Source: Oligoflexia bacterium
GTDB taxonomy: Bacteria; Bdellovibrionota; UBA1018; CAIMNF01
Direction of reading: 5' to 3'
Length of the DNA: 41,062 nucleotides
NCBI GenBank assembly: GCA_903845155.1
Contig: CAIMWN010000145.1
Span: forward strand, 1-41,062
Shown here piece by piece: positions 1 through 41,062 of the stretch. Position numbers and translations under genes: made by a program. The notes under the pieces are model-generated. The model was not told where the DNA came from, searched no databases, and was given only the letters and a program-made list of their open reading frames with translations. Each line of letters opens with the position of its first letter. Position 1 is the first letter of the stretch.

Positions 1-821
1 TGGATCAACCCACTCCCTTACTTTCAATTCCGCGCGAAACGTTTACGTCGATCAAAGGCCTGTGCTTTGATATCGATGACACCTTTTCTTCCCATGGAAA
101 GATTTTACCTGAAGCATTTCAGGCGCTCTGGGATTTAAAGAACGCCGGATTCTATCTTATCCCCGTAACGGGAAGGCCCGCTGGTTGGTGCGATCTAATC
201 GCGCGTTTTTGGCCCGTTCACGCGGTGGTAGGTGAAAATGGCGCCTTTTCCTTTTACATGAATCAAGCCACTGTCTTAGGGAAAAAAATTGAGAAAAGAG
301 AACGCATCGACACTCTCCCCACCCCAGAAGCGCTTGCCGCAAAGTCGAAGCTTGCCGGACTTAGGGCTGCCATTCAAAAGAATTTTCCAACAGCTACGTT
401 CGCCTCTGATCAAGATTATCGAGAGTACGACCTCGCCATCGATTTTTGCGAAGATGTTCCACCCTGGAGCCAGACTGAAATCGACCGCTTGGTCACGTTT
501 TGTGAATCCCAGGGCGCCATTGCTAAAATTTCAAGCATTCACGTCAACACATGGTTTGGTGCCTATACTAAAATTGAAGGAATTCGTGCATTTTTGAAAT
601 TTGCAAAAGCAAATTTAGATCCGAATTTCCCGGAATTTCATGAGTTTATTTATGCCGGAGATTCCCCGAACGACGAACCGATGTTTCAGGCATTTGAACA
701 CAGTGTGGGTGTTGCAAACGTAAAGCAATATTTACCACGCATGAAGTATCCGCCGCGCTATATCACCACGAAAGATTCTGGATTGGGCTTTTCGGAGCTT
801 GCAAAATTTCTTCAAAAGTAA
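1..821 (+). CDS. HAD-superfamily (Cof/MPGP-like) phosphatase, 5'-truncated by window edge
   Basis: Frame 3 is open from base 3; reads ...IKGLCFDIDDTFSSHGKILPEAF... with HAD motif I (DxDDT) and C-terminal GDSPNDEPMF (motif III/IV). The ORF track starts internally at 225. Confidence 0.85.
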   Translation, partial: DQPTPLLSIPRETFTSIKGLCFDIDDTFSSHGKILPEAFQALWDLKNAGFYLIPVTGRPAGWCDLIARFWPVHAVVGENGAFSFYMNQATVLGKKIEKRERIDTLPTPEALAAKSKLAGLRAAIQKNFPTATFASDQDYREYDLAIDFCEDVPPWSQTEIDRLVTFCESQGAIAKISSIHVNTWFGAYTKIEGIRAFLKFAKANLDPNFPEFHEFIYAGDSPNDEPMFQAFEHSVGVANVKQYLPRMKYPPRYITTKDSGLGFSELAKFLQK

Positions 822-1407
822 AATTCATCACCGGGTACGAATGTTGGGTCAGGTGATTGAAGTGCCACCACTCATTTTTAATTCCCGTAAAACCATTTTC
901 TTTCATCGTCCATTGCAGCAGGTCACGCGCCCTGCGCGATTCTTCGCTCCCGTCGGGATAAGCAGTATATGCTTTCTCATTCATTTCATCAAAGCCACTG
1001 GGCATTTGAACTTCTTTGCCGGTTTTCAAATCATAGAGAGATAAATCAACCGCGCAACCGCGATTGTGGGTGGAACCCGATTCAGGATTCGCCAAAAACT
1101 GCCGATCGTGTTGGCTAGATTCATCCCAAAAAATTTTGGTCACTGACCAAGGTCGATAGCCATCAAAAACAAGCAAGCCAAAACCATGCGCATTGACCAT
1201 GGTGTGAACTTTAATGAGATCTTCAGTGACGTGTTTCAGTAAAAATGATTTTGGAAGTGAGTAAACAACCCGACCTAAAAAATTATCCTGACGCGAGTAC
1301 CGCACATCCATCATTAATGGATGCTTGATTTCAGAATGAACAAGATCCACGGTGTCGAGATCAACCAATTCCATAAAGCGTTTGTCTTGTTCTAATAGAT
1401 AGATCAT
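763..1407 (-). CDS. ddpX: D-alanyl-D-alanine dipeptidase (VanX/DdpX family)
   Basis: FDGYRPWSV, STHNRGCAVDLSL (SxHxxGxAxD) and EWWHFN zinc/catalytic motifs. Confidence 0.88.
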   Translation of the reverse strand: MIYLLEQDKRFMELVDLDTVDLVHSEIKHPLMMDVRYSRQDNFLGRVVYSLPKSFLLKHVTEDLIKVHTMVNAHGFGLLVFDGYRPWSVTKIFWDESSQHDRQFLANPESGSTHNRGCAVDLSLYDLKTGKEVQMPSGFDEMNEKAYTAYPDGSEESRRARDLLQWTMKENGFTGIKNEWWHFNHLTQHSYPVMNFTFEEILQAPKSPIQNLSW

Positions 1408-1952
1408 TCATCAAGCTCGCCCACATCGTCTTCTTCTTTCGGTATCAAATAACGCTGATACTCTTCGATGAAGGCAATGGGAGAAGTCCCTGGGCCATAC
1501 TGAACGCGATCCACGAACAGCACTCCAAATAAGTGATCCAGTTCGTGTTGGAAAACCGTGGCAAGAAACCCCTCGACGACAATCTGCTTCGGTTCTGCTT
1601 TTAAATTTAAATAATCAATTTGTACTTTTCGTGGACGATGCACGAGGCCCCGAAGATCGGGTACCGATAGGCACCCTTCCCAAAACGCTTGCGTGGTTTC
1701 ATCCAGGACCGTAATTTTTGGATTGATAATAACGGTACAGGGATTTTCTTCGTCGTAATCGATAATAGCAACGGATACCGCCTCATGAATTTGGGGCGCT
1801 GCAATTCCAATCCCACTGTATTCATTCATCGTTTCCAGCATATCTTGGACGAGCGCGCGAAATTCAGAGGTACGAATCTCATCGACCGATAATTCTCGTG
1901 CTTTTTGTCTGAGTACTGGATGTCCCATGCGGGCAACTTTACGAATAGCCAT
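1404..1952 (-). CDS. def: Peptide deformylase
   Basis: GIGIAAPQ, EGCLSVP, QHELDHLFG motifs. Confidence 0.95.
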   Translation of the reverse strand: MAIRKVARMGHPVLRQKARELSVDEIRTSEFRALVQDMLETMNEYSGIGIAAPQIHEAVSVAIIDYDEENPCTVIINPKITVLDETTQAFWEGCLSVPDLRGLVHRPRKVQIDYLNLKAEPKQIVVEGFLATVFQHELDHLFGVLFVDRVQYGPGTSPIAFIEEYQRYLIPKEEDDVGELDE

Positions 1953-1989
1953 GGAGTGATCCTAACATTGAGGAAAAAAGAATTCAACT

Positions 1990-3015
1990 TTACGCAATTT
2001 TCTTACCTGGTTTTGTGGCCTGAGCCGCCGGAGGTTCATCCAATTGGCTGACTTGGTTCCGGCCTCCTTCTTTTGAGAGATAAAGTGCCTGATCTGCGGC
2101 TTCTAACACCGTTTCAAAGTTGTCTCCATTCAAGGGGAACCCCGACACACCGATACTGGCGCTCATTAAACCCAAGGGCTGAAATTCACCGAAGGGAAAC
2201 GAAGTACTCGCTATTTTATGTCGGATTAGTTCGGCCTGCGCTCTGGTCTCCTCGACCGTAGAGTGCCTACAAAGAACGACAAACTCTTCTCCTCCATATC
2301 TCACTGGCAAATCCTGACTCCGGGCAGTTGACTTTAAAATACTCGCCACTCTCCGGAGCGCGTCATCGCCTGCAGGGTGGCCATTTCGATCATTGAATTT
2401 TTTAAAATGATCCACATCGATAAAGATAATTCCATACTGCTCTTTAAAGTTTTGCGCATGATGATGAACACTCGCCAACGCTTCTTTGAAGTAACGATAA
2501 TTTCGAAGCCCTGTCATTTCGTCCGTGGTGGATAAATTTCGAAGCACTGTATTCATCTCGCGTAACTCTCTTTGTGCGAGTTTCATTTCAGTCACGTCTT
2601 TTGCGATAAATTGGATGACCTCGATATAATCTAAAATTTTAAGCATAGTGGCCGATACTTCAAAAAATACAGGTGAACCTTTTTTGTCTTTTAACTCAAG
2701 TTCAAGTGACCACTTTGATTTCTCGGTCGATTTCAATGAACGTTCTAAATGCTCTTTTTCTTCGGGCATGAACGTTGGAAACTCTTGTCCAAGAATTTCG
2801 CTTTCATCGCGCTTCAGCAACGTACATGCAGCAGGATTACATTCCATCACTCTGAATGAATGACGATCGAGTAAAAAAACGGCCTCTGACATTTTCAAAA
2901 ATAGTTCAGAATAGTTTGCGAGCTGCGATAGGGTTCCCCCTACAAAACGCCCTTCCAACATCTCATGCAAGATGTCGGTCTTTGTTTTTGGTTTAAATGG
3001 AGGCTCATTTGCCAT
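1990..3015 (-). CDS. PAS domain-containing diguanylate cyclase (GGDEF)
   Basis: N-terminal PAS-like region (SFRVMECNPAACTLL...), then DEMTGLRNYRYF...IIFIDVDHFKKFND..., active-site RYGGEEFVVL (GGEEF). Confidence 0.9.
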   Translation of the reverse strand: MANEPPFKPKTKTDILHEMLEGRFVGGTLSQLANYSELFLKMSEAVFLLDRHSFRVMECNPAACTLLKRDESEILGQEFPTFMPEEKEHLERSLKSTEKSKWSLELELKDKKGSPVFFEVSATMLKILDYIEVIQFIAKDVTEMKLAQRELREMNTVLRNLSTTDEMTGLRNYRYFKEALASVHHHAQNFKEQYGIIFIDVDHFKKFNDRNGHPAGDDALRRVASILKSTARSQDLPVRYGGEEFVVLCRHSTVEETRAQAELIRHKIASTSFPFGEFQPLGLMSASIGVSGFPLNGDNFETVLEAADQALYLSKEGGRNQVSQLDEPPAAQATKPGKKIA

Positions 3016-3177
3016 ACAGCGTACTTATCGGAAGGAGCGCCAAAAAACTGAACGACGATCAAGCATTGGTAATGATTATTAATTTATATGTTAAGTTTGT
3101 TTAAAAAATAACCTGGCATGTCAACAGTGAAATTCTAGACGTCTTCAGTCATCATCAATACCTAGGACTAGAAAACC

Positions 3178-4962
3178 ATGAATATACGCACCACATTGCT
3201 TTACCTATCCCTCTTGCTTACAGGTGGCCCCGCTTGGGCCCAAACTCGCTATATTCAAATCCTTCATACCAATGACTTACACGCTTCACTAGAAACTTCT
3301 GGTGCCCCGGCTGATGGCGATGATGAAATGGGCGGCTGGGCACAGGTGAAAGCAACTCTCGATCGCCTCACCGTTGAAGCGAAGGCAAAGGGCATTGAAT
3401 CAGTGCGACTCGACGCAGGTGATTTTTTCGAAGGGACCTCCAACTACTTTCCCAACTACGGAACAGAGGTGCTCAAAATATTTCAAAACATGGGCTACGA
3501 TGCCACAGCCTTGGGCAATCACGAATGGCTGATGGGCGCTCGGGGAATGAATTATGCTTTTGGCTTATCTCCTTTTTCATTTCCAGTTCTCGCAGCCAAT
3601 GTTCAAATTTCACCGACACTGAAAAACCTGAGCAAGCAAATCGTACCCACCACCCAAATCATTCGCGATGGCATTAAAATTGGAGTCATGGGTCTAACCA
3701 CCGTCGAGCCCTTGTATAAATGGTATGCACACGTGGACTCGAACCCGGATGATCTAAATATTGTCTCCTATAACGATAGTGCGGATCTGGCGAACCAACT
3801 CACCTCGGACTTACGCAGTAAAAACGACGTGGTCATCGCACTCACTCATATCGGTTTCAAAAAGGATAAAAAACTCGTGGAAAACACGCGGGGCCTTGAC
3901 CTCGTGATTGGTGGGCATTCTCATACTTATTTAGACCAGCTCGCCAGTGCCGAGGATCCCGATGAACGTGAAGTGCCGATTGTGCAAACGGGTTCCAATG
4001 GAAACCGTGTGGGAAAGATCATGATCCGTCTCGATCCTGGTCAAAGCCCCATAGTTGAAACTTACGAGCTCGTACCAATACTTCACTCAGGTCTAAAAGA
4101 CGCAAACATCGAAAAACTGATTTCGCATGCCCGTGCAGCTGTCGATATGCTTTATGGGCCCGCTCTCAATCAGCCGATCGGACAAACAGAAGCGAGACTC
4201 GTCACCGGGAGCCATGGCCCCACCGCCTTTAGTGAGTTCGTAGTGGATGCAATGAGAACCGCAACCGGGTCCGACATGGCGCTCGACGTGGGAAGCTTTC
4301 AAGGCAGCACTCCGCAGACGGCAGGAAATGTGAGTCTTCGTAATTTAATTGAAATGTATCCACGCAAATTTGAAGAAAGCCACCAAGGCGGCCTTTACGT
4401 CTACCAAACTCGGGTACCGGGCTGGGCCCTATGGTTGATTGCGCGCTTTGGAGTAAAATGGGGAGTTTACCTTTCCATGAGTGGTTTGAGCTATGACATT
4501 GAACGAATCAGTGATCGTAAATTAGAGAGACTTCAAAAAAAATACGCGGGAACAGTAAAGGAAGGACTCATGACCCCTTACCGAGCTACGCAAATCTCAT
4601 TTCAGGGCGAAAAGATTTGTAAACTCTGCAGCTATCATGTCGCCATGTCAGAGTCGCTGGTGCGCGGAGCTTATGCAATTAGCCCCCTTACCAAACTCAT
4701 TATGAAGGATGGTCACGCCACTCCCGTCACCATCTGGGGGGCGATGACTCAGCGGTTGAAAGAAATAGGCACAATACAGAAACTACCGGCAACATTGAAA
4801 ACAACTGAAACCGAAAATCAAGACGAAGGAATGGCTCCCTGGGTAAGCACTGAAGATGCAGCAGAGACGGTTCTCCCTGAGCTTTGGAATGAATTAGCAA
4901 GAGTCCTTCCCCATGAACAAAAGTTTGTCGATGAAGACTACGATCCAGACGAGGACGAATAA
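3178..4962 (+). CDS. Secreted 5'-nucleotidase / 2',3'-cyclic phosphodiesterase family metallophosphatase
   Basis: Signal peptide MNIRTTLLYLSLLLTGGPAWAQ; ILHTNDLHA, GDFFEG, ALGNHEW, LTHIG, GGHSHT metallophosphatase motifs. Confidence 0.9.
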   Translation: MNIRTTLLYLSLLLTGGPAWAQTRYIQILHTNDLHASLETSGAPADGDDEMGGWAQVKATLDRLTVEAKAKGIESVRLDAGDFFEGTSNYFPNYGTEVLKIFQNMGYDATALGNHEWLMGARGMNYAFGLSPFSFPVLAANVQISPTLKNLSKQIVPTTQIIRDGIKIGVMGLTTVEPLYKWYAHVDSNPDDLNIVSYNDSADLANQLTSDLRSKNDVVIALTHIGFKKDKKLVENTRGLDLVIGGHSHTYLDQLASAEDPDEREVPIVQTGSNGNRVGKIMIRLDPGQSPIVETYELVPILHSGLKDANIEKLISHARAAVDMLYGPALNQPIGQTEARLVTGSHGPTAFSEFVVDAMRTATGSDMALDVGSFQGSTPQTAGNVSLRNLIEMYPRKFEESHQGGLYVYQTRVPGWALWLIARFGVKWGVYLSMSGLSYDIERISDRKLERLQKKYAGTVKEGLMTPYRATQISFQGEKICKLCSYHVAMSESLVRGAYAISPLTKLIMKDGHATPVTIWGAMTQRLKEIGTIQKLPATLKTTETENQDEGMAPWVSTEDAAETVLPELWNELARVLPHEQKFVDEDYDPDEDE

Positions 4963-5543
4963 TTAAAAACGAGTTCTGTGCGCTTGCCATTAAGTTGTGC
5001 ACCTACCCCAGTCATCTCAAATTTGTTTCGTATCGAAACGCCCCATTTTCGTTCAAAATACCGCGCAACCCATTCGGCACGCGCAAAAGAAAAGGTAAGA
5101 TCGCTATCGCCATAATCACTAGCTTTACGCTCGGTCGGGTCATTTGAATCAGCATAGCCCTTTATCTGTACACGCAAGCCATGATCGAGTTCTGGATGGA
5201 TGATATCTTCGATTCGGTCTAGTACCGAAAACCAGGACTCGTTCATCGCGAATCCGCCCGACTCATAGACATCACCACCATAAAAAGTAATCGTCACTGT
5301 CTTTAAGTTCTTCTGAACCTTTACCCCAGGTGCTTGCGAGTTAAAGAACGGATCTGCAGTAAATCGTTTATAGAGCACCTCTAGTTTGGGACTCAACTCT
5401 GGAGGTAATTCTTGAGTGACGACTATTTTATCTTTGTGCGCTGACAGATTGGCCTTAGATTGCGTCACTTCAAATCCATAAAGGGCGACGGCCATCAAAA
5501 AGAGGCCGAGATAAATCACTGACTGATTCACACATCCACCCAT
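4938..5543 (-). CDS. OmpA/MotB-like protein, single N-terminal TM segment
   Basis: TM VIYLGLFLMAVALYGF then VQIKGYADSNDP...LTFSFARAEWVARYFE resembling the OmpA/MotB peptidoglycan-binding motif; 16-bp overlap with the upstream MotA-like gene. Confidence 0.7.
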   Translation of the reverse strand: MGGCVNQSVIYLGLFLMAVALYGFEVTQSKANLSAHKDKIVVTQELPPELSPKLEVLYKRFTADPFFNSQAPGVKVQKNLKTVTITFYGGDVYESGGFAMNESWFSVLDRIEDIIHPELDHGLRVQIKGYADSNDPTERKASDYGDSDLTFSFARAEWVARYFERKWGVSIRNKFEMTGVGAQLNGKRTELVFNYSSSSGS

Positions 5544-6265
5544 TTAGGATTACGGAGAAGTCTAAATTGAATTTTATCTCTCAAGAGATCAGCATTGAGA
5601 CCTTCTTGAATGCCAATAATTCCCTCTTCTACAATGGTAAAGTAAAGTCTGCCCCGATCGAGGGCGTCGGTAATTTGTTTTTGATAAAATGACTGGAGTA
5701 ACAACTGAAAAAAGAGTGCAACCAAAAAAGGCGCAAAAACAATGGAAAGCACGAGAGCAGAAGAAGGGGCACGAAAATAATCCATCATCATGAATAAACT
5801 CCCGATCAAACCCACAACCGGAATCATCTGCAATACTCGATCGAAGTACGACTGAAGCATGGAGAATAATTCTTCTTGGCGTTTCGCTTGATTTTGAACC
5901 ACTTGCACCAGATGGGGTCGCTCAAAGCCGTCCATCACTTTTTTAATTAAATATTTCAGGAGCGGATCCTTCATTTCTTTTCGCAAGCCTTCTGCCGCGA
6001 GCAAGCCATCCCGTCTGATCACGATGGCGAGTTCCTCGATCTCTTGGGTGAGTTGCTTGATTGGAGCACGATGGGCATTTAAAAGTTGTTGAAAGTGACC
6101 GTTGTCGAGCTCTTCTGGAAATTGGATTCCGGCTAACGCGATCGATCCAGAAGCCACTAACAAAAAAGAGATAAACCAAACAGCAAACCCTGGAGTGTAA
6201 CCACCCATCTGACTGCAAAGAACTAAAAACACAAAAAGTGCGAAATATCCAAAGCCCTTGATCAT
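5528..6265 (-). CDS. Divergent MotA/TolQ/ExbB-like proton channel protein
   Basis: IRRDGLLAAEG (RreGllaLE-like), MIPVVGLIGSL (PxxGLIGT-like) and EEGIIGIQEGLNADLLRDKI resemble the MotA family; multiple TM segments. Confidence 0.7.
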   Translation of the reverse strand: MIKGFGYFALFVFLVLCSQMGGYTPGFAVWFISFLLVASGSIALAGIQFPEELDNGHFQQLLNAHRAPIKQLTQEIEELAIVIRRDGLLAAEGLRKEMKDPLLKYLIKKVMDGFERPHLVQVVQNQAKRQEELFSMLQSYFDRVLQMIPVVGLIGSLFMMMDYFRAPSSALVLSIVFAPFLVALFFQLLLQSFYQKQITDALDRGRLYFTIVEEGIIGIQEGLNADLLRDKIQFRLLRNPKWVDV

Positions 6266-6293
6266 TTCTATACACAGTGTAACCTAATTAAGA

Positions 6294-7352
6294 ATGAAAT
6301 CAAAAAAACTATCGATTGCCGCAGGTTTCATCGTCATCTTCACCCTCATCACCTGGTTCACGATCAGAAGTCATTCGCCGTACTCCTCGGCATTGACGGT
6401 TCAATGGCTTGAAAACACCTTCCCTAAAAATGTGGATGAAGAAGGGTCCATTTGGAATATTCTTCCTTACGGCTACAGCCTTGGGCCTTGGCCAGACTCA
6501 TTTCAAGGTGAACCCATTGTCACAAAATTGACATACCTGAAGGGACCTCCTCAGAAATTTATCCAAAACCTCATTCAGATCTGGAAACCAGTTGAAATTG
6601 AACTTACCCTCGAGGGCCCAAAGACTATCGAGATCGGCATGGGAGCTGACCGGTGGAAAGAATGTTTCTCACTCTCCAACTCATGCATGGATGAGAAAAG
6701 AAAATTCCATGAATATGCGTCTGGGCATTTTCCACGAGGCCTAAATGAAGGCACCTATACTTGGTTCGATAGCTTAGACCCCATTGCAGCACGCGGAGTT
6801 CACACTCATATCGAAGCAGCAACTTATTCGATCGACCGCTTCACCGTACTCACCCCACTCGGAGTGGCTCAAAATTTCACTCTGAAGTATGTGAAGAATA
6901 AGACAGGACAAGAAGCGTACGCCCTTTTTGTAAAAATTGTCGGTGGATTAAAAGTTAAAGATGAACTCGTGAGTTCGAGAGAATGGATTCAAGGCAAGAT
7001 TAAAACTATTAATCTCGCTCAAGTTCAAAGTATTACTGACTATCGACTTCGATTTAAAAAACTCATCCAAATTCAAAACTATATTTTCTCGCATCTCTCG
7101 GTAGACCCCACTCAGGTGGCTCCATTTTTTCACTTGGCAGGTGTCACCCACTTGCTTGCCATGGATTTGCTCCGAACCGACCAAAAGTATTTTGATGGCC
7201 AAGAAGCATGGATCTTAAGCGTAAAACCACTTTTAGAAACACTCATCCTGTACGCTAAAGACTTTGAAAAAAGCGAAACCGAAGTCAAGAATATGGAAGC
7301 GCTTCTGCAGGATGTCCTTCTCCTTCAACAAAAGATGAGCGGAAGCAAATAA
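6294..7352 (+). CDS. Hypothetical protein with N-terminal membrane anchor
   Basis: 352-aa ORF, N-terminal hydrophobic segment LSIAAGFIVIFTLITWFTI; no family recognised. Confidence 0.7.
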   Translation: MKSKKLSIAAGFIVIFTLITWFTIRSHSPYSSALTVQWLENTFPKNVDEEGSIWNILPYGYSLGPWPDSFQGEPIVTKLTYLKGPPQKFIQNLIQIWKPVEIELTLEGPKTIEIGMGADRWKECFSLSNSCMDEKRKFHEYASGHFPRGLNEGTYTWFDSLDPIAARGVHTHIEAATYSIDRFTVLTPLGVAQNFTLKYVKNKTGQEAYALFVKIVGGLKVKDELVSSREWIQGKIKTINLAQVQSITDYRLRFKKLIQIQNYIFSHLSVDPTQVAPFFHLAGVTHLLAMDLLRTDQKYFDGQEAWILSVKPLLETLILYAKDFEKSETEVKNMEALLQDVLLLQQKMSGSK

Positions 7353-7400
7353 TCATTCACTTTAAGATGCGCTCAGCGATTTACAGCCAATTTTCGCTTT

Positions 7401-7811
7401 TTACCACTTCTTCGCCCGCTCAAATACGATGGTATAAAAGTCTTCAAAATCGCTGAGATGAGCTTTTACAATTTGATTCACAATCTCAGGCTTAATTTGT
7501 TCGTAATCGTGAACGGAGATGTTTCGAAAACCTACCATAGAAATCATCTTTTGAGTTAAGGCGTCGTCGATCACCTGGTGATGATTGAGCAGACTAAAGG
7601 AATTACGATAAGAATTAGGGAGCCCTAGGCCCTCCTTGGAAAGAACCATATTTGCCAGATCAATACAAGCTTGAATGGCCCGTTGAAGGTTGAGCTCGTA
7701 AATTGAAAGCCTAAAGTCTTCATCTTTTTCTTGAACCGACGCCTTCTCAATTGCCATTAAACAATTTTTAATAATATTGATTTTTGAAAGTACTACATCC
7801 ATTTCAGACAT
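7401..7811 (-). CDS. hepT: HepT-like HEPN ribonuclease toxin (DUF86)
   Basis: RNISVHDY matches the RX4HXY HEPN motif; overlaps the upstream MNT nucleotidyltransferase gene. Confidence 0.88.
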   Translation of the reverse strand: MSEMDVVLSKINIIKNCLMAIEKASVQEKDEDFRLSIYELNLQRAIQACIDLANMVLSKEGLGLPNSYRNSFSLLNHHQVIDDALTQKMISMVGFRNISVHDYEQIKPEIVNQIVKAHLSDFEDFYTIVFERAKKW

Positions 7812-8214
7812 GCTTTTTCCTTTGTAAAATATTATCTTCGATTATTTTTCTTGAGTACTTGAAATCAGGATATTGGGCCATTTGCTCAGTCTTCCACTTC
7901 AAAAGTAGACCAGGCGAATGACAGATCAACAGTCGACCGGTTTCCAAGATTTGCTGCGAGAAAACCAAGTCAGCGGTGTTGATTGAAACTAAATCAACAT
8001 CGCGTTTAAAAATTATTTCAAGTTTCGCAATTATTTTTACCATTTCCGAAAACTCAGGAACCTTTTTCCAGTAAACTGCCAGATCAATATCGCTTTCTGA
8101 ATGAAAGCGTTCAGTAACAGCGGATCCTAACAGGTAAGCGAATTCGATTTGATCGGAAACTAGAGTTTCGAGCGTGGTTTTAATGGTATCCAGGGTTGTG
8201 ATTGGCTCACTCAT
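7804..8214 (-). CDS. mntA: MntA-like minimal nucleotidyltransferase antitoxin
   Basis: GSAVTERFHSESDID matches GSX10DXD. Start set at internal Met (MSEPITT...); the ORF track start is 8250. Confidence 0.85.
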   Translation of the reverse strand: MSEPITTLDTIKTTLETLVSDQIEFAYLLGSAVTERFHSESDIDLAVYWKKVPEFSEMVKIIAKLEIIFKRDVDLVSINTADLVFSQQILETGRLLICHSPGLLLKWKTEQMAQYPDFKYSRKIIEDNILQRKKHV

Positions 8215-8307
8215 TACTTTAATTTGAGCTTTGATAGGGGGAAATGGCAAGATGATTTCAAAGTGGCCTTTGATTGCATGCTATTTCTTAAAAGCGTTCT
8301 CTTATTG

Positions 8308-8348
8308 ACACTCTCAATCGAAATTCAAATTTGAGATTGAGTCCGTGT
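8308..8348. repeat. 41-nt near-perfect inverted repeat in the htpX-mntA intergenic region
   Basis: ACAC-t-CTCAATC-gaaattcaaatttga-GATTGAG-tcc-GTGT, with inner AAATT/AATTT pairing. Confidence 0.6.
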
Positions 8349-8416
8349 ACTTCTTCATCCTGAGCTCCAGGCTCGTCCATGCAGGCTTGTCAAAAACCAG
8401 GGTTTCATAGCTTAAG

Positions 8417-9334
8417 CTAGCCTTGCATACCTTCAAGCGCAGCAATGCGATCTTCAAGTGGTGGATGACTTGAAAAGAACTGCAGAAATCCACCCTTTTT
8501 GCCCGTAATTTGAAAAGCCTGAATTGCCGATGGTGTAGGCTGCGCGTCTTCGATGGGCGTTTCATATGCCCGCTGCAATGAGCGAAGTGCCGCAATCATA
8601 CTGTCACGTCCGGCAAGCTTGGCTCCACCCGCATCGGCTCTAAACTCACGGTGGCGAGAAAACGCAGCAACCACCATGTAGCCTAAAATCGAAAAAAGAA
8701 TTTCAAAAATGGGAGTAAGAATATAGGGCAGATAAGATGGGCCGCGATCATCATCCTTACTTCTTAATGCTTGTGAAATTGCAAAGGAAAGAACACGGGC
8801 CAAGAACATCACAAACGCGTTGATCACTCCTTGAATTAAAGTAAGCGTCACCATATCGCCATTCGCAATGTGCGTAATTTCGTGTCCAAGCACGCCTTCC
8901 AGCTCCTGTTGATTCATCCGCCCAAGCAAGCCAGTGGAAACAGCCACGAGCGCTCGCGATTTGCTAGGCCCGGTGGCGAACGCATTGAGTTCAGGTGAAT
9001 CGTAAATTCCCACTTCAGGCATGGCGGGCAAATGAGCTGAGCGCGCAAGATTTTGAATGATATGTACGAGCTGCTGTAACTCAGGGTCTTGAGTATTGGG
9101 ATCAACTACCTGCACGCCCATCATCATTTTCGCCATAAAGCGAGATAGCGCGAGCGAAATAAACGCACCTACCATCCCCCAGACTAAACAGAAAATGGCA
9201 AGTTGCTGATAGTCGATACCATAATGCGCATTCACGTAACCATGAACACCGAGCAAATTCAGTACAATCGTAATCGTGACAACCACCAATACGTTCACCA
9301 TCAGAAATAGAAAAATTCTTTTCATAAAACCCAT
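8417..9334 (-). CDS. htpX: Membrane M48 metalloprotease HtpX
   Basis: GHEITHIANGDMV zinc motif, N-terminal TM segments, EFRADAGGAKLAG. Confidence 0.93.
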   Translation of the reverse strand: MGFMKRIFLFLMVNVLVVVTITIVLNLLGVHGYVNAHYGIDYQQLAIFCLVWGMVGAFISLALSRFMAKMMMGVQVVDPNTQDPELQQLVHIIQNLARSAHLPAMPEVGIYDSPELNAFATGPSKSRALVAVSTGLLGRMNQQELEGVLGHEITHIANGDMVTLTLIQGVINAFVMFLARVLSFAISQALRSKDDDRGPSYLPYILTPIFEILFSILGYMVVAAFSRHREFRADAGGAKLAGRDSMIAALRSLQRAYETPIEDAQPTPSAIQAFQITGKKGGFLQFFSSHPPLEDRIAALEGMQG

Positions 9335-9364
9335 GTTGCAGGCCTCCTTGTTCGAGATTTCAAT

Positions 9365-10273
9365 CTAAAATATGGGATTGCTTCTTACTTTGTCAAATTC
9401 ATCTTTGCTGGGCCATAACGCAACCCAAAAACCGCCCAAGCCGGCCCCCGTTAACTTAACGGCGAGTGCACCTTGCTTGAGGAGTTCATGTTTCTGCTCC
9501 ATTAACTCGCTACTGACCAGGCCCCAGACCTCAAAACAGTTCTGTGCTTGATTTATTGCTTGAGCCAGATGAGCTTCCGCATCGCTCGGGTGCTGCAAAA
9601 ACTGCGACAAGGCTACTTTCGCTAATTGAGTCGCCTCACTCATTTGTTCGTCGTAACGCGAAATTTGATGCGGATTTTGCTCCTGCCAATGCTTTACTTT
9701 ATCAATACACTCACGCGTCTGTCCTCGTTTACCAGAATCATAGAGAACAAAACGTGGTAAGTGTTTACGTTCCTGAAGTGGTGCCGCCCGATTTTTAAGT
9801 GAATAAAGAATGGGTTCAGAAAGAGCAATGACACTCACATCCATTCCACTACTTTTGCCGTGAAATACGTCTTCAAGATGAGTCGCGAGTGGAATCCATT
9901 GATTTAAATCAGATTCAGTTTTCCAAATCACCAATCTCGAAATTGCCACACAGAGCGCTGCCGAAGAACCCAGGCCTGCACCAATAGGAATGGTGCTTTG
10001 AATTGCCATTTCTCCGGTAATAGTAAGAGTAATGTGTAACCACTCGAGTGCGCGTTTAATCAGTGCTTGAATTTGCGATTGAAAAGGATTGGCTGTAATG
10101 GTGAGTGTCTTTGAGAGAGGCACGCTTCGATAGGAAAGAGAAAGTGAAAACTCAGGATAAGGAAAAGCGATCGCTTCCTTCCCGCGCAACACACTATGCT
10201 CGCCCGTCAAGACCCATTTTGCAGGTACATTAATGCTAAAATCAGATATTTTCATACTAGACATAGTGCGCAC
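9365..10273 (-). CDS. Mevalonate kinase-like GHMP kinase
   Basis: VPAKWVLTGEHSVLRGKEAIAFPY, PIGAGLGSSAALCVAI (GHMP ATP motif), KLTGAGLGGFWVAL; adjacent to the MVD fusion gene. Confidence 0.82.
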   Translation of the reverse strand: MRTMSSMKISDFSINVPAKWVLTGEHSVLRGKEAIAFPYPEFSLSLSYRSVPLSKTLTITANPFQSQIQALIKRALEWLHITLTITGEMAIQSTIPIGAGLGSSAALCVAISRLVIWKTESDLNQWIPLATHLEDVFHGKSSGMDVSVIALSEPILYSLKNRAAPLQERKHLPRFVLYDSGKRGQTRECIDKVKHWQEQNPHQISRYDEQMSEATQLAKVALSQFLQHPSDAEAHLAQAINQAQNCFEVWGLVSSELMEQKHELLKQGALAVKLTGAGLGGFWVALWPSKDEFDKVRSNPIF

Positions 10274-12164
10274 CCAAACCCATATGCGATTGGAAAACTT
10301 TTAACGAAGGATCAATTTCTTTGATGGCATGGAGCCAAGAGCTTACCTCCGTGGAGGGCACAAATAAATGCACATTCGCTCCAGCATCCAAAGTCAGCAC
10401 GGCATGCGCTGAAGGTAGATTTGGGTCTTGTTCTTTAATTCTTTGAATCCACTCTCTACTCTTTGGCCTTAAATAACTAAAGGGTGGGTTTGAAGTATGA
10501 AAGAGCTCATGCATATCGAGAGCTTCCTCCAACACCACTTTCTGAAGCTGCGCGAATTCGCCGGCAAAAAGTGCATCTTTTACTTGTTTCAGCCGAACAT
10601 GCGCCCGCTCCATTCTTCCCTCCGAATACAGCGGAGAAGTTTGAACTCGCAAATGCGCTTCCGACGAGGGAATCAATTTCTTTTCCTCTTCAATTAGTAA
10701 AATAAGATCGACCAAATCTAAAGGGGCGCCTTCAATAGCGTGAATTCCTTTTTCTGGAATCCACTCTACCCAAGGTCCGAGCATGGAGCGGCAAGCGCTC
10801 CCTGAACCCTTACTTGCGATTTCAGCCAAGGCTTGCTTGAGATGCGTATTGGTCTGCCATTCGTTCAATAGCTTTGCGCGATCGGCTCCGACAAGAATTG
10901 CCGCCCATGCAAGCGTCAACGCTGCAAAGCTTGAAGCACTGGTAGCGATGCCGGTGCCAGCAGGAACAGTATTACGAGTGAGGATTTCAATTGGGGTTTG
11001 GGGGAAAGAAATTTTAAAACCAAAAGCTTCGAGTGGAGCTCTCCATAGAGATTCATTCCAAAGAAAGGCATCCACTTTAGCTTGTCCAGTAGCTGGAGGA
11101 ACATAGCCGGTCGGATTCCAAATGATTTTTGTTGCCGGGTTCCCAACCACTTCATGAAGGCGATCTTCACGAGAAAGAACGCGCACCCGAGTCGCGGTGC
11201 CCGCCTCATCTAGGGTCACCGAAAGGCTCGAGTTAGCGGGGAGTCCGTTCTTCTTCCCCATGTATTTAATCCACGCAATATTCACTGGCGCAAACGCACT
11301 CGCTTCACGCTTCCAAGTTAACTGGTCTAACTGACCCAAAAATTTTAAACCAAACTTTTCTATCATCGCCTGGGACTCGGCACGCAGAACGTCGCCGTCA
11401 TCATGGGCAACAATGAACACATCATTTAAACCGGCGCCGCATCCTTTTACGCCTAAAACACCAGGCAAAGCTTGAAACTCACGTCTCACCGTATGCGCGA
11501 GCTCGGTCTCTAACCCTTCTCGGTGAATTAACTCGGCCCATTCAGTGAGGAGTTTAAAGCAATGTGCATTTCCCGTTTTCAATTCACTTTTGAATTGGCG
11601 CACCAAACGATCGGCTTCCACTAAATCAATCTTCTTTTTCTTCGCTTCGTGGGTCGCAAGTTTCTGTGCGGGATGACCCTGATATAAATAAATTTTTGAA
11701 AACAAAGGACAGGAAGGGAACGCTTCCACATCCTTTTTGTTGCTGAAACTCCAAAAACCGCTCGGTGCCGCATGCAAGAGTGATTCAAGCTGGACCGCGA
11801 GATCAGCCCCACTCGCTTCCTTAAAATTCTCTTGGTACCACGTGAGTAGTTTTTGGCGATCTGGCAAATGCTGGCTCGTTAAATAAACATAGGCAATCAG
11901 CTCTGCAGTCGAGGTTCCAAAACCCTGCCCGAGCCCCGCCCCACTTAAGTGAATGAGCCGACTTAAATCATTTACTTCGCGATGTTGATCGATATATTTC
12001 CCCACCGGCGATTCATGGTGAAATCGAACTGGTGTCAGTGTACTTGATCGAGTGGAAGAATTGAGATATTCAAAACCTGGTTTCAAAGTAGCAAGAATCG
12101 CAGCACCACCCTCGATGACACTGTACTCACCCATCAAAAAAACTTTTCCAGGAATTTCAATCAT
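10257..12164 (-). CDS. Fusion protein: N-terminal phosphomevalonate kinase-like GHMP kinase plus C-terminal diphosphomevalonate decarboxylase
   Basis: N-domain: IPGKVFLMGEYSVIEGG, GAGLGQGFGTSTAE, EASGADLAVQ, GVKGCGAGLNDVFIV. C-domain from ~residue 291: FAPVNIAWIKYMGKKNGLPANSSLSVTLD, PAGTGIATSASSFAALTLAWA, GSGSACRSMLGPWVEW, LTLDAGANVH. Confidence 0.88.
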   Translation of the reverse strand: MIEIPGKVFLMGEYSVIEGGAAILATLKPGFEYLNSSTRSSTLTPVRFHHESPVGKYIDQHREVNDLSRLIHLSGAGLGQGFGTSTAELIAYVYLTSQHLPDRQKLLTWYQENFKEASGADLAVQLESLLHAAPSGFWSFSNKKDVEAFPSCPLFSKIYLYQGHPAQKLATHEAKKKKIDLVEADRLVRQFKSELKTGNAHCFKLLTEWAELIHREGLETELAHTVRREFQALPGVLGVKGCGAGLNDVFIVAHDDGDVLRAESQAMIEKFGLKFLGQLDQLTWKREASAFAPVNIAWIKYMGKKNGLPANSSLSVTLDEAGTATRVRVLSREDRLHEVVGNPATKIIWNPTGYVPPATGQAKVDAFLWNESLWRAPLEAFGFKISFPQTPIEILTRNTVPAGTGIATSASSFAALTLAWAAILVGADRAKLLNEWQTNTHLKQALAEIASKGSGSACRSMLGPWVEWIPEKGIHAIEGAPLDLVDLILLIEEEKKLIPSSEAHLRVQTSPLYSEGRMERAHVRLKQVKDALFAGEFAQLQKVVLEEALDMHELFHTSNPPFSYLRPKSREWIQRIKEQDPNLPSAHAVLTLDAGANVHLFVPSTEVSSWLHAIKEIDPSLKVFQSHMGLGAHYV

Positions 12165-12184
12165 TGAGAATAAGCAGGATAGAA

Positions 12185-13618
12185 TTATCCCACCGCTCCT
12201 TCAAGTTTAAGCTCAAGGAGTCGATTTGCTTCGAGCGCAAATTCCATCGGCAGCTGCTTGAACACTTCGTCGCAGTATCCATTGATGATCAGTTTAATGG
12301 CTTCTTCGGTTTCAATTCCACGCGCTTGAAGATAAAAAAGCTGCTCCTCAGATACTTTTGATGCTGTGGCTTCATGTTCTACTACCGCAGTTTTGTTACG
12401 AACCTCGATAAAAGGAATGGTGTTCGCATGGCAATGGCTACCAATCAGGAGCGAATCACATTGGGTATGATTGCGAGCATTCTGGGCCGAAGGCAAAACC
12501 ACTACAGCACCACGATAGGTGTTTTTTCCGTGCCCGGTAGAAATTCCCTTTGAGAGAATACGGCTTTTGGTATTTTTCCCGATATGAATCATTTTAGTGC
12601 CGGTATCGGCTTGCATGCGCTCATTGGTAATGGCCACCGAATAAAACTCACCGTTTGAATCATCGCCTTCTAAGATACAGCTTGGGTATTTCCAAGTAAT
12701 GGAAGAACCGACTTCGACTTGAGTCCAAGAAATTTTGGAACGCTTGCCTTTACATAATCCACGCTTCGTCACAAAATTATAAATCCCACCTTTACCCGTC
12801 TCATCACCTGAATACCAATTTTGAACGGTGGTATATTTAATGGTGGCGTCGTCGAGAGCAATAAGTTCAACGATCGCCGCATGGAGTTGATTCTCATCCC
12901 GCATCGGCGCGGTACACCCCTCCATGTAGCTCACTTCACTGCCTTCATCTGCAATGATCAAAGTGCGCTCAAACTGACCAGTTCCTTGGGCATTAATTCT
13001 AAAATAAGTGGAAAGATCCATCGGGCACTTCACGCCTTTTGGAATATAAACAAAGGATCCGTCACTAAAAACTGCAGAATTAAGTGCGCCGTAATAATTA
13101 TCCGCAACCGGCACTACCGTGCCTAAGTATTTTTTCACTAACTCTGGGTGTTCACGAAGTGCTTCACTGATCGAACAAAAGATCACGCCAATTTTTTTCA
13201 ATTCTTCACGGTGCGTGGTCACTACCGACACCGAATCAAACACGGCATCTACGGCAACTCCTGCAAGCATTTTCTGTTCATGAAGGGGAATCCCGAGTTT
13301 CGCATAGGTCTCAAGCAACTTAGGATCGACTTCATCTAAACTGCTTAATTTAGGTTTTTGCTTCGGTGATGAGTAATAAACGATGTCTTGGAAATTGATG
13401 TCGGGGAAGGTGACATCAGCCCAGGTCGGGACCTTCATTTTTTTCCAAGTTTCAAATGCTTTCAGACGGAACTCAAGCATAAATGCCGGCTCTTCTTTTC
13501 GGGCTGAAATAAACTTAATCGTACTATCGTCTAAACCCGGTGGAAGTCGATCTTCTTCGATGTCTGTTACGAACCCGTATTTTGAGTAATCCCTATTATT
13601 AAAAGTTTCATCACTCAT
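12185..13618 (-). CDS. sufB: Fe-S cluster assembly protein SufB
   Basis: [64 protein letters not shown]. Confidence 0.96.
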
Positions 13619-13624
13619 GATTTT

Positions 13625-13930
13625 TCACCAAATTCCTAGTCTGTCTTTTACTTCATCTGATGCCATGGTTTTAGGATCCCATTTTGGCTCAAATACTAAT
13701 TTTACTTCTGCATCCGTGATTCCCGGATATTCAAGTAGACGAGTCTTCACATTACCAATAAAGACATCTGCTACCGGGCAGTGCGGACTCGTGAGAGTCA
13801 TCACTACATCTGCTTTCTTACCATCGTCAGAAAGTTTCGCTTCATAGACCAGACCAAGATCAATGATCGAAATAAACATTTCTGGATCTTGAACTGGGCG
13901 CAACCATTCTAAAATTTCTGCTGGATTCAT
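13625..13930 (-). CDS. sufT: DUF59/MIP18-family SufT-like protein
   Basis: LRPVQDPEMFISIIDLGLVYEA, MTLTSPHCPVADVF. Start set at MNPAEILEW, giving a 4-bp ATGA overlap with sufU. Confidence 0.88.
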   Translation of the reverse strand: MNPAEILEWLRPVQDPEMFISIIDLGLVYEAKLSDDGKKADVVMTLTSPHCPVADVFIGNVKTRLLEYPGITDAEVKLVFEPKWDPKTMASDEVKDRLGIW

Positions 13931-14373
13931 GCGTCGAGTGCTTTCTTGAGTGTAGTCCAGGCAAGAAGCGCACACTTGATGCGCACTGGAAAGCGTCTGA
14001 TTCCGTATAGGGCTACGAGATCTTCTTCAGAGGTATCACTCGGAAGCCCTGGAACATTTTCAGCGCCTTGCATTTTTTGTCGAAACGCTTCAATTAACTG
14101 GAGCGCCTCTTCGCGGGAGTGCCCTTTCACTAATTCAGTCATCATACTCGCCGATGCCAAACAAATAGAACACCCTTCGCCCTCAAAACTACACTGGTCA
14201 ATCATGGGGCAAGCCGATTCCGCGTCTTTAACGAGTACCGACACCGCCACCTGATCGCCACAAAGTGGATTATACCCCTGCTCTACTTTAGTGGGGTGAT
14301 CAATCTTTCCAAAATTACGGGGAGACTCATAATGGTCGGCTAGAATCTCACCAAATACATCACGATAACTCAT
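13927..14373 (-). CDS. sufU: SufU-type Fe-S scaffold/sulfur transfer protein
   Basis: NPLCGD, GEGCSICLASASMMTE, RIKCALLAW motifs and the SufU-type insertion. Confidence 0.93.
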   Translation of the reverse strand: MSYRDVFGEILADHYESPRNFGKIDHPTKVEQGYNPLCGDQVAVSVLVKDAESACPMIDQCSFEGEGCSICLASASMMTELVKGHSREEALQLIEAFRQKMQGAENVPGLPSDTSEEDLVALYGIRRFPVRIKCALLAWTTLKKALDA

Positions 14374-15644
14374 ACAATCCCCCTCTTCCCCTGCGCCTGA
14401 GTGATGGGTGTGGGTTTTACTTTTCTAGCGAAAAAAACTTGAGAATCCTTCAATGCCTGAATGAAAATAGCAGCTTCTTCCATATTATTATAAAAGCTAA
14501 AACTAGCCCTACATGTCGCAGGGAGGCCGAGCTTCATCATCAAAGGATGTGCGCAGTGATGACCTGCCCGAACTGAAATTCCCTGCATATCTAAAAATGT
14601 CGCCAAATCATGGGCGTGCACGCCTTCAATCGCGACACTAAAGATAGGCGCGCGATGATGCACTTCTGCAGGCCCCAAGAGTCGCACTCCCGGAACATTT
14701 TTTAATTCATCTAAGACATACTCCGTAATTTTCGCTTCGTAAGATTCAATCCGAACCCTACCTTGAGTCTCAATATAATCAATCGCAGCGCCAAAACCAA
14801 TCACCCCTGCGATATCGGGAGTACCGGCTTCAAATTTATGAGGAAGTTCATTCCACTCTGAATCAAAATCGCCCACGTGGCTAATCATGTTTCCGCCCAC
14901 TTGATAGGGAGGCATCTTTTCTAACAGTGCCTCACGGCCCCATAAAATACCGACGCCGGTTGGTCCGCATAATTTGTGTGAAGAGAACGCTAGAAAATCA
15001 ATCGGCCCCAGGCGTTCAATCGTCACTTCACCGTGAGCGATCCCTTGAGCGGCATCCACGACCACTACTGAACCCACCATTTTAAAACGTGCCGCGAGAG
15101 AAGAAATGGGATTCACCACGCCCGTCACATTACTTAAAAGCGAGACGGCTACAATCTTGGGTCTCAGAGCAAGTACACGATCCACTTCTTTTGGATCTAA
15201 CCTGAGATCACTCGTTAACTCAATAATCTCAAAACGTGCGCCTTTTCGTTTCGCAAGCTGCTGCCAAGGCACAAAGTTCGCATGATGCTCCATGCGTGTC
15301 ACTGCAATGACGTCGCCTTTGTTAATGTGGTGTTCACCATAACTAGAAGCAATAAGATTGATTGATTCAGTCGTGCCTTTTGTAAAAATGATTTCGCGTT
15401 CAGAACTCGCTCCGATAAAACGCTCTATTTTGCCTCTCACCGACTCAAAAGCATCCGTCGCTTCTTGACTTAAGTGATAGACTCCCCGATGAACATTTGC
15501 GTTCATTTGGGTATAGTATTTGATGGTCGCATCGACGACTTTTTTAGGCCGTTGCGAAGTGGATGCGTTATCGAGATAGCAAAGCTTCTTCCCATCAATG
15601 ACACGCTCTAAATTTGGAAAATCCTTTCTAACGATCTCATTCAT
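14370..15644 (-). CDS. sufS: Cysteine desulfurase SufS
   Basis: YLDNASTSQRP, ANVHRGVYHLSQEATDAFE, TKGTTESIN, FSSHKLCGPTGVGILWG (PLP Lys), VRAGHHCAHPLM (catalytic Cys). Confidence 0.96.
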   Translation of the reverse strand: MNEIVRKDFPNLERVIDGKKLCYLDNASTSQRPKKVVDATIKYYTQMNANVHRGVYHLSQEATDAFESVRGKIERFIGASSEREIIFTKGTTESINLIASSYGEHHINKGDVIAVTRMEHHANFVPWQQLAKRKGARFEIIELTSDLRLDPKEVDRVLALRPKIVAVSLLSNVTGVVNPISSLAARFKMVGSVVVVDAAQGIAHGEVTIERLGPIDFLAFSSHKLCGPTGVGILWGREALLEKMPPYQVGGNMISHVGDFDSEWNELPHKFEAGTPDIAGVIGFGAAIDYIETQGRVRIESYEAKITEYVLDELKNVPGVRLLGPAEVHHRAPIFSVAIEGVHAHDLATFLDMQGISVRAGHHCAHPLMMKLGLPATCRASFSFYNNMEEAAIFIQALKDSQVFFARKVKPTPITQAQGKRGIV

Positions 15645-16450
15645 GAAGAAAAGCCCTCCTCGTGCACTCCCATTTCGATTTCTAATTTGGTCCGGACGGA
15701 CTCATCCGAAATCCAATCTAAGACTTGATGTAAGAACCCACTCGTGAGCATATTCTCGGCAGTGTCTCGGTCAATTCCACGACTCTGCAAGTACATAAAC
15801 TGTTCGGGTTCAAGCGTGCTCGTACTACTTCCATGGGCACACTTTACTTCGTCATTGGCGATGAGTAATTTAGGAAAACTATCGACAGTTCCTTTTTCTG
15901 AAAGGATCAAATTTTTGTTTTTCTGAAATGCTTCCGTATGATGGGCATTTTCTTTAATACTGACCAATCCGTTAAAAATGGAATGAGCCTGATCACGCAC
16001 CACGCACCACGCAGTGAGTTCACTTCTGGTGTGAGGAACTGAATGGATCGAATGAACTTCGAATGAAAACTTCTGTCTGAGTTTTGCGTTTTGAAGTCCG
16101 CGAATTTGAATATCAGAACCTTCGCCCATACACTGGGTTTCAATTTTGAGATGGGAAAGCGATGCACCCTGCTGAATAAAGGTAAGTTTAATACTCGCAT
16201 TCTTTTCTGCGATGACTTTCACTTGTGCAAGCGAAGAAGCATCCAATGGCAAGTTTTGAAAAAGCACATACTCTAAATGCGCGCCTTCTTCGGCCCTAAT
16301 CGTAAAGTGCGCTACACCACTAGGAGTGACTTCATTCCACATTTTTACATCGAACTTTTTAGTGTTTTTCGGTGCAACCCACGACTGCTTAAATGAGTTT
16401 GCCTCATTTAGCCTTGCTTCTGCATCTTTAAAAAGAACTGGCTCTTTCAT
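15641..16450 (-). CDS. sufD: Fe-S cluster assembly protein SufD
   Basis: ANDEVKCAHGSSTSTLEPEQFMYLQSRGIDRDTAENMLTSGFL, position between sufC and sufS. Confidence 0.93.
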   Translation of the reverse strand: MKEPVLFKDAEARLNEANSFKQSWVAPKNTKKFDVKMWNEVTPSGVAHFTIRAEEGAHLEYVLFQNLPLDASSLAQVKVIAEKNASIKLTFIQQGASLSHLKIETQCMGEGSDIQIRGLQNAKLRQKFSFEVHSIHSVPHTRSELTAWCVVRDQAHSIFNGLVSIKENAHHTEAFQKNKNLILSEKGTVDSFPKLLIANDEVKCAHGSSTSTLEPEQFMYLQSRGIDRDTAENMLTSGFLHQVLDWISDESVRTKLEIEMGVHEEGFSS

Positions 16451-17191
16451 CTATGCTCCCGCCACCCAATCATAACCTTGCTCTTCCAGTTTGAGCGCAA
16501 GATCAGCCCCACCCGTTTGAAGAATTCTCCCATCACCAAACACGTGAACTACATCTGGTTTGATATAGTTCAGCATTCGCTGATAGTGCGTAATGACTAA
16601 TAGCCCGCGATCTGCAGAACGATAATTTTGCAAATTCTCAGAAACAATACGAAGCGCGTCGATATCAAGCCCAGAATCGGTTTCGTCGAGAACCGCCATC
16701 TTAGGCTGAAGTAGACGCAACTGAAGAGTTTCAAGTCGCTTTTTCTCGCCACCGCTAAAACCTTCATTTAAAGACCGAGTCATAAAGCTTTCCGGAATGG
16801 CCAAAGATTTTAATTCTTCTTTAATCAATGCACGGAATTGACTAGGTTGTAACTCGCTGCCGCGAACTGCCTTCATGGACGCGCGAAGAAAAGAAGCCAC
16901 ACTCACACCTGGGATCGCCACCGGATATTGGAACGCGAGAAACAAACGTCTGCGAGCGCGCTCTTCAGGCTTTAAGTGAGTAATGTCTTCCCCATCGAGT
17001 AATATCTTACCCGCGAGGACTTCATACTTAGGATGTCCCATTAACGTGTATGCCAGCGTAGTTTTGCCGGTTCCATTTCTGCCCATAATGGCATGCACTT
17101 CACCACGGTTCACCTTCAGGTTTACACCGGTTAAAACTTTTTTGCCTTCAACTGCAACTTGTAAATCTTGAATTTCAAATAATGTGCTCAT
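16451..17191 (-). CDS. sufC: Fe-S assembly ATPase SufC
   Basis: IMGRNGTGKTTLAYTLMGHPKYEVLAGKI, FSGGEKKRLETLQLRLLQPKMAVLDETDSGLDIDAL. Confidence 0.97.
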   Translation of the reverse strand: MSTLFEIQDLQVAVEGKKVLTGVNLKVNRGEVHAIMGRNGTGKTTLAYTLMGHPKYEVLAGKILLDGEDITHLKPEERARRRLFLAFQYPVAIPGVSVASFLRASMKAVRGSELQPSQFRALIKEELKSLAIPESFMTRSLNEGFSGGEKKRLETLQLRLLQPKMAVLDETDSGLDIDALRIVSENLQNYRSADRGLLVITHYQRMLNYIKPDVVHVFGDGRILQTGGADLALKLEEQGYDWVAGA

Positions 17192-17760
17192 GATTGTTTC
17201 TCGGCTTCTCTTGCTGTGGTTTCCTTTAAAGCATTTTCTTTCATGCTATTCCCGTTAAATTTTTTCTCTTTGAGCGCCCGCGCTTCGCGAAACTGCTCGA
17301 CATTTCTTTTGGCAATGGCCTCGGTTTTCTTCCTGGTATCTTGCTCAGTCAGAAGCAAATCTTGAAGCGTCATTTCACGCGTAAATTCTTCCACATACTG
17401 AGACAGGACTTGCCAAAAAGGACGAATCGCACAGCCATCATGACGAAGGCAGGTTTCTGATTTGCCTGAGAACGACTTACAAAACTCATCTGAGAAGCGG
17501 CGCTTGCTGCTCAATGCATCGAAAACCTCTTTAAGGGTGATTTCATGCGGCTCTCGCTCAAGCGCAAAACCGCCTTTCATCCCGCGCACGGTGCGTACGA
17601 GATTCGCCTTTTTCAAATGAAGCATGAATTTAGAAACATACTCCACTGAAAGGCCTTCGAGTTCTGCAATTTCCGGTGCAGACAAGGTCTCATTGGGCTT
17701 GAGTCCCGCCAAACGAACCGCACACCTTAGGCCATATTCTTCAAGCGCTGATACATTCAT
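17188..17760 (-). CDS. Rrf2-family Fe-S-responsive transcriptional regulator with lysine-rich C-terminal tail
   Basis: Winged-helix N-terminus LEEYGLRCAVRLAGL...LSAPEIAELEGLSVEYVSKFMLHLKKANLVRTVRGMKGGFALERE; CKSFSGKSETCLRHDGC cysteine cluster. Confidence 0.9.
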   Translation of the reverse strand: MNVSALEEYGLRCAVRLAGLKPNETLSAPEIAELEGLSVEYVSKFMLHLKKANLVRTVRGMKGGFALEREPHEITLKEVFDALSSKRRFSDEFCKSFSGKSETCLRHDGCAIRPFWQVLSQYVEEFTREMTLQDLLLTEQDTRKKTEAIAKRNVEQFREARALKEKKFNGNSMKENALKETTAREAEKQS

Positions 17761-17784
17761 ATCCGTCCATATCCTATGGCTCGG

Positions 17785-17813
17785 GTTATCTCATGAACGG
17801 GCTTTTAAAACAA
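17785..17813 (-). promoter_or_regulatory. Candidate sigma70-like promoter of the rrf2-suf operon
   Basis: Minus strand TTGTTT - 17 nt - GATAAC located just upstream of the Rrf2 start. Confidence 0.35.
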
Positions 17814-17853
17814 TACTTTTTTGTACGGATTAGCTTTTTTCCCTGTAATTTCG

Positions 17854-18555
17854 TCACTCTGGGATGCTCAGTGAATGATGCAGCCACGTAATCAGTGAGG
17901 CATCAAGGGGTAAAAAATTTGAATAATTTAAAAGTGATCCGTGCTCATCGAGCCTTCTGCCGGTATGTACACCGAGTAAATAGAAGGCACCCCCCCTCAT
18001 GAAAAACACAGGTCCGCCAGAATCACCGGGCACCCCATTTTCATCATAAATAGTAAAGAGCCGCCCAGTTTGATGGCCATCAGAAACGCCATCGGTGACC
18101 AATGTACGAATATTAGTAGGCAACACTCTACGCCCAAATCCCACTCTATAAAATGGAAGGTAATCTGCAAAATGATCCACAGGAAAAACGGTTGGCACAA
18201 AGTAACGAGTAGATCCAATATTGGTTTTGAGACGAATCAAACCGATATCAACACTCTCCAGGCTGTTACCTGTATACCCAGGATTAATCTGCCAAAACGA
18301 GGCCGCCACCCATTTCGTTAAGGATCCTGCGTTTTTGGTGTTAGTGGCTCGAATACTGATCGCACCCACTAAACAATGGGCTGCAGTGACTACCGAATTC
18401 GGAGAGACCAGCGCCCCTGAGCAAATATAGGTGGTATCGGACTTAGTAATGGAAAGGATTACTGAGGCGCCATAATCAAGGACAGGCTTTGCGCTGGACT
18501 CAAGAGAATACAAACCTGCAAACAAAAAAGAACTAATCAGGAATCCCAATTTCAT
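17854..18555 (-). CDS. Secreted trypsin-like (S1) serine protease
   Basis: Signal peptide; ICSGALVSPNSVVTAAHCL, VDIGLIRL, GVPGDSGGPVFF catalytic triad. Confidence 0.92.
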   Translation of the reverse strand: MKLGFLISSFLFAGLYSLESSAKPVLDYGASVILSITKSDTTYICSGALVSPNSVVTAAHCLVGAISIRATNTKNAGSLTKWVAASFWQINPGYTGNSLESVDIGLIRLKTNIGSTRYFVPTVFPVDHFADYLPFYRVGFGRRVLPTNIRTLVTDGVSDGHQTGRLFTIYDENGVPGDSGGPVFFMRGGAFYLLGVHTGRRLDEHGSLLNYSNFLPLDASLITWLHHSLSIPE

Positions 18556-18609
18556 CGTGGGTACCTATATTCTTTTTATTCGAAAAAAGAAACCAATAAA
18601 AATATCAGA

Positions 18610-19758
18610 TTATTTTGCGTTCTTTTGATAGCTAAAGCTCAGCAAATTACCACCGCGACTCAATACATAAAGCCAGTCGCGAGCAGCATCGTAGGCGATC
18701 CCGCCTGAGAAACCAGTGCCATAGCCAATTTGAAAACGGTATTCCAGTGCGCCCGTCTCGCGATTGAGTGCATAAAGATACTCGCTGCTGGACGCGAATA
18801 CCACATGCTTCTCTAGAACCACCACATCGGATGCAATACCGACGTCGAGTTCAAACTTCCAAATCTCTGCGCCTGTCTTTGCATCGAGAGCATACACATC
18901 GCCACGTGAAGTAGGCACATAGAGAATGCCATTTGCGACCGTCACTTTTTTAGAACTACCCAATCCTTCTTTTACCCACACCGGAACGCCATTACTTGCA
19001 TTTAAGGCATAAAGTGCGTTGTCGTAAGCAGGTACGTAGACCAAATCACCATTCATGATCAATTCGGCATTGATGTTTGAAAATCGTTTATTGGAGTTGA
19101 GCTGCTTTTCCCAAAGTACTTTGCCATCTTTGCGATTGAGCGAAACCAAGGCGCCATCTGCAAACCCTACCCAAACTGCATCACCCACCACAAGCGGGCG
19201 TGAACCACCGTGAATCGTTGGACCAGAAACATTTCGTCTACGATAATGCCACTGCCATTTACCGGTATTTGCTTCGATGGACAGGATCGCATCGTCACTC
19301 GTCACCACATACAAATCAGCGCCGACTACGGTAGGCTTTGATGAAACAGGATTACGGAGGGAGTACGTCCAATTTGTTTTTCCAGTATCGGTCGATACTG
19401 AATAAACATTTCCATCACCGCCGGTGAAGTAAGCATTTCCATTTTGAATTTCAATTGGGCTCACTACTCCATTTGAAATTTGAATTTTCCATTTCTCTTG
19501 TAAAATCTTTGGATACAAAGAGATCAACCCAAAGCGTTCACTGCCAAACAATAATGTATTCTCGTGAATAACTGGCGCTACGTACTCCATGCCCGGCACC
19601 ACGAGTTGCGAGGAAACCGGCTCAATCGAATAGGTCCATTGGCGTCTCAAAATCTCGCCCTTGTTCACAAAGTTTGGACGAAGGTTTCTGGACGCACATC
19701 CAGAACCCGCGATCATCATGATTGTTAAAAATACAGCAGCCAGTGATAATCGAATCAT
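18610..19758 (-). CDS. bamB: BamB-like outer membrane assembly lipoprotein, PQQ-type beta-propeller
   Basis: Lipobox-like MIAGSGCASR; repeated GKTNWTYSL / GKVLWEKQL / GAEIWKFEL blades. Confidence 0.85.
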   Translation of the reverse strand: MIRLSLAAVFLTIMMIAGSGCASRNLRPNFVNKGEILRRQWTYSIEPVSSQLVVPGMEYVAPVIHENTLLFGSERFGLISLYPKILQEKWKIQISNGVVSPIEIQNGNAYFTGGDGNVYSVSTDTGKTNWTYSLRNPVSSKPTVVGADLYVVTSDDAILSIEANTGKWQWHYRRRNVSGPTIHGGSRPLVVGDAVWVGFADGALVSLNRKDGKVLWEKQLNSNKRFSNINAELIMNGDLVYVPAYDNALYALNASNGVPVWVKEGLGSSKKVTVANGILYVPTSRGDVYALDAKTGAEIWKFELDVGIASDVVVLEKHVVFASSSEYLYALNRETGALEYRFQIGYGTGFSGGIAYDAARDWLYVLSRGGNLLSFSYQKNAK

Positions 19759-20393
19759 TTGACCAACTCTTGAGCAGCCACTGCTGCACGAGACGACGGT
19801 AGATCCTTATTTAATCTTTCAGCGAATTGTTTTGCTTTGTCTTTTTCATTCAGTTTCAAATGGGTACGAACTAGCTCCAGTAAGAACTCCCCGTTTAATC
19901 CATCCACATTTTTTGCAAGCCCCTCTTGAAATGCAGCCACTGCTTCTTTCATACGGTTTGCGCGCTCTTCAGAAACACCCAGAACATAATAAGCAGACGC
20001 TTTTTGAAAATTTGAATGCGCAAAGGTAGTGGTCTTTTGAAGTGCAGAGGTAGCTTTGTCCGCTTGGCCATGATCCATATAAAGAGTGCCGAGTCTGAGA
20101 GCGGCTTCATAGAGAACATTGCTGGACGCATTTTTTGCATTGATCAGCCCATTTAACTCAGACACCGTTTTTGATAGTTTTGCATCGACATCGAAAGTGG
20201 TGCCTGGAGCACGTTGATCTTCCGGCAGGGCTTTCATTTCTTCTTCAAAGGTTTTTGAAATTTTAAAAAGGGCAGATTTGCCTTCTTGATCCTTTTTTTC
20301 ATTTGCACTTTGCACGAAGTATACGCCCACACCGATTACAATGAGAGCGCCAATGAGTATGCCTATTTTTTTTTGGTCGAGTAAATTGTTCAT
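19755..20393 (-). CDS. YfgM-like single-TM tetratricopeptide protein
   Basis: N-terminal TM IGILIGALIVIGVGVYFV followed by TPR-like helices; 4-bp overlap with bamB. Confidence 0.75.
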   Translation of the reverse strand: MNNLLDQKKIGILIGALIVIGVGVYFVQSANEKKDQEGKSALFKISKTFEEEMKALPEDQRAPGTTFDVDAKLSKTVSELNGLINAKNASSNVLYEAALRLGTLYMDHGQADKATSALQKTTTFAHSNFQKASAYYVLGVSEERANRMKEAVAAFQEGLAKNVDGLNGEFLLELVRTHLKLNEKDKAKQFAERLNKDLPSSRAAVAAQELVK

Positions 20394-20460
20394 ATCATAT
20401 AGGTGTATGGTTTGAATCGACTATTGTCAAAAAAAAAGGCTATGTTACGCTAGAGGAAAG

Positions 20461-20961
20461 ATGAAATTCTCTCTCCTCCTCCTTTTTGCATTCGTGAGCA
20501 CTTGCTGGTCTCCAGTTGCATATTCAAAAGAGCTCTACGGTCGCATGGGCCTTGGATACAATGCAGAGTTTGCGAATACTACTCAAACGAACGGCGTGCC
20601 CGCAATTAGCTTTAAATATGGCTTTGCTCCCCGCCTCGCACTCGAACTTGTGGCTGGTTTCTACTCGGGTACCGGAGGAACTGGGGTCGCTGCGTTAAAA
20701 CTCATGCAAACCATGCATGCGGAAAGCTACCTTAACTTTTACTATCTTTTTGGTGCCGGTCTCGTATCAGCTAATTCAGTAAGCGGAACTGAGTTCCTCG
20801 GGGGCCTCGGCACCGAGTTTTTTATTCCTGGAATTGAGAGCGTAGGCTTCAGCTTCGAAACCGGGATTGCGGTCGAGAACCTTACCTCGCCTTCTAAATC
20901 TTTTGTTCTTGAAACCTTTGGATTGAGCTTTATACAAGCGGGGATGCACTTTTATTTCTAA
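20461..20961 (+). CDS. Small outer-membrane beta-barrel protein
   Basis: Signal peptide MKFSLLLLFAFVSTCWSPVAYS; alternating aromatic/glycine strands; terminal aromatic HFYF. Confidence 0.65.
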   Translation: MKFSLLLLFAFVSTCWSPVAYSKELYGRMGLGYNAEFANTTQTNGVPAISFKYGFAPRLALELVAGFYSGTGGTGVAALKLMQTMHAESYLNFYYLFGAGLVSANSVSGTEFLGGLGTEFFIPGIESVGFSFETGIAVENLTSPSKSFVLETFGLSFIQAGMHFYF

Positions 20962-20962
20962 C

Positions 20963-21703
20963 TTGATCTATAAACGATTTCTTGGCCTGACTCTACTAAT
21001 CAGCCTTCTTTGCATGGGTGGACGAACAGCCTATGCGCAAGAGGGTGCGGCGGGTGCTCCAAAGAAGGATGATCCGGGCCTCTTTGATCAATCGTCGCCA
21101 TACTTGGAATACGGCGATTTCAACACCAACGAGGACGAGGATACGGATGCGCTCTACTTTCAGTACGGACGCTTTTTCGGATTAAGCCTAGGCTTGGGCT
21201 ATGAGACTGCAACGGGCAATCGTGGCCTCCTCTATCAACCAGCCTTTCCGCGCTTCGATGCTAAGGTTCACTACTGGTTTGATTTTCAATTTGCCATGTC
21301 GATGGGGATCTTCTTTGCCAGCCACTCATTCAACTTCAACGGTGATATTTTCACAGAACAACTCATCGGTTACGGGCTAGACCTCCAGTATTACTTTGAC
21401 GTTCGGAATGCGGCAGCAGCCCTCAGTTTCTCGAATCCCTATATTATTATGGGTGTCGGTGCCATGAGCAAAACCGAGACGCATACCCAAGGAACCTCGC
21501 CCGCCGGTGATTCCGGATTCAGCGTGAGCATGGGTGCCGGACTTGAATTTCCGATTACCTATAAAAAAACCTATTTCATTTTGGAAGCGCGCTATGCCAC
21601 CCAAAATTTCGCGGACACGAGTACCCCCGTATTTAAGTCTCGGGTCGCCGACCTGAGCGGCGGCTTCCTAAGCCTCATGGCTCATTTAATGTTTACCTGG
21701 TAA
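20963..21703 (+). CDS. Outer-membrane beta-barrel protein (TTG start)
   Basis: Signal peptide FLGLTLLISLLCMGGRTAYAQ; beta-barrel-like strands; C-terminal LMAHLMFTW. Confidence 0.65.
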   Translation: MIYKRFLGLTLLISLLCMGGRTAYAQEGAAGAPKKDDPGLFDQSSPYLEYGDFNTNEDEDTDALYFQYGRFFGLSLGLGYETATGNRGLLYQPAFPRFDAKVHYWFDFQFAMSMGIFFASHSFNFNGDIFTEQLIGYGLDLQYYFDVRNAAAALSFSNPYIIMGVGAMSKTETHTQGTSPAGDSGFSVSMGAGLEFPITYKKTYFILEARYATQNFADTSTPVFKSRVADLSGGFLSLMAHLMFTW

Positions 21704-21724
21704 AAGGTCGTCCCGATCTTTGCC

Positions 21725-22423
21725 TCATGCCCTGGTGTTAAGATACGGGTTGGTCTTTCGTTCATGCCCGACCGTGGTGCTCGGCCCGTGGCCGGGCCAA
21801 ATGATGGTGTCATCACTTAAGGTCATTATTCGCGTCTGAATACTTTGCACCAGCTGCTGATCGTTACCGCCCCAGAGATCGGAACGACCGACGCTCCCGC
21901 GAAAAAGAGTGTCTCCCGTAAAGACGGACTCTGGGATACTTGCCTCCGAATCCTCATGCTTACGAAAACACACGCCGCCCGGCGAATGCCCCGGCGTGTG
22001 CAGAACTGTAAACTTCATTTTACCCACACCCATTTTTTGCCCGTCCTGAAGATACTGATCTACTGGTAAGGGAGGCACAAATTGAAAACCAAATCGAGCC
22101 CCCTGCTCTGGTAATCTTGAATAAATGACCTCATCTGCCTGATGAAGAAAAATTTGTGGTGCGTCCACTCCGGCAGCAATAAAATGCTCTTTTACTGCAC
22201 GCGTGGCACCAATGTGATCAAAATGAGCGTGGGTGTGTAAAAGAGCCTTCACCTGAATGGGGGCACCCAGGACATCTTCGATCTCCTTAATTTCTTTCAA
22301 AATAAATGCTGCCTCATCGCCTGGATCGACGATCACGGCTTTCAGCGTTTCTTTGCAAACTAAAATTTGGCAGTTACATTGAAGCCGACCGACTGGAAGT
22401 GTTTTTTGAATGAAGTTTTGCAT
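21725..22423 (-). CDS. MBL-fold metallo-hydrolase (glyoxalase II-like)
   Basis: LLHTHAHFDHIGATR (HxHxDH), HTPGHSPGGVCF, VFTGDTLFRGSVGRSDL, WPGHGPSTTVGHE. Confidence 0.9.
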   Translation of the reverse strand: MQNFIQKTLPVGRLQCNCQILVCKETLKAVIVDPGDEAAFILKEIKEIEDVLGAPIQVKALLHTHAHFDHIGATRAVKEHFIAAGVDAPQIFLHQADEVIYSRLPEQGARFGFQFVPPLPVDQYLQDGQKMGVGKMKFTVLHTPGHSPGGVCFRKHEDSEASIPESVFTGDTLFRGSVGRSDLWGGNDQQLVQSIQTRIMTLSDDTIIWPGHGPSTTVGHERKTNPYLNTRA

Positions 22424-22427
22424 GGTT

Positions 22428-23510
22428 TTATAAAATTAACATAGCGTCGCCATAGCTGTAAAAACGATATTTTCCACGAATCGCCTCTTGGTATAAGTCG
22501 AATAACCATTCACGTCCGCTTTCCTCATCGAGAAACGAGGCCACCATCATCAGTAGCGTACTTTCAGGCAAATGAAAATTAGTGAGGAGTGCATCAGCAA
22601 CACTCCACGCGTGCTGACTTCCTGGATAAATGAATAAATTTACCTCTCCTTTTTTTGGGAGTAGGGTTTGCGTTCTTCGATCATAAGCCCCCTCTAAAGC
22701 CCGCGTCGTAGTAGTCCCCACTGACAGAATTTTCTTTCCCTGTCTTTTTAATTGATTCAGGTGATCGGAAAGCTCCTGGCTAATCTCCACGAACTCTCCA
22801 TGCATTAAATGCTCGCGAATATCATCAGTCGTTACCGGCTTAAAAGTGCCGGTTCCCACGTGGAGAGTCAGCTCATTCCAAAGAATTCCTTTTTCAGCTA
22901 AGGCTTGAATCAGTTCCGGGGTAAAATGCCTGCCCGCCGTAGGTGCAGCTACTGATCCATCACTTTTGGCAAAAACGGTATTATAAATCTCAAGCTCATG
23001 CTGGCCTTGATCACTACTCATTAGACCGAGAAGTTTCCTTTTCGCTTCGATATAGGGCGGCAAGGGCACCTCGCCGATCTTGGCTTCAATTGGATCTTCA
23101 CTAAATTTAGCGGTGATGAATGCCCCAGATGTGGTTTCTTCACGCGAAACTACCTCGGCCAAAACATCCCCGACTTTAAACTGAAAACCCGACGTCACTC
23201 TTCCGCTCGTTTTCATTAGGCCTTGCCAAGTGCGATCAGCCATTTTCTTTAATAAGAAAAATTCTACTTTTCCACCCGTGCCCACTCGTTCTCCAAATAA
23301 ACGAGCCTTAAAGACTCGCGTATTATTCGCGACAATGGCGTAACTGTCGTTCAATACTTTTGGTAAATCTTTAATGTGAAGGTGCCGTATTTTACGCGAT
23401 TTTCGATCGACCACCATCAAGCGCGACTCATCCCGCTTGGACAGCGCTTCGGCAGCAATCAATTCAGGTGGAAGATCAAAATGATAGGAAGTACGTAAAA
23501 AATGGGACAC
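22428..23510 (-). CDS. queA: S-adenosylmethionine:tRNA ribosyltransferase-isomerase
   Basis: FDLPPELIA, RDESRLMVVDR, NNTRVFKARL, APTAGRHFTPELI, TLHVGTGTFKPV. Confidence 0.96.
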   Translation of the reverse strand: MSHFLRTSYHFDLPPELIAAEALSKRDESRLMVVDRKSRKIRHLHIKDLPKVLNDSYAIVANNTRVFKARLFGERVGTGGKVEFFLLKKMADRTWQGLMKTSGRVTSGFQFKVGDVLAEVVSREETTSGAFITAKFSEDPIEAKIGEVPLPPYIEAKRKLLGLMSSDQGQHELEIYNTVFAKSDGSVAAPTAGRHFTPELIQALAEKGILWNELTLHVGTGTFKPVTTDDIREHLMHGEFVEISQELSDHLNQLKRQGKKILSVGTTTTRALEGAYDRRTQTLLPKKGEVNLFIYPGSQHAWSVADALLTNFHLPESTLLMMVASFLDEESGREWLFDLYQEAIRGKYRFYSYGDAMLIL

Positions 23511-23579
23511 CCCGGCATATTATCATTCTAATCCTGTGTTCAAAAGTCATATTTTGCATTAGCATTCCTGATAAAGGGC

Positions 23580-24515
23580 GTGAAAATGATTCATCTCATT
23601 GGATTCGGTGGACAAGGAAAAGCATGGGCTCCTTCACTTCAAGAAGCAGGAGTTCAGGTGATGGTATATTTACCGGACCACTCACACTCAGTTGCAATCG
23701 CGGAGGGTGCAGGAATTAAGACTCGCCCCATTCATTTACTCACTGAGTTTTTAAAGAAAAATGACACGGTTGTTTTCGCCTGTCCTGATCGCAAGATTGG
23801 TGAAGTTTATCAAAAATATATTTCTGCATGTTCTGAAAAATTACACCTGATTCTGATTCACGGATTTGCGATGTGGAGTGGCGACCTGATCCCCAATAGA
23901 AATCATAGCGTTTGTTTACTTGCACCCAAGGCTATCGGACCTGAGCTTCGTGAAGCGATTCAAAACTCGCAGAAAACTAAAACGCCACACTCGCTGAAGG
24001 CCGCTGTTTGTGTAAGTGCGGGTGATGGTGAGGTAGACTTCCCTCGCCAGAACGTGATGACGATCGCGACCCAGAGTTTAGCATTCGATTCTCAAAGTCT
24101 CATCGAAGCCTCCTTTGATCAAGAGACCGTGGGCGATCTTATCTCTGAACAGCTCCTCCTTTGTGGAGGAGTGTTTTCACTGCTCGAATGGACGATGAAG
24201 GAAATGCGTGATGCTCAAATCCCAGAAGCGCTCATTCACGAGGAATGTATTACCGAACTTGAACTCATTGCACGCGTGTTACGAAAAAAAGGTCTGCCCG
24301 GAACGCTTCAAGCGATCAGTGATTCCGCAAAGGCGGGTGCAGTGATGATGAGAAAACGTTTTATCGAACATAAGCTCCCAGAACTCCTTCATCTGCAAGC
24401 GAATGAAGTCCTGGATAAAACTTTTTTAAAAAATCTTTCAAACGAAGCAGAATGGAAATCTGATTTAAGTGGCGCTTTTCAAGCAAAGGCTGCACCCAGA
24501 GGAAATCAAACATGA
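23580..24515 (+). CDS. Ketol-acid reductoisomerase-like (IlvC-family) NAD(P)-dependent enzyme; candidate ketopantoate reductase
   Basis: GFGGQGKAWAPSLQEAGVQV (GxGxxG), LILIHGFAM, LLAPKAIGPE, FDQETVGDLISEQLLLCGGV, HEECITELELIA, QAISDSAKAGA align with class I KARI motifs. First gene of the pan/coa run. Confidence 0.8.
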   Translation: MKMIHLIGFGGQGKAWAPSLQEAGVQVMVYLPDHSHSVAIAEGAGIKTRPIHLLTEFLKKNDTVVFACPDRKIGEVYQKYISACSEKLHLILIHGFAMWSGDLIPNRNHSVCLLAPKAIGPELREAIQNSQKTKTPHSLKAAVCVSAGDGEVDFPRQNVMTIATQSLAFDSQSLIEASFDQETVGDLISEQLLLCGGVFSLLEWTMKEMRDAQIPEALIHEECITELELIARVLRKKGLPGTLQAISDSAKAGAVMMRKRFIEHKLPELLHLQANEVLDKTFLKNLSNEAEWKSDLSGAFQAKAAPRGNQT

Positions 24516-25312
24516 GTTCACATCAAGAATCGAAAACGGACTTAAAAAAAATAACGACCAGAACCATTCGAAGCAAAAAGGGTAAGGAGAAAATTACTTC
24601 CCTCACTGCCTATGATTATCCCACTGCATCTTGGTGTGATGAGGCTCATCTCGATTTAATATTAGTCGGCGATTCACTGGGTAATGTGATCTACGGCGAA
24701 AAGTCTACTTTACCCGTCACAATGGACATGATGCTCGCACATACCCGGGCGGTAAGCCGCGGCGTGAAACACGCACTCCTCATTGCTGACATGCCTTTTC
24801 TTTCGTATCAAACTTCCATTCCTGAAGCGATCCACAACGCGGGACGATTTTTAAAAGAAGCAGGTGCTGAGGGAGTAAAACTAGAAGGCGGCGCTGAAAT
24901 GGAAGACACCATTTTAGCGATCACTCGTGCGGGAATTCCTGTCATGGCCCACATTGGTTTAACACCACAAAGCGTGCATGCGATGGGCGGTTACCGTACT
25001 CAAGGTAAAACGCCTTCAGAGCGAGATGTGCTGATGAATAGCGCAAAAGCAGTAGAGCGTGCTGGCGCGTTTTGCGTGGTGCTGGAGTGTGTGGAAGAAA
25101 CACTCGCGAAAGAAATTACAGAAGCTCTATCCATTCCGACTATTGGAATTGGATCAGGAAATTCCTGTGACGGACAGATTTTGGTACTCCATGACTTATT
25201 AGGCCTCACCGAAGGGCATGCGCCGAAATTTGTTCGGCCGACCGGCGCATTTCGTGGCCCCATTATTGAATCCATCAAGGCATACGCAAACCGAACCAGG
25301 GAAGGTGTATGA
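24512..25312 (+). CDS. panB: 3-methyl-2-oxobutanoate hydroxymethyltransferase
   Basis: LTAYDYPTASWCDEAHLDLILVGDSLGNVIYG, VKLEGG, HIGLTPQSVHAMGGYRTQGK, IGIGSGNSCDGQILVLHDLLGL. Confidence 0.97.
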   Translation: MSSHQESKTDLKKITTRTIRSKKGKEKITSLTAYDYPTASWCDEAHLDLILVGDSLGNVIYGEKSTLPVTMDMMLAHTRAVSRGVKHALLIADMPFLSYQTSIPEAIHNAGRFLKEAGAEGVKLEGGAEMEDTILAITRAGIPVMAHIGLTPQSVHAMGGYRTQGKTPSERDVLMNSAKAVERAGAFCVVLECVEETLAKEITEALSIPTIGIGSGNSCDGQILVLHDLLGLTEGHAPKFVRPTGAFRGPIIESIKAYANRTREGV

Positions 25313-26085
25313 AACTTCTGCTCGATGTCGGCAACACCTCTACTACTTGGGGAGTTTCTGAACTCGTCCACGGTAAACCGATGCTCACTCATCAAGGCTA
25401 TGTAGACACACATCCACTCACTTCGCTTGGCGGGCGCCTACAATCACCACTTAAAGAATTATCAGTGAAAAATGCATTAAAAGAAGTTTGGGTTGCTTCG
25501 GTAGTCAGGGGCGCTACACCGGTACTAGAGAAAAGTTTTGGGACAGCAAAAATTAATCGAATTTTGCCTGGGAATATTCAAGGCATTCCTAACCTTACGC
25601 TTGAACCTGAAAAAGTGGGAATTGATCGACTGGTCAATGCCAAAGCCGCACTTCGCGAACACAAACCTCCTTTTATTATTGTAGACTCGGGGACCGCGAT
25701 CACCTTATGTGCGATTAATAAAAAGGGTGAATACTTGGGTGGAGCAATTCTTCCAGGACTTGAACTCGCCCGAAATGCACTCAGCGAAAAAACATCACTT
25801 CTGCCGAGCGTGGAAATTCGTGCGCCAGCAGGGGCACCTGAAGAGTCCATCGGCAAAAACACTGAAGAAGCGCTTCACACCGGGATAGTACTAGGCGCAG
25901 CCCATGCAATTCGTGGTCTCTACCGTGATTTCGCGAAACAACTTACCGGCAGTGAATCGCCGAAACCGGTAACCTTCATTGGTACCGGAGGGAGAATTCC
26001 ACTCCTCGCTCGTTTTATTCCGGAGCTCGATCACATTGATCAAAATTTAACACTCAAAGGGATACAAGAAATTGCATATGAATAA
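25309..26085 (+). CDS. coaX: Type III pantothenate kinase
   Basis: LLLDVGNTSTTWGV, GIDRLVNAKAAL, IIVDSGTAITLCAI, GGAILPGLELARNALSEKTSLLP. Confidence 0.96.
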   Translation: MKLLLDVGNTSTTWGVSELVHGKPMLTHQGYVDTHPLTSLGGRLQSPLKELSVKNALKEVWVASVVRGATPVLEKSFGTAKINRILPGNIQGIPNLTLEPEKVGIDRLVNAKAALREHKPPFIIVDSGTAITLCAINKKGEYLGGAILPGLELARNALSEKTSLLPSVEIRAPAGAPEESIGKNTEEALHTGIVLGAAHAIRGLYRDFAKQLTGSESPKPVTFIGTGGRIPLLARFIPELDHIDQNLTLKGIQEIAYE

Positions 26086-27304
26086 TTTTTGGTTTGAATC
26101 TTATCGCGAGTTTTTTAAAGGAAAAAAAATCCTTCTAGGTATCACCGGATCCATTGCTGCTTTCAAAGCCGTAGACCTTGTTCGCTATTTAAAAAAATGT
26201 GGCGCCGAAGTAAAAGTAATCCTCACCGAAAATGCTACTCAATTTGTGACACCGCTCACTTTTCAAACGTTAAGTGGCTATGAAGTTGGAATTGCCAATG
26301 GATCGAAGGGGAAAATCGTTCATATTGAACTCGCCAAGTGGGCGGATCTAGTACTCATCGCACCCGCCACCGCTAATGTAATTGCAAAACTCGCGAATGG
26401 AATTGCTGACGACTTACTCACGACCGAAGTGCTCGCCACCATTGCACCCGTTTATATTGCCCCTGCCATGAATCCCACCATGCTTACCCACCCTGCTACC
26501 CAAAAGAACTTGTACCGAGTGACCAAACTTGGTTACAAAGTTTTAGACACGGGCTTCGGTCTTCATGCTTGTGGCGATGAAGGCTATGGCCGCATGCTTG
26601 AGCCAGCAGAAATCATTGCTCAGTTGACGAGCCCATTTTGTTTACCTTCTAACGGTAAAACCGCACTCATTTCAATGGGCCCCACTCGCTCTTATCTAGA
26701 CCCAGTCCGTTTCATTACCAATCGCTCGAGCGGCAAAATGGGCGCGGCTCTCGCTTTCGCGGCAGAAAAACAGGGTTATCATGTTGAAATTATTTCGGGC
26801 ATTGCTCACGATCACGCCCTCCCCTTGCCGAAGCTCGCTCACGTCACCAAAACCATGACGAGTAAAGAAATGGCAGACGCCGTGCTTCGCGCCTTCCCGA
26901 AGGTGGATCTATTCTTAAGTACTGCAGCCGTCCTTGATTTTGAGTTTCCGAAAATGAATACACAAAAACTAAAAAAGGACACATTGAAGAGTGATCACTT
27001 TAAATTGGAACCCACTCTCGACATTCTGAAACAAGTGGGCGCGATGAAGCGAAAAGACCAATTCGTGCTCGGCTTTGCTGCAGAGACAGATCAGTTACTT
27101 GAGAATGCAAAAAAGAAACTCAAGGCAAAGAATTGCGACGCGGTTTTTGTGAATCCGATTTCTGCTAAAATCGAGGGCTCGACGACTGGTTTCGAAAGCA
27201 GCCACAATCAAGGCTTTCTCGTCAGTGCTAAACGTGTCATCGAATATAAAATTCAAAACAAAACTAAACTCGCCACTGAAATCATGAAGGCCATTCACGA
27301 ATGA
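26072..27304 (+). CDS. coaBC: Bifunctional phosphopantothenoylcysteine decarboxylase/synthetase
   Basis: KILLGITGSIAAFKAVDLVRYLKK, APAMNPTM, GACGDEGYGRM-like segment (LHACGDEGYGRM), PTRSYLDPVRFITNRSSGKMG. Confidence 0.96.
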   Translation: MHMNNFWFESYREFFKGKKILLGITGSIAAFKAVDLVRYLKKCGAEVKVILTENATQFVTPLTFQTLSGYEVGIANGSKGKIVHIELAKWADLVLIAPATANVIAKLANGIADDLLTTEVLATIAPVYIAPAMNPTMLTHPATQKNLYRVTKLGYKVLDTGFGLHACGDEGYGRMLEPAEIIAQLTSPFCLPSNGKTALISMGPTRSYLDPVRFITNRSSGKMGAALAFAAEKQGYHVEIISGIAHDHALPLPKLAHVTKTMTSKEMADAVLRAFPKVDLFLSTAAVLDFEFPKMNTQKLKKDTLKSDHFKLEPTLDILKQVGAMKRKDQFVLGFAAETDQLLENAKKKLKAKNCDAVFVNPISAKIEGSTTGFESSHNQGFLVSAKRVIEYKIQNKTKLATEIMKAIHE

Positions 27305-28149
27305 AAGTCTTCCATGACATTGTCTCTTACTCAGCATGGAGAACGTCCCTTCCATCAAGTGCAAGTGTAGGTTTTGTACCAACGATGGGCGCACTCCATG
27401 CGGGTCATGCGCGCTTACTTGAAGTCTCCCGTGAGCAAAACACCCATACAGTGCTCTCTATTTTTGTAAATCCTACCCAGTTTGGGCCTAACGAGGATTT
27501 ATCAAAATACCCGCGCACCCTTGAATCAGATTTAAAAATCGCAGAGGCTGAAGGTGTTGCTGCCGTGTTCGTACCAACGGAGTCAATGCTCTATCCCGAT
27601 GGGTATTCCACCTTTGTCACCGAAGAGAAATTGTCGCTGCCTCTTTGCGGAGTATTTCGTCCTGGGCATTTTCGCGGAGTCGCCACTATTGTACTCAAGC
27701 TTTTTAACATCATCGAAGCCGATCACGCTTATTTTGGATTGAAAGATGCTCAACAATTTTTTGTGATTCAGAAAATGGCCCGGGACCTGAATGTGCGGAT
27801 CAAACTTACTGGCGTAGAGACGGTACGTGAAGCAAGCGGCCTTGCTCTGAGCTCCCGCAATACTTATCTGAGTAAAGAAGAACGAACCCTTACTGCGCCG
27901 CAGTTTTATCAAATTTTAATTTCGGCCAAAAATGAATTTCAAAACGGCGGCGTGATTGCTGCTGTCCTTGAAAGCGCGCGTGGGCGACTGGCGCAGGCTG
28001 GGTTTCAAGTACAATACTTAGAGCTTCGCTCAACACCTGAACTGACTGACTTAACCGCAATGAATATACTGCCGAAGGAAATGGGTGCGGTACTGGCCGG
28101 CGCGCTTTTTTTGGGAAAAGTTCGCCTCATCGATAACATAATCTGGTAA
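27301..28149 (+). CDS. panC: Pantothenate synthetase
   Basis: VGFVPTMGALHAGHARLL, VSIFVNPTQFGPNEDLSKYPRTLE, HFRGVATIVLKLFNI, ALSSRNTYL. Confidence 0.97.
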   Translation: MKVFHDIVSYSAWRTSLPSSASVGFVPTMGALHAGHARLLEVSREQNTHTVLSIFVNPTQFGPNEDLSKYPRTLESDLKIAEAEGVAAVFVPTESMLYPDGYSTFVTEEKLSLPLCGVFRPGHFRGVATIVLKLFNIIEADHAYFGLKDAQQFFVIQKMARDLNVRIKLTGVETVREASGLALSSRNTYLSKEERTLTAPQFYQILISAKNEFQNGGVIAAVLESARGRLAQAGFQVQYLELRSTPELTDLTAMNILPKEMGAVLAGALFLGKVRLIDNIIW

Positions 28150-28179
28150 AATCCAGCTCTTCCCCATTGCGCAACACAC

Positions 28180-28197
28180 TGTTTACTGAAGTAAACA
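28180..28197. repeat. Perfect inverted repeat TGTTTAC-TGAA-GTAAACA, candidate operator
   Basis: 7-bp arms with 4-nt spacer, between panC and the beta-helix gene; no adjacent T-tract. Confidence 0.55.
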
Positions 28198-28260
28198 CAG
28201 AAGACGTTTATTAAACTAAATTCATTTACATAAGTAGTTTAACTCATTACAACCCGCCCC

Positions 28261-30081
28261 ATGAAATTGAAGAAATACATGGTTGCCCTGATCCTGATGA
28301 GTTCGATTCACCCTACTTGTGAAGCAGCTGCTGCGATGATGAATCTTTATGCTTCGCCCAGTGCCACAAGCGCAGGTAGCGGCCTCTCGCCAGACGAACC
28401 GACTTCACTCAAAAAAGTACAATTGTTGGCCCAAGAAAAAGCGAAAAGCGGTTACGCGGTTACTGTAAATTTAGAGGGTGGCCGGTATGAATTAGACCGA
28501 ACCATGAAATTTGGACCGGTAGACTCTGGTAGTGAGAGAGCTCCGGTCATCTACAAGGGCGTCTCTTCTGAAAAAGTAATTTTCAGTGGCGGAGCTGAAA
28601 TTAAAGATTGGAAACAGGTTCAGGGAAATCTTTATAGTGCCCCTCTACCCCGTACACTCTCGAATTTCAGACAACTCTATACCGAGAAAAATGGCACGAA
28701 CCTTCCCCGCCCTATTCGTGCAAGTTCGGATCAAATGGGGCAAATTGACGAGTGGGACGTGGATTCACAAGGTAGCTTTCTCGTGAGCGGAGCCGAGTGG
28801 AACTCCAAGAAACAAAATTTCGATAGTAACTATCCGGAATTAGTTGTTCGACGCTTTTGGATTGAAAGCTATGTCAGAATCAAGTCTATTCGACCACAAG
28901 GCCAAGACCGCTACTTGGTAACCACTGTATCACTTGATGGACAGCGTGAAAGAGGCAAACCAAGCCCCAACAAAGAATACGGTCAACCATGCTATTTTAC
29001 CAATGAAGCCGGACTCCTGAATAGAGAAAACGAATGGTATTTAGACACTAACGCAAGAACTATTTACTTTCGCTTTCCTCGCGGAGACAGAAGCGACGTG
29101 CATGTTTTCGCGCCTAAGCTCGAGCATATCATTGAAATTGATGGCGCTGAGAATTTGACTTTTGAGAATATCAACTTTCAGGAAAGCAATTGGCTTGAAC
29201 CAAGCGAGAACGGCCTAACTGGTGTTCAAGCATCTTACTTTCAACGCTCACTTCAATCCGATGATTGGTTTCCGATGACAGCGGGCGTGGTTGCAAAAAA
29301 CACTTTGAATCTTAAATTCATAAAGGACGTATTTAAAAACATGGGTGCTGCAGGACTCGAACTCACACAAGGAACCCATCACACCCTCATTGAAGGAAAT
29401 CGCTTCACCGAAATAGCGGGTACGGGCGTGCAGGTTTATACCAATATCGGAAAACTGCACGGTTCAGTCGATGGCATTGATGGGCATAATGTAAACGACA
29501 ACATGAATCCGCCAGTGGAAGATCGCTCTTCTTATGATGTCATCAGCAACAATTACGTCGATCATGTGGGCCTTGATTATACTGGTTCAATCGGAATTTT
29601 TGCGACCTACCCTGAATACCTCACTGTTTCCCATAACGAAGTTTACAATGTTGCCTACACCGGCATTAGCATTGGCTGGGGCTGGACTAGTCTGGACAGC
29701 GCGCTTAAAGGAAACAAAATCATCGGCAATAACGTTCATCACGTAATGGAAAAGTTGGATGACGGCGGAGGAATTTACTTACTCTCCAAACAACCGCGCA
29801 CCATCATCATGCAAAACTATGTCCACGAAATGCATAGCAGTGCGACGGCAGGCCGTAGACCAGTAGTGCCCATCTATTTAGATAATAATGTCCAGAGGAC
29901 CACCGTTTCCCAAAATGTTTGTGCCAACTTTTCTGGCGACAATCAAACTTCTAGCGGGATTTTTTACCGACCTGAAACCGGAGCCACCAACTCTATTGAG
30001 CCATGCGCGAGAGAAAATCGCGCGGTAACCAGTAACGCAGGCCCGACTTCTGAATTTCAGGTGATGAAAAATACCCAATAG
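28261..30081 (+). CDS. Secreted right-handed parallel beta-helix protein
   Basis: Signal peptide; DGAENLTFENINF, HHTLIEGNRFTEIAGTGVQV, VSHNEVYNVAYTGISIGWGW, NKIIGNNVHHVM coils typical of pectate-lyase-like beta-helices. Confidence 0.85.
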   Translation: MKLKKYMVALILMSSIHPTCEAAAAMMNLYASPSATSAGSGLSPDEPTSLKKVQLLAQEKAKSGYAVTVNLEGGRYELDRTMKFGPVDSGSERAPVIYKGVSSEKVIFSGGAEIKDWKQVQGNLYSAPLPRTLSNFRQLYTEKNGTNLPRPIRASSDQMGQIDEWDVDSQGSFLVSGAEWNSKKQNFDSNYPELVVRRFWIESYVRIKSIRPQGQDRYLVTTVSLDGQRERGKPSPNKEYGQPCYFTNEAGLLNRENEWYLDTNARTIYFRFPRGDRSDVHVFAPKLEHIIEIDGAENLTFENINFQESNWLEPSENGLTGVQASYFQRSLQSDDWFPMTAGVVAKNTLNLKFIKDVFKNMGAAGLELTQGTHHTLIEGNRFTEIAGTGVQVYTNIGKLHGSVDGIDGHNVNDNMNPPVEDRSSYDVISNNYVDHVGLDYTGSIGIFATYPEYLTVSHNEVYNVAYTGISIGWGWTSLDSALKGNKIIGNNVHHVMEKLDDGGGIYLLSKQPRTIIMQNYVHEMHSSATAGRRPVVPIYLDNNVQRTTVSQNVCANFSGDNQTSSGIFYRPETGATNSIEPCARENRAVTSNAGPTSEFQVMKNTQ

Positions 30082-30119
30082 TTGCAGTGAAACCAATAAC
30101 AAAAACCCAAGGAGAAAAA

Positions 30120-30581
30120 ATGAAAAACACATCTAAGACCCTGTTGAATAAAGTCATGTTCGTATTAAGTTTAATGATCGTTAGCTTAAGCTATGCACAA
30201 GCAAGTTTTGCAAATTGCGAACGCGAGGTGGGCGGATATCACCCAGCGTGGAGCGGTAAAGATCGTTACTATGTTTGCAGTGCACGACGCACGATGAGAC
30301 CAGATGCAAATCGCGGTTACACTTCTTGCGTAATTGCAGAAGCATCCCGCAGTGATGATGGCGCCGGCGAAGCGATTATCGATGCCTGCTTAGGTAACAG
30401 TTGCGTTGCGCGTGTACTCGCCAATCAACCTGCATGGGATTCAAACGATGCCTACTATGTTTGTAGCGCACGTCGTAGAATCGCACCCGACTCTAACGCT
30501 CGCTACACTGAATGTGTTATTGCAGCATCAGCAGCAAGTGACAGCGGAGCGGGTGAAACGATTATCGACTCTTGTCTTTAA
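30120..30581 (+). CDS. Small secreted cysteine-rich protein with two tandem ~60-aa repeats
   Basis: Start at MKNTSKTLL after SD AAGGAG; signal peptide; two copies of [..]AW..[..]YYVCSARR..PD[..]C.IA[..]GAGE.IID.CL. Confidence 0.85.
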   Translation: MKNTSKTLLNKVMFVLSLMIVSLSYAQASFANCEREVGGYHPAWSGKDRYYVCSARRTMRPDANRGYTSCVIAEASRSDDGAGEAIIDACLGNSCVARVLANQPAWDSNDAYYVCSARRRIAPDSNARYTECVIAASAASDSGAGETIIDSCL

Positions 30582-30608
30582 TCGATCACTCTTATTTATT
30601 GATGAATG

Positions 30609-30644
30609 CCAGACTCTTTCAATCGTGGAGGAGTCTGGTTTTTT
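30609..30644 (+). terminator. Rho-independent terminator
   Basis: CCAGACTC ... GAGTCTGG followed by TTTTTT (8-bp stem). Confidence 0.8.
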
Positions 30645-31914
30645 CGTTCTGAAGCTTCCTGTGAGACACCCAAATGCGCTGGTGACTGGTAAACAAATCA
30701 ATAGCAGTGGGTGCGTAAAAAAAATGGTCCAAAGTCGAGGTGTCGATACTGGAGACTTTCTCCGTAAATGGCGCATTAATATACGAATGTTGAATGTACG
30801 AATGAAGAATATCAAGTGGTCCCGAGGTGAAGAGCTTCGCATCCACAATTTCTGAATCTACTATGTGACTCACGTACTCTTGCTTGATGAATTGGTTATC
30901 CAAAGCAAACTTTGAAGCCGTTTTCAACAACCATAAACTGTCTGAATTTTGAGCGCTATTCACCTCCGGTGTGCGTTCTGGAGTAGCCACTCGCAAAATC
31001 CAAGCCGATTGAACCTTAGTGTGTTTTGATGAGACCGTACAATCTAATTTTGAATTAAAAACTGTAGAACCATCTGTGATCACCGGATTCAAAACAAAAA
31101 AATCCTTACTAATATTACAACGAGCTTTTGTGATTCGTAGATAAGACCCGATACTTAAAAAACTATCAGCGTCGATCTGAATATCATACGAACGAACACC
31201 TTGATCGACCCGAAGAACCCCTCCACCATGAGCCGTCACATACCACTGCTCAGGCTCAGGCGGCTTCTCAAGCGCTTGAAATGAAATCCAGGAGAGAACT
31301 TTCTGATCATGCACGAGCGCATCAATCGCAGTCACCTCGTCAGCAGTGAGCATTCTAAAATGGCCATTTTTTTGTTCAGTAAAAACATTAAATAAGGTAT
31401 CGAGTGCTAAAATAAAAGGTTCAATCCACTCATGTGCCTGATCAGAGGTGTCGAGCGCGTGCCCCTTTTCATGAAGAATAGCTAGAATTTTTTCTTGGTT
31501 ATCGAGCGCAACAAAAGCGGTACGATCAAAATAAGTTACTTTATTCAACGTGCAACCCAAAACAGCTTCGTGTTTTCTAAGTAAAATGTGGTTCGGCTGG
31601 CATGGCATTTCACCTCGCGATTTCACGAAACGATATTCCGCAGCATCTCCTAAAACATATTCCCAATAAATGGCATGACTGTAGCCACTATAAAGTTCAA
31701 CTAGGGCGAGTACTTCTTCTTTGATCGCTCTTTTAAGATCATTTGAAAGTCGGAATGAGGTGCCGGACTTGTTCGGTGTAAAAAGATCTGATAATTTGCA
31801 CTTCTTTTGATTCCAAATGCAATTTTCACCCCCACGTGCTCCTGACCCTTGCGCATGAGCGCCACTAGAGAACAGAGCATTCGCAAATATGAAAATGCAG
31901 ATGATTAATTTCAT
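30619..31914 (-). CDS. Secreted protein with HExxH-type motif, putative metalloprotease
   Basis: Signal peptide MKLIICIFIFANALFSSGAHAQ; ILAILHEKGHALD; 4-bp overlap with the upstream regulator gene. Confidence 0.7.
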   Translation of the reverse strand: MKLIICIFIFANALFSSGAHAQGSGARGGENCIWNQKKCKLSDLFTPNKSGTSFRLSNDLKRAIKEEVLALVELYSGYSHAIYWEYVLGDAAEYRFVKSRGEMPCQPNHILLRKHEAVLGCTLNKVTYFDRTAFVALDNQEKILAILHEKGHALDTSDQAHEWIEPFILALDTLFNVFTEQKNGHFRMLTADEVTAIDALVHDQKVLSWISFQALEKPPEPEQWYVTAHGGGVLRVDQGVRSYDIQIDADSFLSIGSYLRITKARCNISKDFFVLNPVITDGSTVFNSKLDCTVSSKHTKVQSAWILRVATPERTPEVNSAQNSDSLWLLKTASKFALDNQFIKQEYVSHIVDSEIVDAKLFTSGPLDILHSYIQHSYINAPFTEKVSSIDTSTLDHFFYAPTAIDLFTSHQRIWVSHRKLQNEKTRLLHD

Positions 31915-32870
31915 GATGCCACTTCCTTAGACTGGTCTTTCATTTGCTCCTCTAGGAGCATGAGTTGGAAAGCATGAAGACTGATCGTAAAAAGACGATC
32001 TGGATTTAGACACTTCTGAGAAACGAGTATCACTTGATCGAGATATTGATTAGTGAGCGCTTTAATCTGAGCAAATCCTTCCGTATCGACCGAAAAATAC
32101 TCACTCGCTGAATATCGTCGCTCCGGCCCCAGCTGACTTAAGGCCAACATCGCCCGTTCAGTGGTGCCTCGGTGGATTTTCCTCAATGTGGCACTCGAGT
32201 GCGGCGAAACCAACGTAAATGATTTTGCATGCGGCTCCCGAATATACCCCAATTCAGGTCGGCCCTCGACGGGCGAAATATAACCTTGAACCAGCAAGTC
32301 TTGAATGGCCTTCCTTAATGAAGCCTCATCGACTCCGAGCGCTTTCGAAAAAGCGACGAGGTCAGAGACAAACCACTCCTTTGCCATGGTAATTCTCTCG
32401 AGCAATGCAAAGTGATACCATTCCACAGAAAAATCATCTTTGAGCAATTTTTCCCGCTCGAGTGAACGCATGAGCCATTGAAGCTCTTCCAACTCCGCGG
32501 CAACTTGTTTTCGCTCACTCACGGTTTTGCTTTCGTGAAGTTCAACGAGGAGTAATAAGTATTTCTGTTCTATCGCGCGTAACTTAAGTTTCCTACCTAT
32601 TTGAATCATGCTTTCGGTAGAGAGATTTCTGGTTCCTTTTAAGATCAGGCTGAGTCCTGCGGGCGAAACACCTAGGGTTTTTGCAAAGGACCGCATACTA
32701 TAAAGTTTATTTTTGAGTTGCTTCGTTTTCAGCAAATCCTTAAAATAGTCTCGGTAGTTTTGATATTCATAAAGCTTAGTTTGCATAAATTTATCTACGT
32801 CATTGCCCCTACGGGTCTTCAAAGGCAGAGAATAATATGGATGACTATAAATGTCAAAATTCACCAACAC
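31911..32870 (-). CDS. TIGR02147-family regulator-like protein
   Basis: YEYQNYRDYFKDLLKTKQ...SMRSFAKTLGVSPAGLSLILKGTRNLSTESMIQIGRKLKL; true start may be at MQTKLYEYQ. Confidence 0.8.
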   Translation of the reverse strand: MLVNFDIYSHPYYSLPLKTRRGNDVDKFMQTKLYEYQNYRDYFKDLLKTKQLKNKLYSMRSFAKTLGVSPAGLSLILKGTRNLSTESMIQIGRKLKLRAIEQKYLLLLVELHESKTVSERKQVAAELEELQWLMRSLEREKLLKDDFSVEWYHFALLERITMAKEWFVSDLVAFSKALGVDEASLRKAIQDLLVQGYISPVEGRPELGYIREPHAKSFTLVSPHSSATLRKIHRGTTERAMLALSQLGPERRYSASEYFSVDTEGFAQIKALTNQYLDQVILVSQKCLNPDRLFTISLHAFQLMLLEEQMKDQSKEVAS

Positions 32871-33089
32871 ACCGACGATGCTGTAAATTAGCTTCGTTGA
32901 ATTCGTCGTCGTAGCTTCGTGAGATATAAAGATCTCAATGAAAAAAGTAGCTTACCTAGCATCTCCCAATTATCAGACGATCCTTGAAGAGAGCCCTGCG
33001 TTTGCAGACGAACTTAGGGTACTGACTCCATTCAAAACTTCGCGAACGCAGTAATGTCACCTACTCGTCCAACCTCGTAAACGTGTAAT

Positions 33090-33602
33090 TTAGTCGTGCC
33101 GCTGAACCATCCAGGTGATAGCGCAATCATCGCCTCTGCACTTGATTTCAATCCATCCTGATTTTCGAATTTCGACTTGAGTACCGGTCAGCATTTGAAT
33201 GGCGAGTGGAATCCAATCTCCATGAGAACAAATAATGGTGAGACGTTCGCCGTCTTTTTTCCACTCATCTAAGAACGCTTTGATGCGCCTCAAATAAGCA
33301 GGATTACTCTCCATCGGTTGATGCTCTCCGACCCTCTCATCAATACTGAATTTTAAACCCAGTTCTTTGGCGAGAGGAGCAATCGTTTCTTGGCAGCGTT
33401 TTTGGGGCGAGGTGAGAATAAGAGCAATGGGGCGATCCTCTTCATCGTGCATGAAGTCCTTACGCGCGAGGCGCCTGAGCGCAAACTGAGTGAGTTTCTT
33501 CACTTGTTCACGGCCCTTAACGCTCAAACCATTATCGCGCGCAGGTATGTCGGTATCCCGATGTGCATGTCGAACTAAGATGAGTGTCTTATTTGAGGGC
33601 AT
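33090..33602 (-). CDS. Histidine phosphatase family protein (SixA-like)
   Basis: LILVRHAHRDTD (RHx), GREQVKKL, ILTSPQKRCQET, IICSHGDWIPL; start set at MPSNKT. Confidence 0.88.
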   Translation of the reverse strand: MPSNKTLILVRHAHRDTDIPARDNGLSVKGREQVKKLTQFALRRLARKDFMHDEEDRPIALILTSPQKRCQETIAPLAKELGLKFSIDERVGEHQPMESNPAYLRRIKAFLDEWKKDGERLTIICSHGDWIPLAIQMLTGTQVEIRKSGWIEIKCRGDDCAITWMVQRHD

Positions 33603-33606
33603 GATT

Positions 33607-34461
33607 TTATTCGGCAGTGTTGGCACTGACCGCACGGCAGCGCGTTTCGAGCGACGCAACGGATGCGATTTTCCTGCCCATGTTCGTTTTCAACGCCTTT
33701 TCACATATCACACGAGTAATTTGCACGTATTCTTCGAGTAAAGCCAAAGGATAAGGCTTGTGTGCGACCGCCGATGAAAATACCGGACTCTTTGCTTCGA
33801 CCCGGTCTGTCCATGCAGCATTTGATTCTGTTTTGTAATTTCTCATCAAACCCAAAAAGGCGTGATAGTACTGGCCTAGTTGGTAGAATGAATGTTGCCA
33901 CTTTTTGGTATCGTTTTCAGTATTCCAAACAAATTCGCAGCGGGCCTTAATTAAATTGCTGGTCTCTTGCTTCAGCGAAGTGAGTTCTTTACCTACTTTG
34001 CACTCCTGTGCAATGGCTTGTGCTTCGCCACCGTTTCCTTCAATTCCATATTGAATATAATCTTGCGCATTCAAATTAGGGTCAAAAGGGTTTTTCTTTG
34101 GATTTACGGCATGAACGAGCTCATGCGCAAGATCGAGCGCTTGGAATACCGGTTCTTTATCGCGCGCGATCACTACTTGGGTTACAAATTTTAATTTTTC
34201 ATCCTGAGTGGTAGATGCTGCATCTACAGATCTCGTCACCGTGATCTCTGTTTTTGAAATAGCTCCTGCGTGAATCGGAATCTGGTGCAACCTTGCCTGT
34301 TCGAGCGCCGCCTTACCGGTAGGTGTTTGCTCTAGCAATTGAATGGCAGCACTTAAACTTCCACTTTCGGGAGTAACACCGGGTTCGAGCGCATGAGCTG
34401 CGTTCACGAGTTTTAAGACCACCAAAACCAAGATTCCTAACTGTAATCTAAAATGCATCAT
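33607..34461 (-). CDS. Secreted protein with HELVH metalloprotease-like motif
   Basis: Signal peptide; LDLAHELVHAVNPKKNPFDPN...GGEAQAIAQECK. Confidence 0.7.
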   Translation of the reverse strand: MMHFRLQLGILVLVVLKLVNAAHALEPGVTPESGSLSAAIQLLEQTPTGKAALEQARLHQIPIHAGAISKTEITVTRSVDAASTTQDEKLKFVTQVVIARDKEPVFQALDLAHELVHAVNPKKNPFDPNLNAQDYIQYGIEGNGGEAQAIAQECKVGKELTSLKQETSNLIKARCEFVWNTENDTKKWQHSFYQLGQYYHAFLGLMRNYKTESNAAWTDRVEAKSPVFSSAVAHKPYPLALLEEYVQITRVICEKALKTNMGRKIASVASLETRCRAVSANTAE

Positions 34462-34631
34462 TAAGGATCTTGTCGGTTTTGGACTGTAAACGCTTTAGAC
34501 AGCTGTGTGTAAAATACATACATTTCGAAAACAAGATTTTAAGCTTACGCTGTCGATCAATTAAACAAATTGTATGTAAATACTAGTAAAAACAAAAGCT
34601 TTCGCTGCTTTAGCTCGCTTTTTGAAGTGTC

Positions 34632-35825
34632 GTGTCTTTTGGCACTTTTCTTGAAGTATGTCCAATCAGAAAGGCGAGGCAACACCCCGTGATTACAACT
34701 CCTAAATCAGTTCAATTAAAGAAGCTTCTCAGTTTAATCGTTCTCGGCTCATTCATTCTGAGCACCGTGAACATTGAGGCATCTTTCGCTACCACTACCT
34801 CACTTCAAAGTTTTCAATCAAAAAATTGGGGTCTTGATTCTCAAGCCATCAATATTCAAAAAGCATGGACACTTTCGCAAGGAAGTAAAAATGTAATTGT
34901 AGCAGTGATCGACACTGGGATTGATGCGAATCACCCGGACCTGAAAGCCAATCTTTGGAAAGCACCAAGTTCCACTTCAAACCTAGGAGAGACCGCACGT
35001 GCAAGCAGTGGCTCAACTTACGGCTGGGATTTCGTAACTAAAACTGCTAACCCAGGCGATTCACACGGACACGGAACTCACATTGCTGGAATTATTGGCG
35101 CGATTGCAAATTCAAAAAGCGGTACTGCGGGTGTCGCACAAAATGTTCAAATCATGGCAGTTCGATATTATTCAGAATCAGCCCCAGGGAGCGTAAACTT
35201 AGCGAACACGATTAAAGCGCTCCACTATGCAATCGATAACGGTGCTAAGATCATTAACTATTCAGGTGGCGGCCCTGAGTATTCTGAAGAAGAATATCAA
35301 GCGATGAAAAAAGCTGAACAACATGGCGTTCTCATTGTAGCAGCTGCAGGGAATGACCATCGTGATACTGATGTTGAAGACAACCGCTATTACCCGGCCG
35401 CCTACGAAGCAAAGGGCCTCAGAAATATCATCAGTGTGGCCTCGATTGATTCTAACAACAAACTTCTCCCCTCTTCTAACTGGGGAGCAACGTCAGTGGA
35501 TGTTGCAGCACCTGGCGAAGGAATCTTAAGCACCCTCCCTGGTGGTCGTTACGGTAAAATGTCTGGAACTTCACAAGCAACCGCATTTGTATCAGGAATC
35601 GCGGCCTTGATCCTCTCTAAACAACCTGCACTCACCCCATCACAAGTGAAGGCCCTGATCGTAGGCAGCGTTGACAAAATGAGTACACTGCAAGGTAAAA
35701 TTGGCTCAGCCGGTAAAGTGAATGCACACAAGGCTCTTCTTGCCCTCACCGCTCCTAGCTCGAAACCAGCCATCGAGAGCCCTATTGCACAGAAAGTAGT
35801 CCGTAAAACTGCTTCGAAAAGATAG
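34632..35825 (+). CDS. Secreted subtilisin-like (S8) serine protease
   Basis: VIVAVIDTGIDANHPDL (Asp), SHGHGTHIAGIIGA (His), GTSQATAFVSGIAAL (Ser). The start could be downstream of 34632 (GTG). Confidence 0.95.
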   Translation: MSFGTFLEVCPIRKARQHPVITTPKSVQLKKLLSLIVLGSFILSTVNIEASFATTTSLQSFQSKNWGLDSQAINIQKAWTLSQGSKNVIVAVIDTGIDANHPDLKANLWKAPSSTSNLGETARASSGSTYGWDFVTKTANPGDSHGHGTHIAGIIGAIANSKSGTAGVAQNVQIMAVRYYSESAPGSVNLANTIKALHYAIDNGAKIINYSGGGPEYSEEEYQAMKKAEQHGVLIVAAAGNDHRDTDVEDNRYYPAAYEAKGLRNIISVASIDSNNKLLPSSNWGATSVDVAAPGEGILSTLPGGRYGKMSGTSQATAFVSGIAALILSKQPALTPSQVKALIVGSVDKMSTLQGKIGSAGKVNAHKALLALTAPSSKPAIESPIAQKVVRKTASKR

Positions 35826-35849
35826 TGATCTTTGCTATCATCACCTTAA

Positions 35850-37487
35850 ATGCTCAATGCACTTCTCCTGACCCTCCTCAGCGGCTTTCTCTATGTTATT
35901 TCATTTGCTCCCTGGGATCAGGGATACCTTCAATGGATTGCCTTTATTCCCATTTTCTTCGCGCTCGATCACCTTCAAAAAACGTTTACTCAGGACTCAA
36001 TACTCACGCAGTTTAAGAAAATATTCTTATTTGGTTTTCTCTTTAATGTCATCATCTGTGCCGGCGGTTTTTATTGGATCATGCATTCAGTAAAGCAATA
36101 TGGCGGACTGAACGACTTTTCCGCTTTTCTAGTTTTGGTCCTTTTTTGCTTTGTAGGCCAACTTCATCTTCCCATTTACTTTTGTATCAGAAAAAAAATC
36201 CGCGAGTTAAAACCAACCTCCGGCTGGAACCCACTCGTCTGGGCACTCCTGAGTGGCGTCTTGTATGCGGGCATCGAATCTTTTTTCCCAAAACTTTTCA
36301 TGGATACTGCGGGCCATGCTTTTTATAAGTCTCCTCTCGTTCGTCAATCTGCTGACATCGGCGGCCCTTTCTTTATTACTGCACTCATTCTCATTTTCAA
36401 CGAACTCGCCCACTCTGCATTCATTCATCGTCAGCGGCGCACCATCATTACTGCCCTCACTCTTCTCGCAGTTGTTTATACCTACGGCTTCATTCGGCTC
36501 AGGCAAGTAAACCAAGCAGCAGAAACCGCAGCCCAAGGCCCACGCTTACGAATCGCCATGATACAAGCAAATATTGGTGACTTCCTCAAAGTAGAAGCAG
36601 AACGCGGTTCTGTCGGTGCTTCCGAACAAGTGATTTCAACTTACCTTAACTTAAGCCAGCAAGCGGTGAAGGGTCTAGCAAGTGAGGGCAACGCCACTAA
36701 GCCCGACGCGATCCTCTGGCCAGAAACCGCCTACCCAGCACTGTTTGAACGGGCATTTTCCCCGTCTGACAAAAACATGGAAATAGCGCTGAAAAACTTT
36801 GCCTCCCAATACGACGGCACTCTTTTGTTTGGCGGATACGATCAGGACGAGCAACACGTCGATTACAATTCACTTTTTCTGTACCAAGGCAAGCGTGCGC
36901 AAAAACAAGTTTACCATAAAAGCATCCTCTTAATGTTTGGTGAAACTCTTCCTTTTTCCGATGCCTTTCCCTCGATGAAAACCTGGTTCCCCAATATGGG
37001 TTTCTTTGGCCATGGCCCCGGCCCTGAGGTTTTCCAAGTCAAGAATGCAAGTGGAGAAAGCTTTGGATTGGCTCCTTCCATCTGTTACGAGGGGCTTTTC
37101 CCCGAGCATTCCGCTGGTGGCGTAAACTCAGGCGCCGATGCACTCTTAAATATCACCAATGATTCTTGGTTCGGTGAAGATGGAGAACCCTACCTCCATC
37201 TCGCGCTCACGATCTTCAGAACGATCGAGACCAGGACACCTATGTTTCGCTCAACCAATACAGGTTTCACCACCTTTATCGACTCAACAGGCGAGATCAC
37301 CAAAAGCACCCCACTGATGAAAGCCGACATTCTCCAAGCTGAAATTCCAAAGCGCCCCCCCCTTCGTTCGCCATTCATGGCCCTTGCCGCTTTTTTCGGA
37401 GCAGCTTGGTTCCAACACCTCTGCCAACTCCTCACCCTTCTGATGATCGGCGCCGCCGTTCAAAGCTCTCGTAAACAACGCAAATAA
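35850..37487 (+). CDS. lnt: Apolipoprotein N-acyltransferase
   Basis: Multiple TM segments; nitrilase-like AILWPETAYPALFE, HKSILLMFGETLPFS, PSICYEGLFPEH, NDSWFGEDGEPYLHLA. Confidence 0.93.
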   Translation: MLNALLLTLLSGFLYVISFAPWDQGYLQWIAFIPIFFALDHLQKTFTQDSILTQFKKIFLFGFLFNVIICAGGFYWIMHSVKQYGGLNDFSAFLVLVLFCFVGQLHLPIYFCIRKKIRELKPTSGWNPLVWALLSGVLYAGIESFFPKLFMDTAGHAFYKSPLVRQSADIGGPFFITALILIFNELAHSAFIHRQRRTIITALTLLAVVYTYGFIRLRQVNQAAETAAQGPRLRIAMIQANIGDFLKVEAERGSVGASEQVISTYLNLSQQAVKGLASEGNATKPDAILWPETAYPALFERAFSPSDKNMEIALKNFASQYDGTLLFGGYDQDEQHVDYNSLFLYQGKRAQKQVYHKSILLMFGETLPFSDAFPSMKTWFPNMGFFGHGPGPEVFQVKNASGESFGLAPSICYEGLFPEHSAGGVNSGADALLNITNDSWFGEDGEPYLHLALTIFRTIETRTPMFRSTNTGFTTFIDSTGEITKSTPLMKADILQAEIPKRPPLRSPFMALAAFFGAAWFQHLCQLLTLLMIGAAVQSSRKQRK

Positions 37488-37534
37488 TCCTGTTTCCCCC
37501 CGTACGCCTCTCCCTTCACCAGCCCCTCCCCTGG

Positions 37535-37550
37535 GTCAGTCCGCACTGAC
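37535..37550. repeat. Perfect inverted repeat GTCAGT-CCGC-ACTGAC
   Basis: 6-bp arms, 4-nt loop, upstream of the RAYT gene. Confidence 0.6.
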
Positions 37551-37557
37551 GCGATTC

Positions 37558-37585
37558 TGGATCATGCACCACTGTGCGCGATCCA
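37558..37585. repeat. REP-like imperfect palindrome TGGATC-AT-GCAC-CACT-GTGC-GC-GATCCA
   Basis: 6+4 bp stem with 2x2 internal mismatch, upstream of the RAYT gene. Confidence 0.6.
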
Positions 37586-37645
37586 CCTCTAAAATTTCGT
37601 AAACATGACATTGCCCCACAATTAAAAATGATATAAAACAAATAC

Positions 37646-38287
37646 ATGTCCACAAAGACCAGCAAACATCAAACCGCTAAAACCCAGCTTTCGCTCCATC
37701 AACCGCTACCGATTGGCTCCAAAGTCCGCGCGCGCATCAAATCTTCCTTCATCCCCCGCACCACTCATGGCGGCTCGCCCTCTCGGGGGAAACGCAAACA
37801 AGCACGTCCCTTCTCTCCTAGAGCACCTCTGCACCTCGTACTGAGAGCGGACCGAGCTAAAGGCCTTTGGTCAATGCAACATCGGCGAAATAAGGCAAAA
37901 ATCACTGCAATGGTCTACACCTACGCTGCCCGCTTTAAGGTTCGAGTTTACCAATATGCAAACGTAGGAAATCATTTGCACCTGATGGTGAAAGCAAAGG
38001 AGCGCAAAAACCTGGCCGACTTCCTCCGGGTACTGGCCGGACGAGTGGCTGTTACAGTGACGGGAGCACGTAAACATGTAAAGCGCATAGGCAAGTTTTG
38101 GGATGATCTCTATTGGTCGAGGTTAATTAATTACGGTCGAGATTTTTTTAATACGCGATCCTATGTGCTAGCAAATGAACTCGAAGAGTTCTCAAAAAAA
38201 CACCGTGAAGCCTTCAGGACAGCGAATCAGAGGATGGCCAACACCGAAGGCATTGATTTTTGGGAAGGTGGCTGGTGGGACCCATGA
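37646..38287 (+). CDS. REP-associated tyrosine transposase-like protein (RAYT, Y1/HUH)
   Basis: PLHLVLRADRAKG, YANVGNHLHLMVKA (HUH), FWDDLYWSRLINYGRDFFNTRSYVLANELE. Confidence 0.85.
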   Translation: MSTKTSKHQTAKTQLSLHQPLPIGSKVRARIKSSFIPRTTHGGSPSRGKRKQARPFSPRAPLHLVLRADRAKGLWSMQHRRNKAKITAMVYTYAARFKVRVYQYANVGNHLHLMVKAKERKNLADFLRVLAGRVAVTVTGARKHVKRIGKFWDDLYWSRLINYGRDFFNTRSYVLANELEEFSKKHREAFRTANQRMANTEGIDFWEGGWWDP

Positions 38288-38449
38288 ATGCTGGCTTACT
38301 ATTGCTCAACGAACTCCATTGTGAATTCATTCTATACACAGCTGTCTAAACTTTAAGCATCTTCACGCCTAAAAATATAATCATTTCATGGCCGCCTCTT
38401 GGCATCACCGTTGCATCATCAAAGGCAGAGAGAAACAAGGAGAGAGATT

Positions 38450-38986
38450 ATGAAAAACGTAAAAATTTTATTATCAGTTGCTGTAGTTACTTTTTTATCG
38501 ACTGCATGTGGAAATTTGGTTCAACCTTCAACCGGAGCCGTTTCGAACGCTTCCACCAGTTCAAATGGAATTGCTACTGCTCAGCAGTGTTCAGCTTCAC
38601 CCAACGTTTCATCTGTAAACAGTGGCGGTCTGCAAAGTCAATATAGTGCATGTGCAAATGGTACCACTGTAGGCAGCTTCGAATTATTTAAAAGTGATAG
38701 CGCAATTACAAACATCTGTATTTTTCCAGCACAAGTATCGAGCGGCGTTATCTCAATGTATATTTCAAATCCTTACGCAGCAATTGAAAGTCGCTATGTA
38801 TCACAATGTACCAGTACCCAAAACCCAGGCATTGTTGTCAATTTCAGTGGACTCGCGTTTAATGCAGTCTACGTTGTAGACGCTGCGAATGCCGGCAATA
38901 TGGCTCAATGTATTGCTTCCGGAAACATCTCTTCATGCGCATATCAATTAGGTTTTGATTTTAGCTACGGACAATTCAAAAACTAA
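38450..38986 (+). CDS. Putative secreted lipoprotein of unknown function
   Basis: Start MKNVKILLSVAVVTFLSTACGN with lipobox after SD AAGGAGAG. Confidence 0.75.
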   Translation: MKNVKILLSVAVVTFLSTACGNLVQPSTGAVSNASTSSNGIATAQQCSASPNVSSVNSGGLQSQYSACANGTTVGSFELFKSDSAITNICIFPAQVSSGVISMYISNPYAAIESRYVSQCTSTQNPGIVVNFSGLAFNAVYVVDAANAGNMAQCIASGNISSCAYQLGFDFSYGQFKN

Positions 38987-39966
38987 TGAACATTCCTTCT
39001 GACATTCTCCGGTAAGTTCTGCAGGGTTTCTTCTTCACCCTTTTCATTCGTACCTAAATTCTCTTGTTTACCATGACGGCACTGCTGAACCATGTTTACA
39101 TCACGCGTAGGAAATGCATCCACAATCTCAATCTGTGTTTCATCAATAGTGTCTTTAGCCATTACCACATACCAAAAGGACTTATCATGTTCGTAGCGAC
39201 GGATAAAATGGTAAACTCGCTTTGAATTCTTGGGTAAATAACTCCAAAGTTCTGTGGGCTCCTGAAGGGTTTCTTCTAAACAGTTCTGATAAAACCCAAA
39301 ATCTTCCACGGCAATATCACTGTCTTGACGACCTTTCACAATTCCCGCACGAAGCGAATCTGCTTCGGTCCAGGATTCAGCTAAGCGATCAGACTCGCCT
39401 ACCTCCGCTTCCTTTTTCGGCGTTTCATTAGGCTCTTGGCTTAAAGAATTCTTACGAATGACTTTTAATTTTTCGCCTTTTCTAAAAACATCTACTAAAT
39501 AACGATCTGAGGTCACAAAAGCTAAATAAAGAAAACTTGGATCACCCCGTAACATCAAACAGATGGCCACTGCCCATACTGTCTTATCTTCAGGCTTGAA
39601 TTCAGCAATCATGATGTGACGATGATCACCCTTGGCGGTCTTTTCGAGCCAAACTTCGTCTGGTTTCTCTAAAGTCATCCAGCGCAAATGTGCGTAGCGC
39701 TCGCGCTCTTCACTGCTTAAGTCATTTGCAGAGACATGTTTGCCATATTCTCTTTCTAGCTTTTCAATTTCGGGTGTGAAGTAAGCGACGATGCAACCTT
39801 CGGTGCAAAAATATCTACCGATCTCTTCTTCTACAAAAAGAGCTTGGTCCTTTGCAGCGATTTCCTTGTTACATTCTGCGCAGTGAACGTGCGCATTTTT
39901 TTGAGAACCACGGGGTGCCGTGGCTGCATTTGCTTCTTTAGCTGGATTGCGAGGTTTTTTGCTCAT
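38983..39966 (-). CDS. Hypothetical protein with N-terminal Cys-rich (TRASH/MYM-like) zinc-binding motif
   Basis: HCAECNKEI...RYFCTEGCIVAYF; start set at MSKKPRNP. Confidence 0.7.
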   Translation of the reverse strand: MSKKPRNPAKEANAATAPRGSQKNAHVHCAECNKEIAAKDQALFVEEEIGRYFCTEGCIVAYFTPEIEKLEREYGKHVSANDLSSEERERYAHLRWMTLEKPDEVWLEKTAKGDHRHIMIAEFKPEDKTVWAVAICLMLRGDPSFLYLAFVTSDRYLVDVFRKGEKLKVIRKNSLSQEPNETPKKEAEVGESDRLAESWTEADSLRAGIVKGRQDSDIAVEDFGFYQNCLEETLQEPTELWSYLPKNSKRVYHFIRRYEHDKSFWYVVMAKDTIDETQIEIVDAFPTRDVNMVQQCRHGKQENLGTNEKGEEETLQNLPENVRRNVH

Positions 39967-40198
39967 CCTTAAGTTCCTCAATTTCAAAGTTCAATCCTTG
40001 AACCTTATATTTAGTGTGAGGGGTATTATGGGTCCCCGTCAATCGATAGGATTTTGATGCCTACCCTATTTTAAAGCGATTAGGAGCCGCTAAAAATTTG
40101 TCGTTGTAATTTAATTTCATCTTCTCTTATACTGGAGATAAGCCGTGGCTAACGGTTTGTCCCTAGGATGGGGACTTCTGCAATGAAGGGGATCAAGG

Positions 40199-40507
40199 AT
40201 GATTACCGTTTCTAAAGAGCAACTCGATACTGTTGAATATTTACTATCACAATCTGCACAGGGAAATCACGTCCTGTTTGATTTAGATACCGTGAGGCGT
40301 GTCTTCACGATCCCCACCCGCCCGATGAATGAGCAAGAAGCTTACGCCGTTGAACATCATATTGAAAAACTAATTTCGATGGGTTCAATTGACAAACAAA
40401 AAGCCTATATTGAGGTACTTCCGCAAGAAATTTTATATCGAGTCATCAAAACTTATTTTAATATAGTAGAGAATAGTCTTTTTGAAAATATCAGTGCACG
40501 CCACTAA
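40199..40507 (+). CDS. Small hypothetical protein
   Basis: 102-aa ORF with AAGGATG context; helical, no family recognised. Confidence 0.55.
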   Translation: MITVSKEQLDTVEYLLSQSAQGNHVLFDLDTVRRVFTIPTRPMNEQEAYAVEHHIEKLISMGSIDKQKAYIEVLPQEILYRVIKTYFNIVENSLFENISARH

Positions 40508-40546
40508 GATTACTCTGCGTGAGGCGCGCACGAAAGGAGGTAAGCA

Positions 40547-41062
40547 ATGAGTTCCATCTCTTCACAGGTTCCAAATCGAAGTGATCTATCCGATCAGCTT
40601 CGCGCGCAAAAAACGGAAAAAGAAGAAGCACAAGAGGCGCACGAGCGCGAGATGAAGCACTTAAGAGAGGGCTATGAACAAGAAAAAGTGGCCATGGAAG
40701 ACCGCTTTGAAAGCTCCATCCAAGCCGAGAAGATCAACCACTACGATAATTTAAGAAATTTAAAACGACAAATCGACCAAGAGGAGAAACGCCTGAACGA
40801 CTCTGGTCACGAAGTGATCTCTCAAAAAAATTCACAACTCCAAAATGAAGAAGTAAACACTCAAAAGACTGGTCAGGCAAAAATTGATGATTTAAAGCGG
40901 AAATATGCCGCTGCCGAAGCTTATGAAAACAACAGCATTCACGCCGCTCAAGACGAAATTAAAACCAAACACCATAAAAACGCGGAAATGATCATCAAAG
41001 ATAGCGAAGAAAAGATTGGCGCGCTCCAGGAGCAAAAGTTTAAGGAAGTAGAAACGCAAAAA
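40547..41062 (+). CDS. Coiled-coil protein, 3'-truncated by window edge
   Basis: ATG at 40547 after strong SD AAAGGAGG; open to the window end: MSSISSQVPNRSDLSDQLRAQKTEKEEAQEAHEREMKHLREGYEQEK... Absent from the ORF track because it has no stop. Confidence 0.85.
   Translation, partial: MSSISSQVPNRSDLSDQLRAQKTEKEEAQEAHEREMKHLREGYEQEKVAMEDRFESSIQAEKINHYDNLRNLKRQIDQEEKRLNDSGHEVISQKNSQLQNEEVNTQKTGQAKIDDLKRKYAAAEAYENNSIHAAQDEIKTKHHKNAEMIIKDSEEKIGALQEQKFKEVETQK

Follow-up and report, generated by a model that had tools for sequence, protein, structure and literature searches.

Background

KARI first catalyzes an alkyl migration and then uses NAD(P)H to reduce a hydroxylated 2-keto acid bound to Mg2+. 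Ketopantoate is itself a hydroxylated 2-keto acid and needs only the reduction half of this reaction. That IlvC, the class I KARI, can stand in for the ketopantoate reductase PanE is established. As a ketopantoate reductase, canonical IlvC is weak in Salmonella and E. coli and useful in Buchnera, Corynebacterium glutamicum and B. subtilis (PMC4306246, PMC11487621); this role is described for the Buchnera enzyme in PMC4306246, for the B. subtilis enzyme in PMC11487621, and for the C. glutamicum enzyme by Merkamm 2003, as cited in PMC4306246. A further enzyme for this step is PanG of Francisella, reported by Miller et al. 2013 and linked to the DUF2520 domain in a paper citing that work (PMC4572677); the equation of DUF2520 proteins with PanG in the present analysis rests on this citing paper.

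In the literature searched, which was open-access with most subscription journals outside its reach, we found no report of a distinct KARI subfamily whose genes lie with panB, and looking there for a Bdellovibrio KARI or a panB-ilvC operon likewise yielded no description of this gene order. Here we describe such a locus from a Bdellovibrionota bacterium, contained in a window (the whole stretch of DNA that was analyzed) of 41,062 nt. The original prediction for this DNA was that the KARI-like gene heading a pan/coa cluster is a non-orthologous replacement of PanE or PanG.

The gene cluster and its conservation

The cluster comprises five + strand genes encoding a KARI-like protein, PanB, CoaX, CoaBC and PanC (Table 1). 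The original description of these genes as overlapping or abutting was confirmed by Pfam and NCBIfam matches and by overlaps between successive genes of 4, 4, 8-14 and 4 nt. One detail was revised: a start at GTG 23580 is unlikely and ATG 23586 is favored, because the AAAGGG element, which precedes the ATG by 7 nt but the GTG by just 1 nt, is well spaced from 23586 alone and because homologues begin near the same Met. A promoter scan returned fewer promoter-like sites than were found in shuffled sequences. The operon is followed directly, at positions 28261-30081, by a gene for a right-handed beta-helix protein that carries a GH141 insertion domain and probably a signal peptide.

Table 1. Features of the pan/coa locus, in window coordinates
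Feature	Coordinates	Strand	Evidence
AAAGGG, likely ribosome-binding site of ATG 23586	23573..23578	+	sequence; 7 nt spacing
KARI-like gene, candidate for a dedicated ketopantoate reductase, 309 aa	23586..24515	+	Pfam KARI_N/KARI_C; TIGR00465 121 bits; AF2 model; conserved site upstream of panB
APKAIG loop, residues 113-118; catalytic K115 retained, I117 for Pro of canonical APKGPG	23922..23939	+	
GDLISEQ motif, residues 183-189; metal ligands D184 and E188, S187 for canonical Gly	24132..24152	+	
panB, ketopantoate hydroxymethyltransferase; 4-nt overlap with KARI-like gene	24512..25312	+	TIGR00222 313 bits
coaX, type III pantothenate kinase	25309..26085	+	PF03309 155 bits
coaBC; start TTG 26072 or ATG 26078	26072..27304	+	TIGR00521 390 bits
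panC, pantoate-beta-alanine ligase	27301..28149	+	TIGR00018 311 bits

Within the class (57-58 genomes searched), KARI was found in 12 of 57 genomes and lies directly upstream of panB in all 11 readable loci, the window's included, with coaX-coaBC-panC next wherever the contig extends; in the twelfth genome, G056, the contig stops within the KARI gene. Across a phylum sample of 369 Bdellovibrionota genomes, KARI was present in 149, PanB in 314 and IlvD in 8, and 104 of the 138 KARI loci that were read have panB as the next gene downstream in the same orientation, in most cases at a distance of -4 to +20 nt. This repetition at the class and phylum levels indicates that the gene order is not due to chance. 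Around 100 related genomes show the KARI-panB arrangement, and almost all of them are without the rest of the branched-chain pathway. A contig scan with the clade alignment, using the patterns of the window's clade, identified 12 loci, most labeled as Bdellovibrionota, Bdellovibrionales, Oligoflexia or Bacteriovoracaceae and the others only as Deltaproteobacteria or Proteobacteria; as the scan was tuned to that clade, pan-type KARIs may also occur in other phyla.

Roughly 30 of the phylum's KARIs lie away from panB, and as most of the genomes concerned also lack IlvD, the surroundings of the gene do not by themselves account for all KARIs. Four homologues that do not adjoin panB, from genomes without IlvD (L173 in G346, L194 in G348, L242 in G351 and L174 in G352), have lost metal ligands, with D184 changed to N and E224 to G or K; the neighbors of L173 are serC/serA/purA-like genes. 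A very divergent second homologue in G127 (L248, contig 42) has APR for APK and altered metal ligands, and this genome carries a pan-operon KARI elsewhere. In the IlvD-bearing genomes G119 and G178, a KARI lies beside ilvD and acetolactate synthase, and G178 has two KARIs, one in the ilv cluster and one in the pan operon, which are 28% identical to each other.

Competing reductases and the branched-chain pathway

Profile searches covered the genome of the window (4.29 Mb, 96.5% complete), a draft of 337 contigs in which an apparently missing gene could therefore sit in a gap. The gene heading the pan operon is the sole KARI of this genome; weak KARI_N matches elsewhere were considered as a second KARI and rejected, as they represent AhcY, a D-2-hydroxyacid dehydrogenase and ProC. 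Neither the ApbA_C domain of PanE nor the DUF2520 domain of PanG was detected by these searches, so that the whole-genome result for panE, panG and a second ilvC is what a replacement enzyme would lead one to expect. The proposal of a paralogue dedicated to the ketopantoate step stands with one correction of wording: the protein belongs to a divergent pan-operon subfamily, as described below, but as the only KARI it has no resident ilvC of which to be a paralogue.

The original observation that no ilv genes lie alongside the KARI-like gene holds as well, and extends beyond the locus. IlvD was detected neither in this genome nor in any of 57 class genomes (controls positive in 14/14), and acetolactate synthase gave no match in the window's genome and none above cut-off in its 11 KARI-bearing relatives. 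IlvE is present, at 362 bits against TIGR01122. With acetolactate synthase and IlvD undetected, a valine-synthesis enzyme would lack both a substrate and a partner for the next step, and since this is the sole KARI, in a genome with IlvE and with PanE, PanG, IlvD and acetolactate synthase all undetected, pantoate synthesis is the only sensible pathway in which to place it. Among the three enzyme types known for the PanB-to-PanC step, the KARI-like protein is the only candidate in the genome. A D-2-hydroxyacid dehydrogenase encoded there (L003, VanH/2-hydroxyacid dehydrogenase-like) could in principle reduce ketopantoate.

Family, fold and phylogeny of the KARI-like protein

Judged by its sequence, the KARI-like protein is a divergent member of the class I KARI fold. 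It matches KARI_N (PF07991, 72.1 bits) and KARI_C (PF01450, 63.2 bits) above the curated Pfam cut-offs, and the same Pfam search gave no match to ApbA_C (PF08546) or DUF2520 (PF10728). Against TIGR00465, the NCBIfam equivalog model for ilvC, it scores 121 bits and does not reach the cut-off of 226.15, compared with 440.6 for an ilv-cluster KARI from the same phylum. The 50 best PDB matches of an AF2 model (pLDDT 90, pTM 0.85) are exclusively KARIs, with TM values by query length of 0.72-0.82 for this predicted fold, and include the C. glutamicum enzyme 6jx2. The metal and catalytic residues of KARI, predicted to be intact, are indeed present (H92, K115, D184, E188, E220, E224 and S245, and also Q10, numbered from ATG 23586); in the cofactor loop the Arg is lost and both Ser are retained, a pattern that favors neither NADPH nor NADH. 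As all these residues are kept, those for isomerization included, a loss of acetolactate activity does not follow from the sequence alone.

A KARI clade co-occurring with panB/coaX, which a phylogeny could reveal, was recovered in a maximum-likelihood tree of 77 KARI sequences that included six outside reference KARIs. A single branch with 99/97 support, found in all 200 bootstrap trees tested, separates 42 pan-type KARIs from the other 35; of the 42, 37 abut panB, and the other five were assigned to the pan type after the tree was seen: G056 and G355, where the contig ends, and G116-118, which are nested among the 37. A profile of canonical KARIs gave 85-255 bits to the pan type and 450-578 to canonical proteins, the latter including its own training set. 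Substitutions around the substrate loops follow the same division. At position 117, where canonical APKGPG has its second Pro, 105 of 109 pan-type proteins have Ile and 4 have Val or Thr, whereas the other 35 never have Ile and carry Ala, Pro, Ser or Thr; position 187 is Ser in 106/109 and Gly in 26/35, respectively; position 250 is aromatic in 35/35 of the others and mostly aliphatic in the pan type. The window protein and 107 of the 109 pan-type proteins keep all of H92, K115, D184, E188, E220, E224 and S245.

These data bear on a sub-version of our preferred explanation, a dual-substrate KARI as in C. glutamicum, which would reduce ketopantoate in the cell, keep full acetolactate reductoisomerase activity and not be specialized. 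The intact metal ligands, H92, K115 and S245 and the predicted fold, with its match to 6jx2, are in its favor, but the pan-type proteins form a long separate branch with consistent substitutions around the substrate loops (117, 187, 247, 250), and there is no branched-chain pathway to preserve acetolactate activity; we therefore regard this version as unlikely.

Alternation with PanG

DUF2520 proteins occur in 19 class genomes, all of them panB-positive, and in 18 of these the gene is directly upstream of panB, in the same slot as KARI. The sole class PanG/DUF2520 gene away from panB, L111 in G015, is about 105 kb off on the same contig. Two DUF2520 proteins were compared with NCBIfam and matched no model. 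KARI and PanG are never found together: PanG is present in 0 of 12 KARI genomes and in 19 of 27 other panB genomes, with a one-sided Fisher p of 3e-5, and the exclusion between KARI and PanG-or-PanE gives p = 2e-6, both values being indicative only because the genomes are related and the samples are not independent. The window's own genus has both arrangements, with KARI in G000 and G007 and PanG in G004, G005, G008, G011, G012 and G014, which argues that the exchange of KARI and PanG is recent and in place. In most PanE-type class genomes, an HD-domain gene lies upstream of panB and PanE is encoded away from it. One genome, G017, has both a KARI-like gene and a PanE-superfamily protein, which counts against the replacement reading. 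In two panB-coaX genomes an HD-domain phosphohydrolase-like gene is upstream of panB (L293 in G045, L072 in G030), and in both the PanE C-domain, DUF2520 and KARI were all undetected.

The alternation also weighs on the remaining explanations. Another oxidoreductase such as L003 might be the real ketopantoate reductase, with the KARI-like protein reducing a different 2-keto acid or regulating the operon; L003 is encoded in the same genome and PanE-family lookalikes can use other keto acids (PMC4353338), but the conserved position of the KARI-like gene, its mutual exclusion with PanG and its intact catalytic residues make this very improbable. That the protein is an ordinary KARI, converting acetolactate to dihydroxyisovalerate to feed ketoisovalerate to PanB while another enzyme reduces ketopantoate, is scarcely credible: all KARI catalytic residues are retained and the operon link would make sense, ketoisovalerate being the substrate of PanB, but with IlvD (in the genome and 57 class genomes) and acetolactate synthase undetected it would have no substrate or next enzyme, IlvE supplies ketoisovalerate, PanG alternates in the same slot, and the TIGR00465 score is far under the cut-off.

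Discussion

We consider that the product of the KARI-like gene is probably a ketopantoate reductase (EC 1.1.1.169) that derives from KARI and replaces PanE/PanG, with a probability of roughly 0.88. The replacement reading of the original prediction is supported on genomic grounds, by the failure to detect PanE, PanG or a second KARI and by the pan-KARI clade, and it is strengthened because IlvD and acetolactate synthase are absent and PanG fills this slot in sister genomes. Its observed basis is the conservation of gene order, the absences as far as profile searches detect them, the alternation with PanG, the one-branch phylogeny, and the intact fold and metal residues; we infer activity on ketopantoate, the preferred cofactor and the absence of any physiological role on acetolactate.

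In the proposed pathway, IlvE would transaminate valine to 2-ketoisovalerate, which PanB would hydroxymethylate to ketopantoate. At its Mg2+ site, the KARI-like enzyme would then use NAD(P)H to reduce ketopantoate to pantoate, a step equivalent to the second half-reaction of IlvC with no alkyl shift. From pantoate, the route towards coenzyme A would continue through PanC, CoaX and CoaBC. Such an enzyme may have arisen when a KARI copy was placed beside panB and then tuned to ketopantoate, the branched-chain pathway being absent in most such lineages. With less assurance, we lean towards a broader view in which the pan-operon KARIs of Bdellovibrionota are dedicated ketopantoate reductases of single origin that gave up the reductoisomerase job, a third independent solution beside PanE and PanG that was exchanged with PanG at the same site inside a single genus and coexists with true IlvC in rare genomes.

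If correct, this assignment would improve predictions of auxotrophy, in which a spurious valine-pathway enzyme is called and a pantothenate pathway is missed. The Bdellovibrio bacteriovorus model iCH457 reports an in-silico pantothenate requirement (PMC7529429), which might, among other causes, reflect a non-orthologous ketopantoate reductase that went unrecognized. The family would also be a clear example from nature of an enzyme that came to specialize in what was once a promiscuous side activity, and G178 has a canonical-type and a derived copy together.

Compared with known systems, the protein shares with class I KARI (IlvC, EC 1.1.1.86) the Rossmann N domain and KARI C domain, the metal ligands, the catalytic Lys, His and Ser, and a predicted fold at TM 0.72-0.82. 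It differs in being about 25-28% identical to the ilv-cluster enzymes of its phylum, in falling under the NCBIfam ilvC cut-off, in its substrate-loop residues and in its pan-operon site; class I IlvC takes the product of acetolactate synthase and supplies IlvD, whereas neither of these two enzymes was found in this genome. The IlvC enzymes that act as ketopantoate reductases in C. glutamicum, Buchnera and B. subtilis place the same protein family at the PanE step, but these are canonical IlvC proteins with two jobs beside an ilv pathway, whereas here a divergent subfamily is clustered with panB and has no ilv pathway. PanE/ApbA, a distant 6PGDH-type Rossmann relative, has the same predicted reaction; the KARI-like protein lacks ApbA_C, and the PanE genes of the class lie away from panB. 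PanG, as the DUF2520 protein of Francisella (PMC4572677, citing Miller 2013), has an unrelated C domain (PF10728) and is absent from all KARI-like genomes of the class, yet in sister genomes it occupies the identical slot upstream of panB.
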